Shown here piece after piece: positions 1-61,625 of a stretch of DNA of 61,625 nucleotides; the first letter of the stretch is position 1, and each line of letters begins with the position of its first letter. A program made the translations under genes and the position numbers. A model generated the notes under the pieces. That model was given only the letters and a program-made list of their open reading frames with translations, had not been told where the DNA came from and did not search any database. The DNA is from Lachnospiraceae bacterium (GTDB taxonomy: Bacteria > Bacillota > Clostridia > Lachnospirales > Lachnospiraceae). The DNA is taken from NCBI GenBank assembly GCA_022776305.1, contig JALFIB010000113.1:1-61625 (forward strand), in the 5' to 3' direction.

Positions 1-333
1 GCCGCCTGCTGCCTGAGGCCAGATTCCCACCGTGTGATCCGTATAATACGGGGCGAATCCGCTTTTCTCGATCTCCTCCGGCGTCAGGCAGCGGGTTAAC
101 TGATGGACGATGGTAGCCACCATCTCCAGATGGGCTAGTTCTTCTGTACCTACGTCTGTCAGCACAGCGCTGACCGTCCTGTTGGGGGAGGTATAGCGCT
201 GGGACAGATAGCGCAGGGAGGCTCCGATTTCACCGTCGGGGCCGCCGTACTGACTCGCGATGATCTGTGCAAGCTTTGCATTGGGTGTCTTGATGTTTAC
301 AGGATACTGCAGTCTTTTTTCATAACTCCACAT
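1..333 (-). CDS. cotJC: Spore coat protein CotJC / manganese catalase family (partial, runs off window start)
   Basis: Reverse translation MWSYEKRLQYPVNIKTPNAKLAQIIASQYGGPDGEIGASLRYLSQRYTSP..., directly downstream of cotJA/cotJB-like ORFs. Confidence 0.9.
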   Translation of the reverse strand, partial: MWSYEKRLQYPVNIKTPNAKLAQIIASQYGGPDGEIGASLRYLSQRYTSPNRTVSAVLTDVGTEELAHLEMVATIVHQLTRCLTPEEIEKSGFAPYYTDHTVGIWPQAAGG

Positions 334-336
334 AAG

Positions 337-747
337 CTAACAATCCCCTCCTTCCCATGGCCATGGCTGATGGACCCATTTCCAAGAGCAGGATGAATCC
401 TCAATAGAGCTTACTGTCAGGGGCCCATACGCTTTTGCATATTCATCCATGGCGAATTTCCGTTTGCGGTTGTGCTGGTTGAAAAATTCTCTGGCTTTTT
501 CGTCATCGTCATGGGTATCGAGGTAGAGAAGTGCGTCATACATGGCAAAGCTTACCTCATTAATATAACAGAGGAGCTTTTGCCGGTTGTCAATGGGAAC
601 TTCACGTTTCCAACTGTTTTCCTCTGTACATCCGCATGGCTCGGAAGCGGATGGGCGCTCCGGGATAGAAGAAACACAGCGGTTGCGGTTTTGGGGGCGT
701 GAGCCATATGGTGTCATATTTCCGGTATAACAGATATTACGGTTCAT
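337..747 (-). CDS. cotJB: Spore coat protein CotJB
   Basis: 136 aa ORF; C-terminal LLCYINEVSFAMYDALLYLDTHDDDEKAREFFNQHNRKRKFAMDEYAKAYGPLT; position between cotJA and cotJC. Confidence 0.85.
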   Translation of the reverse strand: MNRNICYTGNMTPYGSRPQNRNRCVSSIPERPSASEPCGCTEENSWKREVPIDNRQKLLCYINEVSFAMYDALLYLDTHDDDEKAREFFNQHNRKRKFAMDEYAKAYGPLTVSSIEDSSCSWKWVHQPWPWEGGDC

Positions 748-968
748 TCACATTTTCCTCCTTTCCCACAGAATGGTTTGTTAAGATCTGGGAAAATGGT
801 TCCGATTTTTAATGCTTTGCAGAGAGGATAGGTCTCATCCCATTTTTGATACGGTATATATCCCATGGCAAGAGGAGCACCTGACATGGATAAATGTTCA
901 TAAATTTCGCTGACAAGGGTATTGTGAGAGCGAGGACATCCGCAGCTCGTGCGACGTGGTTCCGGCAT
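744..968 (-). CDS. cotJA: Spore coat associated protein CotJA
   Basis: 74 aa; PLAMGYIPYQKWDETYPLCKALKIGTIFPDLNKPF typical of CotJA. Confidence 0.85.
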   Translation of the reverse strand: MPEPRRTSCGCPRSHNTLVSEIYEHLSMSGAPLAMGYIPYQKWDETYPLCKALKIGTIFPDLNKPFCGKGGKCE

Positions 969-1176
969 ATATTCCCCTTTCTCTTCTACGAAGAAGAAGC
1001 TATTTTCTTTATCAGAATATGAAAAGATGGAAAAAGTGTGTAAAAAAGAAGGGAGGATTGTGGAATCCCCTGCCTTATGGCAAGAAATAAATTCTATGTA
1101 GTACTGGAAAAAAGAAAAGAGATATGGTATGATTACCGGGTAATTTGTTGAAGAAGCACGGATGGAAGGTGTTTGA

Positions 1177-2397
1177 ATGGCGACCAGATCAAATAATTTG
1201 CGTCCTGTCCAGAAGAAAAAAACATCCGCAGGGACGGGAACTTCCGGCAGGCAGTATGTGCGAAAAGTAATAAGTACAGAACGCGATTATTTTGATTATA
1301 ATCTTTTAGCGATTGTGATCCTGCTGACTTGTTTTGGATTGGTGATGCTCTATAGTACCAGCGCGTACGAGGCGATGGTAGAGACAGGCGGAGATGATAT
1401 GTCTTATTTCCGTAAACAGGCGATCATCAGCGTAGGTGCACTGATATTGGCACTGGTAGGATCCCAGATCGATTACCATTTTTTGGCTCGATTTGCCATG
1501 CCCATTTACTGGGTGTCTATTGGATTTCTTGTTATTACAAAATTTATCGGACGTGAGGTCAATGGTGCGAAGCGGTGGATTTATTTCGGACCGATCTCTT
1601 TTCAGCCGGCTGAGTTGGCAAAACTAGCCATTATTTTATTTTTGCCCGTTTTGATCGTGAAAATGGGGCATAAGCTAAAGGGCTGGAAAGCCCCCCTGAC
1701 GGTTTTCGGTTTCGGTTTTTTGTCGGCAGCTTGTACGTATATTTTTACAGAGAACTTAAGCACGGCGATCATCATCGCGGGAATTACGGTGATCCTTGTT
1801 TTTATCGCCCACCCGAAGACGGCGCCTTTTGTTTTGGCGGCATGTGTTGGTGCTGTGTTAATTACGATCTTTGTGCTGGTGCTCGTAAATACTGCGGCAA
1901 ATTCCGACAGCTTCCGTATCCAGCGTATTAAGGTATGGCTGGATCCGGAGGCTTATTCCAGCCTTGGGGGATATCAGGTTATGCAGGCTCTGTATGCCAT
2001 TGGTTCCGGAGGATTTTTCGGGAAAGGACTGGGAAATAGCACACAGAAGCTGGGAGCTCTTCCTGAGGCCCAAAATGATATGATCTTTTCCATTATCTGT
2101 GAAGAATTAGGTGTGTTCGGAGCAGTTTTGGTTATACTGATGTTTGTATTGATGCTGTACCGTTTGTTCTTTATTGCACAAAATGCACCTGACTTGTTGG
2201 GATCACTGATCGTATCAGGGATTTTTGTTCACATCGCCTTACAGGTAGTTTTGAACATCGCGGTTGTGACGAACCTGATCCCTACCACCGGAATTACACT
2301 TCCTTTTGTCAGTTACGGAGGTACATCGATTTTGTTTTTGATGGCGGAGATGGCTTTGGCGCTGAGTGTGTCACGCCAGATACGTTTTCATTCATAA
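1177..2397 (+). CDS. FtsW/RodA/SpoVE family peptidoglycan glycosyltransferase
   Basis: 406 aa polytopic; YSTSAYEAM, NGAKRWIYFGPISFQPAELAKLAIILFL, PEAQNDMIFSIICEELG, TGITLPFVSYGGTS. Confidence 0.93.
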   Translation: MATRSNNLRPVQKKKTSAGTGTSGRQYVRKVISTERDYFDYNLLAIVILLTCFGLVMLYSTSAYEAMVETGGDDMSYFRKQAIISVGALILALVGSQIDYHFLARFAMPIYWVSIGFLVITKFIGREVNGAKRWIYFGPISFQPAELAKLAIILFLPVLIVKMGHKLKGWKAPLTVFGFGFLSAACTYIFTENLSTAIIIAGITVILVFIAHPKTAPFVLAACVGAVLITIFVLVLVNTAANSDSFRIQRIKVWLDPEAYSSLGGYQVMQALYAIGSGGFFGKGLGNSTQKLGALPEAQNDMIFSIICEELGVFGAVLVILMFVLMLYRLFFIAQNAPDLLGSLIVSGIFVHIALQVVLNIAVVTNLIPTTGITLPFVSYGGTSILFLMAEMALALSVSRQIRFHS

Positions 2398-2416
2398 AAA
2401 AGAGGAGTAGAAGAGT

Positions 2417-3877
2417 ATGAGTAAAGTAAAGACAAGATTTGCACCGAGCCCTACGGGCAGGATGCATGTAGGAAACTTAAGGACTGCATTGTATGCATAC
2501 TTGATCGCAAAGCATGAAGGCGGTACTTTTATGCTGAGGATTGAGGATACCGATCAGGAGCGTTACGTGGAAGGCGCGGTTGACATTATTTACCGTACCT
2601 TGGAAAAGACCGGCCTGATCCATGATGAGGGGCCGGATAAAGACGGCGGATGCGGACCGTATGTACAGAGTGAACGCCAGAAATCAGGCATATATATGAA
2701 GTATGCCCAGATGCTGGTTGAAAAGGGAGAGGCATATTACTGCTTCTGCGATAAAGAACGTCTGGAATCTTTAAAACAAGAAGTGGCTGGAAAGGAGATC
2801 GTGGTATATGATAAGCACTGTCTCCATCTTTCTAAAGAAGAGGTAGAAGCAAAGCTTGCGGCTGGTGTGCCTTATGTGATCCGCCAGAATGTACCGCAGG
2901 AGGGTACCACCCGGTTTGTAGATGAGATTTACGGTACCATAGAAGTGCCAAATGCAGAGCTGGATGATATGATCTTGATCAAGTCAGACGGATTCCCTAC
3001 CTACAATTTTGCTAACGTTGTGGATGACCATCTGATGGGGATTACCCATGTTGTCAGGGGAAATGAGTACCTTTCCTCTGCACCGAAATACAACCGTCTT
3101 TATGAAGCCTTTGGATGGGAGGTGCCGGTTTACGTACATTGCCCTCTCATCACTAATGAAGAGCATAAAAAGCTTTCCAAGCGTTCCGGACATTCTTCTT
3201 ATGAGGATCTTCTGGATCAGGGCTTCGTATCTGAGGCAATTGTGAATTACGTTGCACTGCTGGGATGGTGTCCGGAGGACAATCGAGAGATCTTTTCCTT
3301 GGAAGAGTTGGTGGAGGCATTTGATTACCACCACATGAGTAAATCTCCGGCTGTTTTCGATGTCCAGAAGCTTCGCTGGATGAATGGTGAATATTTAAAA
3401 GCAATGGATGACGATAAATTCTACGAAGCAGCCCTTCCTTATTTGAAAAAAGCCATTTCAAAGGATCTTGATTTCAAGAAGATTGCCCAGATGGTAAAGA
3501 CAAGGATTGAGGTATATCCGGACATCGAGGAGATGGTGGATTTCTTTGAGAAGCTTCCGGAATATGACACAGCTATGTTTGCCCACAAAAAGTCAAAGAC
3601 CACACTGCAGAGCAGTTATGAAGTGCTGACAGAGCTTCTTCCAAAGCTGGAGGAGCAGGAAGACTTTTCCAATGATGCGCTCTTTGAGATGCTGAAGGCA
3701 TACGTAGATGAGAAGGGATGCAAAGTAAACTTTGTGATGTGGCCTATCCGTGTGGCTGTTTCAGGAAAACAGATGACACCGGCGGGAGCTACTGAGATCA
3801 TGGAAATCCTCGGAAAAGAGGAATCTGTCGCACGTATTAAAAAAGCAATTGAAATGTTAGGTGAGGCATGCAAATAA
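2417..3877 (+). CDS. gltX: Glutamyl-tRNA synthetase
   Basis: 486 aa; class I aaRS signature [18 protein letters not shown] and KLSKRSG. Confidence 0.97.
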
Positions 3878-5700
3878 GCAATGCACAGTCAAGGGCGATC
3901 GCCCATGGAAAAGGTCCTGCCATGGTATTGGCAGGACCCGGATCCGGAAAAACCCTCGTAATTACACAGAGAACAAAATATCTTATTGAAAATTTCCATG
4001 TAAAACCACAGGAAATCTTAGTGATCACTTTTACGAAAGCCGCTGCTGATGAGATGCGCCAGCGTTTTTCAGTGATCTCACCTCATGCGGGAGTCACCTT
4101 TGGGACTTTTCATGCCGTTTTTTTCACTATCTTAAAGTATGCATATCGTTTTCATCCTTCCAATATTTTAAGCGAAGAAAAAAAGTACCAGATCCTGCAG
4201 CAGCTGCTCCGTGAGATGAAATGGAGCCCAGAGGATGAAAAAGAACTTCTGGCAGATCTGGCTTCAGAGATCAGTCTTGTAAAAAATGAACAGATCGACC
4301 TGTCCCATTATTATGCGAAATGTTGTTCGGAAGAAATATTCCGGACTATTTTTGAAAAATACGAACAAATACATAAACAGATGGGAATGCTGGATTTTGA
4401 CGATATGCTTGTCTACACCTATGACCTGCTGGTAAAAAGAGAAGATATTCTTTCATCTTGGCAAAATAAGTTTCGCTATATTCTGGTGGATGAGTTTCAG
4501 GATATTAATCTGCTCCAATACAAAATATTAAAGCTTTTGGCCGAGCCGGAGCGCAACCTTTTTATTGTGGGAGATGATGACCAGTCTATTTACCGTTTTC
4601 GGGGAGCAAAACCTGAGATCATGTTGAATTTTCCAAAAGATTATCCGGATGCAGAGAAGATACTGCTGGACAAAAATTTCCGTTCTGTTGCACCTGTGAT
4701 AAAAAGCGCGTTGTCTGTGATTGAGGAGAATGCCAGCCGTTATCCGAAAACGATCAGCCATGTGCGCCAAGGCGGAGAGAGCATTGATATCCGGGAGTTT
4801 GCAAATCAGGAGCATGAAAGCCTTTATTTGACCAAATGTATACAAAAAAGTGTGGAGAAGGGTGTGCCTCTTACGGAGATCGCAGTGTTATTCCGCACGA
4901 ATCAGGGAGCAGGGCCTTTTGCCCAGCGGCTGATGGAGTTTAATATTCCTTTCGAAATGCGCGATGCCCTGCCGAATATTTATGAACACTGGATCGCAAA
5001 GGACATACTGGCATACATGCATCTTGCGAAGAAAGGTTTTGACCGGCCCCAGTTTCTTCAGGTGATGAATCGTCCCAAACGGTACATCAGCCGTGACAGC
5101 ATAGATGCACCGGTTGTCTCCTTTGAAACTCTCCGCACATATTATGAAGAGAAGGATTGGATGCTGGACCGTATTGACAGGATGGAATTTGACCTTAAAT
5201 TGTTATCCGGTATGAAACCTTATGCAGCCATTAATTTTATCCGGTATGGGATGCATTATGAGGAATATCTGGAGGAATACGCGAAAGCAAGAAGGATGAA
5301 ACCGGAAGAATTGACAGACCTTGCCGATGAGATACAGCAAAGCGCAAAACCCTTTGGGACATATGAGGAATGGACCAGACATATTGAATCATACCGTGAA
5401 GCGCTGGAGGAAAGACGGAACAGCAGGGTAAAGCGAAAAGAAGATGCCATTACGCTGGCAACGCTACATAGTTCTAAAGGGCTGGAATTTCAGGAGGTTT
5501 TTCTGGTAGATGTCAATGACGGGATCATCCCTCATCGAAAAGCATCGCTGGAAGCAGATCTGGAAGAAGAGCGAAGGCTGCTGTATGTGGGAATGACGAG
5601 GGCAAAAGACAAGCTTCATCTGTTCTATATAAAAGAGCGGTTTGGAAAAGAAATGGAACCATCTCCATTTATCTTGAACCTGCTTCCAGAAGAATCATAA
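3868..5700 (+). CDS. UvrD/PcrA-like ATP-dependent DNA helicase (short, 610 aa)
   Basis: Walker [55 protein letters not shown]; overlaps gltX 3' end. Confidence 0.93.
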
Positions 5701-5746
5701 GAGCAGGTTAAATCTGGAAGAAGGATAATTTTTTGAAATAAAAAGC

Positions 5747-5796
5747 ACCCTGCAGATGCTACAGATACAAGAATCCGCAGACTGCAGGGTATTTTG
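5747..5796. terminator. Bidirectional intrinsic terminator between convergent helicase and DUF1292 genes
   Basis: ACCCTGCAG ... CTGCAGGGT inverted repeat with T/A-rich flanks. Confidence 0.65.
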
Positions 5797-5812
5797 TCAT
5801 AGTAACGATATC

Positions 5813-6163
5813 TTATTCTTCTTCCTCAGCCGGAACAAGTTCGTCGTATTCCATGGAATCAAGCCACTCGTCAAAGCCGTCAGAAGCTGCCTCGTATTCC
5901 TCATCGTCTTCGATATTTTCAAGGACAGGCACACCGTTTTCTTCATGGAAACGGTAAATAAATACTTCGCCATCTTCATTCACACCCTGTTCATTCAGGG
6001 GAAGCAGTGCAATATAACTGTTGCCGGCTGCTTCATATACCGTAAGGATAGAGCATTCGATGGTCTCGTCATTGTCCAGTGTCAGTGTGATGGTAGCGCC
6101 GCCTGCGCCGCAGTCTTCGCCGCAGCTTGCGCAGTTTCCGCCGCAATTCTCAAAATCGCTCAT
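5813..6163 (-). CDS. DUF1292 domain protein with N-terminal Cys cluster
   Basis: ORF 5813..6220; likely start MSDFENCGGNCASCGEDCG... followed by ITLTLDNDETIECSILTVYEA..YIALLPL. Confidence 0.8.
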   Translation of the reverse strand: MSDFENCGGNCASCGEDCGAGGATITLTLDNDETIECSILTVYEAAGNSYIALLPLNEQGVNEDGEVFIYRFHEENGVPVLENIEDDEEYEAASDGFDEWLDSMEYDELVPAEEEE

Positions 6164-6466
6164 TTGCAGTACCTCTCTTATTTTGTATAATGTTGTGTCA
6201 AAAGATGCCATAGGAATCATCTTGTGCTCGTACTCTTAGAATCCCGGCATCCTTTGATCAGCATGTAAATGATGCTGTTTCTTACACTTTACCAGAATAT
6301 ACATGAATTGGCAAGCAAGATATAAAAAAGACAAGATTATGCTGTGAAAACGTGAAAAGAAATGGTATACTATTATTGGATTTTTATGCTTGGCATTTAA
6401 AATGATGTTATGGTTAAAAGGCGCCAAAGCAGTGTTACAATCACGAAAAAGAATTGGAGTTAAGAT

Positions 6467-7225
6467 ATGAAACTGATTTCTTGGAATGTAAATGGTCTTC
6501 GGGCATGTGTACAAAAAGGTTTTCTTGATTTCTTCCATGATTCAGATGCTGATATTTTTTGTATTCAGGAGACGAAGCTTCAGGAAGGACAGATCGACCT
6601 GAAGATGGAAGGATATGAGCAGTATTGGAATTACGCTAAGAAAAAAGGATATTCAGGGACAGCGGTATTTACAAAGAAAAAGCCCCTGTCTGTGACTTAC
6701 GGTTTGGGAATAGAAGAGCATGATCAGGAAGGTCGTGTGATCACCTTGGAGTTTGAGGAATTTTATTTCGTGACGGTGTACACTCCCAATTCCCAGAATG
6801 AGCTGGCACGTCTTGATTACAGGATGCAGTGGGAGGACGATTTCCTGTCATACTTAAAAAAACTGGAAGAAAAGAAACCTGTGGTATTCTGTGGGGATTT
6901 AAATGTCGCCCATAAGGAGATCGACCTGAAAAATCCTAAGACAAATAGGCGGAATGCCGGTTTTACAGACGAAGAGCGGGAAAAGTTTACGCAGCTTTTG
7001 GAACATGGGTTTATAGATACATTTCGGTATTTTTATCCGGATCAGGAAGGTATTTACAGCTGGTGGTCTTACCGGTTCCGCGCCAGAGAGAAGAATGCGG
7101 GGTGGCGTATTGACTACTTCTGTGTTTCAGAAGTGCTCAGGGAGAAACTGGAGGACGCGAAGATCCATACAGAGATTTTCGGTTCAGACCATTGTCCGGT
7201 AGAACTTGATCTATCAATTTCATAA
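6467..7225 (+). CDS. xth: Exodeoxyribonuclease III (AP endonuclease)
   Basis: 252 aa; [59 protein letters not shown]. Confidence 0.96.
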
Positions 7226-7251
7226 CAGGAAAGGTAGCAAAAACAAATAAT

Positions 7252-9150
7252 ATGAGGCAGAGTTTGGAAGAAAATAGGTTCAAGGTAACAGAAGAGAATA
7301 TTGGGGTACAGGGAACAAGGATAGGAAAAGAGGGAGTGCACTTCGGATATACCGGAAGCAGTGAGGTGCCCCCCGTATTGCTGCTATATAAAAAAGGGAC
7401 ATCGGAAATTGCGGAGGAGATCCCTTTTCCTAAGGCAGCTTTAGGGGATCATTTTTATTCCATGACAGTAAAATTCTCCCCTTCAGAATATGAGTACAAT
7501 TTCCGGGATGGGGATATGATCATAACAGACCCGTATGCAAAAAAAATTTGCGGAAGGGAAATATTTGGGCAGGAGCCCTCTGAAGATCCCCATAGCCTTC
7601 GCGGAGGTTTTGTTTCGACGAAGTATAAGTGGGAGGATGATGTACTTCCACACATCCCTTATGAGGACGCTGTTATGTACCAGCTTCATCTCCGCGGGTT
7701 TACGATGCAGAAAAATTCCGGGGTGAGGAAGAAAGGGACATTTGCAGGATTAAAAGAAAAAATCCCCTATTTGGCAGAGCTGGGCATCAATCAAGTAAAA
7801 TTGCTGCCGGTATACGATTTCAATGAGATGGTGCCCAAAATGGTGCGGCAGAGGCCTTTGTCGATGGGGCAAGGTTCAAACATCATAGGCAAGAAGGGGG
7901 AACTTCCACCTTCCGGCGGATTAAAGGATCAGTATAAATTGAATTTCTGGGGGTACGGAGGCGGTTTCTATTTTGCCCCGAAAGCCTCTTACGCTTCCAC
8001 GCAAAATCCCGATATAGAGTTTAAGGACATGGTAAAATCTTTCCATTCCAACGGGATAGAGGTCATTTTAGAGTTTTCTTTTGAGGAAAATACAGATATA
8101 CAGATGATTTCCGACTGCCTTACATACTGGGCGAAGGAGTACCATGTAGATGGATTTTCTGTGATCGCACGGGAGAGTGTTCTCTCGGAGTTGGCCAGAC
8201 TTCCACTCTTTAGGACAAGAAAACTCATTGCAAACTGGTATCAGAATTCCGTGAAAAGCTGGAATAAAGAAAAGGGACATGCACTTTTGGCCGAATCAAA
8301 CGACGGATTTATGAATGATTGCAGGAAGGCTTTAAAAGGCGATGAAGACTGTTTAAGTGCATTTAGCCATCAGATCCGAAGCCGTGGCTCAGGGTGCGCG
8401 AAGATTTCTTATATGACCAACCATGACGGTTTTACCATGATGGACCTAGTTTCCTATGACAGGAAGCACAATCTGGATAACGGGGAACAGGACAGGGATG
8501 GAACGGAATACAATTTAAGCTGGAATTGCGGTCTTGAAGGACCTTCAAAAAAGAAAGAAATCGTATCCCTTCGCATGCGCCAAAGGAAAAACGCTTACGC
8601 TATAATGTTGTTTTCACAAGGTACACCAATGCTTTTAGCAGGAGATGAATTGGGCAATTCCCAGAATGGAAATAATAACCCTTATTGCCATGACAACAAA
8701 TTGTCCTGGGTGGACTGGAGCGGAAAAAAGAGGAATGAAGAGCTTCTCCAGTTTGTAAAGCAGGCCATCGCTTATCGGAAATCCCACAAGGTTTTCCATC
8801 AGGAGCGGGAATTAAAATGTGCAGACCAGCTTTCCACCGGTTTTCCGGATTTGTCTTTCCATGGGGACCGCGCCTGGTACGGGGATTTCGAAAAGCCAAA
8901 CAGGCATCTGGGATGTATGTATGCTAGCCAATATGTAGGAGAACGGGGCTTTGTATATGTGGCCTACAATTTCCATTGGAATCCTCAGGAGTTTGCGCTT
9001 CCTTTGTTGCCTAAAGGGGAGAACTGGTATAAAGTGATGGATACATCATTAAAAGATAGCTTTATTGATACGCCATCACAGGAAAAAATGCAGGATGTGA
9101 AATCTTTTACAGTCCCTGCGAGAACAATCGTGATTTTGGAAGGAAAATAA
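7252..9150 (+). CDS. GlgX/isoamylase-like GH13 protein, probably catalytically inactive
   Basis: 632 aa; MYQLHLRGFT, YHVDGFSVIARESVL, SYMTNHDGFTMMDLVSYDRKHN, GTPMLLAGDELGNSQNGNNNPYCHDNKLSWVDW. Confidence 0.85.
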   Translation: MRQSLEENRFKVTEENIGVQGTRIGKEGVHFGYTGSSEVPPVLLLYKKGTSEIAEEIPFPKAALGDHFYSMTVKFSPSEYEYNFRDGDMIITDPYAKKICGREIFGQEPSEDPHSLRGGFVSTKYKWEDDVLPHIPYEDAVMYQLHLRGFTMQKNSGVRKKGTFAGLKEKIPYLAELGINQVKLLPVYDFNEMVPKMVRQRPLSMGQGSNIIGKKGELPPSGGLKDQYKLNFWGYGGGFYFAPKASYASTQNPDIEFKDMVKSFHSNGIEVILEFSFEENTDIQMISDCLTYWAKEYHVDGFSVIARESVLSELARLPLFRTRKLIANWYQNSVKSWNKEKGHALLAESNDGFMNDCRKALKGDEDCLSAFSHQIRSRGSGCAKISYMTNHDGFTMMDLVSYDRKHNLDNGEQDRDGTEYNLSWNCGLEGPSKKKEIVSLRMRQRKNAYAIMLFSQGTPMLLAGDELGNSQNGNNNPYCHDNKLSWVDWSGKKRNEELLQFVKQAIAYRKSHKVFHQERELKCADQLSTGFPDLSFHGDRAWYGDFEKPNRHLGCMYASQYVGERGFVYVAYNFHWNPQEFALPLLPKGENWYKVMDTSLKDSFIDTPSQEKMQDVKSFTVPARTIVILEGK

Positions 9151-9151
9151 C

Positions 9152-9739
9152 ATGAAATTGGCTGGACAGATAAGAATGATTACTTGGAAAAAAATAAAAG
9201 GCCATTTAAAGACGATTACGGAACACAAGCTTCTGGTGATGCGCCATTGTTTTAAAATCGGACTGTATAGGCAGGGGATCATGCATGACCTGTCAAAGTA
9301 TATGCCGTCGGAGCTTTTGATGGGATTTATGTATTATGATGATGGAAAAAGCAGCCCCAATAACGGCGAGAGAAGGGATAAGGGGTATTCGAATGCATGG
9401 ATGCACCACAAAGGACGCAACAGGCACCACTTTGAATACTGGACAGATTACTCTCTCCATCCGTCAGAGGCAAAGCACCCTTTGCAGGCAGTGGAAATGC
9501 CGCGCAAATACGTTGCGGAGATGCTGATGGACCGCATCTGTGCTTCCAAAAATTATAATAAAGAATCCTACACGCAGCATGATCCACTTTCTTATTTTGA
9601 ACACGGGAAAAGCCATTACCTTCTCCATCCCCAGACAGAAAAAGAACTCCACGGGATGCTGAGGATGCTGGACCAAAAAGGGGAGGAATACTTGTTTCAT
9701 TTTGTGAAAGAGTATTACCTGAAAGGTTACAAGATATAA
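9152..9739 (+). CDS. DUF5662-like protein
   Basis: 195 aa; HLKTITEHKLLVMRHCFKIGLYRQGIMHDLSKYMPSEL ... HHKGRNRHHFEYW; His-rich, metal-dependent phosphohydrolase-like. Confidence 0.65.
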   Translation: MKLAGQIRMITWKKIKGHLKTITEHKLLVMRHCFKIGLYRQGIMHDLSKYMPSELLMGFMYYDDGKSSPNNGERRDKGYSNAWMHHKGRNRHHFEYWTDYSLHPSEAKHPLQAVEMPRKYVAEMLMDRICASKNYNKESYTQHDPLSYFEHGKSHYLLHPQTEKELHGMLRMLDQKGEEYLFHFVKEYYLKGYKI

Positions 9740-9811
9740 AATGGATGAGGATACCGGAAAAGCATCATAAGGTTTTCGGATATCCATAAAACTATGATCT
9801 ATTTTTCGTAT

Positions 9812-9866
9812 AAAAAGTGTGTTTCTTATCAGGATATTTTATATCGAGATAAAAACACACTTTTTT
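9812..9866. terminator. Bidirectional intrinsic terminator between DUF5662-like gene and luxS
   Basis: AAAAAGTGTGTTTcTTATC ... GATAAaAACACACTTTTTT. Confidence 0.85.
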
Positions 9867-9871
9867 AAAGC

Positions 9872-10354
9872 TTATGATTCAGGATAGATCAGGCGTTCCT
9901 CTGTGATCTGGTCTAAAACTTCTGTCAGATATTTGTCTGCCAGGTAATTAGCCATCGGAAGATTCATATCTAGATAATTTCCGCAGTCTTTTGCGCAGGC
10001 ACCCGGTACTTCTCCGCGGAAATCCCGGATGAAGGTGAACATCTCTTTCATAAGCATCACAATATCCTTTGAATCATAATCGCCGGAAAGGAGTAGATAG
10101 AAACCGGTACGGCATCCCATGGGGCCAAAATAAATAGTCTTAGACGCAAAGTCCGGATGGTTTCTGAGAAAAGTAGCGCCAAGATGCTCGATGGTATGGA
10201 CTTCTGCGGTGTTCATAACAGGTTCCTTATTCGGTCTTGTCATACGGATGTCAAAAGTGGTGATTACTTCACTGCCGGCGTGGTCTTTTCTTGAAACGTA
10301 AAGCCCCGGGAGGAGTTTAATGTGGTCAATGGTAAAGCTTGCTATTTTTTCCAT
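9872..10354 (-). CDS. luxS: S-ribosylhomocysteine lyase (AI-2 synthesis)
   Basis: 160 aa; FTIDHIKLLPGLYVSRKD, HTIEHLGATFLRNH, YFGPMGCRTGFYLL. Confidence 0.97.
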   Translation of the reverse strand: MEKIASFTIDHIKLLPGLYVSRKDHAGSEVITTFDIRMTRPNKEPVMNTAEVHTIEHLGATFLRNHPDFASKTIYFGPMGCRTGFYLLLSGDYDSKDIVMLMKEMFTFIRDFRGEVPGACAKDCGNYLDMNLPMANYLADKYLTEVLDQITEERLIYPES

Positions 10355-10471
10355 GGTGGATTTCCTTTCTCTTCATGATTGATAGGCCATAATGATGGAG
10401 CTGTATAGCCTTCCGTTTTATTCTCAATATGCCTGAATTGATTTTAACAGAATTCACAGCATCATACAACC

Positions 10472-10500
10472 TTGACTTTACTATACGAAAGTGATAAAAT
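10472..10500 (+). promoter_or_regulatory. Predicted sigma-A promoter for trpS
   Basis: TTGACT-17 nt-TAAAAT. Confidence 0.6.
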
Positions 10501-10553
10501 TTCGTAGATATGTAAATAAAAAACAGATTTGTACAATCTGGGAGGAGTTACCG

Positions 10554-11558
10554 ATGATCAACGATAAAAAAGTGCTTTTTAGCGGTATGCAGGCAACAGG
10601 AAATTTGACACTAGGAAATTATCTCGGAGCACTGAAAAACTGGGTGACATTAAGTGATGAATACGAATGCTTTTATTCCGTTGTAGATATGCATTCCATC
10701 ACGGTACGGCAGGATCCGGCAACACTGCGTAAGCGTGCCCGTGCATTACTGACATTGTATATAGCAGCCGGCCTTGATCCGGAGAAGAACTGTATTTATT
10801 ACCAATCCCACGTATCAGGACATGCGGAGCTGGCATGGATCCTGAACTGTTTTACTTATATGGGTGAGCTGAATCGTATGACCCAGTTTAAGGATAAGGC
10901 AGCGAAGCATGCAGATAATATCAATGCAGGATTATTTACCTACCCGGTACTGATGGCAGCGGATATTCTTTTGTATCAGGCTGACGTGGTGCCGGTGGGC
11001 ATTGACCAGATGCAGCATCTTGAGCTGACACGTGATATTGCACAGCGTTTTAATACTATCTACGGTGATGTATTTACCATTCCGGAAGCTTATATTGGCA
11101 AATCAGGAGCGAAGATCATGAGCCTTCAGGAGCCTTCCAAGAAGATGAGTAAATCAGATGAAAATCCAAACGGAAGCATTTACTTGATGGATGATCCGGA
11201 TACTATACGAAGAAAATGTAAACGTGCAGTGACAGATTCCGTAGGAGAGATCCGCTACTGTGAGGAACAGCCAGGCCTTCATAACCTGATCGATATTTAC
11301 TGTGCATGTCTGAATAAGACACCAGAAGAAGTGGTGAAAGAATTCTCCGGATGTGGATACGGCCAGTTTAAAGAAGCAGTGGGAGAGGCAGTGGTATCCG
11401 TACTGGAGCCGCTCCAGACCCGCGTAAAAGAGCTTGAAAAAGACAAGGCTTATCTGGACGGAGTGATCAAAAACAATGCAGAGAAGGCAAATTATTTTGC
11501 CCAGAAAACATTAAGGAAAGTACAGAAAAAAGTAGGATTCCCGGAAAAAATCAGATAA
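10554..11558 (+). CDS. trpS: Tryptophanyl-tRNA synthetase
   Basis: MINDKKVLFSGMQATGNLTLGNYLGALKNW, KKMSKSDENP; GGAGGAG upstream of ATG 10554; the ORF-track start at 10491 overlaps the predicted -10. Confidence 0.97.
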   Translation: MINDKKVLFSGMQATGNLTLGNYLGALKNWVTLSDEYECFYSVVDMHSITVRQDPATLRKRARALLTLYIAAGLDPEKNCIYYQSHVSGHAELAWILNCFTYMGELNRMTQFKDKAAKHADNINAGLFTYPVLMAADILLYQADVVPVGIDQMQHLELTRDIAQRFNTIYGDVFTIPEAYIGKSGAKIMSLQEPSKKMSKSDENPNGSIYLMDDPDTIRRKCKRAVTDSVGEIRYCEEQPGLHNLIDIYCACLNKTPEEVVKEFSGCGYGQFKEAVGEAVVSVLEPLQTRVKELEKDKAYLDGVIKNNAEKANYFAQKTLRKVQKKVGFPEKIR

Positions 11559-11601
11559 TAGGGCATGATGTCCATTTTCCACGTCGCAACGACAAAAAAT
11601 C

Positions 11602-11643
11602 AGGTCCCATGGATCCATCAGATAAGATGGTCCAGTGGGACCT
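11602..11643. terminator. Convergent-gene hairpin terminator overlapping the 3' end of the RluA-family gene
   Basis: AGGTCCCATGGATCCATC-agataa-GATGGTCCAGTGGGACCT. Confidence 0.65.
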
Positions 11644-12517
11644 GTTTCATGTCTTCGGGAAGATCTGAAGTAAAATCAAGTGTTTCTCCCGTGATAGGAT
11701 GGCAGAAGGTGAGACGGCTGGAGTGCAGTGCCTGACGCTGTATCAAATCCATGGAATCCGGATTGTAAAGGAAATCTCCGATCAAGGGATGTCCGATATA
11801 TTTCATATGGACACGGATCTGGTGGGTCCGTCCTGTTTCCAAGCGTACCGAGGCGAGGGAGAGACCATTTGCTTTTTTTACACAGCGAAAATGTGTGACG
11901 GCTTTTTCGCCTCGTTCAAAATCCACGCATCGCATAATAGCAGAGCCATCTGTTCGTGCAATGGGGGCATCAATGGTGCCTTCCGGGGGAAGCTCACCTT
12001 CCACAATCGCCAAGTATTCCCTATGGATCTTTCTGTCGGATGACATCTTTGACAGGATCGCTCCGCTTACCATGTTTTTGGCAATGATCAGAAGGCCGCT
12101 GGTATCCCGGTCCAGACGGTTGATACATCGATAGACAAAGGGAATGTTTTGGGAAGAAAAGTAGTACATCACTGTGTTTGCCAATGTATTCTCGTGGTTA
12201 TTGACAGAAGGATGGATAGGTGTATCCCTTTCCTTATTGATGACCATCAGATCCTCGTCCTCGTAGATGATATCCAGAGGCATGGGAACCGGCAGGATTC
12301 CGGGAGAAGATTCTTCCTCAATGACACGTATGACAAGCTGGTCGCCGGCTTTCAGTTTTTGATTGGTATAGGCCCAGATTCCGTTTAACAAAATTCCGCA
12401 CTCGGTGCGCTTTAAATGTGTCAGGACATGATGAGAGCAGCCGTGAGTGCGGAGAAATTGTTCAATACTCATAGTTTCCGTGGCCAGATCGATTTTCCAG
12501 GAAAATATTCGTTTCAT
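11618..12517 (-). CDS. RluA-family pseudouridine synthase
   Basis: 299 aa; S4-like N-terminus, INRLDRDTSGLLIIAKN, LETGRTHQIRVHMKYIGHPLIGD. Confidence 0.93.
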   Translation of the reverse strand: MKRIFSWKIDLATETMSIEQFLRTHGCSHHVLTHLKRTECGILLNGIWAYTNQKLKAGDQLVIRVIEEESSPGILPVPMPLDIIYEDEDLMVINKERDTPIHPSVNNHENTLANTVMYYFSSQNIPFVYRCINRLDRDTSGLLIIAKNMVSGAILSKMSSDRKIHREYLAIVEGELPPEGTIDAPIARTDGSAIMRCVDFERGEKAVTHFRCVKKANGLSLASVRLETGRTHQIRVHMKYIGHPLIGDFLYNPDSMDLIQRQALHSSRLTFCHPITGETLDFTSDLPEDMKQVPLDHLI

Positions 12518-12525
12518 AAAGTTCT

Positions 12526-13035
12526 TTAGGATTCTTTCACAAGAATTTTTTTGATCTCACAAATATACATGGTATGGAAATCTTTGTCCGGATACCATTT
12601 TTCGATGATCTCCTGATCGAGGAAGGATTCCGGAGCATATGGCTGGGCAAACAGCTTTTCGCAGATCAATACCAGCTTTGCTTCTTCAAAATAAGGAGTT
12701 TCACTGTCGCGCAGGACAGTCAGACCGGTTTTTTTGATCTTATCTTCATCGCGCCCTGATACGCGTCCCAAGTACCCGTATTCTTCTTTATGTCCTTCTG
12801 GAAGGATAGAAAGGGAAAGGGTGTTGGAGCTGTCGATAAATTCTTTTGTATAGCGCTGCGGGCGGATAACGATAAAGGCCACATCCTTTCCCCACATAAC
12901 GCCCAGACCGCCCCAGGAGGCAGTCATGGTATTGCAGGATCCGTCTTCTTTGCCGGCAGTGACTAAAAGCCACTGCTTCCCTATGAGGTCAAAAGGGTTT
13001 TCTTTTAATTCTGTAATCTTGATTTCTTGAAACAT
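12526..13035 (-). CDS. Flavin reductase family protein
   Basis: 169 aa; PLFDLIGKQWLLVTAG-like core, NTMTASWGGLGVMWGKDVAFIVIRPQRYTKEFID. Confidence 0.85.
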   Translation of the reverse strand: MFQEIKITELKENPFDLIGKQWLLVTAGKEDGSCNTMTASWGGLGVMWGKDVAFIVIRPQRYTKEFIDSSNTLSLSILPEGHKEEYGYLGRVSGRDEDKIKKTGLTVLRDSETPYFEEAKLVLICEKLFAQPYAPESFLDQEIIEKWYPDKDFHTMYICEIKKILVKES

Positions 13036-13063
13036 AGAAGGCTCCTTTCTGTTGAAAGCAGGT

Positions 13064-14134
13064 TTAGCTTGATTTTACTTTATTCCAGTATTCATTGTAA
13101 ATGTTATCCACTTCATCACCAAGATAGTGGAAGGTCTCACACCGTTCAAGATCTTCTTCTGGCGGGAATGCGATGGTGCTGTTGCGGATATCCTCGTCTT
13201 CAATCAGCTCACGTGCTGCAGTATTTGGCGTAGAGTAGGTGATATAATCAAAGTTCATCAGTGCGATCTCTGGATCACAAAGGAAGTTGATAAACGCTTC
13301 GGCATTTTCTTTGTTCTTTGCATTTTTTGGGATAACCCAGCTATCGATCCAGATATTGGATCCTTCTTCCGGGATTACATATTCCAGATCCTCGTTTTCA
13401 CGCTGGGTATAAATGGCTTCACCGGAATAGATCACGCCAAGAGCTGCCTCATTGCCGATCATTTTATCACGTACCTGATCGATGACGTAAGCTTGTACAA
13501 GGGGTTTTTGCTGGATCAAAGTGTCAGCAGCTTCAGAGATCTCATCCTCATTTGTACTATTGAGAGAGTAACCGAGGCGTTTCAGCGCGATTCCCAGAGC
13601 ATCACGGACGCTGTCCTGCATCAGGATATTATCTTTATATTTTTCATCCCAGAGAATGTCCCAGCTGGTGACTGGTTCATCTACCATGGTCTTATTGTAC
13701 AAAATACCTACAGTACCCCAGCAATATGGTACAGAATACTTATTCTCCGGATCAAATTCCTGAGAGGATTTCATATATTCATCTCCGATATTCTTGATAT
13801 TCGGTACATGGTCAAAATTAATCTCTGCTAAGAGGTCATTTTGAATCATTTTCTGGATCATATAGTCTGATGGACAAACCACATCATAGGAGACTGCTCC
13901 GGTTTCAATTTTTGGATACATGATCTCATTTGTCTCAAATTCTTCATAAACCACTTCAATACCTGTTTGTTCGGTGAAAAGTTCAAGCACCTCAGGATCC
14001 AAGTATTCTCCCCAGTTATATACCACAACTTGTCCGGCATCTGCAGATTTTTTGTTGCCTCCTCCACAGCCGGTAAGAAGCATTGCCGGTACGAGTCCGG
14101 CCAGAGCGATGGTAAGTAAATTTCTTTTTCTCAC
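13064..14134 (-). CDS. potD: Spermidine/putrescine ABC transporter substrate-binding lipoprotein
   Basis: Lipobox LLTGCGGG; VVYNWGEYLDPEVLELFTEQTGIEVVYEEFETNE; downstream of potABC-like genes. Confidence 0.93.
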   Translation of the reverse strand: MRKRNLLTIALAGLVPAMLLTGCGGGNKKSADAGQVVVYNWGEYLDPEVLELFTEQTGIEVVYEEFETNEIMYPKIETGAVSYDVVCPSDYMIQKMIQNDLLAEINFDHVPNIKNIGDEYMKSSQEFDPENKYSVPYCWGTVGILYNKTMVDEPVTSWDILWDEKYKDNILMQDSVRDALGIALKRLGYSLNSTNEDEISEAADTLIQQKPLVQAYVIDQVRDKMIGNEAALGVIYSGEAIYTQRENEDLEYVIPEEGSNIWIDSWVIPKNAKNKENAEAFINFLCDPEIALMNFDYITYSTPNTAARELIEDEDIRNSTIAFPPEEDLERCETFHYLGDEVDNIYNEYWNKVKSS

Positions 14135-14181
14135 AATTTTCCTCCTTCAAAATGGTATGGCAAATTTCGGCGGTTGCTGTA

Positions 14182-14997
14182 TCACGCCCTTGCCACTTCA
14201 TTCGTTTTCTTTTTTGGTTTATAATTAATGATAAACAGGAGCAGGAGCACCGCCACGAAGACAAGTGTGGAGAGTGCATACATCTCTGGTTTGATCCCTT
14301 TTCGTACTTCTGAATATATTTTGGTGGAAAGGGTGTCTACACCGGGGCCTTTTACAAAGTGGGTGATGATAAAATCATCCAATGACAGTGTAAATGCCAG
14401 CAAAAAGCCGGAGAGCACGCCGGGCATGATATCCGGCAGTACCACTTTGAAAAAAGCGTAAAGCGGTGAGGCGCCGATATCCAACGCTGCTTCATAAGTA
14501 GAAATATTTACCTGCCGGAGCTTAGGCATGACGCTTAAAATCACGTAAGGCAGATTGAAGGTAATGTGGCCAATCAGGATCGTCCCAAATCCGAAGGTAA
14601 GGCTGGCGCCGAACATGGAAAGGAAATTCCCTGCTGCAATGAAAAGAAGCATCAACGAAATACCTGTTACGATCTCCGCATTCAGCATAGGGATATTGGC
14701 CATGCTCATCCAAAAAGTACGCGTACGGCTCTTCATGGAATGTAAGGCTATGGATGCCATGGTTCCGATCACTGTGGCAATCAGGGCCGACAATAGCGCA
14801 ATGAGAAGCGTATTATACAGCGCTTGAAGGATCTGCTCATTGTCAAACAATGAAACGTACCATTTTAAGGAAAAGCCTCCCCATTTTGCTCTGGTTTTTG
14901 ATGCGTTAAAGGAGAGTACAATCAGGGTGCCGATAGGGGCATACAGCAAAATGAAGATGAACACGAGATACAGTTTTTTAAAAAAATTCCGGATCAA
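14182..14997 (-). CDS. potC: Spermidine/putrescine ABC transporter permease
   Basis: 271 aa; LYAPIGTLIVLSFNASK, EAALDIGASPLYAFFKVVLPDIMPGVLSGFLLAFTLSLDDFIITHFVKGPG. Confidence 0.93.
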   Translation of the reverse strand: MIRNFFKKLYLVFIFILLYAPIGTLIVLSFNASKTRAKWGGFSLKWYVSLFDNEQILQALYNTLLIALLSALIATVIGTMASIALHSMKSRTRTFWMSMANIPMLNAEIVTGISLMLLFIAAGNFLSMFGASLTFGFGTILIGHITFNLPYVILSVMPKLRQVNISTYEAALDIGASPLYAFFKVVLPDIMPGVLSGFLLAFTLSLDDFIITHFVKGPGVDTLSTKIYSEVRKGIKPEMYALSTLVFVAVLLLLFIINYKPKKKTNEVARA

Positions 14998-15818
14998 AAT
15001 GCTACCCCCTCTCCATCTTTGTCGTATTTACGCATGATCGCCATGCTAATTAAGATAAACACCATCAGGACGAGGGAAAGGCCGCTACCCACATTCCAGT
15101 TGCTTCCCTGCTTGAATTTCTGTTCGATGACATTTCCGATCAGGAGGATCTTTGCACCGCCTAAAAGGTCGCTGATGACGAAAGTCGTCAGTGCAGGTAC
15201 GAACACCATGGTGATTCCGCTGATCACTCCCGGCAGGCTGAGCGGGAAGGTAATACGGATAAATGTCTGGAAACCGTTTGCCCCAAGATCCCGGGCTGCG
15301 TTGATCACGTTTTTATCAATTTTGATCAAGCTGTTGTAAATGGGAAGGAGCATAAAGGGTAAAAAGTTATATACCATACCAAGTACAATGGCGTAGGGCG
15401 TGTTAATGATATTTAATGTCGGTAGATGAAGCGCATTTAAGATCATATTGATGACGCCGTTTTTTTCCAGCAAAGTCTGCCATGCAAGGGTGCGGAGAAG
15501 GAAATTCATCCACATAGGTACGATGAAGATCATAACGATCAGTCCGTTGGCATTAAAATTTAAATTACAAAGAATCATGGCCAGCGGATATGCCATAATA
15601 AGGCAAATGATTGTACTGATCAGGGAAAGGACCAGTGCATACACCAGCGCTTTGATGTTTTCCGGAGTCCCCATCTGGGCGATGTTGTTTAAAGTGAATC
15701 CCCCGTCAGCGTCTGTCAGTCCATAATAAACGATAATGGCAAGAGGGATCATGATAAACGCGATGGTCCAGACAAGGAATGGGCCGGAGAACAGCCATTT
15801 TGATTTACCTTTACTCAT
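14994..15818 (-). CDS. potB: Spermidine/putrescine ABC transporter permease
   Basis: ORF to 15839, likely start [62 protein letters not shown]. Confidence 0.92.
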
Positions 15819-16884
15819 CAATTGGGACCGCCTCCTCATCTTCAGATTCCGGTTTGTTCATGATCTGAATGTCAAAAGGATCAATATGGAGTCCTACCTT
15901 TGTACCCACCGGGAACAAGTCTGTGCTGTGTACAAGCCACTCGTAGCCGTTTGCCATGACTTCCATTTCATAATGGACGCCTTTAAAGATAAGATGTGTG
16001 ACTACGCCCTGAATCGTTCCCTCTTCCGGTTTTAAGAGGTCGATGTCCTCCGGACGGATCACCACATCCACAGGATAGTTCCGCCCGAAACCTTCGTCTA
16101 CACACTGGAAGCGTGCGCCAAGGATCTCCACAAGGCGGTCCTCGATCATGGTACCTCCGATGATATTGCTGTCACCGATAAAGTCAGCTACAAAAGCGTT
16201 CTGGGGTTCATTGTAAATATCCTCCGGTGTGCCGATCTGCTGGATATACCCCTGATTCATTACAACAATGGTATCGGACATGGTCAAAGCTTCTTCCTGG
16301 TCATGGGTGACGTAGATGAAAGTAATACCAAGTTCGTTTTTCAGCCGGATCAGTTCGTACTGCATATCCTGCCTGAGCTTGAGGTCAAGCGCCCCTAAAG
16401 GCTCGTCCAGAAGAAGTACCTTTGGTTCGTTTACGATAGCACGGGCAATGGCAATACGCTGTTGTTGTCCCCCGCTTAAAGAATCCGGCATCCTGTTTTC
16501 ATAGCCTTCCAGATTTACCAGCTTTAATGCATACTTAATCTTGTCATCAATGTAGGCCTTGCTTTTCTTCTTTATTTTAAGGCCGAAAGCAATATTTTCA
16601 GCGATGGTCATATGGGTAAAGAGTGCATATTTTTGGAATACCGTATTCAACTGGCGTTTATTCGGAGGAAGGTGTGTAATGTCTGTCCCATTGAAAATGA
16701 CAGATCCTTTGTCCGGATTTTCAAAGCCTCCCAGAATACGGAGGGTAGTCGTTTTGCCGCAGCCGCTTGGGCCGAGGAGGGTGAGAAATTCATTCTCTCT
16801 GATATAGAGATTCAAATCATCCAAAACAGTTTCACCGTCAAATGATTTTGTAATACCAACCAGATCAATCAGTTTATTGCTCAT
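15811..16884 (-). CDS. potA: Spermidine/putrescine ABC transporter ATP-binding protein
   Basis: [43 protein letters not shown]-terminal TOBE-like region. Confidence 0.95.
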
Positions 16885-16896
16885 TTGTGCCTCCTG

Positions 16897-17436
16897 TCAG
16901 AAACTTGGCGGAGAGCTGACCCAGATCAGCTCGGCACCAGTCTTTCCGTTTGCTGTGATGTAATGTTGTGTATTTGGTATAAAATAAAAGGCTTCCCCTT
17001 TTTTTGCTTTATAGATCCGTTTGCCCAAATGGATGGTAATGCTGCCGTGAAGGACATAGCCAAATTCCTCCCCTTCATGGGGGATATCGGGATATGTAGA
17101 ACCGCCCGGTTCCAGTGTAAGGCGGATGGGTTCCATGATGTTCTTTTGGGCATTTGGAATGATCCATTCAATCTTATTTTTCAGGTCCGTATCGATTTTT
17201 TCAAAAAAATCCTGATCGTGGAAGACAATCTGTTCATCGGCAGGTGTGCTGAAAAATTCTTGCAGGTCCGTTCCAAGGCACTGCAGGATATCTACCAGCG
17301 TTGCGATGGACGGTGAAGTGAGGTCGCGTTCGATCTGGGAGATAAATCCCTTAGAGAGCTCCGCCCGGTCTGCCAGTTCTTCCTGCGTCAAGTTTTTTGC
17401 GACGCGGAGGTCTTTGAGTTTCGTTCCGATTTTCAT
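16897..17436 (-). CDS. XRE-family HTH regulator with C-terminal cupin domain
   Basis: MKIGTKLKDLRVAKNLTQEELADRAELSKGFISQIERDLTSPS + cupin HEGEEFGYVLHGSITIHLGKRIYKAKKGEAFYFI; divergence point of pot operon. Confidence 0.92.
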   Translation of the reverse strand: MKIGTKLKDLRVAKNLTQEELADRAELSKGFISQIERDLTSPSIATLVDILQCLGTDLQEFFSTPADEQIVFHDQDFFEKIDTDLKNKIEWIIPNAQKNIMEPIRLTLEPGGSTYPDIPHEGEEFGYVLHGSITIHLGKRIYKAKKGEAFYFIPNTQHYITANGKTGAELIWVSSPPSF

Positions 17437-17480
17437 AAGCTGCCTCCAATCATCAGAAACACAGTAGATATAAACAAAAA

Positions 17481-17497
17481 GTTTAGTTTTACTAAAC
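17481..17497. promoter_or_regulatory. Candidate operator palindrome upstream of XRE-cupin/pot operon
   Basis: GTTTAGT-TTT-ACTAAAC. Confidence 0.55.
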
Positions 17498-17509
17498 GCA
17501 CTATTGATG

Positions 17510-17537
17510 ATTATACTCTTACAAGACAAAGTGTCAA
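17510..17537 (-). promoter_or_regulatory. Predicted sigma-A promoter for XRE-potABCD
   Basis: Reverse strand TTGACA-16 nt-TATAAT. Confidence 0.65.
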
Positions 17538-17649
17538 TAGATTTCTCAAAAGTTTTTCATTCATTTTACTTAACAAAGAATCTCATCTGTGATATGATTG
17601 GGTAAGACTGAATGAAAAGGCAGATTGATGAAGGTTTGCAGGAGGTTTC

Positions 17650-18708
17650 ATGATGGAAAAACAGGGTAAATATGTGGCATATGTAGGAACGTATACCCAT
17701 GGAAGCAGTATAGGCATCCATGTTTACGATATTGATCTTGAAAATGCATATATGACAGAGCGGGAAGTGATACCGGTAAATAATGCTTCCCATATGGTGA
17801 AATCATACAATGGAAAATATCTGTATTCCATAGCAGATGAGGGTGTTGAGGTGCTGAAGATCCTTCCCAACGGAAGCCTTGCCCCCATCAATAAGGTTGG
17901 GATAGACGGTATGCGCGGTTGCTATCTTTCTACCGATAAAAACGGTAAATTCCTTTATGTAGGAGGATACCATGACGGAAAGGTTACAGTTGTACACACC
18001 CATAAGGACGGTAGGCTGGGGTCTGTCATGGATGGGATTTTCCACAAAGGTCTGGGCAGCGTAGCAGAACGGAATTTCCGTCCCCACGTAAGCTGTGTGA
18101 TCCCTACGCCGGATGACAAATATCTTTGCGCTGTGGACAACGGTATTGATCAGGTCAAGTTATATAAAGTAAATGAAAAGACAGGAAAACTAAAATTATA
18201 TGACATCCTGCGGTGTAAGCTGGATTCAGGCCCGCGTCTTTTGACCTTCAGCAAAGACGGGCGTTTTGCTTATATCAACGCAGAGCTGACAAATGAGATC
18301 TGTGTATATAAGTATAGCGGTGAAGGAAAATCCCCTGAGTTTGAAAAGATTCAGGAGATCTCTGTGCTGCGCGACAAGGAGACAAGAGGAAGCGCGTGCT
18401 GTGCTATGAAAATTTCACCCAGTGGAAAGTATCTCTATGCTTCGACAGCCGGGGAAAATACGGCAGCAGTTTTTGGGATCGATCAGGAGACAGGTATGCT
18501 GAAACGGCTTTGCTGCCTGCCGATCAGCGGAGATTATCCGAAGGATATTGATGTGCTTCCGGGAGAGAACACCATGGTAGTGTTAAACCATGAGACGAAT
18601 GATATCCGGTTTTTTACTATTGATTATGAGAAAGGGCTTCTTGTGATGAAGGGACGTCCCATTAAAGTGGAGACGCCCAACTGTATCCTTATCTCACGAT
18701 ATGAGTAG
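17650..18708 (+). CDS. Lactonase family protein (6-phosphogluconolactonase-like, beta-propeller)
   Basis: 352 aa; YVGTYTHGSSIGIHVYDID, RPHVSCVIPTPDDKYLCAVDNGIDQVKLYKV, GPRLLTFSKDGRFAYI. Confidence 0.88.
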   Translation: MMEKQGKYVAYVGTYTHGSSIGIHVYDIDLENAYMTEREVIPVNNASHMVKSYNGKYLYSIADEGVEVLKILPNGSLAPINKVGIDGMRGCYLSTDKNGKFLYVGGYHDGKVTVVHTHKDGRLGSVMDGIFHKGLGSVAERNFRPHVSCVIPTPDDKYLCAVDNGIDQVKLYKVNEKTGKLKLYDILRCKLDSGPRLLTFSKDGRFAYINAELTNEICVYKYSGEGKSPEFEKIQEISVLRDKETRGSACCAMKISPSGKYLYASTAGENTAAVFGIDQETGMLKRLCCLPISGDYPKDIDVLPGENTMVVLNHETNDIRFFTIDYEKGLLVMKGRPIKVETPNCILISRYE

Positions 18709-18777
18709 TAGGTCGTAGGCCAAGGTATGAACGAAAGGCCGTATAATAGAAAAATTTAAGACAGATCATGTGATAGG

Positions 18778-18828
18778 GAAAAAGGCTGTATCCACTCCTA
18801 AGAAAGGAGAACGGATGCAGCCCTTTTC
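18778..18828. terminator. Bidirectional terminator between lactonase gene and aroC
   Basis: GAAAAAGGCTGTATCC ... GGATGCAGCCCTTTTC with inner CTCCT/AGGAG. Confidence 0.75.
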
Positions 18829-18844
18829 ATTAATGGTCTCTATA

Positions 18845-19960
18845 TTATTTTAAATGGTCTGTGCCATAGATTTTTTTAATATGCTCCATGCGGGAAGCCA
18901 TGGACAATAACAGGTGGTCTGCAATGGTGAGGGCCGCCATGGATTCTACAACTACAACAGCGCGGGAAACGATGATAGGATCATGCCTTCCGTGGATGGA
19001 CGATTCATGGCAGGCCCCGTCGCGTCCCAGCATAGTCTGGGTCTGGGCGATAGAAGGTGTTGGCTTGAAGGATGCACGTAAAAATACTGTGGTCCCGTCA
19101 CTGATTCCGCCTAAGATACCGCCGCTGTGGTTTGTCGCCTTTTTTGGTTTTCCCTGCGCATCTGTGGTATAGCAGTCGTTATTCTGGGAACCAAGGCTTT
19201 TGGCTACCTCCGTTCCGTCACCGATTTCCACTGCCTTTACAGCCCCAATGGACATCACTGCTTTTGCAAGGTTTGCATCTAGTTTTTCAAATACAGGCTC
19301 ACCAAGCCCTGCCGGAAGGTTTGTTGCGATACACTCAACGGTACCGCCGCTGGAATCCAGTGATTTAATACACTGGTCGAGATATTTTTGAGCCTCCTCG
19401 GCAGCAACAGCATCAGGCATACGCAGTGCATTTTTTTCAGCTTCATCGAGATCCATCCGGGAACGGTCGATAGAAACGGGGCCGATGGAGCTGACATATG
19501 CTTTAACTTCAATGCCTAATTCTGCAAGAAGCTTGCATGCCACTGCACCGGCAGCGACACGTCCGAGGGTTTCCCGTCCTGAGGAACGCCCTCCGCCACG
19601 ATAATCACGGAATCCGTATTTATGGTCATATGTAAAATCTGCATGACCGGGGCGGTAAAGCTCCGCGATGGGACCGTAATCTTTGGAACGCTGGTCTTTG
19701 TTATGGACGATGAGAGAGATGGGAGTTCCTGTGGTCAGGCCTTCAAATACTCCGGACATGATCTCCACTGCATCAGATTCTGACCGGGCTGTTGTATATT
19801 TATTCTGACCGGGCTTTCTTCTGTCTAAATAAACTTGTATATCTTCCTCACACAAAGGGATTCCGGCAGGGCAGCCGTCAATGACGACGCCGATCCCTTT
19901 TCCGTGGGACTCTCCCCATGTACTGATTTTAAAAATTGTGCCAAATACTGAACCTGCCAT
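18845..19960 (-). CDS. aroC: Chorismate synthase
   Basis: MAGSVFGTIFKISTWGESHGKGIGVVIDGCPAGI, FRDYRGGGRSSGRETLGRVAAGAVA; ORF extends to 20086 but start at MAGSVFG is more likely. Confidence 0.95.
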   Translation of the reverse strand: MAGSVFGTIFKISTWGESHGKGIGVVIDGCPAGIPLCEEDIQVYLDRRKPGQNKYTTARSESDAVEIMSGVFEGLTTGTPISLIVHNKDQRSKDYGPIAELYRPGHADFTYDHKYGFRDYRGGGRSSGRETLGRVAAGAVACKLLAELGIEVKAYVSSIGPVSIDRSRMDLDEAEKNALRMPDAVAAEEAQKYLDQCIKSLDSSGGTVECIATNLPAGLGEPVFEKLDANLAKAVMSIGAVKAVEIGDGTEVAKSLGSQNNDCYTTDAQGKPKKATNHSGGILGGISDGTTVFLRASFKPTPSIAQTQTMLGRDGACHESSIHGRHDPIIVSRAVVVVESMAALTIADHLLLSMASRMEHIKKIYGTDHLK

Positions 19961-20079
19961 GGTAAACCTTCCTTCTGTTGATGTAATGTATCTTCCAGTA
20001 TAGTATAAGAAAGAAGTATTTGGCAAGCAAATCCTTTGAAAGAGCATATGATAAAAAGAAAAGAAGAAAGAGGATCGCC

Positions 20080-20265
20080 ATGGCACAGATAAATAAATGT
20101 ATCGGTTTTACCCATACCATTGAAAAGGGGGATACTCTGTACCTGCTGGGGAAAAAATATAAAGTGAGAGTATCGGCGCTGATTTTTGCAAATCCATATC
20201 TGGATATTTATAATCTTCAGGTAGGCGACCAGATCTGTATCCCAAAATATCCGCCTCTTTCTTAA
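20080..20265 (+). CDS. Short single LysM-domain protein
   Basis: MAQINKCIGFTHTIEKGDTLYLLGKKYKVRVSALIFANPYLDIYNLQVGDQICIP. Confidence 0.85.
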   Translation: MAQINKCIGFTHTIEKGDTLYLLGKKYKVRVSALIFANPYLDIYNLQVGDQICIPKYPPLS

Positions 20266-20302
20266 AAAAATATAAAGGCGGCATAAAACACCGGGGGGAC
20301 AA

Positions 20303-20331
20303 TTGACAAAAATAAATTCAAAATTTATAAT
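20303..20331 (+). promoter_or_regulatory. Perfect-consensus sigma-A promoter
   Basis: TTGACA-17 nt-TATAAT upstream of the rhomboid-like gene. Confidence 0.8.
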
Positions 20332-20364
20332 GAACGAGTATGATTTACTGAATAATTACGAAAA

Positions 20365-21204
20365 ATGTTGAGAGAAAGAGGATGCCCTATGAATTTTTTA
20401 GATAAGATGGAGCGCAAATATGGCAAGTATGCAATTAAGAACCTTCCGGCCATCATAGTTGCTTTATATGCAGCTGGCTATATTATTTCAGCGTTGATGC
20501 CGGAATTATTGTCTTATTTGACTCTGAGTCCATACTTGATTCTCCACGGACAGGTATGGAGGGTGATTTCCTGGGTTCTAGTCCCGCCGGGAAGCCTTGA
20601 TTTGTTCACCATCATTATGCTGTATTTTTATTTTTCTTTAGGCCGTACCCTTGAATATACCTGGGGGGCTTTCCGGTTTAATGTTTACATTTTTTCCGGA
20701 ATTATTTTTACTGTGATCGGGGCATTTTTACTTTACTTCATGGGCGGAAGCGGATATTTCAGCACATATTATATTAATATGTCTATCTTCCTCGCTTTTG
20801 CCATCACATATCCGGACATGGAAGTGCTTTTGTACTTCCTGATTCCCATCAAAATGAAGTGGATGGGTGTGGTCTATGGGTTCTTTATTGTACTGTCCCT
20901 GATTCAGGGAAGCTGGGCAGACCGTATTTCCATTGTGATGTCTCTTCTGAACTTTTTGATTTTCTTTGTGATGTCACGAAACCTGAAGCGCTACTCTCCG
21001 AAAGAAGTGCATCGGAGAAATGAATTTAAAAGAAGTGTGCAGAAGGTACAGCCTAAGCAGGGCACACGGCATAAATGTGCAGTCTGCGGACGGACTGAAA
21101 AGGATGGAGACCATTTAGAGTTCCGTTATTGCTCAAAATGTGACGGAAATTATGAATACTGTCAGGATCATCTTTTTACACACCAGCATATCAAAGCAAA
21201 GTAA
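20365..21204 (+). CDS. Rhomboid-like membrane protein with C-terminal Cys/His (zinc-binding-like) motif
   Basis: Likely start MNFLDKMERKYG (20389). Polytopic; HGQVWRVISWVLVPPG, YPDMEVLLYFLIPIKMKWM rhomboid hallmarks; C-term CAVCG...CSKCDGNYEYCQDHLFTHQH. Confidence 0.75.
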   Translation: MLRERGCPMNFLDKMERKYGKYAIKNLPAIIVALYAAGYIISALMPELLSYLTLSPYLILHGQVWRVISWVLVPPGSLDLFTIIMLYFYFSLGRTLEYTWGAFRFNVYIFSGIIFTVIGAFLLYFMGGSGYFSTYYINMSIFLAFAITYPDMEVLLYFLIPIKMKWMGVVYGFFIVLSLIQGSWADRISIVMSLLNFLIFFVMSRNLKRYSPKEVHRRNEFKRSVQKVQPKQGTRHKCAVCGRTEKDGDHLEFRYCSKCDGNYEYCQDHLFTHQHIKAK

Positions 21205-21216
21205 GGTAATATTTAA

Positions 21217-23208
21217 ATGAAGGAAAGAAATAAAAAATTACATTTTCAAGGAAGAAAAGCTGCGGTAGCAATCATTGTCACCGCAGCTATGCTTATTATT
21301 ACAGGACTTGCAGTGGCAGGGGAGGGTATGGACGGATGTATGCTTGCCGTTGCAGTGCTCCTTTCTCTGGGAGCCGGTGCCTTTGTGCTCTGGCCGATTT
21401 CTTATGGCATTGTTATATCTGTCATTGTATCTATCCTCATACCCTTCGGAGCATTTACGGCTTTGGAGAATTACACACATGTCCTGACGGATCTGGACAT
21501 ACCGATCATTATTTTAAACCTGTTGTTTTTTTATTTCTTATACGGAACGACTATTTTTTTGTCAGGAAGTGTGAAGATGGGGCTTACTCTGGGCACATTG
21601 GTTCCCATGATTTTTGGGCTGGCAAATTATTACGTAGTGAGCTTTCGTTCTTCCCCTATTGTCCCATGGGATTTCCTTTCCATCGGGACAGCTATGTCTG
21701 TGGCAGACAATTATTCTTTTACACTGACATGGAAAGCTGCTTTCGTAGTGATGAGTTTTTTATGGATGATCTTGATCGCCTCTAAGTCTTCTGTGAGAAT
21801 CAAAAAGAAAAAGATCAGGATCCCGGCTGCTTTTTTATGTGTATTGATGTTATGCATGTATATATCCGGGATTCAAAAAGCAAGTGTACAAAGCTTTTTC
21901 GGTATGGATACTACGCTGTTTACTTTAAACGTCCTGTACCGCAATAATGGAATTGCCGCAGCTTTTTTGGGAAATCTCCGCTTTTTGAATATTGAAGAGC
22001 CTTCAGGTTATTCTTCGGCAAAAGTCGAAGAGATCCAGAAAAAATATGAATCCCTTCCGGAAAGCACAGGTCAGGCAGATGGGCCGGAGATGAAGGATGA
22101 ATCAGAATACCCAAATGTTGTAGTGATCATGGATGAAGCTTTTTCAGATCTTTCCATATGGGGGGATTTTGAGACAAGTGAAGAAGTGATACCCTTCTTT
22201 AAGAGTCTGCAGGAGGAAGCAGTGGGGGGAGAAGTGTACGTTTCCGTAAAGGGAGGCAATACGGCAAATTCTGAATTTGAATTTCTTACGGGGGATACCA
22301 TGGGATTTTTGCCCACCGGCAGTGTGCCGTACCAGCAGTATATCCACGATGAAACACCTTCGCTGGTTTCTTACCTGAAGTCATTAGGTTACAATACCAC
22401 GGCGATCCACCCCTATAATGCTTCCGGATGGGACCGGGATGAGGTATATGATTATTTTGGGTTTGATGAGTTTTTAAGCCTCCGCTCTTTTGACGATCCG
22501 GAAAAAATGAGAGGTTATGTCAGTGACAATGCAGCCTTCGACAAGATTATGGAACAATTTGAAAACAAAGCAGATGGAGAGAAGAACTTTATTTTTGAAG
22601 TCACGATGCAGAACCATGGAGGATACAGCAAAGCCAGCCCTGATTTTTATTCCTATATAAAGATTGAAGGTGTTGGATCAAAGACAACCAGTGTCCTTGC
22701 CACAGAAAAATATTTGACGCTGATGAATGAGACAGATAAAGCACTGGAAAGATTGATCAATTATTTTGAAGAGCTGGACGAGCCTGTGGTTGTCCTCATG
22801 TTTGGCGACCATCAGCCTTCAGATTATATCACCAATGTGGTACAGCGGATCTGCGGAGTGAATAGTGATGAGACTCTTGATTATGAACAGCAGGGATACC
22901 GCGTTCCTTTTATGATATGGAGTAATTACGGCCTTGAGCACCAATATTACGATGGGATCAGTGTAAATTATTTAGGAGGGATCCTGTTAGAGCATTCCGG
23001 CATCCCGCTCACCGGGTATCAGTCTTTTTTAAAGGATCTGATGGAGACGCTGCCAGTCGTAAATGGGAATGTATATCGGGACAGTGAGGGAACATTTTAC
23101 ACGTATTCCAGTGATAAATATTCAGAATTGTTGAATGAATATAAAATTTTGCAGTATAATCATCTTGTAGATAAAAAGAATAGGGATAATACGTTTTTTG
23201 GCGGATGA
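21217..23208 (+). CDS. LTA synthase family sulfatase-fold membrane protein
   Basis: N-terminal TM segments then PNVVVIMDEAFSDLSIWG, VKGGNTANSEFEFLTG, TMQNHGGY, LMFGDHQPS. Confidence 0.93.
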   Translation: MKERNKKLHFQGRKAAVAIIVTAAMLIITGLAVAGEGMDGCMLAVAVLLSLGAGAFVLWPISYGIVISVIVSILIPFGAFTALENYTHVLTDLDIPIIILNLLFFYFLYGTTIFLSGSVKMGLTLGTLVPMIFGLANYYVVSFRSSPIVPWDFLSIGTAMSVADNYSFTLTWKAAFVVMSFLWMILIASKSSVRIKKKKIRIPAAFLCVLMLCMYISGIQKASVQSFFGMDTTLFTLNVLYRNNGIAAAFLGNLRFLNIEEPSGYSSAKVEEIQKKYESLPESTGQADGPEMKDESEYPNVVVIMDEAFSDLSIWGDFETSEEVIPFFKSLQEEAVGGEVYVSVKGGNTANSEFEFLTGDTMGFLPTGSVPYQQYIHDETPSLVSYLKSLGYNTTAIHPYNASGWDRDEVYDYFGFDEFLSLRSFDDPEKMRGYVSDNAAFDKIMEQFENKADGEKNFIFEVTMQNHGGYSKASPDFYSYIKIEGVGSKTTSVLATEKYLTLMNETDKALERLINYFEELDEPVVVLMFGDHQPSDYITNVVQRICGVNSDETLDYEQQGYRVPFMIWSNYGLEHQYYDGISVNYLGGILLEHSGIPLTGYQSFLKDLMETLPVVNGNVYRDSEGTFYTYSSDKYSELLNEYKILQYNHLVDKKNRDNTFFGG

Positions 23209-23211
23209 GTA

Positions 23212-23241
23212 TTGACAAGTTGATTTGCCAAAGAGTATATT
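23212..23241 (+). promoter_or_regulatory. Predicted sigma-A promoter
   Basis: TTGACA-18 nt-TATATT just after the LtaS-like stop codon. Confidence 0.55.
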
Positions 23242-23297
23242 AATACAAAAATGAAAGGCCTGAGTGAGAAGACCGGGTTGATGAGGAGTGTACCATT

Positions 23298-24566
23298 ATG
23301 AAAAAACCGTTTGTGTCAAAAGAAAAGCTTGAGGAGATCGTACAGCAGTTTCCTACCCCTTTTCACCTGTATGATGAAAAAGGGATCCGTGAAAATGTAA
23401 AAGAACTTTATGATGCATTTTCATGGAATAAAGGATATAAAGAATTTTTTGCAGTAAAAGCAACACCAAATCCGTTTTTGATCAATATCCTCCATGAGTA
23501 TGGATGTGGTACGGATTGCTCATCCATGACAGAGCTGATGCTGTCTGAGGTACTGGGGATCAAAGGCCACGACGTTATGTTTTCTTCCAATGATACTCCG
23601 GTGGATGAGTTTAAAAAAGCTGCGGAGATTGGCGGTATCATTAATTTAGATGATATAACACATATTGAAAAAGTGGAACAGGCAGTGGGACAGCTCCCAA
23701 AGACTATGTCCTGCCGTTATAATCCGGGCGGACTGTTTAAGATCAGTAATGACATCATGGATAATCCCGGGGATGCAAAATATGGTATGACTACAGAGCA
23801 GATTGAAGAGGCATTCCGCATTATGAAGTCAAAGGGTGTGGAAGAGTTCGGTATCCATGCGTTCCTTGCAAGCAATACGGTGACAAATGATTACTATCCG
23901 ATGCTGGCTAAGGTATTGTTTGAGCTTGCGGTATCTCTCCATGAAAAAACAGGTGCGAAGATTAAATTTATCAACCTCTCCGGCGGAATCGGTATTCCTT
24001 ACCGTCCGGATCAAGAAAAAAATGATATCCGCAAGATTGCTGCTGGTGTAAAACGGGTATATGACGAAGTGCTGGTTCCTGCAGGCATGGGAGACGTTGC
24101 TTTGTATACAGAGCTGGGACGTTACATGCTTGGACCTTATGGATGCCTTGTGACCCGTGCCATCAATGAGAAGCATACACATAAAGAATACATCGGTGTT
24201 GATGCCTGTGCAGTAAACCTTATGCGCCCGGCCATGTATGGTGCATACCATCACATTACGGTTATGGGCAAAGAGAATGAGCCTTGTGACCATGTGTACG
24301 ATGTGACAGGTTCCCTCTGTGAAAACAACGATAAGTTTGCCATTGACCGTCACCTGCCGAAAATTGATATGGGAGATCTTCTTGTTATCCATGATACAGG
24401 AGCCCATGGGTACTCTATGGGATATAATTACAATGGAAAGCTTCGTTCAGCAGAGATCCTTTTGAAAGAAGACGGCACAGCGCAGATGATCCGCCGTGCG
24501 GAGACTCCGAAGGATTATTTTGCAACCTATGATTTCTGTGATATTTTAAAGGATATGAAATATTAA
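23298..24566 (+). CDS. lysA: Diaminopimelate decarboxylase family protein
   Basis: 422 aa PLP fold III decarboxylase; FPTPFHLYDEKGIRENV, FFAVKATPNP, GCGTDCSSMTEL, NLSGGIGIPYRPDQ, GAHGYSMGYNYNGKLR. Confidence 0.85.
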   Translation: MKKPFVSKEKLEEIVQQFPTPFHLYDEKGIRENVKELYDAFSWNKGYKEFFAVKATPNPFLINILHEYGCGTDCSSMTELMLSEVLGIKGHDVMFSSNDTPVDEFKKAAEIGGIINLDDITHIEKVEQAVGQLPKTMSCRYNPGGLFKISNDIMDNPGDAKYGMTTEQIEEAFRIMKSKGVEEFGIHAFLASNTVTNDYYPMLAKVLFELAVSLHEKTGAKIKFINLSGGIGIPYRPDQEKNDIRKIAAGVKRVYDEVLVPAGMGDVALYTELGRYMLGPYGCLVTRAINEKHTHKEYIGVDACAVNLMRPAMYGAYHHITVMGKENEPCDHVYDVTGSLCENNDKFAIDRHLPKIDMGDLLVIHDTGAHGYSMGYNYNGKLRSAEILLKEDGTAQMIRRAETPKDYFATYDFCDILKDMKY

Positions 24567-24629
24567 AAATAGCTTGCAATTCAATTTGAAATGTGATACT
24601 ATAATCGACGTGCTGATAAAGCATGTCAT

Positions 24630-24711
24630 GCCGCTGTGGCGGAATTGGCAGACGCACTTGACTCAAAATCAAGCGGGTAACACCGTGCCGGTTCGAGTCC
24701 GGCCAGCGGCA
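24630..24711 (+). tRNA. tRNA-Leu (anticodon CAA)
   Basis: GCCGCTG/CAGCGGC acceptor, anticodon stem cttga-ctCAAaa-tcaag, TPsiC GGTTCGAGTCC, long variable region; CCA not encoded. Confidence 0.95.
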
Positions 24712-24719
24712 GATCAAAA

Positions 24720-24752
24720 ATCCTGAAGCATTTGCTTCAGGATTTTTTTACG
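24720..24752 (+). terminator. Intrinsic terminator after tRNA-Leu
   Basis: TCCTGAAGCatttGCTTCAGGATTTTTTT. Confidence 0.9.
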
Positions 24753-24817
24753 GGGAAATTTCAATATCTATAACGGAAAAATCATAGCGATGAGGAAAAG
24801 AACATGACTGTGGAAAC

Positions 24818-24867
24818 GCCGGCTTGATGGGAGTATATTCGTGCCAGCTTGCTGGGAGGATATTCAT
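24818..24867. repeat. 25-bp imperfect tandem direct repeat (2 copies)
   Basis: GCCGGCTTGATGGGAGTATATTCGT / GCCAGCTTGCTGGGAGGATATTCAT, 21/25 identical by eye. Confidence 0.8.
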
Positions 24868-24895
24868 TGACAATGGGAAGAACAAATTGTACAAT
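24867..24895 (+). promoter_or_regulatory. Predicted sigma-A promoter
   Basis: TTGACA-17 nt-TACAAT immediately downstream of the tandem repeat. Confidence 0.6.
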
Positions 24896-24931
24896 TATTC
24901 TCAAACAAAAAGCCTGGTCATTGGAGGTCTG

Positions 24932-25459
24932 ATGGACATGAATTGTATGGAAGCGAGAAGAATGGTAACTCCTTTCATAAAAAAAGAGCTGTCGGATAAA
25001 GAAGCTGAACAATTTTTAAAACATATCGAGCACTGCAGCGACTGCATGGATGAATTGGATATATATTTCACAGTATATAAAGCCCTTGACACGCTGGATT
25101 CCGGTAACCATACAGAGTATGATTTTCGGAAATTGCTCCACGAGGAGATACGATCTGTGAAACGGGGAATACTGAGAAGAAAAGTGTTTCATATCATGCA
25201 GGGAACACTGCTTGTCTTTGTTGAGATCCTTTTATTGTTAAGTGTTTATACTACTTTTGAGGTCCAAAAAGTGCAGATGGAACAGAGTACCTTCCATAAA
25301 GCGATCCATAGCCTGCATGCCGGAGATGGGCTTCATTTTCGTGCAATAGAGGAGAAGGAAGAAGCTGAAAAGACCTTAGAATTGCAGCAAACCCCAGAGA
25401 CTGGGATGACAGAGACATCAGAGATGACAGAGACTGAAGAAATGGCAGAAAACAAGTAG
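24932..25459 (+). CDS. zf-HC2 (anti-sigma-like) zinc-finger single-TM protein with Thr/Glu-rich tail
   Basis: MDMNCMEARRMVTPFIKKELSDKEAEQFLKHIEHCSDCMDEL then TM LLVFVEILLLLSVYTTF; ORF track start 24824 is upstream of the promoter. Confidence 0.8.
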   Translation: MDMNCMEARRMVTPFIKKELSDKEAEQFLKHIEHCSDCMDELDIYFTVYKALDTLDSGNHTEYDFRKLLHEEIRSVKRGILRRKVFHIMQGTLLVFVEILLLLSVYTTFEVQKVQMEQSTFHKAIHSLHAGDGLHFRAIEEKEEAEKTLELQQTPETGMTETSEMTETEEMAENK

Positions 25460-25580
25460 ATTACAAAGGCCACGTAGATGACAGAAAACAAAGAAATTGT
25501 AAAGAGCACGGTGACGATAGATGCCACAAAGGCTATAAAAACCACAGAATCGACGAAAAAATAAGATGCAGGGGTGCAGT

Positions 25581-28226
25581 ATGGCAGAAAAAGAAAAAAT
25601 TGTTTTGATTGATGGACATAGTATTTTGAACCGGGCATTTTATGGCCTTCCTGTCCTGACCAACAGTGAGGGGCTCCATACAAATGCAGTATATGGATTT
25701 TTAAATATTTTTTTCAAAGTATTGGAAACGGAACATGCATCTTACGGTGCGGTAGCCTTTGACCTAAAAGCGCCCACCTTCCGGCATAAGATGTATGAAG
25801 GATATAAAGGGACACGAAAGCCCATGCCGGAAGAACTGCGGGAGCAGGTGCCCCTTATGAAAGAAATGCTTCAGGCGATGGGTGTGCCAGTCATGCAGCT
25901 TGAAGGGTATGAAGCGGATGATATTTTGGGAACGGTTTCATCTCAGATGGAAAAAAAAGGCTTTGAAGTCTGTATTGTATCCGGGGACAGGGACTTACTG
26001 CAGCTTGCAAGAAAGGATGTCAGGATCCTTATACCGAAGACAAAGGCTACAGGTACTGAGATAGAAGAGTATTATGAGAAGGACGTTTTGGAAAAATACC
26101 AGGTAACTCCCATCCAGTTCATTGATGTGAAAGCATTGATGGGAGATGCTTCTGACAATATTCCCGGAGTTCCGGGAATCGGCGAAAAAACAGCTACAAA
26201 ATTGATTGCACAGTATGGTTCCATTGAAGAGGCGTATGCTCATGTGGACGAGATCAGACCTGCAAAGGCAAGGGAAGCCTTGCGCGACCACTATGATATG
26301 GCACAGATGAGCAAGGTGCTTGCAACCATTGATCTGGAAGCTCCTTTTACACTTGATGAACAGCGGGCACAGCTGGATCATTTGTATACAAAAGAAGCCC
26401 TTGAACTGTGCAGGAAACTTGAGTTTAAAAATTTGTTGGGTCGTTTCCAGACTGAGGAGGAAGCACCTTCAAAAGAGGAGAATTTCCGTTGCATCAGTGA
26501 TTTTTCTGAAGCCGAATCCCTTTTTGGAAGTGCAGCCGGAAAACAAGCAGCTTTTTTCATCGTACAGGAAAAGAGTAGCTTTTTAGGTGCTGCCCTGTGC
26601 TTGTCGGCGGATGAATCTTATTTTATCCCGGCGGAAGGTTTCTTAACGAGAGAATATCTTTGCCAAAAAATTTCCGACCTGACAATTCAGGCCGATAGGG
26701 TCATTACACTCCATTTAAAAGAACAGCTGCCTTCGCTGTCTATACTGCCGGAGAACAGGGGAAAGCTGTTTGATGAAGCCATTGCAGCCTATCTGCTGAA
26801 TCCCTTAAAAGACAGTTATGAGCCGGAAGACATTGCGCGTGAGCATCTGGACTGCCTGATTCCTTCACGAAATGAATTGTTCGGAAAAGACATGCTGGCA
26901 AAAGTGTGGGAAGAGAAAAAGGATGCATTTATCCATTATATATGTAGGGCGGTTAAAGTATTGTATGAAGCCTGCCCTGTTTTAGACCAGCGTCTCACGG
27001 ATGCAGGGATGAAACAATTATTTGATGAGGTAGAGATGCCGTTGGTGTACACTCTTTCTGATATGGAAAGAGAAGGTATCCGGGTCAAAGCCGAAGAACT
27101 GAAAGCTTACGGCAGCCAGCTGGAAGGCCGTATTGAAGAATTGGAGCAGATGATCTATGAAGCTGCAGGGGAGAAATTTAATATTAATTCACCCAAGCAG
27201 CTGGGTGTGGTATTGTTTGAAAAGCTGCAGCTGCCCCATGGCAAGAAGACAAAGACAGGATATTCTACAGCGGCGGAAGTGCTGGAAAAGCTTGCACCGG
27301 AATTTCCTATTGTCTCGGAAATTTTAGAGTATAGGCAGATGACAAAACTGAAATCTACCTATGCAGATGGGCTTGCAAACTTTATTTCATCTGATGGAAG
27401 GATCCATGGAAAATTCCATCAGACGATCACAGCTACAGGCCGTATCAGCAGTACCGATCCAAATCTGCAGAATATACCTATTCGTATGGAACTTGGGCGG
27501 CTGATCCGGAAGGTATTCGTTCCGGATGAAGGATTCGTATTTTTAGATGCGGATTATTCCCAGATCGAGCTGCGTGTTCTGGCACATTTATCGGATGATG
27601 AAAAGCTGATCGAGGCTTATCGTAATGCACAGGATATCCATACGATCACTGCTTCACAGGTGTTCCATGTAGCACCGGAGGAAGTGACGCCTCTTTTGCG
27701 CCGAAATGCTAAGGCAGTCAATTTCGGGATTGTCTATGGAATCAGTTCCTTTGGATTAAGCCAGGACCTGAGTATTACAAGAAAAGAAGCGCAGGAGTAT
27801 ATTGAGCAGTATTTTAAGACTTATCCCGGCATTAAGAGGTTCTTGGATCAAGCAGTGGAAGAAGCAAAAGAAAAAGGGTTTGTGACAACCATGTTTGGAA
27901 GAAGGCGTCCTGTGCCGGAATTGAAATCTTCAAATTTTATGCAGCGTTCTTTCGGTGAGCGTGTGGCTATGAATGCGCCTATTCAGGGAACTGCGGCGGA
28001 TATTATCAAAATTGCCATGAACCGTGTCAATGAATGGCTTAGATCCCGCCATATGAAGTCCAGGCTGATTCTCCAAGTCCATGATGAGCTTCTTGTGGAG
28101 ACGGCAGTAGATGAATTGGAAGAGGTGCGCGAGATGATGGTGCGGGAAATGCAGAATGCAGCTGAACTGAAAGTGCGCCTTGAAGTGGATATCCACGATG
28201 GAAAAAATTGGTATGAGGCAAAATAA
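25581..28226 (+). CDS. polA: DNA polymerase I
   Basis: MAEKEKIVLIDGHSILNRAFYGLP, GDRDLLQL, SDNIPGVPGIGEKTA, DADYSQIELRVLAHLS, RRNAKAVNFGIVYGIS, QVHDELLVE. Confidence 0.97.
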   Translation: MAEKEKIVLIDGHSILNRAFYGLPVLTNSEGLHTNAVYGFLNIFFKVLETEHASYGAVAFDLKAPTFRHKMYEGYKGTRKPMPEELREQVPLMKEMLQAMGVPVMQLEGYEADDILGTVSSQMEKKGFEVCIVSGDRDLLQLARKDVRILIPKTKATGTEIEEYYEKDVLEKYQVTPIQFIDVKALMGDASDNIPGVPGIGEKTATKLIAQYGSIEEAYAHVDEIRPAKAREALRDHYDMAQMSKVLATIDLEAPFTLDEQRAQLDHLYTKEALELCRKLEFKNLLGRFQTEEEAPSKEENFRCISDFSEAESLFGSAAGKQAAFFIVQEKSSFLGAALCLSADESYFIPAEGFLTREYLCQKISDLTIQADRVITLHLKEQLPSLSILPENRGKLFDEAIAAYLLNPLKDSYEPEDIAREHLDCLIPSRNELFGKDMLAKVWEEKKDAFIHYICRAVKVLYEACPVLDQRLTDAGMKQLFDEVEMPLVYTLSDMEREGIRVKAEELKAYGSQLEGRIEELEQMIYEAAGEKFNINSPKQLGVVLFEKLQLPHGKKTKTGYSTAAEVLEKLAPEFPIVSEILEYRQMTKLKSTYADGLANFISSDGRIHGKFHQTITATGRISSTDPNLQNIPIRMELGRLIRKVFVPDEGFVFLDADYSQIELRVLAHLSDDEKLIEAYRNAQDIHTITASQVFHVAPEEVTPLLRRNAKAVNFGIVYGISSFGLSQDLSITRKEAQEYIEQYFKTYPGIKRFLDQAVEEAKEKGFVTTMFGRRRPVPELKSSNFMQRSFGERVAMNAPIQGTAADIIKIAMNRVNEWLRSRHMKSRLILQVHDELLVETAVDELEEVREMMVREMQNAAELKVRLEVDIHDGKNWYEAK

Positions 28227-28299
28227 AAGCTTATTCGGTTGAAAAAGGTTGGAATGGCCTGAACAAAAGAAGAAAAACAGGTATTTAAGGGAATATGAC

Positions 28300-28905
28300 A
28301 TGAAAATTCTTGGGATCACCGGCGGGGTAGGCGCCGGCAAAAGCACTATATTAAGTTATCTGGAAAGGCAGTATAAAGCACGTGTGATACAGGCGGATGA
28401 GGTGGGAAAACAACTCCAGCAGCCGGGAGAAGGATGTTACAATCAGATTGTAGAATCATTCGGAGGAGAAATCCTATGGCCGGACGGATCCATCTGCCGC
28501 GAAAAACTTGCTGCAGAAGTTTTTTCCAATGAAGAAAAGCTTTCCCTCCTAAACAAGATCGTACATCCTGCAGTAAAGGCATACATTGTCTCAGAGATAG
28601 AAAAAGAAAGGGGACGAGGAATAGTCCCCTTTTTTGTCATAGAAGCGGCATTACTGATTGAAGACAGGTACGATCTGGTCTGCGATGAGATATGGTATAT
28701 CCATACGGATGCCAAGGTGCGAGCACGGCGTCTCGCCTCAAGCAGAGGTTACAGCAACGAGAAAACAAAAAAGATCATGGGAAATCAGCTGGATGAGTCG
28801 GAATATCGCGCAAAATGTAATTTTGTCATTGACAACAGCAGTGATTTTGTGGAAAATACCTATGAACAAATAGATAAAGGATTGAGAGAGCATGGATTTT
28901 TGTAG
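28300..28905 (+). CDS. coaE: Dephospho-CoA kinase
   Basis: MKILGITGGVGAGKSTILSYLE, ADEVGKQL, IEAALLIED; likely start ATG 28300. Confidence 0.95.
   Translation: MKILGITGGVGAGKSTILSYLERQYKARVIQADEVGKQLQQPGEGCYNQIVESFGGEILWPDGSICREKLAAEVFSNEEKLSLLNKIVHPAVKAYIVSEIEKERGRGIVPFFVIEAALLIEDRYDLVCDEIWYIHTDAKVRARRLASSRGYSNEKTKKIMGNQLDESEYRAKCNFVIDNSSDFVENTYEQIDKGLREHGFL
28608..28635 (+). terminator. Intragenic terminator-like hairpin within coaE
   Basis: AAGGGGAC-gaggaata-GTCCCCTT followed by T run. Confidence 0.45.
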
Positions 28906-29689
28906 TATTGCCAGCGGAAGCAGCGGAAACTGCATCTTTGCAGGTACGGATCACACAGGTATTTTGATCGATGCGGGGATCAGCGGGAAAAAAGTGGTGG
29001 CAGGGCTGCATTCTATTGAGCATAAACCGGAGGAACTGGATGGGATCTTGATCACCCATGAGCATTCGGACCATATCAAAGGTCTTGGTGTCCTCGCAAG
29101 GAAGTATGGGATCCCGATCTACTGCTCCAAAGGAACGAAGCGTGCGATGCTGGGACAGAAGATGCTTGGAAAGGTGGATGAATCCTTGTTTCAGGAGATC
29201 GTACCTGACGAAGGATTTTCTGTGGGAGATATGGAGATACTTCCTTTTCGCGTTTCCCACGATGCAGCTGAGCCGGTGGCATATCGGCTGGCATCTGGTA
29301 AAAAATCAGTGGCTGTAGCCACAGACTTGGGATACTATGATGATTATATCGTAGACCACCTGAAACATCTGGATGCGGTGCTGATTGAGTCGAACCATGA
29401 TGTAAATATGCTTCAGGTAGGGATCTATCCTTATTATTTAAAACAAAGGATCTTAGGACAGAAAGGGCATCTTTCCAATGATAATGCAGGCAGGCTGTTA
29501 GGAGAGATCCTGCATGATGATATGAAGGCAGTCATGCTGGGACACTTAAGTAAAGAAAACAATTACGAAGCACTTGCACTTGCCACGGTCTGTGCTGAGA
29601 TCACCATGGGGGACAATCCATATAAAGCAGAAGATTTCCCTATACAGATCGCAAAGAGGGACGAGCCGTCGCAATTGATAGCAGTATAG
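28892..29689 (+). CDS. MBL-fold metallo-hydrolase (YycJ/WalJ-like)
   Basis: MDFCSIASGSSGNCIFAGTDHTGILIDAGISGKKV, ILITHEHSDHIKGLGVLARKY, ESNHDVNML. Confidence 0.92.
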   Translation: MDFCSIASGSSGNCIFAGTDHTGILIDAGISGKKVVAGLHSIEHKPEELDGILITHEHSDHIKGLGVLARKYGIPIYCSKGTKRAMLGQKMLGKVDESLFQEIVPDEGFSVGDMEILPFRVSHDAAEPVAYRLASGKKSVAVATDLGYYDDYIVDHLKHLDAVLIESNHDVNMLQVGIYPYYLKQRILGQKGHLSNDNAGRLLGEILHDDMKAVMLGHLSKENNYEALALATVCAEITMGDNPYKAEDFPIQIAKRDEPSQLIAV

Positions 29690-29707
29690 CTGAAAGGATG
29701 AGAGATT

Positions 29708-29980
29708 ATGAAAAAGACGATTATTACAGTAGTTGGAAAAGACACCGTTGGTATCATTGCAAAAGTATGTACATATCTTGCGGAAAACAATGTGAACATT
29801 TTAGATATTTCACAGACCATTGTACAAGGATTTTTTAATATGATGATGGTGGCAGACGCGACACAGTCACCCAAAAGCGGCGTCCAGATTGCTGAGGAAC
29901 TTGAAGCTGTGGGAAAAGAGATCGGTGTAGTGATCCGCTGCCAGCATGAAGATATTTTTAATATGATGCATCGTATTTAA
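29708..29980 (+). CDS. ACT domain protein (UPF0237)
   Basis: 90 aa; MKKTIITVVGKDTVGIIAKVCTYLAENNVNILDISQTIVQGFFNMMMV; paired with UPF0210 gene. Confidence 0.93.
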   Translation: MKKTIITVVGKDTVGIIAKVCTYLAENNVNILDISQTIVQGFFNMMMVADATQSPKSGVQIAEELEAVGKEIGVVIRCQHEDIFNMMHRI

Positions 29981-30116
29981 CCGAAGCAGTTATTCGGTTA
30001 TGAGCAAGTAGCAAAGCGGATTGCGAATATCCGTTTGACAAGGAACGGAAACATCGGGACAGAAAAGACAGGATTTTTGCCTTATATAAAAAGGCGTTCT
30101 GATAAAAGGAGAAATC

Positions 30117-31481
30117 ATGATCAATATTTTTGAAGTTAACGAGACAAATAAGATGATCACGCAGGAAAACCTCGATGTACGTACAATTACATTGGGTATC
30201 AGCCTCATGGATTGTATTGACAGCGACCTGCAGGTTTTAAATGAGAAAATATACCGAAAAATAACAACAACTGCAAAAAATCTCGTATCTACCGGAGAAG
30301 AAATAGAAAAAGAATATGGGATCCCCATTGTAAATAAACGAATTTCCGTTACCCCTATTGCTTTGGTGGGCGGAAGTGCATGCAAATGCCCGGAAGACTT
30401 TGTGACTATTGCGAAAACACTGGATCGCGCTGCAAAGGAAGTGGGTGTAAACTTTCTGGGAGGTTATTCTGCATTAGTTTCCAAGGGGATGACGAAAGCA
30501 GACCAATATCTCATTGAGTCCATCCCGGAAGCACTGGCAAATACAGAACGCGTGTGCAGTTCCGTCAATGTAGGTTCCACAAAGTGCGGCATTGACATGG
30601 ATGCAGTGCGTCTGATCGGCCAGATGATCCTTAAGACAGCAGAACTCACAAAGGAACAGGATTCCCTTGGATGTGCAAAATTCGTCGTATTTTGTAATGC
30701 GCCTGATGATAATCCTTTCATGGCAGGTGCTTTCCACGGAGTCACGGAAGCAGATGCAGTGATTAACGTGGGCGTCAGCGGTCCCGGTGTGGTAAAACAT
30801 GCCCTTTCCCATGTGAGAGGTGCAGATTTTGAAACACTTTGTGAGACCATCAAAAAGACTGCATTTAAAGTAACACGCGTGGGACAGCTGGTAGCTCAGG
30901 AGGCTTCCAGACGTCTCGGCATTCCTTTTGGAATTATCGATCTCAGCCTTGCACCTACACCGGCCATCGGAGACAGCGTGGCTGATATCCTCTGTGAGAT
31001 CGGGCTGGAGTATGCAGGTGCTCCCGGCACCACTGCAGCCCTTGCCCTTCTAAACGATCAGGTGAAAAAAGGCGGTGTGATGGCATCCTCTTATGTAGGC
31101 GGATTAAGCGGGGCATTTATCCCGGTCAGTGAGGATCAGGGAATGATCGACTCTGTACAGGCAGGGGCCCTTACCATGGAAAAGTTGGAGGCAATGACTT
31201 GTGTCTGCTCCGTAGGCCTTGATATGATCGCGATTCCGGGTGATACGCCGGCGTCTACGATTTCCGGCATTATCGCGGATGAGATGGCGATCGGCATGGT
31301 AAACCAGAAAACGACAGCAGTGCGTGTGATCCCGGTGATCGGCAAAGGAGTAGGGGAGATCGTTGAATTTGGAGGACTGTTGGGATATGCACCTATCATG
31401 CCTGTAAATAAGTTTTCCTGCGAATCCTTTATCAATCGGAAAGGCCGCATCCCAGCCCCGATCCACAGTTTCAAGAATTAG
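30117..31481 (+). CDS. DUF711/UPF0210 (PFL family) protein
   Basis: 454 aa; [59 protein letters not shown]. Confidence 0.93.
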
Positions 31482-31513
31482 AAAATACAAACAGTATACA
31501 GGTTTTAGGATAT

Positions 31514-31554
31514 ACCGCAGCGGCAGATACGGATTCTCGCCGCTGCGGTTTTTT
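31514..31554 (+). terminator. Intrinsic terminator after UPF0210 gene
   Basis: ACCGCAGCGGC ... GCCGCTGCGGTTTTTT. Confidence 0.92.
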
Positions 31555-31796
31555 GCGTTATAGGATAGACCCTGCCACGTGGGAGCGCAAAAATTATTCA
31601 TTATGACTTGAAATGTACAAAATTTAGTACAACATTTATTACAGCATTTGTGAGACCGATTTCAGCCTTTACCCATCTAATTGATGAAAGAGTTATAAGC
31701 CATGCGCTACGATGCGTTTGCCCGTGAGTGGTAATATGGCTGAATGACCTGGACAGCATGCATGTAAGAAAAAACGGCCGGAGGAAAGGAAAACAT

Positions 31797-33116
31797 ATGG
31801 ACAGACAACAACTGGGAGAATTGATTCTTGCTTCATCTGAGACCATGTACCGTGTGGCAAAATCGCTCCTTAGAAGAGATGCAGAGTGTGAGGATGCCAT
31901 TTCGGAAGCAATCGTAAAAGCTTTTGAAAAAATCCACACACTTCGTTTTGACCGGTACGGAAAGATCTGGCTGATCAGGATATTGATGAATGAATGTTAT
32001 AAGATCATGCGCAGGGAACAAAAGACCGTATCGCTGGAGGAATACCCTTTGGAGGGGAAAACAGAAGAGGGGGAAGATGAAACCTTTGAGATTCTTGATA
32101 CAAATATTGTGGAACGTGAGGAGAAAGACATAAATGGGCACAAATGTATTTTCCTGAAACGTGCTGCCCACGAGGGATTAGGGGTGGATTTTGACAGGAT
32201 CCTCTATGTGTCCTATCCGGAAGGAAACTTGATTCTCCAGATATATACGGCAGATAATGTGTCCGACGAAGAATTAATGAAATTTGTGGAAGGTATCAGC
32301 CTTGCAGAGTTTCCACAAGAAAAACAGAATGATTTTTGTGAGCCGCAAAGCTGGTCTGATTATTTATTGATGCTGAAAGAGGAGGATTATGCAGTTGCAG
32401 AGAGTGATTTCAAGCTGGAGGCTACGAAGCAGGAAATGGATCATCTCCATTCTGTGGGAAGCGAAGTAGACTTGGGAGACATGATCGCTGAAGATGAAGA
32501 GGGGAATAGTATTGAAACAAATGCTCTTACCGCTTGCGTGAAGGATGTGCAGATAGCAGAAGACTTAAGCTTGCTTGACTTTGATTACGTGGATGAAGAC
32601 CTGAAAGGACAGACAGATGAAAGCGGAAAGCTGCGTCCTGTAACGATACAGTATATGAAAGATGGTGACGGTATATCTACAGTAGATGAGACATTAAAAA
32701 CAGAAGAAATACAACAGTGTCTGGTATATGTGACGGTAGATTATAAAAACGCAGGTGATGTGACCCTTTATAACATACTTTTCTTTGCAAACATATTGAA
32801 GCTGCAGGAAACAGAAAAAGGCTACAGGATTTTTGACAGGGCAAGCCAGATGCAGGATCTGGATTGTGACACAGTTGTGAGTTCCGGCATGACAGATTCA
32901 CCGGAAATGGCCTATTTTGATGTCCACGGGGGAAACGGCAATGGGTCTAATTATATTGACGTCCTAGAACCGGGAGAAAGTAAAACCGTCCATATAGGAT
33001 TTTTGGCGAATAAGGATGAACTGGATCTGCTGTATCTGAACCTTGATGCAAGCGGAGCCGGTTATGAGTTTACGGAAAATAGCCTGAAAATCGGTTACGT
33101 GGATATCAGGCAGTAA
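31797..33116 (+). CDS. ECF sigma region-2 fused to DUF4367-like / sensor-type C-terminal domains (no region 4, no TM)
   Basis: N-term LILASSETMYRVAKSLLRRDAECEDAISEAIVKAFEKIHTLRFDRYGKIWLIRILMNECYKIMRREQKTVSLEE, then VDFDRILYVSYPEGNLILQIYTADNVSDEELMKFVEGISL and a long C-terminal region. Confidence 0.7.
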   Translation: MDRQQLGELILASSETMYRVAKSLLRRDAECEDAISEAIVKAFEKIHTLRFDRYGKIWLIRILMNECYKIMRREQKTVSLEEYPLEGKTEEGEDETFEILDTNIVEREEKDINGHKCIFLKRAAHEGLGVDFDRILYVSYPEGNLILQIYTADNVSDEELMKFVEGISLAEFPQEKQNDFCEPQSWSDYLLMLKEEDYAVAESDFKLEATKQEMDHLHSVGSEVDLGDMIAEDEEGNSIETNALTACVKDVQIAEDLSLLDFDYVDEDLKGQTDESGKLRPVTIQYMKDGDGISTVDETLKTEEIQQCLVYVTVDYKNAGDVTLYNILFFANILKLQETEKGYRIFDRASQMQDLDCDTVVSSGMTDSPEMAYFDVHGGNGNGSNYIDVLEPGESKTVHIGFLANKDELDLLYLNLDASGAGYEFTENSLKIGYVDIRQ

Positions 33117-33169
33117 AGCTCACAATTCCATCAAATATCTTATAAAAAAATTAAATCGCCGCTCTTCAG

Positions 33170-33198
33170 TTGACATAAAAATATTACTTTGCTATGAT
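33170..33198 (+). promoter_or_regulatory. Predicted sigma-A promoter for NlpC/P60 gene
   Basis: TTGACA-17 nt-TATGAT. Confidence 0.7.
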
Positions 33199-33265
33199 AC
33201 TTTAGTAACAAATAGTAATATTTTTGTAACAATGTTGCAAAAAGAATGGAGGCGAGTAGAAAAAG

Positions 33266-34648
33266 ATGAGAAGAAGGGTTTGGAAGCTTGCACCGTGTAT
33301 TTTAGCAGCAGGAATGATGCTCTCAGTACCGGTTCAGGCCGAAGAAGCTGAAACGGCTCCTGTGGAGACGGAAGCGGAAACTGTGGAAGGATCTGAGGAC
33401 ACAGGTACACCGGTAGAAACAGAAACTGCTGCTGATCAGGAAACTTCCGAACAGGCAGAAACAGAAAGCAAAGACAGGACGGGAGAACTTGTATTTGCCC
33501 AGTGTGAGGAGTATGTCAACGTCCGCAGCGGAGCCGACACTGACTGTGAAGTAGTTGCCAAGATGTATAATTATGATTCTGCAACTATTATAGGTCAGGA
33601 AGGGGATTGGTATAAGATCCAATCCGGAAATGCTGTGGGATATGTCAAAGCAGAGTATATCGCTACGGATGAAGAGGCAGAAGCCATTGCGGCAGAGGTT
33701 GCATACAACGTAGCAGCTGTACATCCGGAAGAGTTAAATATCCGGACAAATCCTACAGAAGAAGCTGATGTTTTAGGTATCGCACACCAGTCAGAAGAAT
33801 TGGAAGTTGTGGATTACAGCGGTGACTGGATGAAAGTTGCTCTTGGGGACGATGTATACGGCTATGTAAACGCATATTATGTGGAATATAAGACGTATTA
33901 TCCTACAGCGGAGACGCTGGAAGAAGAGCAGGAAAGACTGCGCTCTGAGCAGGAAGCAGCCCAGTGGGCAGAGAGCCAGCCGGCAGAGTCATGGGAGGAA
34001 ACATCAGAAGAATCTTGGACAAGTACGGAAACACAGCCGGAAGAAACATGGGTAGAACCAGAGGTTCAGCCTGAAACCCAGCCGGAGGAAACTTGGACGC
34101 AGACAGAGGCTCAGCCTGAGACACAGCCGGAGCAGGCTTGGACAGAGACAGAAACCCAGCCTGAGACACAGCCGGAGCAGACTTGGACGGAGACGGAAGC
34201 CCAGCCTGAGACACAGCCGGAGCAGACTTGGACGGAGACAGAAGCCCAGCCTGAGACGCAGCCGGAGACAGAGGCTCCCTCCTCTGATTCAAGTACGGGA
34301 CAAGCCATTGCAGACTATGCCGTTCAGTTTGTAGGAAATCCATACGTATGGGGCGGTACCAGCCTGACAAATGGTGCAGATTGTTCCGGATTTACACAGT
34401 CTGTGTTCGCAAACTTTGGAATCAGCCTGTCACGTACTGCAGCGGCACAGTCCGGAAACGGTACAGCAGTATCTCTGGATAGCCTGCAGGCAGGTGATCT
34501 GGTATTTTACAGCAGCGGAAGCGGAATCGACCATGTAGCCATCTACATCGGAGGAGGCCAGATCGTCCACGCGGCTAACTCAAATTCCGGCATCATTATT
34601 TCAAACTGCTATTACAGCACACCAGTATGTGCTGTGAGATGCTGGTAA
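33266..34648 (+). CDS. Secreted cell-wall hydrolase: signal peptide, two SH3b domains, Glu/Thr/Pro/Gln repeats, NlpC/P60 domain
   Basis: YVNVRSGADTDCEVVAKMYNYDSATIIGQEGDWYKIQSGNAVGYVKAEYI; second SH3b ELNIRTNPTEEADVLG; NlpC/P60 NPYVWGGTSLTNGADCSGFTQSVF ... DHVAIYIGGGQIVHAAN. Confidence 0.93.
   Translation: MRRRVWKLAPCILAAGMMLSVPVQAEEAETAPVETEAETVEGSEDTGTPVETETAADQETSEQAETESKDRTGELVFAQCEEYVNVRSGADTDCEVVAKMYNYDSATIIGQEGDWYKIQSGNAVGYVKAEYIATDEEAEAIAAEVAYNVAAVHPEELNIRTNPTEEADVLGIAHQSEELEVVDYSGDWMKVALGDDVYGYVNAYYVEYKTYYPTAETLEEEQERLRSEQEAAQWAESQPAESWEETSEESWTSTETQPEETWVEPEVQPETQPEETWTQTEAQPETQPEQAWTETETQPETQPEQTWTETEAQPETQPEQTWTETEAQPETQPETEAPSSDSSTGQAIADYAVQFVGNPYVWGGTSLTNGADCSGFTQSVFANFGISLSRTAAAQSGNGTAVSLDSLQAGDLVFYSSGSGIDHVAIYIGGGQIVHAANSNSGIIISNCYYSTPVCAVRCW
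34067..34270 (+). repeat. 45-bp tandem repeat (4 full + 1 partial unit) in the linker of the NlpC/P60 protein
   Basis: Units start at 34067, 34112, 34157, 34202, 34247; consensus cagcctgagacacagccggagcagacttggacggagacagaagcc, encoding QPETQPEQTWTETEA. Confidence 0.92.
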
Positions 34649-34706
34649 TCATGCCGTCAATGGAAGCAACTGACGATCACGTCAGAAGTGAAATGAGATG
34701 AAACAC

Positions 34707-34750
34707 AAAACGCAGCCCTTATTCGAAAAGAGTAAGCGGCTGCGTTTTTT
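34707..34750. terminator. Bidirectional intrinsic terminator
   Basis: AAAACGCAGCC ... GGCTGCGTTTTTT. Confidence 0.85.
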
Positions 34751-34807
34751 ATCATGACGGGGAAAAAGGGTATACTGCCTGTACAAATGGGCTTTCGGCA
34801 GGTGATG

Positions 34808-36079
34808 TCATGGCAGGATGATGGGGCTTGTTTCCCATTCAGTCCGAAATGGCACATGGTATTTGCAGGACACTACGCTTCGGTACAGATGGGAAGCATA
34901 GAGATCCTGTTTCCACATATTCAATCCGGCGCCCTGAAGCAGACTATCTGCTTTGGCTGGCTTTGTGAGGAAGGGCAAATCACTGTTTTCTTTTATCGCA
35001 TGCAGCAGAGAAACTGCATTTTTAGAAAACCCCAGAACCTTGGCATAAAAAACAGTTCCTTTTTGGCGGAATGAATCCACAGCATCTGTCCGGATATCCA
35101 ATAGTAGATGGACCAATGCGCGATTTATGCGTGCTTTCGTGACTTGCTTTGTTTTCAAGCTTTCTGACAGTTCGTCAAAGGATTTTCCGATGGAGGGAAA
35201 ACGGAGGTTCTGGATGCGCTCTGAAAGATCCAAGCTTATATCAAGAATATGGCTGAAGGATTGTTCTGTTAGAAGCTTGTTAACTATAAAAGGAAGCATG
35301 TCATCTGCAAAGACAGTGCGCTTTAAAGAATCTAAAAACAGAGGACGGCAGCTTACCGGAATGAAAGGAAGCAATTCTTCCATATCTTCCTCCCTTTGGA
35401 TTCCTTCTCTTAGCGCACTGGCAGAGCAAAACACTCCGTCAAGGGAAGTGCTGTTATAACTGCTCCCGAAACGCAGCAGCGGTATCGGCATGATCCTGCT
35501 TTTTGTTTTTTTTAGCGCTTTACAGTATTCGATCCCTAAAATATTGTTGGGAGAGGATAGAAAACTTGAGAGGTAGGATTGTGTATTTCCTGAATCGTTC
35601 TGTATGCAGCTGAAAGTATTGCTTTCCAATGTCCGAATCAGCGCTTCACTTCGTGCTTTCGGATAGGTGAACCCTTCTTTCAAAAAAGCTTTCAGCATCT
35701 TAGAATAAGCTTCCGGCTCTTCGAGGAGCAGATCGGCTGTAGCTTGAAAAAGAGCCAGATCGTCATGTTCTGCCCCGAATACAAGGGTATCGACCACGCC
35801 GATGCGGTTCAGAAGGGCAATGGCGCCTTCCGCGAAAAACTCGGCGCTTCCGGAAGCGTAGCAGACCGGAAGCTCAATGACCAGATCTGCACCGCATTGA
35901 AGGGCCATCTGAGTCCTTGTGTATTTGTCAAAAACAGCAGGAGTTCCCCGCTGTACAAAGTCAGGGCTCATGATGACCATCGCGTAATCAGCACCTGATA
36001 TTTTTTTTGCCTGTGCTATGTGGTATGCATGGCCGGTGTGAAAGGGATTGTATTCCGCTATGATTCCAACTGTACGCAT
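34808..36079 (-). CDS. tmcAL: tRNA(Met) cytidine acetate ligase-like nucleotidyltransferase (TmcAL/YlbM)
   Basis: 423 aa; VGIIAEYNPFHTGHAYHIAQAKKISGADYAMVIMSPDFVQRGTPAVFDKYTR. Confidence 0.92.
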   Translation of the reverse strand: MRTVGIIAEYNPFHTGHAYHIAQAKKISGADYAMVIMSPDFVQRGTPAVFDKYTRTQMALQCGADLVIELPVCYASGSAEFFAEGAIALLNRIGVVDTLVFGAEHDDLALFQATADLLLEEPEAYSKMLKAFLKEGFTYPKARSEALIRTLESNTFSCIQNDSGNTQSYLSSFLSSPNNILGIEYCKALKKTKSRIMPIPLLRFGSSYNSTSLDGVFCSASALREGIQREEDMEELLPFIPVSCRPLFLDSLKRTVFADDMLPFIVNKLLTEQSFSHILDISLDLSERIQNLRFPSIGKSFDELSESLKTKQVTKARINRALVHLLLDIRTDAVDSFRQKGTVFYAKVLGFSKNAVSLLHAIKENSDLPFLTKPAKADSLLQGAGLNMWKQDLYASHLYRSVVSCKYHVPFRTEWETSPIILP

Positions 36080-36281
36080 TTCATTTACTCCTGAAAATGT
36101 TTTATTTTCAATACAATAGAAATAAACACTATTTTACCAGACAAAAAAGGGAGGTGCAACGCAAATTTCATCTTGTCCACTGTAAGATTTTGGGTTATAA
36201 TTATTCATAATGCGAAATGGTTCAGAGTATACTCTGGACTTTTGCAATCATGTAAATACAAGCGAAAGGAGTCCATGAGTC

Positions 36282-37277
36282 ATGGCAATTATTGATGTTC
36301 TGAAAGAGAAAGCAAAAGCAGACAAAAAAACGATCGTTTTACCGGAGAGTGAAGACAGAAGAACATATGAAGCAGCTGCAAAGATCCTGAAGGAAGGCAT
36401 TGCAGATATTATTCTGGTAGGTTCCGAGGACGTTGTTAAGAAAAACGGCGAAGGTCTGGATCTTACAGGTGTGAAGGTTGTTGATCCGGCTACATCTGAA
36501 AGAACGGCTGCATATATTGATAAGCTCGTTGAGCTGAGATCTAAAAAAGGAATGACACCGGAGCAGGCAAAAGAGATCCTTTTGAACCAGTACCTGTACT
36601 ACGGCGTTATGATGGTAAAGATGGGAGATGCAGACGGTATGGTATCAGGCGCATGCCATTCCACAGCTGATACATTAAGACCGTGCCTTCAGATCCTGAA
36701 GACAAAACCGGGTACAAAACTTGTTTCCGCATTCTTCCTGATGGAAGTTCCGAACTGTGAGTTCGGTGAGAACGGTACATTCGTATTTGCTGACTGCGGT
36801 CTGAACCAGAACCCGAACCCGGAAGAGCTGGCAGCTATCGCAGCATCTTCTGCAGAGTCCTTCAAATCTCTGGTAGGAGCAGAGCCGAAGGTAGCTTTCC
36901 TGTCCCATTCTTCAAAGGGCAGCGCAAAGCATGCTGATATCGATAAAGTAACTGCAGCAGTTAAGATCGCAAAAGAAGAAAATCCGGATCTTATGCTGGA
37001 CGGCGAGCTTCAGCTTGATGCAGCTATCGTTCCGAGCGTAGGCGAATCAAAAGCTCCGGGCAGCCCGGTAGCAGGACATGCCAACGTTCTGATCTTCCCG
37101 GATCTGGATGCAGGAAACATCGGATACAAACTTGTACAGAGACTGGCTAAGGCAGAAGCATACGGCCCGGTTACACAGGGTATCGCAGCTCCGGTCAATG
37201 ACCTGTCCCGTGGATGCTCCGCTGATGATATCGTTGGTGTAGTAGCCATCACAGCAGTTCAGTGCCAGAACAAATAA
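36282..37277 (+). CDS. pta: Phosphate acetyltransferase
   Basis: 331 aa; IVLPESEDRRTYEAAAKIL, DADGMVSGACHSTADTLRP, APVNDLSRGCSADDIV; upstream of ackA. Confidence 0.97.
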   Translation: MAIIDVLKEKAKADKKTIVLPESEDRRTYEAAAKILKEGIADIILVGSEDVVKKNGEGLDLTGVKVVDPATSERTAAYIDKLVELRSKKGMTPEQAKEILLNQYLYYGVMMVKMGDADGMVSGACHSTADTLRPCLQILKTKPGTKLVSAFFLMEVPNCEFGENGTFVFADCGLNQNPNPEELAAIAASSAESFKSLVGAEPKVAFLSHSSKGSAKHADIDKVTAAVKIAKEENPDLMLDGELQLDAAIVPSVGESKAPGSPVAGHANVLIFPDLDAGNIGYKLVQRLAKAEAYGPVTQGIAAPVNDLSRGCSADDIVGVVAITAVQCQNK

Positions 37278-37313
37278 TTACAGAAAGCTACATATTTTTA
37301 GGAGGATATTAAG

Positions 37314-38516
37314 ATGAATGTATTAGTAATCAACTGCGGAAGTTCTTCCCTGAAATTCCAGCTGATTAATTCCGATACTGAGGCTGTTGCGGCAAAGGGT
37401 CTTTGCGAGCGTATCGGTATTGACGGAAGACTGGTTTACCAGCCGTCAGGCGGAGAAAAAGAAGTGACAGAAGCTCCCATGCCGACCCATACAGAGGCGA
37501 TCAAGATGGTACTTGATGCCCTTGTAAATCCCTCTACAGGTGTATTGAAGAGCCTTGATGAAGTAGAAGCAATCGGCCATCGTGTACTTCACGGCGGTTC
37601 CAAGATTACACAGTCCCGTATCATCGATGACGAAGTAATCTCTGTAATCGACGAGTGCTGCGACCTTGGACCGCTTCACAATCCGGCAAACCTTATGGGT
37701 ATCCGTGCATGTATGGAACTGATGCCGGGCAAGCCAAACGTAGCTGTTTTCGATACTGCTTTCCATCAGACCATGCCGGCAAAAGCATACCGTTATGCTA
37801 TACCGACAAAATTCTATGAGAAATATGCAGTTCGTAAGTATGGTTTCCACGGAACATCACACAGCTTCGTTTCCAAAGAGACCATCAAATTCCTTGGTCT
37901 TGACAAAGACAATTCAAAAGTAGTTGTTTGCCATCTGGGCAACGGTGCTTCTATCAGTGCAGTTGAGAACGGTAAATGTGTTGATACATCCATGGGTCTT
38001 ACTCCTCTTGAAGGACTTATCATGGGAACGCGTTCCGGTGACCTTGATCCGGCAGTTCTTGAGTTTGTATGCAAGAAAGAAAATATCGACGTAGCAGAGA
38101 TGGTACGCATCCTGAATAAAGAATCAGGTGTTATGGCTCTGTCCAACGGCCTTTCCAGCGACTTCCGTGATCTTGAAGATGCAATGAACGACGGCAATGA
38201 AGCAGCAACACTTGCCATTGACGCATTCTGCTACCGTGTGGCAAAATACGTTGGTTCTTACGTAGCAGCCATGAACGGTGTGGATGCTATCGCATTTACA
38301 GGCGGTATCGGTGAGAATGCAGGACTGGTTCGTGGAAAAGTACTTGCTTACCTTGGATACCTTGGAATCACTATGGATGAAGAGATGAACAAAAAGCGTG
38401 GAGAGAACTTCGTACTTTCTACACCGGATTCCAAAGTAAAAGTTGCTGTTATCCCGACCAATGAGGAGCTTGCTATCTGCCGTGAGACAGTAGAGCTTGT
38501 AAACGCAGCGAAATAA
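37314..38516 (+). CDS. ackA: Acetate kinase
   Basis: MNVLVINCGSSSLKFQLI, HRVLHGG, VFDTAFHQTMP, RKYGFHGTSH, MGLTPLEGLIMGTRSGDLDP. Confidence 0.98.
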   Translation: MNVLVINCGSSSLKFQLINSDTEAVAAKGLCERIGIDGRLVYQPSGGEKEVTEAPMPTHTEAIKMVLDALVNPSTGVLKSLDEVEAIGHRVLHGGSKITQSRIIDDEVISVIDECCDLGPLHNPANLMGIRACMELMPGKPNVAVFDTAFHQTMPAKAYRYAIPTKFYEKYAVRKYGFHGTSHSFVSKETIKFLGLDKDNSKVVVCHLGNGASISAVENGKCVDTSMGLTPLEGLIMGTRSGDLDPAVLEFVCKKENIDVAEMVRILNKESGVMALSNGLSSDFRDLEDAMNDGNEAATLAIDAFCYRVAKYVGSYVAAMNGVDAIAFTGGIGENAGLVRGKVLAYLGYLGITMDEEMNKKRGENFVLSTPDSKVKVAVIPTNEELAICRETVELVNAAK

Positions 38517-38542
38517 TACGAGGTTTTATTCCTTTTAAAATG

Positions 38543-38611
38543 ACAGAACAGGCCTTTGCACATGATTCTTCTCGAAAGGGGAGGATGTGCAGGGGCTTTC
38601 TGTTACCTTTT
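38543..38611 (+). terminator. Hairpin terminator after ackA
   Basis: ACAGA..CCTTTGCACAT ... ATGTGCAGGGG..TCTGT then CCTTTTG. Confidence 0.6.
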
Positions 38612-38635
38612 GTATATTGAAAGTAAAAAAACATG

Positions 38636-38664
38636 TTGACAAATCAATATCTAGTAGGTATAAT
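38636..38664 (+). promoter_or_regulatory. Perfect-consensus sigma-A promoter for DUF177-rpmF-plsX-acpP-rnc-smc-ftsY
   Basis: TTGACA-17 nt-TATAAT. Confidence 0.85.
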
Positions 38665-38695
38665 TTAAAAAGTGTGTTAGGAGGAATATGCCTTG

Positions 38696-39184
38696 ATGGA
38701 CCTTACTGAAGTGATTTTGACAGAGGGAAAGGTAATACAGCGGGAAGTCGAACTTGGTATTGATTTTTTTTCGTACAAATTCGGCGATTTTAAGATTTCA
38801 AGGAAGTCTCCTGTGTCTATTCGCATTGAGAACATGGGTGACAGGAAACTGGTCTTAGAGGGAACCGTAGACGTTGAGGTGTTGATTCCCTGTGCACGTT
38901 GTCTGGAGCTGGTTGCGACCGGACTTCATATTCAGTTTGATTATGAAACTGAACTAGATGAGAAAGATTATATTGATGGATATAACCTGGATGTGGATCA
39001 GCTTGTTCACGATGAGGCATTGCTTTGCTGGCCGGAGAGAATCCTGTGCCGGGAAGACTGCAAAGGGCTTTGCAGCACTTGTGGACAAAATCTGAACAAT
39101 GGCTCATGTGACTGCAAGCGAACAGATTTAGATCCAAGAATGGCCAAGATCCTTGATATTTTCAGTAATTTTAAGGAGGTGTGA
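38696..39184 (+). CDS. DUF177 family (YceD-like) protein
   Basis: ORF track start 38693 (MMDLTE..); VLIPCARCLELV, REDCKGLCSTCGQNLNNGSCDCKRTDLDPRMAKL-type C-terminus; precedes rpmF. Confidence 0.92.
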   Translation: MDLTEVILTEGKVIQREVELGIDFFSYKFGDFKISRKSPVSIRIENMGDRKLVLEGTVDVEVLIPCARCLELVATGLHIQFDYETELDEKDYIDGYNLDVDQLVHDEALLCWPERILCREDCKGLCSTCGQNLNNGSCDCKRTDLDPRMAKILDIFSNFKEV

Positions 39185-39187
39185 TTC

Positions 39188-39367
39188 GTGTCTATCTGTC
39201 CAAAGAATAAAACTTCCAAGGCTAGAAGAGACAAGAGAAGAGCTAACTGGAAAATGTCTGCTCCGAATCTTGTAAAGTGCAGCAAATGTGGCGAGCTGAT
39301 GCTTCCGCACAGAGTTTGCAAGGCCTGCGGAACTTACAACAAAAAAGAGATTATTGCAATGGATTAA
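39188..39367 (+). CDS. rpmF: Ribosomal protein L32 (GTG start; absent from the ORF track)
   Basis: VSICPKNKTSKARRDKRRANWKMSAPNLVKCSKCGELMLPHRVCKACGTYNKKEIIAMD, 59 aa with two CxxC. Confidence 0.96.
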   Translation: MSICPKNKTSKARRDKRRANWKMSAPNLVKCSKCGELMLPHRVCKACGTYNKKEIIAMD

Positions 39368-39469
39368 TTCTTTGCAGTGGGTGTAGGCATCTTGTAGAAG
39401 ATGCCTATTTTTCTGTTGATTTTTATTATGATGTCTAGTATAGTAGAATAGAAATGCGGGAGGTATTAT

Positions 39470-40498
39470 ATGGCAGAAATAGTACGTGTGGTTGTTGATG
39501 CCATGGGCGGAGACAATGCTCCGGTTGAAATCGTAAAAGGTGCCGTACAGGCTGTGACGAAGCATGAGAACATCCATATCATATTGACGGGCATTGAGGA
39601 TGTGGTACAAAAAGAACTGGCAAAGTATTCATATCCCAAAGATCGGGTCGAAGTAGTGCATACATCAATGGTGATTGAGACTGCAGAACCTCCGGTAGCG
39701 GCTATTCGAAGCAAAAAAGATTCTTCTATAGTAGTAGGGATGATGATGGTCCGCCGCGGAGAGGCAGATGCATTTGTATCTGCAGGCAGTTCAGGGGCGA
39801 TTCTTGTGGGCGGACAGACCATTGTGGGACGCATCAAAGGAATTGAAAGACCGGCCCTTGCTCCCCTTATTCCCACAAAGGATGGGGTAGCTTTATTGAT
39901 CGATTGCGGCGCAAATGTTGATGCCAGATCTTCTCATCTGGTGCAGTTTGCAAAGATGGGCTCCATTTATATGGAAAATGTTCTCGGTATTAAAAATCCA
40001 CGTGTTGGAATTGTAAATATCGGTGCAGAGGAGGAAAAAGGGAACGCTCTTGTAAAAGAGACATTCCCGCTCTTAAAACAATGTAGTGATATTAATTTTA
40101 CAGGCAGTGTGGAAGCCAGGGATATACCGGATGGTGTATGTGATGTGGTTGTCTGTGAGGCATTTGTAGGGAACGTTATTTTAAAACTTTATGAGGGTGT
40201 TGGAGCGACCCTGATCAAGAAGATCAAAGGAAGCATGATGCAGAATCTCAGGTCTAAGATCGGTGCACTGCTTGTGAAGCCTGCACTGAAGAGTACATTA
40301 AAATCCTTTGATGCCACGGAATACGGTGGGGCTCCCCTGTTAGGGTTGAAAGGACTTGTGGTGAAAACACACGGAAGCTCTACGGCAAAAGAAGTGGAAC
40401 ATTCCATTTACCAGTGTGTGCAGTTCAAAGAACAGCACATCAATGAAAAAATCAAAGAACATATCATAATAGAAGATACAAAAAAAGGAGAGAAATGA
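39470..40498 (+). CDS. plsX: Phosphate acyltransferase PlsX
   Basis: VVVDAMGGDNAPVEIVKGAV, GGAPLLGLKGLVVKTHGSS. Confidence 0.97.
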   Translation: MAEIVRVVVDAMGGDNAPVEIVKGAVQAVTKHENIHIILTGIEDVVQKELAKYSYPKDRVEVVHTSMVIETAEPPVAAIRSKKDSSIVVGMMMVRRGEADAFVSAGSSGAILVGGQTIVGRIKGIERPALAPLIPTKDGVALLIDCGANVDARSSHLVQFAKMGSIYMENVLGIKNPRVGIVNIGAEEEKGNALVKETFPLLKQCSDINFTGSVEARDIPDGVCDVVVCEAFVGNVILKLYEGVGATLIKKIKGSMMQNLRSKIGALLVKPALKSTLKSFDATEYGGAPLLGLKGLVVKTHGSSTAKEVEHSIYQCVQFKEQHINEKIKEHIIIEDTKKGEK

Positions 40499-40501
40499 TA
40501 T

Positions 40502-40732
40502 ATGGAATTTGAAAAATTGCAGAACATTATTGCAGAGGTTTTAAATGTGGATGCGGATGAGATTACGCCTGACACTACGTTTGTAGATGATCTGGGAGCT
40601 GATTCGTTAGATGTTTTCCAGATCATCATGGGTATCGAGGAAGAGTTTGATATTGAAATCCCTAATGAAAAGGCAGAAAAGATCGTTTCAGTGGGAGATG
40701 CTGCTGAAGCTATAAGAAATGCAATAGGATAA
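40502..40732 (+). CDS. acpP: Acyl carrier protein
   Basis: [31 protein letters not shown]. Confidence 0.97.
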
Positions 40733-40736
40733 ATGA

Positions 40737-40765
40737 GAGGGGGGCTTATAAAGCCTCCTTTTTAA
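40737..40765 (+). terminator. Attenuator-like hairpin between acpP and rnc
   Basis: GGGGGGCTTataAAGCCTCCTTTTT. Confidence 0.6.
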
Positions 40766-40785
40766 AAGGATGAAAGAGGAAAAAA

Positions 40786-41502
40786 ATGACTGAATTTAAC
40801 CATGAAAAATTAGAAAGTATCATTGGATATACCTTTCATGACCCGGCTATGCTCAGGCAGGCAATGTGCCACAGCTCTTATGCAAATGAACACAGGGCTG
40901 AGATGCTTCATGACAATGAACGCCTTGAGTTTTTGGGAGATGCTGTTTTAGAAGTGATCAGCAGTGATTTCCTGTTCCACCAATATCCAGATATGCCGGA
41001 GGGGAAAATGACGAAGCTGCGTGCCAGTATTGTCTGTGAACCTACTCTGGCTATGTGTGCCAAAGAGATTGGATTAGAAAAGCATCTTCTTCTGGGCAAA
41101 GGAGAGGAACACACGGGAGGAAGATTCCGCAATTCTATTATTTCCGATGCCATGGAGGCTTTGATCGGGGCGATTTACTTAGACGGTGGTTTTGCTAATG
41201 CAAAAGAATTTGTAGAACGTTTTGTCCTGACGGATATTGAACATAAAAAACTCTTTTATGATAGCAAGACTATTTTGCAGGAAATTGTTCAGCGTGATTT
41301 CAAAGAAGAAGAGATCAGTTATGTGATTACGGGAGAAGAAGGGCCGGATCATGCAAAGCGATTTATTGTGGATGTAAGGATCGGTGACCGTACCATGGGA
41401 ACAGGCAGCGGGAGCACAAAGAAAGCAGCTGAGCAAGAAGCCGCGTATCGCGCGATTATTGGATTGAAAGGGAAAAATCAGAATGTATCTGAAAAGTATT
41501 GA
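40786..41502 (+). CDS. rnc: Ribonuclease III
   Basis: HDNERLEFLGDAVLEVISSDFLF, dsRBD GSGSTKKAAEQEAAYRAI. Confidence 0.97.
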   Translation: MTEFNHEKLESIIGYTFHDPAMLRQAMCHSSYANEHRAEMLHDNERLEFLGDAVLEVISSDFLFHQYPDMPEGKMTKLRASIVCEPTLAMCAKEIGLEKHLLLGKGEEHTGGRFRNSIISDAMEALIGAIYLDGGFANAKEFVERFVLTDIEHKKLFYDSKTILQEIVQRDFKEEEISYVITGEEGPDHAKRFIVDVRIGDRTMGTGSGSTKKAAEQEAAYRAIIGLKGKNQNVSEKY

Positions 41503-44500
41503 AGTACACGGATTCAAATCCTTTGCAAATAAAATAGTGTTTCAATTCCACAACGGGATTACGGCTATTGTAGGACCAAACGGAAGCGGTAAGAGCAACG
41601 TGGCCGATGCTGTGCGTTGGGTGCTGGGAGAACAGAGTGCAAAACAGCTGAGGGGCGCAAGCATGCAGGATGTCATATTTGCAGGTACTGAGACCAGAAA
41701 GCCTCTGGGCTACGCTTCTGTCTCCATAACGCTGGATAATTCAGACCACAGGCTTCCTGTTTCTTATGATGAAGTGACGGTGACGAGGCGCGTTTACCGC
41801 TCCGGTGAGAGCGAATACCTGCTGAACGGCACTCAGGTACGTTTAAAAGACATTAATGAAATGTTTTACGACACAGGTATCGGCAAAGAAGGATACTCTA
41901 TTATCGGTCAGGGACAGATTGATAAGATCTTAAACGGTAAACCGGAAGAGCGGCGTGAGCTGTTTGATGAGGCAGCAGGAATCGTTAAGTTTAAAAGGCG
42001 CAAAAATACGGCGCAGAAAAAGCTGGAAGCAGAACGTCAGAACCTTGTCCGCGTAAATGATATTTTGTCTGAATTGACAAGGCAGCTGGGACCATTGGAA
42101 AAACAAGCCCAGACGGCAAAGATTTATTTACAGAAGAGGGACGAGCTGAAGCGTTATGATGTGAACCTTTTCCTTTTGGAGTTTGAACGGTTAAAACGTG
42201 AATTGCAGGAAGTTGAGGAAAAACAGCAGCTTGCCCAGAACCAGCTGGAGGAGACGAAAGCAGAGTACGAAAAAGCAAAAGAGGAATACGAAGAGATAGA
42301 AGCACAGCTGGAAAAGCTGGATGTGACCCTGCAAGAAAAACGCGATGAAGTTTCTCAGGGAAAGATCCGAAGGACCCAATTTGAAAATCAGATCCAGCTG
42401 TTGGGAGAGCAGATCAACACAGCAAAAACAAGTGATGAACATCTACAGTCACGGATCCGTTCCATTCGCCAGCAGATCGAAGAGCATGAAACACAGGAAA
42501 ACCGGGAAAAGGAAGAACTAGCCGGACTTACTACGCGTCTTCAGGAGGTTTCCCAAAAAGAAAAAGAGGCAGACTGCACAGTATCAGATATACGATCTGA
42601 GATAGGAAGATTGGAGCAGGCAGTCGAGAAGGGAAAGGGCAGCATTATTGAGCTCCTAAACCAGAGGGCTACGGTAAAGGGCCGGATGCAGCGTTACGGT
42701 GCTATGCTGGAGCAGGCCCAGATAAGAAAGGCCCAGCTGTCACAAGAAGCTTTGAAGCTGAAAAGTGAAAAAGCAGAGCAGGAAGTGATCTGCCAGGAAG
42801 TGGAAAGCGAATATAATGAAATTACAGCCCGCATTGAGAAACTGACGGAGCAAAGTGATAAAGTGAATGAGACACTTGCCACGGTCCAGCAGCAGCTTCA
42901 GCAGTACAACAGGCAGATCGAACAGCAACAGACAGAATACCACAGGGAATCCTCACGGCTGGAATCCTTAAAAAACATTGCAGAGCGGTATGACGGGTAT
43001 GGCAACAGCATCCGCCGTATTATGGAGCAAAAAGACCATGATCCGGGAATACTTGGTGTGGTAGCGGATATCATTAAAGTAGGAAAAGAATACGAAACTG
43101 CCATTGAGACTGCCCTTGGAGGCAGTATCCAGAATATCGTGACAGATACGGAAGAGACGGCCAAGAAACAGATTGAATTTTTAAAGAGAAATAAATTCGG
43201 AAGGGCTACTTTCCTGCCCCTCTCAGGAATCACAGGCAAAGGTAACTTTTCCACCCCGCAGGCTTTAAAAGAGCAGGGAGTGATCGGTCTGGCTAGTGAA
43301 CTGGTAAGTGCAGACCAAAAATATTCCGGGCTGATCCAGTCACTTCTTGGGAAAACTGTGGTGGTCGACCATGTGGACAACGCGATTTCCCTTGCAAGAA
43401 AGTACCGCCATTCTCTAAGGATCGTAACTACTGATGGAGAATTGATGAGTCCAGGCGGTTCCATGAGCGGAGGAGCATTTAAAAACTCAAGCAATCTTCT
43501 GGGAAGACGCCGTGAGATTGAAGAACTGGAAGGACAGGTGGCAAAACGAAAAGCCGCTCTCCTTGACCTGCAGAAAAAAATCGATGAATGCCGCATCAAC
43601 AGGAATGGGCTGCGGGATGAGGTTGTAAAACTAAAGGATGAACTGCAGACAGAGTACTTGAAGCAGAATACGGCTAAAATGCGTTTAAACGAATTAAACG
43701 AAAAGAACGGAAGCACGGATCAAGGTTATCGACGCATTCAGTCTGAGGCTGCGGAGATTGACCAGCAGATCAAAGAAATAAAGGAGAAGCAGTCCGAAGA
43801 GCAGCAGGAGCTGCAACAGTCTGAGAAAACAGAACATGAGACAGAACAAGAGATTTTAGAGAGACAAAAGGAACTGGAAGAAAAACGGAAAGAGGAACAG
43901 TCTGCTCTTTCAAACACAGAAGAAGTCCATCTGGAAATATCCCAGCTTGGCCAGAAGCTGCAGTTTATCCGCCAGAATATGGACCGCATTAAGCAAGAAA
44001 AAGACCAGCTTTTACAAGACCAGCAGCAATTTGAGGCAGATATTACAGATGCTTTAAAGAGCGTAGGGGAGAAAGAATCACAGATCGCAAAGATCAAAGA
44101 AACGCTTTTGGAAGCAGAAAAAACAGAAGCCTTGATGCAGGAAGAGATAGAAGCCCTGTCAAAAGAGCGGGAAGAGAAAAATGTGGTCCATAAGAAGTTC
44201 TTTGCAAGCCGGGAAGAACTCTCGGAGCGTATCAGCTTGATCGATCGGGAGAATTTCAGGCTTACCTCCCAAATGGAGAAGATGGAGGAACAAAAAGAAC
44301 ATCTGATCAATTATATGTGGGAAGAGTATGGGCTGACATTTAGCGGCGCGCAAGAATTAAGAGAAGAGGAATGTGGCAGCGCTGCATCATTAAAGAAAAA
44401 TATTTCCAATTTAAAGAGTGAGATAAAAGCCCTTGGGAATGTAAATGTCAACGCAATTGAGGATTACAAAGAGCTTTCTGAGCGTCATACCTTCCTTTCT

Positions 44501-45043
44501 GCCCAGCATGAGGACTTGATTAAAGCAGAGGAAGCCTTGATGAAGATCATTGAGGAGCTGGACAATGGTATGAGGATCCAGTTTAAAGAGCAGTTTGCAA
44601 GGATACAGACAGAATTCGACAAAGCATTTAAACAGCTTTTCGGAGGCGGAAGGGGAACTTTGGAACTGGTGGAGGATGAAGACATTCTGGATGCAGGTAT
44701 CCGGATCATAGCCCAGCCGCCTGGTAAAAAGCTTCAGAATATGATGCAGCTTTCCGGAGGGGAAAAATCCCTGACTGCCATTGCCCTTCTTTTTGCGATC
44801 CAAAACCTGAAACCATCGCCGTTCTGCCTCTTGGACGAGATTGAAGCTGCGCTGGATGAGAGCAACGTGGACCGCTATGCCGGATATCTCCATAAGTTGA
44901 CAAAAAATACACAATTTATTATTATTACACATAGAAGAGGGACCATGTCGGCGGCAGACCGGTTGTATGGAATCACCATGCAGGAAAAAGGCGTGTCGGC
45001 ACTTGTATCGGTAAACCTCATTGAAAATGACTTAGATGAATGA
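41483..45043 (+). CDS. smc: Chromosome segregation protein SMC
   Basis: 1186 aa; [51 protein letters not shown]; hinge; [18 protein letters not shown]; overlaps rnc by 20 nt. Confidence 0.98.
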
Positions 45044-45063
45044 CCGGATTGGAGCGTGATGTT

Positions 45064-45996
45064 ATGGAAGAAAAAAAAGGATTTTTTAAACGTCTGGTAG
45101 CCGGATTGGCGAAAACACGTGACAATATTGTCTCTGGGATTGACGCGATTTTTAATGGCTTCTCCAACATTGACGATGACTTTTATGATGAGATCGAAGA
45201 GATCCTTGTCATGGGAGATATTGGAATAAACGCCACAACGGCAATTCTGGACAACCTGAAAGAAAAGGTAAAGGAACAAAATATCAAGGAACCCGCTGAA
45301 TGCAAACAGCTTCTGATCGACAGTATCAAGAAACAGATGGATGTGGGCGAGACTGCATATGAATTTGAAAAACGCAAGTCGGTGGTCCTTGTGATCGGCG
45401 TGAACGGTGTAGGAAAAACCACAAGCGTAGGGAAACTTGCCGGAAAACTGAAAGATCAGGGTAAAAAGGTTGTACTTGCAGCTGCAGATACATTCCGTGC
45501 AGCGGCTGGAGAACAGCTTACGGAATGGGCACACCGTGCTAATGTGGATGTGATCGGAGGTCAGGAAGGTTCCGATCCGGCGTCTGTAGTATACGATGCC
45601 ATTATGGCAGCAAAAGCAAGAAATGCGGATGTGCTTCTTTGCGATACAGCAGGGCGCCTTCACAACAAAAAGAATCTGATGAACGAGCTGGGAAAGATCA
45701 ACCGTGTGATCGAGCGGGAATACCCGGAAGCATTCCGGGAAACCCTTGTGGTGCTGGACGGGACAACGGGACAGAATGCCCTTGCCCAGGCCAGAGAATT
45801 CAAAGCAGTGACGGATATTACAGGCATTATCCTGACGAAGCTGGACGGTACCGCAAAGGGCGGTATTGCTGTGGCAATCCAATCGGAGCTTGGTATTCCG
45901 GTAAAATATATTGGTGTGGGCGAGTCCATCGACGACTTGCAGAAGTTTGATGCGGACCAGTTTGTAAACGCCTTATTTGACGTAAAAGAAAAGTAA
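45064..45996 (+). CDS. ftsY: Signal recognition particle receptor FtsY
   Basis: VLVIGVNGVGKTTSVGKLAGKL, AADTFRAAAGEQL, DTAGRLHNKKNLMNEL; ORF track start 45040, likely start MEEKKGFF. Confidence 0.96.
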   Translation: MEEKKGFFKRLVAGLAKTRDNIVSGIDAIFNGFSNIDDDFYDEIEEILVMGDIGINATTAILDNLKEKVKEQNIKEPAECKQLLIDSIKKQMDVGETAYEFEKRKSVVLVIGVNGVGKTTSVGKLAGKLKDQGKKVVLAAADTFRAAAGEQLTEWAHRANVDVIGGQEGSDPASVVYDAIMAAKARNADVLLCDTAGRLHNKKNLMNELGKINRVIEREYPEAFRETLVVLDGTTGQNALAQAREFKAVTDITGIILTKLDGTAKGGIAVAIQSELGIPVKYIGVGESIDDLQKFDADQFVNALFDVKEK

Positions 45997-46006
45997 TCGT
46001 TATATT

Positions 46007-46083
46007 GGCTGTATTGGCATATGCCTGAGAAATAGGTTATTGGGATGTAAAAATACAATAGGCATGCATGGCAAGGGACAGCC
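46007..46083 (+). repeat. Imperfect long inverted repeat between ftsY and ilvA
   Basis: GGCTGTaTTGGCATATGCCT ... AGGCATGCATGGCAAgggACAGCC. Confidence 0.55.
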
Positions 46084-46110
46084 ATAGACAGATAGGAAGG
46101 ACAGACTACA

Positions 46111-47328
46111 ATGGACATGTTAACATTAGAAGCATTTGAAGAAGCTTCCGAGTGCGTGAAGCGTGTAACACAGGAGACGAAGCTGATCTACAGCGAATAC
46201 TTAAGCGCTCAGACTGGGAACAAGGTGTATTTGAAGCCTGAAAACATGCAGGTAACCGGCGCTTACAAGATCCGCGGTGCTTTTTATAAGATCAGTACGT
46301 TGTCAGAGGAAGACCGCCAGAAAGGCCTGATCACTGCATCAGCCGGCAACCACGCTCAGGGGGTTGCCTATGCAGCGAAAGCATTTGGATGCAAGGCAGT
46401 GATCGTGATGCCGGCGACCACACCGCTGATCAAAGTGAACCGTACAAAGAGTTATGGCGCAGAGGTGGTGCTCCACGGCGGCGTGTATGATGAGGCCTGT
46501 GAGTATGCGTATAAGCTTGCAGAAGAAAACGGTTACACCTTCATTCATCCTTTTGACGATCCTGCAGTTGCAACGGGTCAGGGAACTATCGCCATGGAGA
46601 TCATCAAAGAGCTTCCTCTTGTGGACTACATTCTTGTGCCCATCGGTGGCGGCGGGTTAGCCACAGGAGTGTCCACCCTCGCAAAATTGTTGAATCCAAA
46701 GATTAAGGTGATCGGCGTGGAGCCGGAAGAGGCAGCCTGTATGAAAGCATCTCTGGAGGCAGGAAAAGTAGTTACGCTGCCAAGCGCAAATACCATTGCA
46801 GACGGTACTGCAGTGAAGACTCCGGGAGCCAATATTTTCCCATATATCCAAAAGAATATTGACGATATCATTACAGTCAGCGATGATGAGCTGATCGTAG
46901 CCTTCCTTGATATGGTAGAAAACCATAAGATCATTGTGGAGAATTCCGGTCTTTTGACCGTAGCTGCATTAAAACATCTTGACGTTAAAAATAAAAAAGT
47001 TGTCTCTGTTTTAAGTGGCGGCAATATGGATGTGATCACGATGTCTTCTGTGGTCCAGCATGGACTGATCCAGAGAGACAGGATCTTTACGATTTCGGTA
47101 CTTCTTCCGGATCGCCCGGGTGAGCTGGTGCGTGTGGCATCCGTCATTGCCGAGGAGCAGGGAAATGTGATCCGTCTGGACCATAACCAGTTTGTAAGTA
47201 CCAATCGAAATGCAGCAGTGGAGCTTACCATCACGCTGGAAGCATTCGGAACTGACCATAAGGCACGCATCATAAAAGCATTGGAAGACCATGGGTATAC
47301 ACCGGTACTGAAGACGGCGAATCTGTAA
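46111..47328 (+). CDS. ilvA: Threonine ammonia-lyase with C-terminal ACT domain
   Basis: 405 aa; KPENMQVTGAYKIRGAFYKI, ASAGNHAQGVAYAA, IGGGGLATGVSTL, ACT VLLPDRPGELVRVASVIAEEQGNV. Confidence 0.94.
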   Translation: MDMLTLEAFEEASECVKRVTQETKLIYSEYLSAQTGNKVYLKPENMQVTGAYKIRGAFYKISTLSEEDRQKGLITASAGNHAQGVAYAAKAFGCKAVIVMPATTPLIKVNRTKSYGAEVVLHGGVYDEACEYAYKLAEENGYTFIHPFDDPAVATGQGTIAMEIIKELPLVDYILVPIGGGGLATGVSTLAKLLNPKIKVIGVEPEEAACMKASLEAGKVVTLPSANTIADGTAVKTPGANIFPYIQKNIDDIITVSDDELIVAFLDMVENHKIIVENSGLLTVAALKHLDVKNKKVVSVLSGGNMDVITMSSVVQHGLIQRDRIFTISVLLPDRPGELVRVASVIAEEQGNVIRLDHNQFVSTNRNAAVELTITLEAFGTDHKARIIKALEDHGYTPVLKTANL

Positions 47329-47362
47329 GATGGATGGATTGCCAGTTAGGCAAAAAAGTTTT

Positions 47363-47404
47363 GCATAGGTGTCAATAAAAAATACTTGACACCTATGCTT
47401 TTTT
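47363..47404 (+). terminator. Intrinsic terminator after ilvA (3' arm overlaps a promoter -35)
   Basis: GCATAGGTGTCAA-taaaaaatac-TTGACACCTATGCTTTTTT. Confidence 0.92.
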
Positions 47405-47414
47405 CGTATATGAT
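47386..47414 (+). promoter_or_regulatory. Predicted sigma-A promoter embedded in the ilvA terminator
   Basis: TTGACA-17 nt-TATGAT. Confidence 0.7.
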
Positions 47415-47430
47415 AGCAAAGGTGATGGAC

Positions 47431-47775
47431 ATGGATGAGGTTTTAAAGCAATCGCTGTTGTTTGATTTTTACGGCGAACTGCTAACGGAACACCAGAGGA
47501 ATGTATACGAAGAGGTTGTGCAGAACGATCTGTCCTATTCAGAAGCGGCAGAGGCGTTTGGGGTGAGCCGGCAGGGGATACACGAGATTGTAAAGCGATG
47601 CAACAAGATGCTGGAGGGATACGAGCAAAAGCTCCACCTTGTAGAGAAGTTTGTGAGGATCCGTGAGAGCGTGAAAGAGATTCAGACATTGTCCGGACAG
47701 TATGAAGGGATTGACAAAGAGGTGCTGGCGAAAGAGGTGCTTAGCATTTCGGAGAAGATTTTAGAGGAGTTGTAA
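47431..47775 (+). CDS. YlxM-family putative DNA-binding protein
   Basis: MDEVLKQSLLFDFYGELLTEHQRNVYEEVVQNDLSYSEAAEAFGVSRQGIHEIVKRCNKMLEGYE; precedes ffh; ORF-track start 47386 is inside the terminator/promoter. Confidence 0.9.
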   Translation: MDEVLKQSLLFDFYGELLTEHQRNVYEEVVQNDLSYSEAAEAFGVSRQGIHEIVKRCNKMLEGYEQKLHLVEKFVRIRESVKEIQTLSGQYEGIDKEVLAKEVLSISEKILEEL

Positions 47776-47776
47776 T

Positions 47777-49126
47777 ATGGCTTTTGAAAGCTTATCGGAA
47801 AAGCTGCAGAATGTATTCAAAAACCTGCGCAGCAAAGGGCGGCTGACCGAGGCGGATGTCAAGACGGCGCTTCGCGAAGTAAAAATGGCTCTTCTGGAAG
47901 CAGATGTAAGCTTCAAGGTTGTAAAGCAGTTTATTAAATCTGTACAGGAAAAAGCAGTAGGACAGGATGTTATGAATGGCTTGAATCCCGGACAGATGGT
48001 CATAAAGATTGTAAATGATGAACTGGTTGCACTGATGGGCTCTGAGACCACAGAGATCGCTTTAAAGCCCGGCGCGGAGATCACAGTGATCATGATGGCA
48101 GGCCTTCAAGGTGCAGGTAAGACTACGACGGCAGCAAAGCTTGCCGGAAAGTTCAAGTCAAAAGGGCGTAAGCCGCTGCTTGTGGCATGCGATGTCTACC
48201 GTCCTGCAGCCATCAAACAGCTGCAGGTAAATGGGGAAAAGCAAGGAGTTGAGGTGTTTTCCCTCGGTGACAAAGTGAGCCCTGTGGAAATTGCAAAAGC
48301 AGCTGTCTCACACGCAAAAAAGAATAATTTCAATACAGTTATGCTGGATACAGCAGGACGTCTTCATGTTGATGAAGATATGATGCATGAACTTCAGGAG
48401 ATAAAAGAAAAGGTGGGCGTAGACCAGACGATCTTGGTGGTGGACGCCATGACTGGACAGGATGCAGTGAATGTTGCATCCATGTTTGAGGAAAAGATCG
48501 GTATCGACGGTGTGATTCTCACAAAGCTTGACGGAGACACAAGAGGCGGTGCTGCACTTTCTATTAAAGCCACATGCGGTAAGCCGATCTTATACGCCGG
48601 CATGGGAGAGAAACTCTCAGATCTGGAGCAGTTCTATCCGGATCGTATGGCATCCAGAATCCTCGGAATGGGCGATGTGCTGACACTCATTGAGAAAGCA
48701 CAAGAATCCATAGATGAAGAAAAAGCGAAATCTATGGAACAGAAGCTCCGCAAAGCACAGTTTGGCTTTGACGATTATCTGGAGAGCATGAAGCAGATGA
48801 AAAACATGGGTGGAATTTCCAGTGTACTCGGCATGATGCCAGGCATGGGCGGAGCCCAGATGAAACAGCTGGAAGATGCCATAGATGAAAAGAAGATGAA
48901 CCAGATCGAGGCCATCATCCTTTCTATGACTCCTAAGGAGCGTTCCAATCCGGAAGTGCTGAACCTTTCAAGAAAACGAAGGATAGCCGCCGGTGCAGGA
49001 GTCGACATCAGTGAAGTAAATAAATTGGTGAAGCAGTTTGAACAGGGACGCAAGATGATGAAGCAATACTCCGGTATGCTCGGAGGCAAAGTAGGTAAAA
49101 GAGGTAAGTTTAAACTTCCCTTTTAA
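47777..49126 (+). CDS. ffh: Signal recognition particle protein Ffh
   Basis: MMAGLQGAGKTTTAAKLAGKF, DTAGRLHVDEDMM, C-terminal Met-rich M domain. Confidence 0.98.
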   Translation: MAFESLSEKLQNVFKNLRSKGRLTEADVKTALREVKMALLEADVSFKVVKQFIKSVQEKAVGQDVMNGLNPGQMVIKIVNDELVALMGSETTEIALKPGAEITVIMMAGLQGAGKTTTAAKLAGKFKSKGRKPLLVACDVYRPAAIKQLQVNGEKQGVEVFSLGDKVSPVEIAKAAVSHAKKNNFNTVMLDTAGRLHVDEDMMHELQEIKEKVGVDQTILVVDAMTGQDAVNVASMFEEKIGIDGVILTKLDGDTRGGAALSIKATCGKPILYAGMGEKLSDLEQFYPDRMASRILGMGDVLTLIEKAQESIDEEKAKSMEQKLRKAQFGFDDYLESMKQMKNMGGISSVLGMMPGMGGAQMKQLEDAIDEKKMNQIEAIILSMTPKERSNPEVLNLSRKRRIAAGAGVDISEVNKLVKQFEQGRKMMKQYSGMLGGKVGKRGKFKLPF

Positions 49127-49165
49127 CAAATATAGTTCATTATTTTTTAAGGAGGTGAAATTACA

Positions 49166-49411
49166 ATGGCAGTAAAGATTAGACTTAGAAGAATGGGTCA
49201 GAAGAAGGCACCTTTCTATAGAATCGTTGTAGCTGATTCCAGATCACCGAGAGATGGAAGATGTATCGAGGAGATCGGTACTTACAATCCGAACACAGAT
49301 CCGAGTGAGTTCAAGATTAACGAGGAGTTGGCTAAGAAGTGGCTTGCAAACGGCGCTCAGCCGACAGAGGTTGTCAGCAAACTCTTCAAGGTAGCTGGTA
49401 TCGAGAAGTAA
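49166..49411 (+). CDS. rpsP: Ribosomal protein S16
   Basis: [42 protein letters not shown]. Confidence 0.98.
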
Positions 49412-49427
49412 GATAGAGGTGAGCTGA

Positions 49428-49658
49428 ATGAAAGATTTAGTTGAAGTAATTGCAAAGTCTCTAGTCGAAAATCCAGACGAAGTAGTTGTTACTGAGAAGG
49501 AAAGCGGAAAAGCTCTCGTATTAGAGTTGAAGGTCGCACCTTCCGATATGGGCAAGGTGATTGGCAAGCAAGGACGGATCGCAAAGGCTATCCGCTCCGT
49601 TGTAAAAGCTGCAGCATCCAAAGAAGACAAAAAGGTGATTGTAGATATTTTACAGTAG
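49428..49658 (+). CDS. khpA: KH-domain RNA-binding protein (YlqC/KhpA)
   Basis: 76 aa; VAPSDMGKVIGKQGRIAKAIRSVVKAAA. Confidence 0.94.
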   Translation: MKDLVEVIAKSLVENPDEVVVTEKESGKALVLELKVAPSDMGKVIGKQGRIAKAIRSVVKAAASKEDKKVIVDILQ

Positions 49659-49691
49659 CAGTTCCAAACGGCAGCAGGCTGGGGAGACCTG

Positions 49692-49842
49692 GCAGCCACA
49701 GACAAAGCTGTGCATGCAGCGTATGATACCATACAAGTCTGTGGCCTGCAGTTTTGAACTGTATTTTTTTACCGTTCACAGCCGAGCGAAATTTCATAAA
49801 ACAAGTGTGAAATGCAAAGCATTCTGGTGGTTGGCTCTGAAC
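49692..49842 (+). ncRNA. Candidate structured RNA/leader between khpA and rimM
   Basis: Three independent inverted repeats plus a terminator-like hairpin with T7 in a 234-nt non-coding gap of an otherwise tight operon. Confidence 0.4.
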
Positions 49843-49892
49843 AGTCACCTTGCTGCATTGAAACAAAAAACATCTATGTATTTGGAGGACAT

Positions 49893-50402
49893 ATGCAGGA
49901 TATATTACAAGTGGGAGCTGTGACCAATACACACGGGATTGCAGGGGAAGTGAAGGTTTTCCCCACCACAGATGACCCGAAACGTTTTAAAAAATTGAAA
50001 CATGTGCTGGTTGATTCCGGAAACGGGATGAAAGAGCTGGAGATAACAGGCGTTAAATTTTTTAAAAACATGGTGATCCTAAAGTTTAAAGGTTTGGACC
50101 GAATTGAAGATGTGATGGCATACAAAGGGAAGAATTTGTATGTGACCAGAGAAAACGCCGTAAAACTGAAAAAAAATGAGTACTTTATTGCTGATTTAGT
50201 GGGAATGGATGTTTTTACCGAGGATGGAGAACGCCTTGGTAGTTTAAGGAATGTGATACAGACAGGCGCAAATGACGTGTACGAAGTGGCGATGGAAAAT
50301 GGGAAAGATGTTCTGATCCCGGCTATCCGCCAGTGTATTATAGATGTAAACGTAGAAGAAGCAAAAATGACTGTCCATCTTCTGGAGGGATTGCTGGAAT
50401 GA
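49893..50402 (+). CDS. rimM: 16S rRNA processing protein RimM
   Basis: MQDILQVGAVTNTHGIAGEVKVFPTTDDPKRFKKL; GGAGG upstream of ATG 49893. Confidence 0.95.
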   Translation: MQDILQVGAVTNTHGIAGEVKVFPTTDDPKRFKKLKHVLVDSGNGMKELEITGVKFFKNMVILKFKGLDRIEDVMAYKGKNLYVTRENAVKLKKNEYFIADLVGMDVFTEDGERLGSLRNVIQTGANDVYEVAMENGKDVLIPAIRQCIIDVNVEEAKMTVHLLEGLLE

Positions 50403-51190
50403 ATTATTATGTAATGACGCTGTTTCCGGAAATGATCCAGCAAGGGATGAATACCAGCATTATCGGAAGGGCAATGGCAAAGGGGCTGCTTTCGCTGGAA
50501 ACAGTGAATATCCGTGATTATTCCGTGACGGGAAATGGCAGGATCGATGATTATCCCTATGGGGGAGGCGCCGGCATGGTCATGCAGGCAGAACCGGTTT
50601 ACAGGGCTTATGAAGCATTGCGAGAAAAAATTGGATCAAAACCACGTCTGATCTATCTGACACCTCAGGGTAAAGTTTTTAATCAGAAAATGGCAGAAGA
50701 GTTTGCCAAGGAAGAGGATCTTATCTTTTTATGCGGCCATTATGAAGGGATCGACGAACGTGTTTTAGAAGAAATTGCTACGGATTTCGTCTCCATCGGT
50801 GACTATGTGCTGACCGGAGGAGAACTTCCTTCTATGGTTATGATGGATTCCATTGCAAGAATGGTACCGGGTGTACTGAGCAATCAGGAGTCAGGCCAAT
50901 TTGAGAGCTTTCAAGGCAACCTTCTGGAATATCCCCAGTACAGCCGTCCGGAAGAGTGGAGAGGAAAAATAGTACCTCCCGTACTTCTTTCGGGACATCA
51001 CGGAAATGTAGACAGATGGAGAAGAAACCAGTCTATCCTGCGTACCTTGAGAAGCCGTCCGGAGTTATTGCTGGAAGTCGATTTTGACAAAAAGGATAGA
51101 AAGTTTCTGCAGTCACTTGTCCGTGGCGAGGCAGAAGAAACGATTACGGAAGAAGAGAAGAGTTTTTTAGCAAAACTTCTTGCATTTTAG
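50399..51190 (+). CDS. trmD: tRNA (guanine-N1)-methyltransferase
   Basis: MNYYVMTLFPEMIQQGMNTSIIGRAMAKGLL, YGGGAGMVMQAEP, CGHYEGIDERV, DYVLTGGELP. Confidence 0.97.
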   Translation: MNYYVMTLFPEMIQQGMNTSIIGRAMAKGLLSLETVNIRDYSVTGNGRIDDYPYGGGAGMVMQAEPVYRAYEALREKIGSKPRLIYLTPQGKVFNQKMAEEFAKEEDLIFLCGHYEGIDERVLEEIATDFVSIGDYVLTGGELPSMVMMDSIARMVPGVLSNQESGQFESFQGNLLEYPQYSRPEEWRGKIVPPVLLSGHHGNVDRWRRNQSILRTLRSRPELLLEVDFDKKDRKFLQSLVRGEAEETITEEEKSFLAKLLAF

Positions 51191-51208
51191 GATAAACCAT
51201 GGTAGAAT
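51180..51208 (+). promoter_or_regulatory. Predicted internal promoter for rplS
   Basis: TTGCAT-17 nt-TAGAAT. Confidence 0.5.
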
Positions 51209-51285
51209 GAAATGCGTTGTGAGAAAGAGATGGTCCTCTGTTACAGATTGTATTAAGAACATCCGAGAATATAAGGAGGCACACA

Positions 51286-51633
51286 ATGAACGAAATTATC
51301 AGAAACATCGAAGCTGCCCAGCTGAAGGCAGAAGCACCGCAATTTCGCGTCGGAGATACTGTTAAAGTTTACGGTAAGATCAAAGAGGGAAACCGTGAAA
51401 GAATTCAGGTATTTGAAGGCATCGTTATTAAGAAGCAGGGCGGAAGCGTAAGAGAGACATTTACAGTTCGTAAGAACTCAAACGGTGTTGGTGTTGAAAA
51501 GACCTGGCCGTTACATTCTCCGAACGTTGAGAAGGTAGAAGTTGTTAGACACGGTAAAGTAAGACGTGCAAAACTGACATACCTCAGAGGACGTGTAGGA
51601 AAGAGAGCCAAAGTAAAAGAACTGGTGAAATAA
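51286..51633 (+). CDS. rplS: Ribosomal protein L19
   Basis: [60 protein letters not shown]. Confidence 0.98.
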
Positions 51634-51642
51634 TGAATGGAT

Positions 51643-51682
51643 CAGGGACAATTACATCATGTGAATTGTCCCTGTTTGCGTT
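51643..51682 (+). terminator. Hairpin terminator/attenuator after rplS
   Basis: CAGGGACAATT-acatcatgtg-AATTGTCCCTG followed by TTTGCGTTTT. Confidence 0.65.
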
Positions 51683-51710
51683 TTCGCAGAGAGAATAAAA
51701 GGAGTTTTCA

Positions 51711-52322
51711 ATGAGAAAAAGAAAAAACCAGACAAAGCAGCAGCCTGTGATGGAATTTGCAGGCCCTGTGATGAATCCGAAAAAAAAGCATTCTGTAGTC
51801 CGTAATATTTTCTTGTGGACCTTTGAAATCCTTGTTATCATTCTTTTTGCATATGTTGTGGTATACTTTTTTGGACAGTCAAGGACAAATATCGGACAGT
51901 CCATGGAAGTTACGCTCTCAGGCGGTGATACCGTACTGCTGAATGTTTTAGCTTATCAGGTGGGGTCTCCGAAGCGCGGGGATGTGGTCGCATTCAAACC
52001 GAACGGAAGCACAACTGGCCATTCAAGCATAAAGCGCATTATTGGTCTTCCGGGGGAAACGGTGCAGATCAAAGATGGGATGATCTATATAAACGGTGAA
52101 GTGTATCTTGAAAAGAAGAGCTATCCCGTTATGACGAATCCCGGCATGGCCAGCGAAGAGATCAAACTGGGGGATCGTGAGTATTTTGTGTTGGGTGACA
52201 ACCGCAACAACAGTGAGGACAGCCGGTTCGCAGATGTGGGACTGGTTAAGAGCGATTATATAGAGGGAAAAGTCTGGTTTGTGATCTCGCCTTCTGAACA
52301 TCGCGGATTATTAAAAGACTGA
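51711..52322 (+). CDS. lepB: Type I signal peptidase (copy 1)
   Basis: TM then GQSMEVTL, SIKRIIGLPGETVQIKDG, YFVLGDNRNNSEDSR. Confidence 0.92.
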   Translation: MRKRKNQTKQQPVMEFAGPVMNPKKKHSVVRNIFLWTFEILVIILFAYVVVYFFGQSRTNIGQSMEVTLSGGDTVLLNVLAYQVGSPKRGDVVAFKPNGSTTGHSSIKRIIGLPGETVQIKDGMIYINGEVYLEKKSYPVMTNPGMASEEIKLGDREYFVLGDNRNNSEDSRFADVGLVKSDYIEGKVWFVISPSEHRGLLKD

Positions 52323-52332
52323 GAGGTATCTT

Positions 52333-53184
52333 ATGAATTACCAATGGTATCCGGGACATATGACGAAAGCAAAGCGGATGATGCAGGAAGATATGAAATT
52401 GATCGATCTGGTCATCGAGCTGACTGACGCCAGAGTTCCCCTATCCAGCAGAAATCCTGATATCGATGAGCTTGGGAAGAATAAAGCACGGCTGATCCTG
52501 CTGAATAAATCTGACCTTGCAGATGAGAGGCAGAATGAAGTCTGGGCAGCATATTTTAAAGAAAAAGGGTATTTTACGGCTAAGATCGATGCCAGGAGCG
52601 GTGCCGGAATGAAACAGATACAGGAGATTATACGGGAAGCCTCTAAAGAAAAGACAGAACGGGACCGGAAACGCGGCATTTTAAACAGGCCTGTGCGTGC
52701 CATGGTAGTCGGAATCCCCAATGTCGGAAAGTCTACTTTTATCAATACCTTTGCCGGAAAGGCATGTGCCAAGACAGGAAATAAACCTGGAGTGACGAAG
52801 GGAAAACAGTGGATTCGGTTAAATAAAAATGTAGAACTTCTTGATACGCCGGGCATCCTTTGGCCGAAGTTTGAAGATCAAAGTGTGGGACTGAAACTTG
52901 CTGTGATAGGTTCAATCAAAGATGAACTCTTACAGACGGAAGAATTGGCAATGTGGATCATTTCCTTTTTGCGCGGCCGGTATGCCGGGTTCCTTTCCAA
53001 ACGTTACCAGATTGAGGAATTAGGTACAGAACCGGAAATCTTGGAAAAGATCGCCTTTGCAAGGGGATGCAGGCTGAAAGGAGACCTTCCGGATTACCAG
53101 AAAGCGGCAGCCTTGCTGGTGGACGACTTAAGAAGCGGAAAGCTTGGAAGGATCACGCTGGAATGTCCGGAAACCTTGTCTTAA
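52333..53184 (+). CDS. rbgA: Ribosome biogenesis GTPase YlqF/RbgA
   Basis: MNYQWYPGHMTKAKRMMQEDMKLIDLVIELTDARVPLSSRNP, NKSDL, GIPNVGKSTFIN (circularly permuted GTPase). Confidence 0.97.
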   Translation: MNYQWYPGHMTKAKRMMQEDMKLIDLVIELTDARVPLSSRNPDIDELGKNKARLILLNKSDLADERQNEVWAAYFKEKGYFTAKIDARSGAGMKQIQEIIREASKEKTERDRKRGILNRPVRAMVVGIPNVGKSTFINTFAGKACAKTGNKPGVTKGKQWIRLNKNVELLDTPGILWPKFEDQSVGLKLAVIGSIKDELLQTEELAMWIISFLRGRYAGFLSKRYQIEELGTEPEILEKIAFARGCRLKGDLPDYQKAAALLVDDLRSGKLGRITLECPETLS

Positions 53185-53227
53185 AATAAGTTTGTAAGAA
53201 TGAATGAAAAAGAAAGTGGTGATTAAG

Positions 53228-53815
53228 ATGAGCAATGAAAACATTCCTCAGGAAAACAGAGATGGAGGAGAAGCGAAGACAGATATGAAAAAAGAGATTT
53301 TGAGCTGGATATTTTATATTGGATTTGTCATCGTTTTGACGTATCTCATTATTACTTTTGTGGGACAAAGAACTGTGGTAGACGGAAGGTCTATGAATCC
53401 TACACTCAATGACCGGGATAATTTGATCGTAGAAAAGTTGTCCTATCGTTTCAGCGATCCGCAGCGTTTTGATATTATCGTGTTCCCGCCTCAGGGGGCT
53501 CCAAATGAGCATTATATCAAACGTATCATCGGCCTTCCGGGAGAGACTGTGCAGATCGATGAAGAAGGAAATATTTACATCAACGGCGAGATCCTGGAAG
53601 AAGATTATGGTCTTGAAACTATAGCAAATCCGGGACGCGCGAGCGAACCGATCACACTGGGAGACGATGAATATTTCGTACTGGGTGATAACAGGAACAA
53701 CAGTACCGACAGCCGTTCAGAGAAAGTGGGAAATGTAAAGCGTGATACGATCACAGGGCGTGCATGGCTGCGGATCTGGCCGCTGTCTGGTATCGGGTTT
53801 TTAAAACATCAGTAA
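53228..53815 (+). CDS. lepB: Type I signal peptidase (copy 2)
   Basis: VDGRSMNPTLNDRDNLIVEKLSYRF, HYIKRIIGLPGETVQID, YFVLGDNRNNSTDSRS. Confidence 0.95.
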   Translation: MSNENIPQENRDGGEAKTDMKKEILSWIFYIGFVIVLTYLIITFVGQRTVVDGRSMNPTLNDRDNLIVEKLSYRFSDPQRFDIIVFPPQGAPNEHYIKRIIGLPGETVQIDEEGNIYINGEILEEDYGLETIANPGRASEPITLGDDEYFVLGDNRNNSTDSRSEKVGNVKRDTITGRAWLRIWPLSGIGFLKHQ

Positions 53816-53831
53816 ATGGTGGTGAGGTAAA

Positions 53832-54383
53832 TTGCGTCAGAAACAGAAGAAAAGGAAAAGCATATGGAAAGAAATGATCAGCTGGTTTTTCTATCTGGTT
53901 CTTGTTTTTGGCGCAATTTTTCTGATTGTGCATTATGTGGGAGACAAGACTGTGGTGACTGGTGAGTCTATGAGTCCTACATTAAGCGACGGGGACAGCC
54001 TGATCGTCGATAAGATCTCTTATCATTTTATCGATCCGCGAAGATATGATATTGTTGTGTTCCCGTTTCAGTATCAGGAAGATACATTTTACATAAAAAG
54101 GATCATTGGCCTTCCTGGAGAGACGGTACAGATTTCGGAAGGAAAGGTCTACGTGAACGGTAAAGTTTTAAATGACCCATATGCTTATGAAGAGATCCGT
54201 AATCCGGGTCTTGCATCAGGACCTGTTACATTAGGACAGGATGAGTATTTTGTGCTGGGCGATAATCGGAACAACAGCATTGACAGCCGTGAACCAAGTG
54301 TGGGTGTGGTTTCCCGGGATGATATTGTGGGAAGAGCTGTGTTTTGCATATGGCCGGCGAACAAGATCGGCTTTTTAGGTTGA
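53832..54383 (+). CDS. lepB: Type I signal peptidase (copy 3; TTG start)
   Basis: VTGESMSPTLSDGDSLIVDKISYHF, FYIKRIIGLPGETVQIS, YFVLGDNRNNSIDSRE. Confidence 0.95.
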   Translation: MRQKQKKRKSIWKEMISWFFYLVLVFGAIFLIVHYVGDKTVVTGESMSPTLSDGDSLIVDKISYHFIDPRRYDIVVFPFQYQEDTFYIKRIIGLPGETVQISEGKVYVNGKVLNDPYAYEEIRNPGLASGPVTLGQDEYFVLGDNRNNSIDSREPSVGVVSRDDIVGRAVFCIWPANKIGFLG

Positions 54384-54457
54384 TAGGGCGAAATGAGATG
54401 GATGATTGAGACAAAAATATAAGAGAGAATGGGCTCTTAAGTAAACTGGAGCGTAAA

Positions 54458-55219
54458 ATGAAAAGTATTTCTGAAATTAAAAATGAATTTATGCAGGCCG
54501 ATGAACAGGCTCTTGAGGAACTGTATGAAAAGTATGCAGAGGATACCAGGAGTGGGGTCATCGGCTTGATTGCAACATATAAGAAAAAATCACAAAAGCT
54601 GCAGGCAGAATATGATAGGCTTGACGCAATGATGGCCTATGAACGGCAGTATGAGGCAAGTGGTTTCATCTGTGGGATTGATGAAGCAGGACGTGGGCCT
54701 CTTGCAGGTCCGGTGGTAGCAGGGGCTGTGATCCTTCCTAAGGGTTGCCGGATTTTATATTTAAACGACTCAAAGAAACTGACGGAGAAACGAAGAGAAG
54801 AGCTGTTTGATGAGATCAAAGAGAAAGCGGTCTGCTGGGGGGTGGGCATTGTATCACCTGCAAGGATCGACGAGATCAATATCCTGCAGGCAACGTATGA
54901 AGCCATGAGAGATGCAGTCAGCCAGCTGGATCCTGCACCAAACCTTCTTTTGAATGATGCGGTTACGATTCCACAGGTCAACATTCCGCAAGTCCCGATC
55001 ATAAAAGGGGACGCCAAGAGCCTTTCCATTGCAGCTGCCAGTGTACTGGCAAAAGTGACAAGGGACCGGCTGATGAAAGAATACGATAAAGTTATGCCGG
55101 AATACGGTTTTTCTTCTCATAAAGGTTATGGATCAGCTGCGCATATCGAAGCTCTTAAAAAGTATGGCCCATCTCCCATTCACAGGAAATCATTTATCGG
55201 AAATTTTGTAGAGGTGTAA
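54458..55219 (+). CDS. rnhB: Ribonuclease HII
   Basis: ICGIDEAGRGPLAGPVVAGAVILP, DSKKLTEKRREELF, SHKGYGSAAHIEAL. Confidence 0.97.
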   Translation: MKSISEIKNEFMQADEQALEELYEKYAEDTRSGVIGLIATYKKKSQKLQAEYDRLDAMMAYERQYEASGFICGIDEAGRGPLAGPVVAGAVILPKGCRILYLNDSKKLTEKRREELFDEIKEKAVCWGVGIVSPARIDEINILQATYEAMRDAVSQLDPAPNLLLNDAVTIPQVNIPQVPIIKGDAKSLSIAAASVLAKVTRDRLMKEYDKVMPEYGFSSHKGYGSAAHIEALKKYGPSPIHRKSFIGNFVEV

Positions 55220-55227
55220 TCAGCATA

Positions 55228-55581
55228 TTGAATAAAAGGGCAGTGGGAACGAAATATGAAGAAAAAGCAGCGTTATATTTGAAAGACCATGGGTATGAGA
55301 TCATACAGAAAAACTATCGCTGTAAAATAGGAGAAATAGACATTGTGGCATCCCAAGGGCCTTATCTGGTGTTTGTAGAGGTAAAGTACAGAATGGATGC
55401 ACATTCAGGAAGCGCATTGGATGCAGTAGGATATGGCAAACAACAAAAGATTTTAAAGACGGCAAAATGGTATCTGATGGAGCATAAAATTTCTTTTACC
55501 CATCCCTGCCGTTTTGATGTGGTTGCTTTTGACGGAGAAAGGATCAGCCTGTTACAGGATGCCTTTCAATATGGAGCATAG
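55228..55581 (+). CDS. YraN family protein (UPF0102)
   Basis: GTKYEEKAALYLKDHGYEIIQKNYRCKIGEIDIVASQGPYLVFVEVKYR. Confidence 0.95.
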   Translation: MNKRAVGTKYEEKAALYLKDHGYEIIQKNYRCKIGEIDIVASQGPYLVFVEVKYRMDAHSGSALDAVGYGKQQKILKTAKWYLMEHKISFTHPCRFDVVAFDGERISLLQDAFQYGA

Positions 55582-55594
55582 ATGAGGGAAGAAC

Positions 55595-56467
55595 ATGATG
55601 ACAGAAAGAAAAGAACTGAAACTGGTACGCAAGAAGGGAAATACTGTTTTGGAAGAAAAATGGAAAAACGGAGTGCTTTATTTTGCTTTTCCCCAGCTTT
55701 CGAAACTGACTTTCTGTGTACACGGGTTTTCTTCAAGGATCGGTGGTGTCAGTGAAGGAGAGTTTGCCCAGATGAACCTCAGTTTTACGAGAGGCGACAA
55801 GGAAGAATGCGTGAGGGAAAATTATAGGCGGATTTCTTCTGCTGTTGGGTTTGACCATGAAAAGATCGTCTGCTCAGACCAGACACATACCAACCATGTG
55901 CGTGTGGTGACTAGTCAGGACTGTGGTAAGGGATATTTACGCCCGAAGGATTATAAAGATATTGACGGTCTTATCACAAATGAACCGAGCGTGGTACTTG
56001 CTACTTTTTATGCAGATTGTGTTCCGCTGTATTTTGTGGATCCTGTTTCTAAGGTGATCGGGCTTTCACATTCCGGATGGAGAGGTACGGTAGCTGATAT
56101 AGCATCCGAAACAGTTCGTCTTATGACCGAGATTTACGGTTCAAAACCGGAAAACATTCTGGCTGCCATTGGTCCTTCTATTTGTCAGGACTGCTACGAA
56201 GTCAGTGAAGATGTGATAGAGCAGTTTCGTGAAAAGTATGACCGTTCCCTTTGGGAAAAACTGTTTTACAGAAAGGAAAATGGAAAGTACCAGCTGAACC
56301 TTTGGGAAGCCTGCAGACAGAATATGCTTAGTGCGGGCATCCTTCCAGAACATATTGAAGTGACGGATTTATGCACCTGCTGCAACCCAGAAATACTGTT
56401 TTCCCATCGCGCATCACAGGGGAGGCGGGGAAACCTTGCAGCCTTCCTTTCTATAAAAGAAAACTAG
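55595..56467 (+). CDS. pgeF: PgeF/YfiH-family polyphenol oxidase / purine nucleoside phosphorylase
   Basis: GFSSRIGGVSEGEFAQMNLSF, ADCVPLYFVDPVSKVIGLSHSGWRGTV, CTCCNPEILFSHR. Confidence 0.94.
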   Translation: MMTERKELKLVRKKGNTVLEEKWKNGVLYFAFPQLSKLTFCVHGFSSRIGGVSEGEFAQMNLSFTRGDKEECVRENYRRISSAVGFDHEKIVCSDQTHTNHVRVVTSQDCGKGYLRPKDYKDIDGLITNEPSVVLATFYADCVPLYFVDPVSKVIGLSHSGWRGTVADIASETVRLMTEIYGSKPENILAAIGPSICQDCYEVSEDVIEQFREKYDRSLWEKLFYRKENGKYQLNLWEACRQNMLSAGILPEHIEVTDLCTCCNPEILFSHRASQGRRGNLAAFLSIKEN

Positions 56468-56525
56468 GAAAAAGAACCAGAAAGACCTGAATGGTATAAA
56501 AGATAAAAACAATACAAAAAAGCAA

Positions 56526-56595
56526 TCAAAAAAGAGGCAGCTGCAAAATATAAGGATAGAGATTTCTAAACTATATTTTACAAAGCCTCTTTTTT
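56526..56595. terminator. Bidirectional terminator between pgeF and prs
   Basis: AAAAAAGAGGC...AAAATATA ... TATATTTT...GCCTCTTTTTT. Confidence 0.85.
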
Positions 56596-56600
56596 ATGGT

Positions 56601-57776
56601 TTATTTTCTATTTTGCATTTTTAAGAGAAGTTCATTGATCTTCTCGGTAGGTGTCTCAATCTTGCTGAGTGTCTGGTCATGATTCAGGGATTCAATGATG
56701 GTTGCCAAAAATCTTGTCATGTCTGCTTCGGCATAATATGGTTTTGTCAAGAGTGCAGGATCCCTGTAATTGAGGTTGGTAGTAACCACCTTCGTAATAT
56801 AGCCTTTTTCATAAAAATCATCAAATTTTTCAAATCCGTCTGTAAAGAGACCGAAAGTGGTACATACAAAAACACGTTTCGCTCCTCGTTCCTTGACTTG
56901 TTTTGCAACATCAAGCATACTGTCTCCGGAGGAGATCATATCATCGACAATGATCACGTCCTTGCCTTTCACAGAATCCCCCAGGAATTCATGGGCAACA
57001 ATGGGGTTTTTTCCATTTACAATAGTGGAATAATCACGTCTCTTGTAGAACATACCCATATCCACACCAAGAATATTGGAGAAGTATACAGCACGGCTCA
57101 TAGCGCCTTCATCCGGGCTGATGATCATCAGATGGTTGTTGTCTACTGAAAAATCCTCCACTGTGTCAAAAAGGGCTTTTAAGAACTGGTATGTGGGCAT
57201 GAAAGAATCAAAACCGCTGAGCGGGATCGCATTCTGGACACGCGGGTCATGGGCATCAAACGTGATAATATTCTGCACACCCATATCGATCAGTTCCTGA
57301 AGAGCCAGTGAACAGTCTAAAGACTCACGCTTGGAACGCTTATGCTGCCTGCCTTCATACAGAAATGGCATGACGACATTGATACGCTTCGCCTTTCCGG
57401 TAGCAGCAGAGATGATTCGTTTTAGATCCTGATAGTGATTGTCCGGTGACATATGGTTCTCGTATCCGCAGACACGATAAGTCAGGCTGTAATTGCATAC
57501 GTCAACGAGAATATATAAATCAGCACCTCTGACAGAGTCATTGATCTGGCCTTTTCCTTCGCCTGTGCCAAAACGGGGGCAGTGGCAGTCAAGAAGATAA
57601 GAATCTGCAATATATCCGGGCAGATAAGCAGCTTCCAAGTATACATTTTTAGAATTTTTTCTGGATTCTACTAAATGGCGGTCAACTGCCATACCCAGAT
57701 CACGACATCCTTCTAGTGCGGCAATTTTTAATGTGCCAACGGGTAAAATATGGTCCATTCTATCGATATCAGACAT
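56601..57776 (-). CDS. prs: Divergent, extended ribose-phosphate pyrophosphokinase (391 aa)
   Basis: INVVMPFLYEGRQHKRSKRESLDCSLALQEL, FDAHDPRVQNAIPL, PRPP loop VIIVDDMISSGDSML. Confidence 0.85.
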   Translation of the reverse strand: MSDIDRMDHILPVGTLKIAALEGCRDLGMAVDRHLVESRKNSKNVYLEAAYLPGYIADSYLLDCHCPRFGTGEGKGQINDSVRGADLYILVDVCNYSLTYRVCGYENHMSPDNHYQDLKRIISAATGKAKRINVVMPFLYEGRQHKRSKRESLDCSLALQELIDMGVQNIITFDAHDPRVQNAIPLSGFDSFMPTYQFLKALFDTVEDFSVDNNHLMIISPDEGAMSRAVYFSNILGVDMGMFYKRRDYSTIVNGKNPIVAHEFLGDSVKGKDVIIVDDMISSGDSMLDVAKQVKERGAKRVFVCTTFGLFTDGFEKFDDFYEKGYITKVVTTNLNYRDPALLTKPYYAEADMTRFLATIIESLNHDQTLSKIETPTEKINELLLKMQNRK

Positions 57777-57985
57777 GAAATACCTCCATAATCAGTTTTT
57801 CGTCGCATCATATTTATACCATTTTGTTTTTGAAGCGTCAAGGAATATGAAGGAAATTGTCGCAGAAAGTAAAAAAATGGGAAAACGATTAAGTAATGGA
57901 AGCTGCTTTAGGAAGGTGCGGGTTGCATTTTGTCCTTGGAAATAGTATGATTACGTTAATGAAAAAAAGGTAAAGTGAAGAGAAC

Positions 57986-59371
57986 ATGAAAAAGAAGAAC
58001 ATTGGACATAAGATAAAAGAAGTGGTTCCCGGCAGTATAGCTGAGGAACTTGAGGTGGAAGCAGGAGATACACTGATTGAGGTAAACGGGCAGCCGGTGG
58101 AAGACGTTTTTGATTATCATTATCTCACAAACGAAGAGTATCTGACTGTGCTGATCCGCAAGGCAGACGGTGAAGAATGGGAGCTGGAGATCGAAAAAGA
58201 ATTTGAGGAAGATCTGGGAATCGTTTTTGAAAATTCTTTGATGGATGAATACAGATCCTGCAGGAATAAATGTATTTTTTGTTTTATCGACCAGATGCCA
58301 AAGGGAATGAGGGATACGCTTTATTTTAAAGACGACGATTCAAGGCTGTCCTTTTTACAGGGAAATTACGTTACATTGACGAATATGAGTGACCACGATA
58401 TTGACCGGATCATTCAATATCATCTGGAGCCTATCAATATTTCTTTTCATACAATGAATCCGAAGCTGCGGTGCAAAATGCTGAACAACCGTTTTGCAGG
58501 AGACATTTTTCCCAAGGTAAAACGGCTTGCAGAGGCAGGGATCGAGATGAATGGGCAGATCGTGCTGTGCAAAGGGATCAACGATGGACAGGAACTGGAA
58601 TACTCCATAGAACAGCTGACGGACTATATGCCCTGTCTGAAAAGTGTTTCTGTGGTGCCGGTAGGGCTCACGAAGTTCAGGGAAGGATTGTACCCATTAG
58701 AGCCTTTTGATGGGAAGGATGCTGCTATGGTGATTGACTGCATTGAGAGATGGCAGAAAAAAATTTACAAAAGCAGTGGCTGCCATTTTATACATGCATC
58801 CGATGAATGGTATATTTTAGCCGGCAGGGATTTTCCGGAAGAAGAGCGGTACGACGGGTATCTCCAGCTGGAAAATGGCGTGGGGATGATGCGGCTTCTC
58901 TATGAAGAGACAAGACAGCAGATTCTTGGCATGGAAGGGGCGGAAGAGGAAAAGGTTTCTTCTATTTTAAAAGCAGGGAAACGTGAGATATCACTGGCAA
59001 CAGGGAAGCTTGCGGCCCCCCATATGGAGCGTCTTTATAGCTTAGTGAAGGAAAAATACTCAAATGTGGTGCTGCACATTTATGAAATAGAAAACCGCTT
59101 TTTCGGAGAGCGGATCACGGTTTCCGGGCTCATCACAGGCACAGACCTTTCTATGCAGCTGAAAGGGAAGGAATTAGGGACAGAGCTTTTACTCCCCGTC
59201 AGTATGATGCGGAGCGGAGAAAAAGTATTTCTTGATGACATGACGGTGGAACAGCTGGAAAATGCTTTACAAATCAAAGTTCGTATTGTAAAATCAAGCG
59301 GATGTGATTTTGTGAAGGCCCTTTTGGGCTTGGACGATGAGGAGATGGAAAAGGAGGACGCGGATGAGTAA
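57986..59371 (+). CDS. DUF512 family protein (PDZ-like + radical-SAM-like)
   Basis: PDZ-like N-terminus [76 protein letters not shown]. Confidence 0.93.
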
Positions 59372-60692
59372 ACCGATAGTAGCGATCGTCGGAAGGCCTA
59401 ATGTCGGCAAGTCCACATTATTTAATGCCTTGGCCGGCGAAAATATTTCCATAGTAAAAGATACACCCGGTGTGACACGTGACAGGATCTATGCGGATGT
59501 GGAGTGGCTGAACGTTAATTTTACGTTGATAGATACGGGAGGCATCGAGCCTGACAGCAGTGATATCATTCTTTCCCAGATGAGGGAGCAGGCTCAGATC
59601 GCAATTGACACGGCAGATGTTATCATGTTTATGGTGGACTGCAAGCAAGGCCTTGTGGATGCAGATGCGAAAGTGGCAGATATGCTGCGCAGATCTCATA
59701 AACCGGTAGTTCTCGTTGTAAATAAAGTAGATAGTTTTAATAAATATATGGCAGATGTCTATGAGTTCTACAACCTAGGCATAGGAGATCCACACCCTAT
59801 TTCTGCCAGCAATAAGATGGGTATCGGCGACATGCTGGATCAGGTGATCGCCCATTTCCACATGGAAGAGATGGAAGAGGCTGAGGATGACCGCCCCCGC
59901 ATTGCCATTGTAGGAAAACCGAATGTGGGCAAATCTTCCCTGATCAATAAGCTTTCCGGGGAGAACAGGCTGATCGTTTCCAACATCGCAGGAACTACGC
60001 GTGATGCAGTGGATACGGTAGTGACATGGAAGGACAAGGAATACGTTTTTATTGATACCGCAGGGCTCCGGAGAAAAAGCAAGGTAAAAGAAGAACTGGA
60101 GCGCTACAGCATTATCCGCACCGTTACAGCTGTTGAGCGGGCCGATGTGGTCGTGATCATGATCGATGCAACGGAAGGCGTGACGGAGCAGGATGCTAAA
60201 ATTGCAGGAATTGCCCATGACAGGGGAAAAGGAATCGTCATTGCTGTCAACAAATGGGATGCAATTGAAAAAGATGATAAGACCATTTATAAGTATACAA
60301 ATGACATCCGTCAGGTGCTCTCTTATATGCCTTATGCGGAGATTATTTTTATCTCGGCAGAGACGGGACAACGTCTTCCAAGGCTTTTTGAGACCATCGA
60401 AATGGTCATTGAAAACCAGACGCTTCGTGTGGCTACCGGCGTGTTAAATGAGATCATGGCGGAAGCAGTTGCCCTTCAGCAGCCGCCGTCTGATAAAGGA
60501 AAGAGGCTGAAATTGTATTATATTACACAGGTATCTGTGAAGCCTCCCACATTTGTTATATTTGTAAATGATAAGCAGCTGATGCATTTTTCTTATACAA
60601 GATATTTGGAGAATAAGATCAGGGATACGTTCGGGTTTAAGGGAACGTCTCTGAAATTCATAATCAGGGAGCGAAAGGACAAAGAAGGCTGA
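59364..60692 (+). CDS. der: Ribosome biogenesis GTPase Der (EngA)
   Basis: [40 protein letters not shown]; second G domain [35 protein letters not shown]. Confidence 0.98.
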
Positions 60693-61339
60693 TGGAACGT
60701 TTGATATGTTTAGCGATCGGATACGTTTTTGGGCTTTTCCAGACAAGCTATATTTATGGCCACATGCATGGGATTGATATCCGTAAGCACGGCAGTGGGA
60801 ATGCGGGAACAACCAATATGCTCCGTACTCTCGGAACGAAGGCGGGCGCCATTACATTGCTGGGTGATGCGTTAAAGTGTATTCTGGCTGTTTTGCTGGT
60901 AAGAACCATATTTGCTGATCAATACGGGGATATCCTACCGCTGCTGAGCTTTTATACGGCGGCAGGAGTGATCTTAGGACATAATTTTCCCTTCTATCTG
61001 AATTTCCGCGGAGGAAAGGGGATTGCAGCCACTGCCGGATTGATCCTTTCCCTTAATATGTATATGTCCTTGCTGGGATTAGCTACATTTGTTGCAGCAT
61101 TTTTGCTGACCCATTACGTTTCCCTTGGTTCCCTTTGCGTTTACACAGGTTTTATGATCGAGCTTTTGGTGTTTGGGCAATGCGGCGTATTTGGAATGTC
61201 ACAGGCCCATTTAAACGAAATGTATGTGATCGGTGCCGTACTTACGGTCATGGCATTTTGGATGCATAGGGAAAATATAAAACGTTTGCTCCATCACGAG
61301 GAGAGGAAAACGTATCTTTTCAAAAAGGATAAGCAGTAA
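60692..61339 (+). CDS. plsY: Glycerol-3-phosphate acyltransferase PlsY
   Basis: GHMHGIDIRKHGSGNAGTTNMLRTLG, GHNFPFYLNFRGGKGIAAT. Confidence 0.96.
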   Translation: MERLICLAIGYVFGLFQTSYIYGHMHGIDIRKHGSGNAGTTNMLRTLGTKAGAITLLGDALKCILAVLLVRTIFADQYGDILPLLSFYTAAGVILGHNFPFYLNFRGGKGIAATAGLILSLNMYMSLLGLATFVAAFLLTHYVSLGSLCVYTGFMIELLVFGQCGVFGMSQAHLNEMYVIGAVLTVMAFWMHRENIKRLLHHEERKTYLFKKDKQ

Positions 61340-61352
61340 TTTGGGAGGAGCC

Positions 61353-61625
61353 ATGGCAAAAGTCGGTGTGATCGGCGCAGGAAGCTGGGGAACAGCCCTT
61401 GCGATTTTATTAAATGAAAATGGAAACGATGTGACACTCTGGTCCCATAGGGAAGAAGAGGCAGAACGGATAAGGCAGACGCGCCATATTTCCAAGCTTC
61501 CCGATATTGATATTCCGGAAGGCATTTCGGTGACTTCTCGGCTGGAAGAAGCGGTGTCTGATAAAGAAGTTTTAGTTTTAGTAGTACCATCAAATTGCGT
61601 GCGAGAGACTTCGGAAAAAATGAAG
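61353..61625 (+). CDS. gpsA: Glycerol-3-phosphate dehydrogenase (NAD(P)+) (partial, runs off window end)
   Basis: MAKVGVIGAGSWGTALAILLNENGNDVTLWSHREEEAERIRQTRHISKLPDIDIPEGISVTS. Confidence 0.94.
   Translation, partial: MAKVGVIGAGSWGTALAILLNENGNDVTLWSHREEEAERIRQTRHISKLPDIDIPEGISVTSRLEEAVSDKEVLVLVVPSNCVRETSEKMK

Follow-up and report, generated by a model that had tools for sequence, protein, structure and literature searches.

Within the window, the whole analysed stretch of 61,625 nucleotides from a gut bacterium, positions 31797-33116 of the forward strand form a single open frame of 439 codons, with a ribosome-binding site, GGAGGAAAGG, 5' of its ATG. A mechanical ORF caller had preferred GTG 31728 as the start, a choice that finds no support, since homologous sigma factors align from the ATG at 31797. 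The preliminary description, made from the letters of the sequence, had recognized an ECF sigma region 2 at the N-terminus (residues 1-84, 31797-32048, forward strand), and domain searches agree: Sigma70_r2 matches residues 16-76 of the complete protein (Pfam E=1e-8) as well as the N-terminal part scanned separately (E=8e-10), and NCBIfam ECF models cover residues ~1-98 and end there. Both absences reported there also hold. No region 4 family in Pfam or NCBIfam matches the fusion, and its highest 19-residue Kyte-Doolittle score is 0.91, compared with at least 1.58 in 78 orthologous anti-sigmas, which leaves no membrane span. When residues 97-439 were scanned separately, no Pfam or NCBIfam family was matched. 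The label "DUF4367-like" given to this part is nevertheless correct for residues ~96-166 (32082-32294, forward strand), because the full-length orthologous anti-sigma matches DUF4367 at its residues 161-268 (E=3.7e-7), as do 19 of 20 orthologous anti-sigmas in all; only the equivalent of ~198-268 is left in the fusion, a truncated domain without a Pfam match of its own. What had been set down as an acidic region of ~260 residues is not featureless: residues ~207-439 (32415-33113, forward strand), corresponding to the C-terminal part of the former anti-sigma, are predicted to form a beta-rich domain with most blocks above pLDDT 90, and DUF5067 is matched weakly by 8 of the 20 orthologs.

The nearest relative is a Lachnospiraceae MAG of the same genus (G010; JAUNGD010000009.1, locus L054), in which a 159-aa ECF sigma factor with regions 2 and 4 (E=3.8e-17 for region 4) and a 537-aa one-TM anti-sigma with DUF4367 are encoded by two genes overlapping via ATGA. 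The two loci share their surroundings, with an MBL-fold protein (88% identity), an ACT protein (97%) and a DUF711 protein (95%) upstream and an SH3/NlpC-P60 gene (53%) downstream, as well as their promoter motif, and both halves of the fusion are orthologous to the G010 genes: region 2 is 69% identical to the sigma factor and the C-terminal part 49% identical to the anti-sigma. The window differs in having one ORF, and amounts to a G010-type operon minus ~780 bp (G010 numbering), in frame. Together with the other two-gene loci described below, this syntenic locus bears out the earlier proposal that an in-frame deletion joined the sigma gene to the downstream TM anti-sigma gene, the sigma and DUF4367 parts being separate adjacent genes in the relatives.

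The junction was mapped through the codons of the window and of the two G010 genes, because in a global DNA alignment the deletion was spread over numerous gaps. Residues up to ~95 track the G010 sigma factor and those from ~96 track the G010 anti-sigma from residue ~198, placing the junction at residues 89-96 (32061-32084, forward strand), in the acidic linker after region 2. Here the window reads GAA GAG GGG GAA GAT GAA ACC TTT, the G010 sigma gene GCG GAG CGG GAG GAT TAT and the G010 anti-sigma gene TTG GAG GAG GGC GAT ACC TTC. The deletion starts in the acidic linker that connects sigma region 2 to region 4 and ends inside DUF4367 (161-268); by alignment to the ortholog, the N-terminal cytoplasmic segment and the TM of the anti-sigma are missing from the fusion. 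Conserved domains that the intact orthologs have at this locus are thus lost from the fusion, as in a deletion remnant. Judging from this diverged relative, the deletion may have been guided by a short imperfect repeat at the G010 break points, in which 8 of 12 positions agree. As the G010 sigma and anti-sigma genes stand in different frames, one in three deletion length classes yields a fusion.

In an AlphaFold2 model of the fusion (mean pLDDT 75.7), the region 2 helices are of low confidence, the join is disordered (residues 73-102) and the DUF4367 part is again of low confidence, with the beta-rich domain at ~207-439 predicted confidently. A model of the intact G010 anti-sigma has a helix at 15-47 and a hydrophobic helix at 60-81, followed by the DUF4367 region, whose strands before ~198 (including 156-160, 167-169, 174-177 and 184-192) are absent from the fusion; the two models were built from different alignments, which makes their confidence values only loosely comparable. 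The best Foldseek matches of the C-terminal domain include YxkC, 4les and YjhA, which we take to be DUF4352-type proteins, with probabilities of 0.89-0.98 and weak E values of 0.01-0.035. No Foldseek match fell below E=0.001, and the resemblance to YjhA and YxkC is therefore only a lead.

Among 47 genomes of the genus, the anti-sigma part was found in 18 others, 17 of which carry a full-length anti-sigma frame (511-595 codons). In G035 (L017, contig C40) an apparent single frameshift breaks the frame into pieces of 321 and 235 codons; this could be a sequencing error or a lesion that arose independently. When GTDB species genomes were scanned, some of them shared with the genus scan, 80 loci were obtained: 78 with both genes (in one, a contig edge cuts the sigma start) and two whose sequence begins at a contig edge. 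None of the 78 is a one-frame fusion, and the fusion is therefore private to the window's assembly. No scanned locus shows the same contiguous architecture, and the C-terminal part, rather than belonging to a sigma-appended family, is the anti-sigma's own C-terminus, so that neither of the findings that would have spoken against a deletion was made. In the contig profile search the fused protein alone found no relative and the anti-sigma alignment did. Two loci that begin near the fusion point (L104 and L127) were considered as truncated genes and discarded, both being contig edges. Trees built separately for region 2 and the C-terminal part both place the window as sister to G010, as expected of a deletion in place.

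In G031 a 98-aa sigma frame is cut by the end of its contig (C186); its region 2 (L016 1501-1764) stops there at codon 88, near the window's fusion point. This region 2 is nearer to the window (72%) than that of G010, and the anti-sigma part was not found in the G031 genome. The short frame was not accepted as a true truncation, being cut by the contig end; it is possibly a related lesion, possibly chance.

The sigma/anti-sigma pair is itself unevenly present. In two close species whose DUF711 protein is 93% identical, G025 and G070, ABC transporter genes adjoin DUF711 at the position expected for the pair: in G025 (L194 2317-5839) there are two such genes, followed by the NlpC/P60 gene, and in G070 (L195 1128-2918) the contig ends. 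No match to the anti-sigma part was found anywhere in these two genomes. In G003 the pair and DUF711 are located on separate contigs. The system is therefore either dispensable or mobile in this group.

Upstream of the fusion lies a conserved ECF-type promoter, GAGACC-N16-CATCTAAT (31652-31681, forward strand), which scores 26.9 against a matrix built from 76 related operons with the window left out. All 76 related sigma genes that were tested, from loci within L054-L133, have the two-block motif with consensus GAGACCATTT-N12-CATCTAAT upstream, with CATCTAAT exact in 40 of them and a lowest score of 15.0, compared with 10.6 for the best shuffled control (n=231). A single strict match is found in each of three genomes, that of the window, G003 and G010, in every case 5' of the sigma/anti-sigma operon, and the other 43 genomes searched have none; many of the other genus members with the pair have promoter variants such as CGTCTAAA. 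Allowing one mismatch adds one site in G010 and none in G003 or the window's genome, and gives no site in G025 or G070. Within the window, further copies of the motif are no more frequent than expected by chance. Because strict matches lie only 5' of the operon in three genomes, the promoter looks autoregulatory, and from the distribution of the motif we infer a sigma factor that regulates itself and has few or no other targets.

The -10 element is read by sigma region 2 and the -35 element by region 4 (PMC6372665), and GAGACC should therefore be out of reach for a protein that lacks region 4; the window keeps the promoter, and the domain expected to read its -35 element is deleted. The distance from promoter to ATG is 115 bp in the window and 42 bp in G010, owing to ~75 extra leader bases at approximately 31690-31766 (forward strand; a 76-base gap in the pairwise DNA alignment). 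A 15-base word, GAATGACCNGGACAG, at 31742-31756 also occurs in the leaders of the distant orthologs L006, L007, L107, L109, L113, L116 and L119, and is absent from the sigma leader of the nearest relative.

Codon-model estimates of dN/dS were uninformative and were discarded: with respect to the nearest relative, synonymous sites are saturated both here and in the genes around the locus, and the fitted values for the C-terminal half came to lie at their bounds. The branch leading to the window is longer than that of G010 for region 2 (0.337 vs 0.110) and the C-terminal part (0.746 vs 0.406), and also for two neighbouring genes (0.101 vs 0.057 and 0.046 vs 0.007), so that loss at conserved positions may be lineage-wide. 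At positions conserved in at least 90% of sequences, the window retains 82% in region 2, the lowest value of 78 sequences (all others retain at least 92%), and likewise 82% in the C-terminal part, for which only two sequences are lower. Deviations private to the window against those private to G010 number 4 to 0 in region 2 and 5 to 3 in the C-terminal part, the corresponding figures for two control genes being 5 to 1 and 1 to 3. These small counts are suggestive at most of relaxed selection at conserved sites. Of 3951 possible single-base changes in the fusion ORF, 186 give a stop, from which at least one stop would be predicted in an ORF left unconstrained for more than ~0.05 substitutions per site. 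The 439 codons hold neither stop nor frameshift, meaning either a young deletion or a frame still under selection. Youth is the likelier of the two, given a fusion confined to one assembly and a domain cut through, and with ORF and promoter both undamaged the deletion is probably recent.

We therefore regard the fusion as probably a loss-of-function remnant, left by a young deletion in a dispensable, self-regulating ECF sigma/TM anti-sigma operon. In the intact relatives, the sigma factor, with regions 2 and 4, would most likely read its own GAGACCATTT-N12-CATCTAAT promoter and so make itself and the anti-sigma; from the anatomy of the latter, its N-terminal cytoplasmic helix would hold the sigma factor at the membrane, and DUF4367 and the beta-rich domain would sense the outside. 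The ~780 bp deletion would have taken sigma region 4 and, from the anti-sigma, the N-terminus, the membrane-spanning helix and the start of DUF4367. By chance the reading frame is preserved across the new join, which leaves a single ORF for a protein that would be cytosolic and would keep the module that binds core and the -10 element. This protein would be unable to read the -35 element, to be held at the membrane or to sense the outside, and for these reasons activity of the self-driven promoter would be expected to cease or to drop to a basal level. Decay is claimed only on the understanding that the event is young, because an older unconstrained ORF predicts a stop or frameshift. Two outcomes had been proposed for the fusion, a decaying locus and a new cytosolic regulator; the evidence favours the former over the latter.

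A working cytosolic regulator is unlikely, if the strongest of the alternatives. Region 2 would bind core RNA polymerase and the -10 element CATCTAAT alone, act with a separate region-4 protein in the manner of SigO-RsoA, or compete with other sigma factors, the former sensor domain modulating its activity. Such a role would fit the open 439-codon frame, the retained promoter, the acidic linker kept after region 2 and a C-terminal domain predicted to fold, and sigma subunits consisting of region 2 without region 4 do exist, as in RsoA of Bacillus subtilis, which works with SigO (PMC8103513). However, the region-4 partner of RsoA comes from the same operon (PMC8103513), and none is seen for the window fusion: no matching region-4 partner was found in its own genome, where a search with the G010 sigma factor yields, besides the window, only ECF paralogs that look complete (31-32%) and a single weak match to region 4 (E=0.3). 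Confinement to one assembly, a DUF4367 that is cut through and a region 2 that is the most deviant of 78 sequences at conserved positions also argue against a working regulator. We hold highly improbable its one-piece form, in which region 2 alone would bind core and the CATCTAAT -10 element under modulation by the formerly extracellular sensor domain.

It is also very unlikely that the fusion was produced by the assembler or belongs to a minor strain variant, in which case the majority sequence would still have both genes and ~780 bp would have been skipped in assembly. The quality of the genome (303 contigs, 89% complete, 6.4% contaminated) and the repeat at both G010 break points would allow for such an error, but a repeat of 8 alike bases out of 12 in the relative is far below usual assembler word lengths, the fusion lies mid-contig between conserved flanks, and the join is in frame, for which the chance is one in three. 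Moreover, the missing anti-sigma segment was found on no other contig: residues 1-200 of the G010 anti-sigma gave no match in the window's genome, in a search run without a positive control there.

A single-chain switch with proteolytic release is scarcely credible: although IutY of Pseudomonas putida (ECF243) and ECF48/52/53 likewise have sigma and anti-sigma parts in one polypeptide (PMC8999054), their sigma factors are fused to membrane-bound anti-sigma portions, with proteolytic release in IutY, whereas the window fusion, having no region 4, TM or N-terminal sigma-binding anti-sigma segment, is not a complete sigma factor plus membrane anti-sigma in one chain, and its DUF4367 is unrelated by name to their ZAS/FecR-type parts. 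The fusion lacks the defining features of IutY and ECF48/52/53 and has no known RsoA-style partner. ECF41-type sigma factors keep region 4 and carry a SnoaL-like domain. The window fusion, in contrast, has no region 4, and its extension is an anti-sigma fragment; what it has in common with ECF41 and other C-terminally extended ECF sigma factors is an extension in the same chain (PMC3426412).

As a remnant, the locus would represent an ECF switch lost in one step that still resembles a whole gene, and annotation pipelines would probably label the fusion a sigma factor. If the fusion were functional, it would be a sigma factor acting via region 2 alone. The more useful by-product is the conserved promoter motif, the strict form of which marks only its operon in the genomes tested. 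Among the ECF papers listed by a literature search, none was found to name DUF4367. Since the strict motif marks the operon alone, the DUF4367-linked ECF pair looks like a self-contained autoregulatory module, and the promoter motif provides a direct reporter with which such a module could be tested.
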